From: Gemmatimonadota bacterium
GTDB taxonomy: Bacteria; Gemmatimonadota; Gemmatimonadetes; Longimicrobiales; Gaopeijiaceae
DNA: 8,121 nucleotides
Reading direction: 5' to 3'
Assembly (NCBI GenBank): GCA_016209995.1
Contig: JACQVC010000307.1
Location: 1-8,121, forward strand
Below, piece by piece: positions 1 through 8,121 of this stretch. The notes beneath the pieces were generated by a model, which did no database searches, was not told where the DNA came from, and saw only the letters and a list, made by a program, of their open reading frames with translations. Numbering within the stretch: the first letter of the stretch is position 1; every line of letters begins with the position of its first letter. The translations under genes were made by a program, and so were the position numbers.

Positions 1-669
1 CAGCCCGAAGGCGAAGGCCTTGCCCAGCCCATAGAGCAGATCCCAGCGGTGCCCGAAGAGGCGAGCCCCGTACCAGAACGTCTCGCGACCCAGCCCAACG
101 GTCATCTCCGCGGCGACCATCCCCGAGTAGATGCCGACGACGTTCGCAATGGCCACGAGCACCGGGAACACTACAACGCCGGCGAGCACCCGCGGTCCCC
201 CCAAAGCGCCGATCGGATCGCGGCCCAGGGCGTGGAATGCATCGATCTGCTCGGACACCTTCATCGTACCGAGCTCCGCCGTGATGCGCGCCCCCACCCG
301 GCCAATGAAGACGAAGGCCGTGACGACCGGCCCGAGCTCGAGAATCATGCTGTTGACCACAATGCTTCCGAGCGCGTACAGCGGAATCGCGCCGGTGAAC
401 TGATAGCCCCCCTGCTGCGTGGTCACCAGCCCGGACAGCGCCGCGGTCATGACGACGATCGGGAGACTCTGTACTCCCATCGTGTAGCACTGAACCGCGA
501 AATCGTGCAGAGGGATCCTGCCCCTCGCCGCGTGCACGAAGATCTTGACGGTCAACGTCGCCAGCGAGGCCGCGTGGTCCAGGACCGCCTCACCGCGGCG
601 ACCCAGGGCACTCAGCAGGCGCAGCAGCGCGGCGCCCATCGGAACGAGCACGAGCCGCGCGACGGTCAC
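1..669 (-). CDS. mlaE: MlaE-family ABC transporter permease (C-terminus off the left edge)
   Basis: Inner-membrane permease of an Mla-type lipid transporter, which with an MlaF ATPase and an MCE protein (MlaD) moves phospholipids between inner and outer membrane. The 223 visible codons include the family hallmark at residues 123-144, beginning GRVGARITAELG and continuing TMKVSEQIDA; it corresponds to the GRVGA..AAE.GTMKV.EQIDA stretch of Escherichia coli MlaE. Hydrophobic segments lie near residues 59-75 (SLPIVVMTAALSGLV), 94-120 and 155-180. The family is about 260 residues, so roughly the last 35-40 are missing. The start is uncertain: GTG at 669 is the first possible start after an in-frame TAA at 700-702, with GAGG 11 bases and GGGAG 2 bases upstream, neither ideally spaced; GTG at 651 and ATG at 639 are alternatives. 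It is the last visible gene of the dsbA-like/VKOR run, 30 bases after the preceding gene. No mlaF or mlaD is in view. Family call is firm. Confidence 0.93.
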   Translation of the reverse strand, partial: MTVARLVLVPMGAALLRLLSALGRRGEAVLDHAASLATLTVKIFVHAARGRIPLHDFAVQCYTMGVQSLPIVVMTAALSGLVTTQQGGYQFTGAIPLYALGSIVVNSMILELGPVVTAFVFIGRVGARITAELGTMKVSEQIDAFHALGRDPIGALGGPRVLAGVVVFPVLVAIANVVGIYSGMVAAEMTVGLGRETFWYGARLFGHRWDLLYGLGKAFAFGL

Positions 670-699
670 GGCTCCCGCATCCTCATCGCCGTCCCGTCC

Positions 700-906
700 T
701 TACGCCGCTTCGCCGTCTTTGACGACGTAAGCCGCGCACAGCCTCTTGGGATTTACGTACAGCTCCCGCAACACGTCGGGGTCCTCGCGCAGCATGTCGA
801 CCACGCGCTCGTAGCGCGCCAACGCCTCGCTCGGCACGCTCACATCCTCGTGGTGATAGACCCCGCGGTCCGCGAACAGCAGGCGGATCGTCGTACGCTC
901 AGCCAC
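700..906 (-). CDS. Small conserved-looking protein of unknown function, 68 aa
   Basis: I do not recognise this family. The protein is soluble, 68 residues, with no signal peptide or membrane segment. A short beta-like N-terminus (TTIRLLFADRGVYHHEDV) is followed by a charged helix-like region (residues 26-46, rich in E, R and D) and a C-terminal stretch with YVNPKRLCAAYVV. Its single Cys is Cys57. The start is GTG, preceded by a GGAGG Shine-Dalgarno with a four-base spacer. It overlaps the end of the VKOR-like gene by 8 bases and lies 30 bases before the mlaE start, so co-translation with both neighbours is likely. The tight spacing, good ribosome site and codon use like the neighbours argue that it is real. 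A function cannot be given from sequence; a role in either the redox pair or the lipid transporter would be guesswork. Confidence 0.72.
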   Translation of the reverse strand: MAERTTIRLLFADRGVYHHEDVSVPSEALARYERVVDMLREDPDVLRELYVNPKRLCAAYVVKDGEAA

Positions 907-1381
907 GCGGCCTCCGCATGCGGCCGAGCTCGGGGATGGATGAGAAGAAGATGAGCGTGATCAGGACCGCGGACACGACGCACCACTGGCACCACGCGTG
1001 CAGCACGAAGGCCTCGATGTAGGTAAGGTAGCCCGTGAAGAGAATTCCCAGCGTCGAACCCGCGACGAGCAGCTGCGGGACCCAGGTCGCGAATCCGAAC
1101 GCCGGCTGCAGACCGAGCAGAGCTAGCGCGAACAGGAGAACGTACCCGCCGAGGCCGATCGCGGAAACAGGAACACCCGCGATGCGGGCGTAGGAACTAG
1201 CCTGCACGGTCTCGCAGTCGCCGACCCCACAGACCACCGGCCCGGTCAGCCCCAGGTTGGCCAGCAGCAGATACGTCGCGACGAGGATCCCGAAAAGCGA
1301 GAGAAGGGTGATGGCCATCCGATTCAGCGGAGGCGACCACTCCGTGAGCCTGCCGGCCTCGGCGGCGGATGCCTCGATCAC
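899..1381 (-). CDS. Vitamin K epoxide reductase (VKOR) family membrane protein
   Basis: Bacterial VKOR homologues are four-to-five-helix inner-membrane proteins that take electrons from a DsbA-like thioredoxin protein and pass them to quinone, doing the job of DsbB. This 160-residue protein has the full cysteine set: the periplasmic-loop pair Cys51 and Cys56 (VVCGVGDCETV), and the membrane active-site pair Cys131-Q-W-Cys134. The conserved Ser62/Ser63 region (SSYARIAGVPVS) also fits the family. Hydrophobic segments run about 24-44, 74-91, 101-122 and 136-148. The start is GTG, four bases (GTGA) overlapping the natural stop of the upstream DsbA-like frame; this is strong evidence for translational coupling and for a functional link. 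Met22 is an in-frame alternative start but would cost the cytoplasmic N-terminus. It overlaps the next small gene by 8 bases. The family call is secure; the exact redox partner is inferred from adjacency. Confidence 0.93.
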   Translation of the reverse strand: MIEASAAEAGRLTEWSPPLNRMAITLLSLFGILVATYLLLANLGLTGPVVCGVGDCETVQASSYARIAGVPVSAIGLGGYVLLFALALLGLQPAFGFATWVPQLLVAGSTLGILFTGYLTYIEAFVLHAWCQWCVVSAVLITLIFFSSIPELGRMRRPRG

Positions 1382-2094
1382 CCTCCCAGCTCAGCCTCGA
1401 TCAGGTCCCGGAGCGGCCCGTAGTCGGAAACTTGAATCAACCTGCCGTTCATGTACTACGTGGGTGGTCCCTGCACGCCGAGCTGCTCGCCGAGCCGCAG
1501 GTTCGCCGTGACCACGTCTGCGAAGCGGTCGCTCTTCAGGCACGCCTCGAAGGCGCCCGTGTCGACGCCCACGCTGCCGGCATAGTCCACGAAGTCCCCG
1601 GTCGGATTCGTCGCGATCGACCAGCGCGCCTGCTGCCGGAACAACTCGTCGTGGTACTCCCAGTACTTACTCTGCTCACCCGCGCAGCGAGCCGCTCTCG
1701 CGGCCAGGAAGGCGTGCGCGTGGCCCATGAAGAGCGGGAAATCGTAGTAGACGTAGTGGACCTTACCTGTCTCGATGTAGTTCAACGACAGGAACGGCTT
1801 CACGTCGAACGCGAACTTCGCGCACCAGGGACACTGGTAATCGGAGAACTCGAGGATGCGAACGGGTGCCTGCGGATCGCCCTGCCCGACACCCGCCGCC
1901 ATGCTCACGAGAGTGTTCATGTCCTCGATGCCGGCCAGATCGACGGGCTCGGTGACGACCCCGCTCATGGCGCTCGAGCCGAGCGTGTACGCCAGCGTGC
2001 CGATCCCGATGACCCCGACAGCGCCGAGGATGATGTAGAACCGGGTCATGCTCTTCCCTGCCGCCTTGTGCGCGGCTCTATCCTTTTGGGCCAC
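1378..2094 (-). CDS. Membrane-anchored DsbA-family thiol:disulfide oxidoreductase, interrupted by an in-frame TAG
   Basis: Thioredoxin-fold protein that would catalyse disulfide formation outside the cytoplasm. From the GTG at 2094 (SD GGAGGG, seven-base spacer) there is a charged N-terminus, one membrane anchor (about residues 19-39), a linker, then the DsbA domain starting at VRILEFSDYQCPWC; the active site is Cys88-P-W-Cys91. Residues 209-212 (GPPT) carry the cis-proline that packs against the active site. Codon 213 is TAG (1456-1458). The same frame then reads 25 more residues, starting YMNGRLIQVSDYG and ending AELGG, before TGA at 1378-1380, which overlaps the VKOR start by GTGA. That tail is what the family has after cis-Pro (an aromatic, then NG, then a final helix). 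If TAG terminates, the 212-residue product lacks the last strand and helix and is probably unstable. An upstream in-frame ATG at 2190 lacks a ribosome site and is not preferred. The tail residues come from my own translation. Confidence 0.85.
1456..1458 (-). other. In-frame TAG codon inside the DsbA-like gene
   Basis: On the minus strand the codons read GGA CCA CCC ACG TAG TAC ATG AAC GGC, that is G-P-P-T-stop-Y-M-N-G. In DsbA-family proteins the position directly after the cis-Pro-Thr is normally an ordinary, often aromatic, residue. TAG is one base away from TAC (Tyr) or TGG (Trp). Frame is kept on both sides, so this is not a frameshift. A base-call error, a real nonsense mutation or amber readthrough are all compatible with the sequence. 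Confidence 0.9.
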
Positions 2095-2177
2095 GTTGCC
2101 GCCCTCCGCCAAGTGTCCAGACAGCCTACGTGTATGGGGATGTCGGGCCCCGTCCAGGGAAAAGATGGCCAGCCGCG

Positions 2178-2237
2178 GGCAGGCGGGCAAGCTTGGAGCG
2201 TGGGCGGGCCTGAATGGTTGCCACGGTCCCGCCTGCC
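2178..2237. repeat. 10-bp perfect inverted repeat with 40-base spacer
   Basis: GGCAGGCGGG at 2178-2187 is the exact reverse complement of CCCGCCTGCC at 2228-2237. Part of the right arm (CCCGCC, 2228-2233) can instead pair with GGCGGG at 2203-2208, giving a shorter alternative hairpin. It lies in the shared upstream region of two divergent genes. It could be a regulator site or an RNA element; in such GC-rich DNA a match of this length with a free spacer can arise by chance. Confidence 0.5.
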
Positions 2238-2251
2238 TGTCACGTTGGGTC

Positions 2252-2295
2252 AGCGGGTTAGGAGGTTAGCGCCGACCCGCTTTCCCTGAGCGGGT
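2252..2295 (+). promoter_or_regulatory. Three-arm, mutually exclusive hairpin set upstream of the small plus-strand gene
   Basis: AGCGGGT (2252-2258), ACCCGCT (2275-2281) and AGCGGGT (2289-2295) are perfectly complementary in sequence. The middle arm can pair either with the first (16-base loop) or with the third (7-base loop TTCCCTG), but not both. Such a switchable layout is typical of attenuators and riboswitch expression platforms. There is no U-run after the third arm and its end is 35 bases before the start codon, so transcription termination is not supported. A direct repeat GGTTAG occurs twice in the first loop (2256-2261, 2264-2269). Regulation is inference only. Confidence 0.4.
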
Positions 2296-2330
2296 GAGAG
2301 AGCGCGACTACCCGAATAGAAGGGATGTGC

Positions 2331-2546
2331 GTGTTTCGCTGGACCACCGAGGCCTACGACCGCCTCGAGCGCGCTGTTGCGGACCAGGCTCGCGTCAGCC
2401 TCCGGCGTCGAGGCACGGAATACGTCGTCATCGCGGTGGAGCTGGTGGTGAAGAACCGGCGCGAGACGCTCATCGCCACGCATCCAACGACGGGTGAGAA
2501 TCTGGCCTTCGTGCTCGAGGAGCTGGAGACGTTCGAGGTTCTCTAG
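2331..2546 (+). CDS. Small protein of unknown function, 71 aa
   Basis: I do not recognise a named family. The protein is soluble, without a signal peptide, membrane segment or cysteine. It begins FRWTTEAYDRLERAV (a likely amphipathic helix), then basic/beta-like RVSLRRRGTEYVVIAVEL, a second strand region ending TLIATHPTTGENL, and an acidic C-terminus (FVLEELETFEVL). The HPTTGE motif and the RRRGTEYVV motif look like conserved core elements. I prefer GTG at 2331 because AGAAGGG ends six bases before it; ATG at 2325 directly abuts that Shine-Dalgarno and would leave no spacer (it would add M and C). It is the only plus-strand gene in the window, divergent from the dsbA-like gene and convergent with the HAD gene, whose stop is five bases away. 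The alternating hydrophobic pattern and good ribosome site support a real gene. Confidence 0.75.
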   Translation: MFRWTTEAYDRLERAVADQARVSLRRRGTEYVVIAVELVVKNRRETLIATHPTTGENLAFVLEELETFEVL

Positions 2547-2554
2547 CTGAGCTA
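2544..2554. repeat. 11-base palindrome holding both stop codons of a convergent gene pair
   Basis: The sequence TAGCTGAGCTA is a perfect palindrome around a central G. The first three bases are the TAG of the plus-strand small gene and the last three, read on the minus strand, are the TAG of the HAD gene. It is too short to be a convincing terminator and no T-run follows on either side. No other transcription stop is visible between the two genes. Confidence 0.6.
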
Positions 2555-3247
2555 ATCCGCTCGCCATCCTATCAGTAGATCCAGCACACGCTCCGTGTCG
2601 GACAGATCGTCCAGAACGTGATCCGCTCCCGCCTCTCTGAGCGCATCCGCGTCGAACCGGCCCGTGGCCACAGCAACCGAGCGCACAGAGTGTGCGCGGC
2701 CAGAGGCGATGTCCAGCGGCGTGTCCCCGATCAGCACGACGTCCTCGCGAGCAAAGCGCACACCCCAGCGCTCGGCGGCCCGCCCGATCGCGATGGGCGG
2801 AAGCTCATCGCGGCTCTCGGAGTCGGAGCCGTAGCCGCCCACGGGGAAGCGGCCGGCGAGGCCGGCCGACTCGAGCTTGAGCCGGGCGCCGCCCGCGAGG
2901 TTCCCGGTGACGAGCCCGAGGTAGGCGAGGTCGGACCGCTCCTCCAGCGCGCCGAGCAGCTCGCGCACGCCGGGCAGCACGTGCATCGGCATCGCCTCCA
3001 GCCTGGACTTCAGCTCGGCGAGGTACGTCTCCCACAGGGCCGGCATCGCGGCGTCGATTTCCGCATCGGTCAGTCCGGCGCCCCTGAGCAGCTCCCGGGC
3101 GATCTGCCCGTCCGTCTTCCCGCTGAACGGGTAGCCGTCGATGCCACCGGCCGTACGGTAGACGGCCACTAGCGCGCAGCGAAAGGATTCCCGCGCCGGT
3201 CCACCCCTGAGCAGAGTGCCGTCGATATCGAAGAGAAGCAGCTTCAC
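2552..3247 (-). CDS. HAD-superfamily hydrolase (phosphoglycolate phosphatase-like)
   Basis: Mg-dependent phosphatase of the haloacid dehalogenase superfamily, probably cytoplasmic and acting on a small phosphate ester. All four HAD motifs are present in 231 residues: motif I FDIDGT with nucleophile Asp7 and acid/base Asp9, motif II VTGN with Thr114, motif III Lys124 (RLKLESAGL), and motif IV IGDTPLD with Asp175 and Asp179. The stretch between motifs I and II (about 15-90) is the helical C1 cap, with the FSGKTDGQIARELL segment often seen in phosphoglycolate phosphatase/beta-phosphoglucomutase relatives. Length suits that subfamily. The substrate cannot be read from sequence. The start is GTG, with AAGG nine bases upstream, inside the end of the preceding peptidase gene, which stops six bases before it; it is the last gene of the gyrA run. 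The stop is TAG, five bases from the convergent small gene. Confidence 0.92.
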   Translation of the reverse strand: MKLLLFDIDGTLLRGGPARESFRCALVAVYRTAGGIDGYPFSGKTDGQIARELLRGAGLTDAEIDAAMPALWETYLAELKSRLEAMPMHVLPGVRELLGALEERSDLAYLGLVTGNLAGGARLKLESAGLAGRFPVGGYGSDSESRDELPPIAIGRAAERWGVRFAREDVVLIGDTPLDIASGRAHSVRSVAVATGRFDADALREAGADHVLDDLSDTERVLDLLIGWRAD

Positions 3248-3253
3248 GTCTCG

Positions 3254-4186
3254 TTACCTTGGCTCAACGGCCCGTGTGATCGAGTGCTCCACCATGTTCG
3301 CCGCCACGGTGCCCAACGTGAGCAGCGCGCCCGGACTGACCGGCTCGACCGTCTCGGCCGTGGACACCGCGATCGTAATATCCCCGTCGAACGGGGAATG
3401 CACGGGCGAGATACGACGCGCCATCCCGGTGCCGGCCATAGCCGCCAGCCGCTCGAGATCTCCCCGCGACAGCGGCGCGTCCGTGGCGACCAGCACCAGA
3501 GTAGTGCTCTCTCCCGCCCTCAGCGCCCGCGCCTCGCCGAAATCGCCCTCGATCCCGTGCTCGGTGAGGTAGCGCGCGGTATCGAGGAAGCGGTCATCTT
3601 CCGTGCGCGCGCCGGCCAGGATTCCCCCGTTGCCGTCGAGCACATCGCCGACGGCGTTCACGACGGCCAGCGCCCCGACCACGAAATCGCCCGTGCGAGT
3701 CGCGGCACTGCCCACGCCGCCAGGCATGGCGTGCTCACGGCCCAGGATCTTGCCCACGGTCGCACCTGCCCCCGCACCCACGCGGCCCTGGACCACGGGA
3801 TCCGAGGACGCGCCATCGCACGCCGCCCGCCCCAGCGCGGCGTCGGGCCGGGGCTTTCCCGGCTCCAGATCGTAGATCACGGCCGCGGATACGATGGGCA
3901 CGGGCGCGACCCGGGTCTGGAAGCCACGGCCTCGCTCCTCGAGCCAGTCCACCACTCCGCTCGCCGCCGCGAGTCCGAAGGCGGACCCACCCGTGAACAG
4001 GATGGCATCGACCCGGGGCACCAGATGCCGGGGCGAGAGCGCGTCCAGCTCGCGCGTGCCCGTGGCCAGACCGCGCACGTCCGCGGCGGCGCGGAACGGC
4101 CCCAGGATGACGGTGCATCCCGTGCCGCCGCCGGGATCCGTGGCGTGGCCGACCGCGAGCCCCGGAACCGTGGTCAGTGTCAACAC
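3254..4186 (-). CDS. P1-family peptidase (DmpA / peptidase S58-like)
   Basis: Members are Ntn-hydrolase-like aminopeptidases or amidases that cleave themselves internally, exposing an N-terminal Ser or Thr nucleophile. This 310-residue protein has family features in order: TTVPGLAVGHATDP (5-18), the glycine-rich GCTVIL and FTGGSAFGL (64-72), GRVGAGAGATVGK (134-146), GALAVVNAVGDV (171-182), then the candidate processing region GESTTLVLVATDAPL (225-239) and SPVHSPFDGD (260-269). Many relatives I recall have Asn-Thr-Thr at the processing site; here it is Ser227-Thr228-Thr229, so the scissile residue differs while the Thr is kept. GTG at 4186 is chosen because AGGG lies eight bases upstream and VPG starts soon after; an open frame continues upstream to 4690 but runs through the dehydratase gene. 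It follows that gene by 32 bases and precedes the HAD gene by 6. Substrate is unknown; a peptide or amino-acid amide role suits the neighbour. Confidence 0.9.
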   Translation of the reverse strand: MLTLTTVPGLAVGHATDPGGGTGCTVILGPFRAAADVRGLATGTRELDALSPRHLVPRVDAILFTGGSAFGLAAASGVVDWLEERGRGFQTRVAPVPIVSAAVIYDLEPGKPRPDAALGRAACDGASSDPVVQGRVGAGAGATVGKILGREHAMPGGVGSAATRTGDFVVGALAVVNAVGDVLDGNGGILAGARTEDDRFLDTARYLTEHGIEGDFGEARALRAGESTTLVLVATDAPLSRGDLERLAAMAGTGMARRISPVHSPFDGDITIAVSTAETVEPVSPGALLTLGTVAANMVEHSITRAVEPR

Positions 4187-4218
4187 TCGAGGAACCCTGG
4201 CAGACGACGGCAGCGCTC

Positions 4219-5178
4219 CTACGCGAGACTGCGGAGCACGGAGGGGTCCATGTTGCCGCCGCTCAGCACGGCGGCGATCCGCTGACCGTTGGCGGGAACC
4301 GCGCCGCAGCGGATAGCCGCCACGGTGGCCGCGCCGGAATACTCGACGACGAGCTTCACGCGGCCGAGCAGGAAGCTCGAGGCCTCGCGGATCGAGTCGT
4401 CGTCCACGAGAACGACGTCCTCGACCAGCTCGCGCACGTGCGCGAACGCGATGTCGCCGGCGCGCACGGGCGCGAGCCCGTCCGCGATCGTGGAGATCGA
4501 CGCCAGCGTCACGGGCTGACCGGCATCCAGGGCGGCCCTCATGGACGCGGCGCCGGCGGGCTCGACGCCGATCACGCGCACATCCGGCCGCTTGGCCTTC
4601 ACGGCGGCCGCGACGCCGGCGATAAGGCCACCGCCCCCGACCGGAACGAGCACCGCCTCGACATCCGGCCAATCCTCGAGGATCTCCCACCCGAGGGTCC
4701 CGTGGCCGGCCATGATCTCCACGTGATCCGACGGCGGCACGATGGTGAGGTCTCGCTCGTGGGCGATCTGCTCGGCGCGCTCGCGCCGCTCGAGCGAAAT
4801 CTTACCGTGCAGGATCACCTCGGCGCCCAGCCGCCTGGCTCCCTCTTGCTTGGTCACCGGCGCCGTGACGGGCATGACCACCACGGCCCGCGTACCCAAC
4901 ACGCCCGCGGCCAGGGCCACGGCCTGCGCGTGGTTGCCCGACGAGTATGTGATGACGCCGCGCGCCAGCTCCTCGCGGCTCAGCTGGCTCATGAAGTTGT
5001 AGGCGCCGCGGATCTTGAACGAGCCCGCCCGCTGGAGCGATTCGCACTTGAGCCGCACTTCCGTGCCGCCTACCGACAGCTCGGGCGCGGGCAAGAGCGG
5101 GGTCCGGAGGACGAATCCTCGCAGCCTGCGCGCCGCCGCCGTGATCGCCGGCGCGCCGATCAGCGTGAGCACCTTCAT
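4219..5178 (-). CDS. PLP-dependent threonine/serine dehydratase (threonine ammonia-lyase, no ACT domain)
   Basis: Fold-type II pyridoxal-phosphate enzyme; relatives convert threonine to 2-oxobutyrate and ammonia (first step to isoleucine), or serine to pyruvate, and some are serine racemases. It is 319 residues, like short catabolic TdcB, with no C-terminal regulatory ACT domain, so feedback control by isoleucine is unlikely. The PLP lysine is Lys55 in [17 protein letters not shown] (79-85) binds the substrate carboxylate. The phosphate loop is VGGGGLIAG (180-188). The final cofactor Ser306 lies in SGGN. Two changes stand out: the usual PFD-like segment reads PPSDH (148-152), and the usual AGQGT reads AGHGT (157-161). 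ATG at 5178 overlaps the gyrA stop as ATGA, and a purine-rich GGGGAAGG lies three bases upstream, so coupling to gyrA is expected. Specificity between threonine and serine, or lyase and racemase, is not settled. Confidence 0.9.
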
Positions 5179-7721
5179 GCGCCTTCCCCGGAAGGTGCCC
5201 CTTCCCCCGAAGGCTCCTCACCCCATACAACGTTTTCTTGCGTGGGGACCCCGGGCTCGAGCGCCGGCACCTCCGCATCGGCTCCCTCACCGTTCTCGGG
5301 AATGATCCGCGCCACGTCGACCACCGCGTCCCCCTCGTCGAGCGAAACCAGGCGCACGCCCTGCGTGGCGCGTCCGATCTCGCGGATCTCCTTGACGGCC
5401 TGCCGGTTCACCACACCGTTGCGCGTGATCAGCATGACCTCCTCGTCGGGAGCGACCGCCCTGATGCCGACCACATTCCCCGTCTTCCCGGTCGTCTTCA
5501 CGTTGATGATCCCTTTGCCACCGCGCTTCTGCAGGCGATAGTCCTCGATGGGCGTGCGCTTACCCATTCCTCTCTCCATGACGACCAGGAGCGTCGAGGC
5601 CTCAGGCCGAATCACCACCATACCGACTACTTCGTCCTTGGACGACAGGCGAATTCCCCGCACACCGCCGGCCGCGCGCCCCATCTCGCGCGCGTCGTCT
5701 TCGTGGAAGCGGATGGCCATGCCGTTGCGCGTCGCCAGGATCACCTCGTCATTGCCACGTGTGATCTGCACGTCGATCAGCTCGTCGTTGGCGTCCACGT
5801 TGATCGCGATGATCCCGACGGACCGCACGTTGCCGTAGGCCGACAGCGCCGTCTTCTTCACGGTGCCGCGGCGAGTGCAGAAAAGCACGTACTGGTCTTC
5901 CCGGAACTCGCGCACCGGCACCAGAGCGGCCACCTCGTCCCCCGTGCCGAGGGTGAGCAGGTTCACGATCGGCTTACCGCGGCTCGTGCGGCTGCTCTGC
6001 GGGATCTCGTGCACCTTCAGCCAATGACACTTCCCGCGCCGCGTGAAGACCAGCAGGTAGTCGTGGGTCGATGCCACGAACAGGTGCTCGACCCAATCCT
6101 CCTCTTTCGTACCCATGCCCTGGAGCCCCCTGCCACCCCGACGCTGACGGCGGTACGTATCGCTGGGCAGCCGCTTCACGTAGCCGTCGTGACTCACGGT
6201 GAGCACCATCTCTTCGTCGGCGATGAGGTCCTCGACGTTGAAATCGGTCACATCGCCGATGACTTCGGTGCGGCGCTCGTCTCCGTATTTGGCGGCCAGC
6301 TCCTCCAGCTCCTCCCGCACGATCTGCAGCCGGCGCGGGCGGCTGGCCAGAATCTCCTTGAGCCGGCGAATCTCCTTGCGTAGCTCGGTAAGCTCGGCCT
6401 CGAGGTTGCCGATCTCGAGCGCCGTGAGTCGCGCGAGCCGCATGTTCAGGATCGCCTCGGCCTGGCGCTCCGACAGCGCGAACCTTTCCTGCAAGCCTCG
6501 GGCCGCCGTCTCCGAATCCTGCGAGCCGCGGATCAGCGCGATCACGGCGTCGATCTGGTCCACCGCGATCTTCAGCCCCTCGAGGATGTGCTCGCGCTCC
6601 TGGGCCTGGTCCAGCTCGAACTGGCTGCGCCGCTGGATCACCTCGTGCCGATGCTCCAGGAAGTACTCGAGCATCTGCTTGAGGGACAGCACGCGGGGCA
6701 CACCGTCGACGAGCGAGAGCATGATCACGCCGAACGTCGACTGCATCTGAGTGTGCTTGTAGAGCTGGTTCAACACGATGTCCGGGATGGCATCGCGCTT
6801 CAGCTCGATCACGATGCGCAGGCCGTCACGGTCGGACTCGTCCCGCAGGTCCGATACGTCGTTGATCTTCTTGTCGCGCACGAGCTCGGCGATCTGCTCG
6901 ATGAGCCGCGACTTGTTCACCATGTACGGGATCTCGGTCACGATGATGCGCGGCCGGCTCGATTCCGCGTCCTCGACGGACGCGCGCGCCCGCACCAGCA
7001 GGCGGCCGCGACCCGTGCTATAGGCATCGCGGATCCCGTCCCTCCCGCAGATGAACCCGCCCGTCGGGAAGTCCGGCGCCGTGACGATCGTGGCCAGCTC
7101 GTCTCCCGTGATCTCCGGGTTCTCGATCAAGGCCACGACCGCGCTCACGATCTCCCGCAGGTTGTGGGGCGGAATGTTGGTCGCCATACCGACGGCGATC
7201 CCGGAGCTGCCGTTGACCAGAAGGTTGGGGACCCGACCCGGGAGGACCGTCGGCTCCTGGAGGCGTCCATCGAAATTGGGCAGGAAGTCGACCGTATTCT
7301 TGTCGATATCGGCAAGCAGCTCGGTGGCGAGCCCCGCCAGCCTCGCCTCCGTATAGCGGTAGGCCGCGGGGTTGTCCCCATCGATGGAGCCGAAGTTGCC
7401 CTGGCCATCGACGAGCGGGTATCGCATGGAAAAGTCCTGCACCATGCGGACCAGCGCGTCGTACACCGCTATGTCGCCGTGGGGGTGGTACTTACCAAGC
7501 ACGTCGCCAACGACCGTCGCGCTCTTCTTCTGCGGCCGTCCGGGCTGGAGCCCCAACTCGTGCATCGCGTACAGGATACGTCGGTGCACGGGCTTCATCC
7601 CGTCACGCACGTCGGGAAGCGCCCGCTGAACGATCACGCTCATCGAGTAGTCGATGAACGACTCGCGCATCTCGTCTTCGATGAGCCTCGAGATGACCTT
7701 CTCGCCCGATTCCGTAGCCAT
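5175..7721 (-). CDS. gyrA: DNA gyrase subunit A
   Basis: Breakage-reunion subunit of DNA gyrase, which with GyrB introduces negative supercoils using ATP. The 848 residues are complete. The N-terminal winged-helix part holds the catalytic Tyr123 ([10 protein letters not shown]) with Arg122; the quinolone-binding segment is [10 protein letters not shown] (79-88). The tower and coiled-coil follow (about 350-490). The C-terminal beta-pinwheel begins with the GyrA-box QRRGGRG at 526-532, which separates GyrA from ParC, and a degenerate copy QKRGGKG lies at 731-737. The last 45 or so residues are an acidic tail ending in a doubled PSGEGA. ATG at 7721 has GGGA with a six-base spacer. The position of Escherichia coli Ser83 is Ile84 here (codon ATA, 7470-7472), while the acidic Asp87 is kept as Asp88; substitutions at Ser83 are classic quinolone-resistance changes. 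The gene opens a four-gene run and is preceded by a leader with a hairpin. gyrB is not in the window. Confidence 0.98.
5182..5213 (-). promoter_or_regulatory. Tandem hairpin repeats over the dehydratase ribosome-binding site
   Basis: Two near-identical 18-base units (5178-5195 and 5196-5213, 16 of 18 bases equal) encode the doubled PSGEGA at the GyrA C-terminus. In the minus-strand RNA each contains CCTTC...GAAGG, able to fold into a 5-bp hairpin with a four-base loop. The one at 5182-5195 contains the GGGGAAGG Shine-Dalgarno of the dehydratase, three bases before its ATG. It could hide that site until ribosomes finishing gyrA open it. The repeat is directly visible; the regulatory role is inferred. 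Confidence 0.4.
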
Positions 7722-7754
7722 TCGGATTCCCTGGATTTTCTTGGGGCTGTGACT

Positions 7755-7773
7755 CTGTCAGGCTAGCTGACAG
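7755..7773. repeat. Perfect 7-bp hairpin in the gyrA leader
   Basis: CTGTCAG at 7755-7761 and CTGACAG at 7767-7773 are exact reverse complements around GCTAG. The element lies 33 bases before the gyrA start codon. It may act as a leader hairpin or as a repressor operator; there is no following U-run, so it is not a typical terminator for the zinc-ribbon gene upstream. Confidence 0.55.
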
Positions 7774-7803
7774 GGCGGCCTGGAGCCGGCTGACGCGTCG
7801 CCT

Positions 7804-7832
7804 CCTATAGCACTAATACTACCCCCAAAACA
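7804..7832 (-). promoter_or_regulatory. Weak sigma-70-like promoter candidate for gyrA
   Basis: On the minus strand TATAGG (7804-7809) matches four of six -10 bases. A 17-base spacer separates it from TGTTTT (7827-7832), a poor -35 match. It lies in the only A/T-richer patch upstream of gyrA, which is the main reason to list it. Alternative -10 readings (TAGTAT, TATTAG) overlap it. Low confidence. Confidence 0.25.
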
Positions 7833-7879
7833 GTCGCCGGGTCGGCGGTCTTCCCTCTGGAACGGACGTCGGTCAGCGC

Positions 7880-8121
7880 TCACAGCACGCAGAGGCCGCT
7901 CCAGCCGCACTTCTGGCAGGAGCGCCGCTGGAGATTCCAGCGCAGCACCGTCGCGAGGAACCGGTCGCGGCGCATGCGGCGCAGCCGCTTGGTTTCACCC
8001 TGGCACGCAGGGCACGCCGTCCCCCTGACGATCTGGCGGCGCAACAGGCGCGCCCAGGCCGAGATCGCCAGACTTCCAGAGGCGAGGCCCGCGATGACAA
8101 ACCCCAGGACCAGGCGGACGG
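7880..8121 (-). CDS. Small membrane protein with a zinc ribbon (N-terminus off the right edge)
   Basis: The minus-strand frame ending in TGA at 7880-7882 is open to the window edge and gives 79 residues; I translated it directly. It starts with a hydrophobic segment (VRLVLGFVIAGLASGSLAI), continues with ARLLRRQIVRG, then CPAC, a highly basic stretch (KRLRRMRRDRF, then LRWNLQRR), and CQKCGWSGLCVL at the end. Two CxxC pairs about 34 residues apart form a typical zinc-ribbon arrangement, here tethered to the membrane with the ribbon probably in the cytoplasm (positive-inside rule). No convincing start is inside the window, so the true start is likely beyond the right edge. A different, alanine- and serine-rich frame is open over the same bases but lacks these features. 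It lies 158 bases before gyrA in the same direction. Function is unknown; such ribbons often bind nucleic acid or protein. Confidence 0.7.
   Translation of the reverse strand, partial: VRLVLGFVIAGLASGSLAISAWARLLRRQIVRGTACPACQGETKRLRRMRRDRFLATVLRWNLQRRSCQKCGWSGLCVL

Follow-up and report, generated by a model that had tools for sequence, protein, structure and literature searches.

What does an amber codon signify when it interrupts a DsbA-like gene near its end and the frame behind it still reads as the rest of the protein? The question arises in the window (the whole stretch of DNA analyzed, 8,121 bases), which is contig 245 of a metagenome-assembled genome (MAG; 3.0 Mb, 556 contigs, completeness 76%, contamination 1.8%). 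Its minus strand carries, in order, gyrA, a threonine-dehydratase-like gene, a peptidase S58 gene, a HAD hydrolase gene, dsbA, a VKOR-family gene, a 68-residue open reading frame, and an MlaE permease gene. The features considered here are listed below, with dsbA codons counted from the ATG at 2049.

1378..2094, minus strand: DsbA-like gene of the thioredoxin fold (Pfam Thioredoxin_4 and DSBA, homologue alignments, predicted structure)
1822..1833, minus strand: active-site motif C-P-W-C, residues 73 to 76, intact (C73 and C76 invariant in an alignment of 22 sequences)
1465..1467, minus strand: codon 195, CCA (Pro), directly before the cis-proline (each of the 119 other aligned homologues has Thr)
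1456..1458, minus strand: in-frame TAG, codon 198 (V, I, L, or F in homologues)
1381..1455, minus strand: 25-residue in-frame tail (final strands and final helix of the predicted fold)
1378..1380, minus strand: TGA, would-be end of the full-length gene (shares GTGA with the VKOR GTG at 1379-1381)
899..1381, minus strand: VKOR-family gene, intact, 160 residues, predicted redox partner (family match)
700..906, minus strand: small 68-residue open reading frame downstream of VKOR (similar protein 3′ of dsbA in the related genome G055)

The start of dsbA is probably the GTG at 2092-2094, judging from the N termini of relatives and from the 212-residue record P0002, the one sequence, on one contig, by which this dsbA is represented in a single assembly. 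The predicted N-terminal helix of the protein is likely a membrane anchor. No promoter-like site was found in a scan of 600-2400.

The initial annotation had placed an in-frame amber codon directly behind the cis-proline loop, followed by 25 residues and a TGA sharing the bases GTGA with the start of VKOR, and this description is exact. The frame reads ...GVQ-G-P-P-T-TAG-Y-M-N-G-RLIQVSDYGPLRDLIEAELGG-TGA, in which GPPT corresponds to residues 194 to 197 and the TAG follows immediately. The annotation had also taken the tail for the normal end of a DsbA fold and had called for alignment to relatives, and here too the comparison bore it out: homologue sequences continue through this region and match the 25 residues, which align with the five nearest homologues and 16 others. 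A homologue search returned 510 matches, of which the best 120 were considered, one of them being the window's own sequence; among the other 119, the residue at the TAG site is V in 55, I in 44, L in 19, and F in 1. Some homologues bear names such as Longimicrobiales and Gemmatimonadetes. The five nearest (P0003 to P0007, public metagenome proteins with 64 to 68% identity) belong to the same subfamily and share the short tail, but they have GTPT, then Leu or Val, then Tyr, and unlike the window gene they are open through the site. Since the tail aligns and no other stop outranks this one in either of the two scans described below, the position of the TAG within a coding frame is more than chance.

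A structural model in which the TAG was read as a residue had a mean pLDDT of 93 and placed the active-site CPWC at the start of a predicted helix (74 to 82), as in a thioredoxin fold. The end of the fold is formed by predicted strands 197 to 200 and 203 to 205 and a helix at 210 to 220, all falling at or after the TAG, such that the fold is complete only if the TAG stands for a residue. This supports the earlier suggestion that the tail is needed for folding. The annotation's further suggestion, that a loss here would break translational coupling to VKOR, is consistent with the GTGA overlap. A product ending at residue 197 (212 residues from the GTG start) would be missing the final helix and the two strands before it; it is predicted not to fold and presumably would not work.

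As an uninterrupted protein, the window's DsbA would be a familiar one. Directly adjoining VKOR on the same strand through the GTGA overlap, it resembles the DsbA-like Rv2969c of Mycobacterium tuberculosis, a CPXC oxidase whose gene also lies beside a VKOR gene (Rv2968c) and whose product has been proposed to form a redox pair with it (PMC3792642). In the scheme proposed for these two proteins, VKOR takes electrons from DsbA, and DsbA in its oxidized form donates a disulfide to proteins that have just been exported (PMC3792642). The window gene differs from Rv2969c as described there: it has CPWC in place of CPAC and Pro in place of Thr214, the residue preceding the cis-proline, and it is interrupted by a stop two codons beyond that proline. 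Among solved structures, the best relatives are those of Corynebacterium diphtheriae TsdA/DsbA (PDB 7unn, 7uno, 4pwo, and 4pwp), which ranks with the top hits by both profile and fold and, unlike the window gene, is a whole protein without a stop, and BdbD of Bacillus subtilis (PDB 3eu3 and 3eu4). The latter has the same fold (TM-score of 0.82 by target length and 29% identity for 3eu4; profile match over positions 70 to 237 of 240). The partner of BdbD is the DsbB-like BdbC rather than a VKOR.

Where related genomes have VKOR, dsbA goes with it: a search of 58 relatives found VKOR in 32, and each of these has a dsbA match on the same strand at most 230 bases from it. Stops were flagged inside the VKOR matches of six relatives, and these were set aside; the aligned stretches hold no stop, and the flags probably fall at or beyond the alignment ends. 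Of 97 relatives searched for DsbA itself, 96 had a match and one had none. The listed best matches, which cover 93 relatives (three were left out), are free of stops in 92, although these are the best DsbA-family matches and orthology need not hold for all of them.

The stop is not the only anomaly in this part of the gene. Residue 195, directly before the cis-proline, is Pro in the window and Thr in all 119 other aligned homologues, a departure on which the initial annotation was silent, while the cis-proline itself (Pro196) is present in all 121 aligned rows. A leave-one-out test on 120 sequences gave 51 columns with at least 90% conservation; the window sequence has no gap in any of them and keeps 50, the sole departure being T195P, three codons before the TAG. 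Departures of this kind are common, with at least one in 96 of the 120 sequences at the 90% level, 23 at the 95% level, and 16 at the 97% level. A single departure is thus not unusual as such, but its position beside the TAG is. Because T195P is the only departure and lies three codons away, the stop and its neighbor look like one event, either a few wrong bases in the assembly or a single multi-base mutation.

The codons of relatives point in the same direction. A pattern search in their DNA gave 44 matches, of which 37 have Thr at position 195; the remaining seven were stray matches outside dsbA and were discarded. At position 198, these 37 sequences have codons for Ile (13), Val (22), or Leu (2), which are two changes from TAG in nine cases and three in 28. 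DNA for the five nearest homologues was not part of this sample, and six fetched relatives had no pattern match. Since the relatives' codons are two or three changes from TAG, a single point mutation is a less natural source of the stop than a corrupted stretch. Local repeats, considered as a possible cause of the lesion, comprise two direct and three inverted pairs; no arm covers the TAG, whereas codon 195 falls within an arm of one imperfect inverted pair (82%).

We consider it about an even chance that the TAG and the odd codon 195 are a local assembly or consensus error, a short wrong patch rather than a working feature. The damage is confined to four codons of an otherwise normal gene, the sequence beyond the stop is still recognizably DsbA, the window comes from a fragmented MAG as one of its many contigs, and TAG is a common normal terminator in this genome. 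A related MAG offers a parallel. In G055 (contig C15, locus L172, about 5357-6022), the only one of the 93 relatives whose listed best match contains stops, a DsbA gene has in-frame TAGs where Trp and Gln are conserved. These two codons precede a run of N by 22 and 12 codons, and the reading frame changes beyond that run. An amber habit shared with the window was considered for this gene and rejected, as its two TAGs directly precede the N run; they are likely an assembly fault or contig-end artifact, a sign that in-frame TAGs in a gene of this kind can arise from damage during assembly. Against an error in the window, the sequence around the TAG shows neither an N run nor any other sign of faulty assembly, an identical patch would result from a multi-base mutation in a real cell, and single departures at conserved columns are as common as the counts above indicate. 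The identity of the tail is also somewhat low: positions 199 to 223 are 58% identical to the five nearest homologues (0.58), whereas these five share 0.76 with one another. Constraint on this part of the protein could therefore already have been relaxed. However, decay of the tail is not demonstrated, because the first 50 residues drop equally (0.54 for the window against the five, 0.73 among them).

If the patch is an error, dsbA in the organism itself would be whole. Its product would oxidize exported proteins through the CPWC site, and VKOR would reoxidize it, as proposed for other DsbA/VKOR pairs. The locus is an ordinary dsbA/VKOR pair in which a single patch of dsbA is damaged, and as such it is of little significance beyond a useful caution about single in-frame stops in fragmented metagenome assemblies. 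One literature search for work treating metagenome-assembled genomes, pseudogenes, premature stops, and assembly errors all together found no paper.

The strongest competitor, somewhat less probable than an error but still a substantial possibility, is that the TAG is a genuine and very recent nonsense mutation, perhaps made in one multi-base event that also altered codon 195. The truncated protein would then be inactive. A fresh lesion would be expected to leave the gene intact elsewhere, as the conserved columns indicate, and VKOR is intact as well. Two more DsbA-like proteins with intact CXXC, cis-proline, and tail are encoded on contigs G000:C345 and G000:C315, the former (L032) having a second DsbA domain fused to a region that resembles a CcdA/DsbD-type membrane domain. 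These two whole-looking proteins may partly substitute for the truncated one, and given their presence, loss of the dsbA in the window might be tolerable. On the other hand, a single point mutation would leave the other abnormal residue, three codons away, as a coincidence, the codons of the 37 relatives stand two or three steps from TAG, and the constant association of dsbA with VKOR in VKOR-bearing relatives suggests that the pair is kept. On balance, we favor an error over a nonsense mutation.

Far less likely is that the TAG is read through or recoded, by a suppressor tRNA, reassignment of TAG, or programmed readthrough, to give the full-length protein. The tail is conserved and in frame, and one result would fit recoding: the gene for release factor 1 (prfA) was not found in the 76%-complete MAG, where prfB is present. 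Nevertheless, prfA exceeds the cut-off in 26 of 28 relatives, and its absence here is best put down to a missing part of the genome. A change of genetic code was rejected, as TAG commonly serves as a terminator: among 161 open reading frames of at least 150 codons, sampled from 41 of the 556 contigs, TAG ends 48, TGA 92, and TAA 21. A search for an amber suppressor tRNA, proposed in the initial annotation, found none with a CUA anticodon among 22 matches in this MAG; 21 of these were called as tRNAs and one weak match was not, and the set is incomplete. No readthrough stem-loop was found after the stop, and the 83 bases from the TAG onward fold worse than their shuffles (-18.2 kcal/mol, against a shuffle mean of -24.5; z of +1.9). 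Readthrough also leaves T195P unexplained and is at odds with the stop-free best DsbA-family matches of all but one of the 93 relatives. Thus, of the three causes that the initial annotation had entertained, readthrough finds little support in the terminator counts, the incomplete tRNA set, the presence of prfA in relatives, or the folding after the stop, which leaves base-call error and nonsense mutation.

Nor did the contigs sampled yield a second gene interrupted in this manner. Two scans of 41 contigs (262 kb) looked for stops flanked on either side by coding-like codons, and the dsbA TAG ranked first in each. In the first, another TAG (L146, position 2966, minus strand) scored nearly level with it; in the second, a stricter six-frame scan, dsbA again came first of 19 sites and the L146 site was absent. 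The runner-up of the six-frame scan, the one of the other 18 sites that was inspected singly, proved an ordinary gene end, and no second in-frame TAG gene was found in the 41 of 556 contigs. A recoded DsbA would matter if it were true, although the evidence gathered here argues against one. The caution that the locus offers is that nearby conserved residues and the genome's own use of the stop should be checked before readthrough is proposed. A separate matter is that the same genome encodes SelB (L144, contig G000:C9, 955-2898, minus strand; TIGR00475 over the cut-off for the 200 residues encoded by 2302-2901, the part scanned). It likely uses selenocysteine at UGA, which has no bearing on TAG.

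Slightest of all is the chance that ribosomes stop at the TAG and restart at the ATG three bases on (at 1452) to make a separate 24-residue tail reaching the VKOR start, which would preserve the coupling: the sequence TAG-TAC-ATG and the tail frame, open up to the GTGA overlap, allow it, but 6 of the 119 other aligned homologues likewise have Met at position 200, which needs no special role, no relative except G055 has a stop among the 93 with a listed best match, and we know of no precedent for a thioredoxin fold built of 197 plus 24 residues. It is correspondingly improbable that this is a real, kept stop, with DsbA made in two joining pieces of which the second carries the ribosome to the VKOR start and so ties VKOR output to termination inside dsbA.

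The small protein encoded downstream of VKOR (700-906, minus strand) is an observation in its own right. Pfam and NCBIfam gave no match for its 68 residues, and it appears as a conserved neighbor, with a counterpart 3′ of dsbA at the L172 locus of G055.
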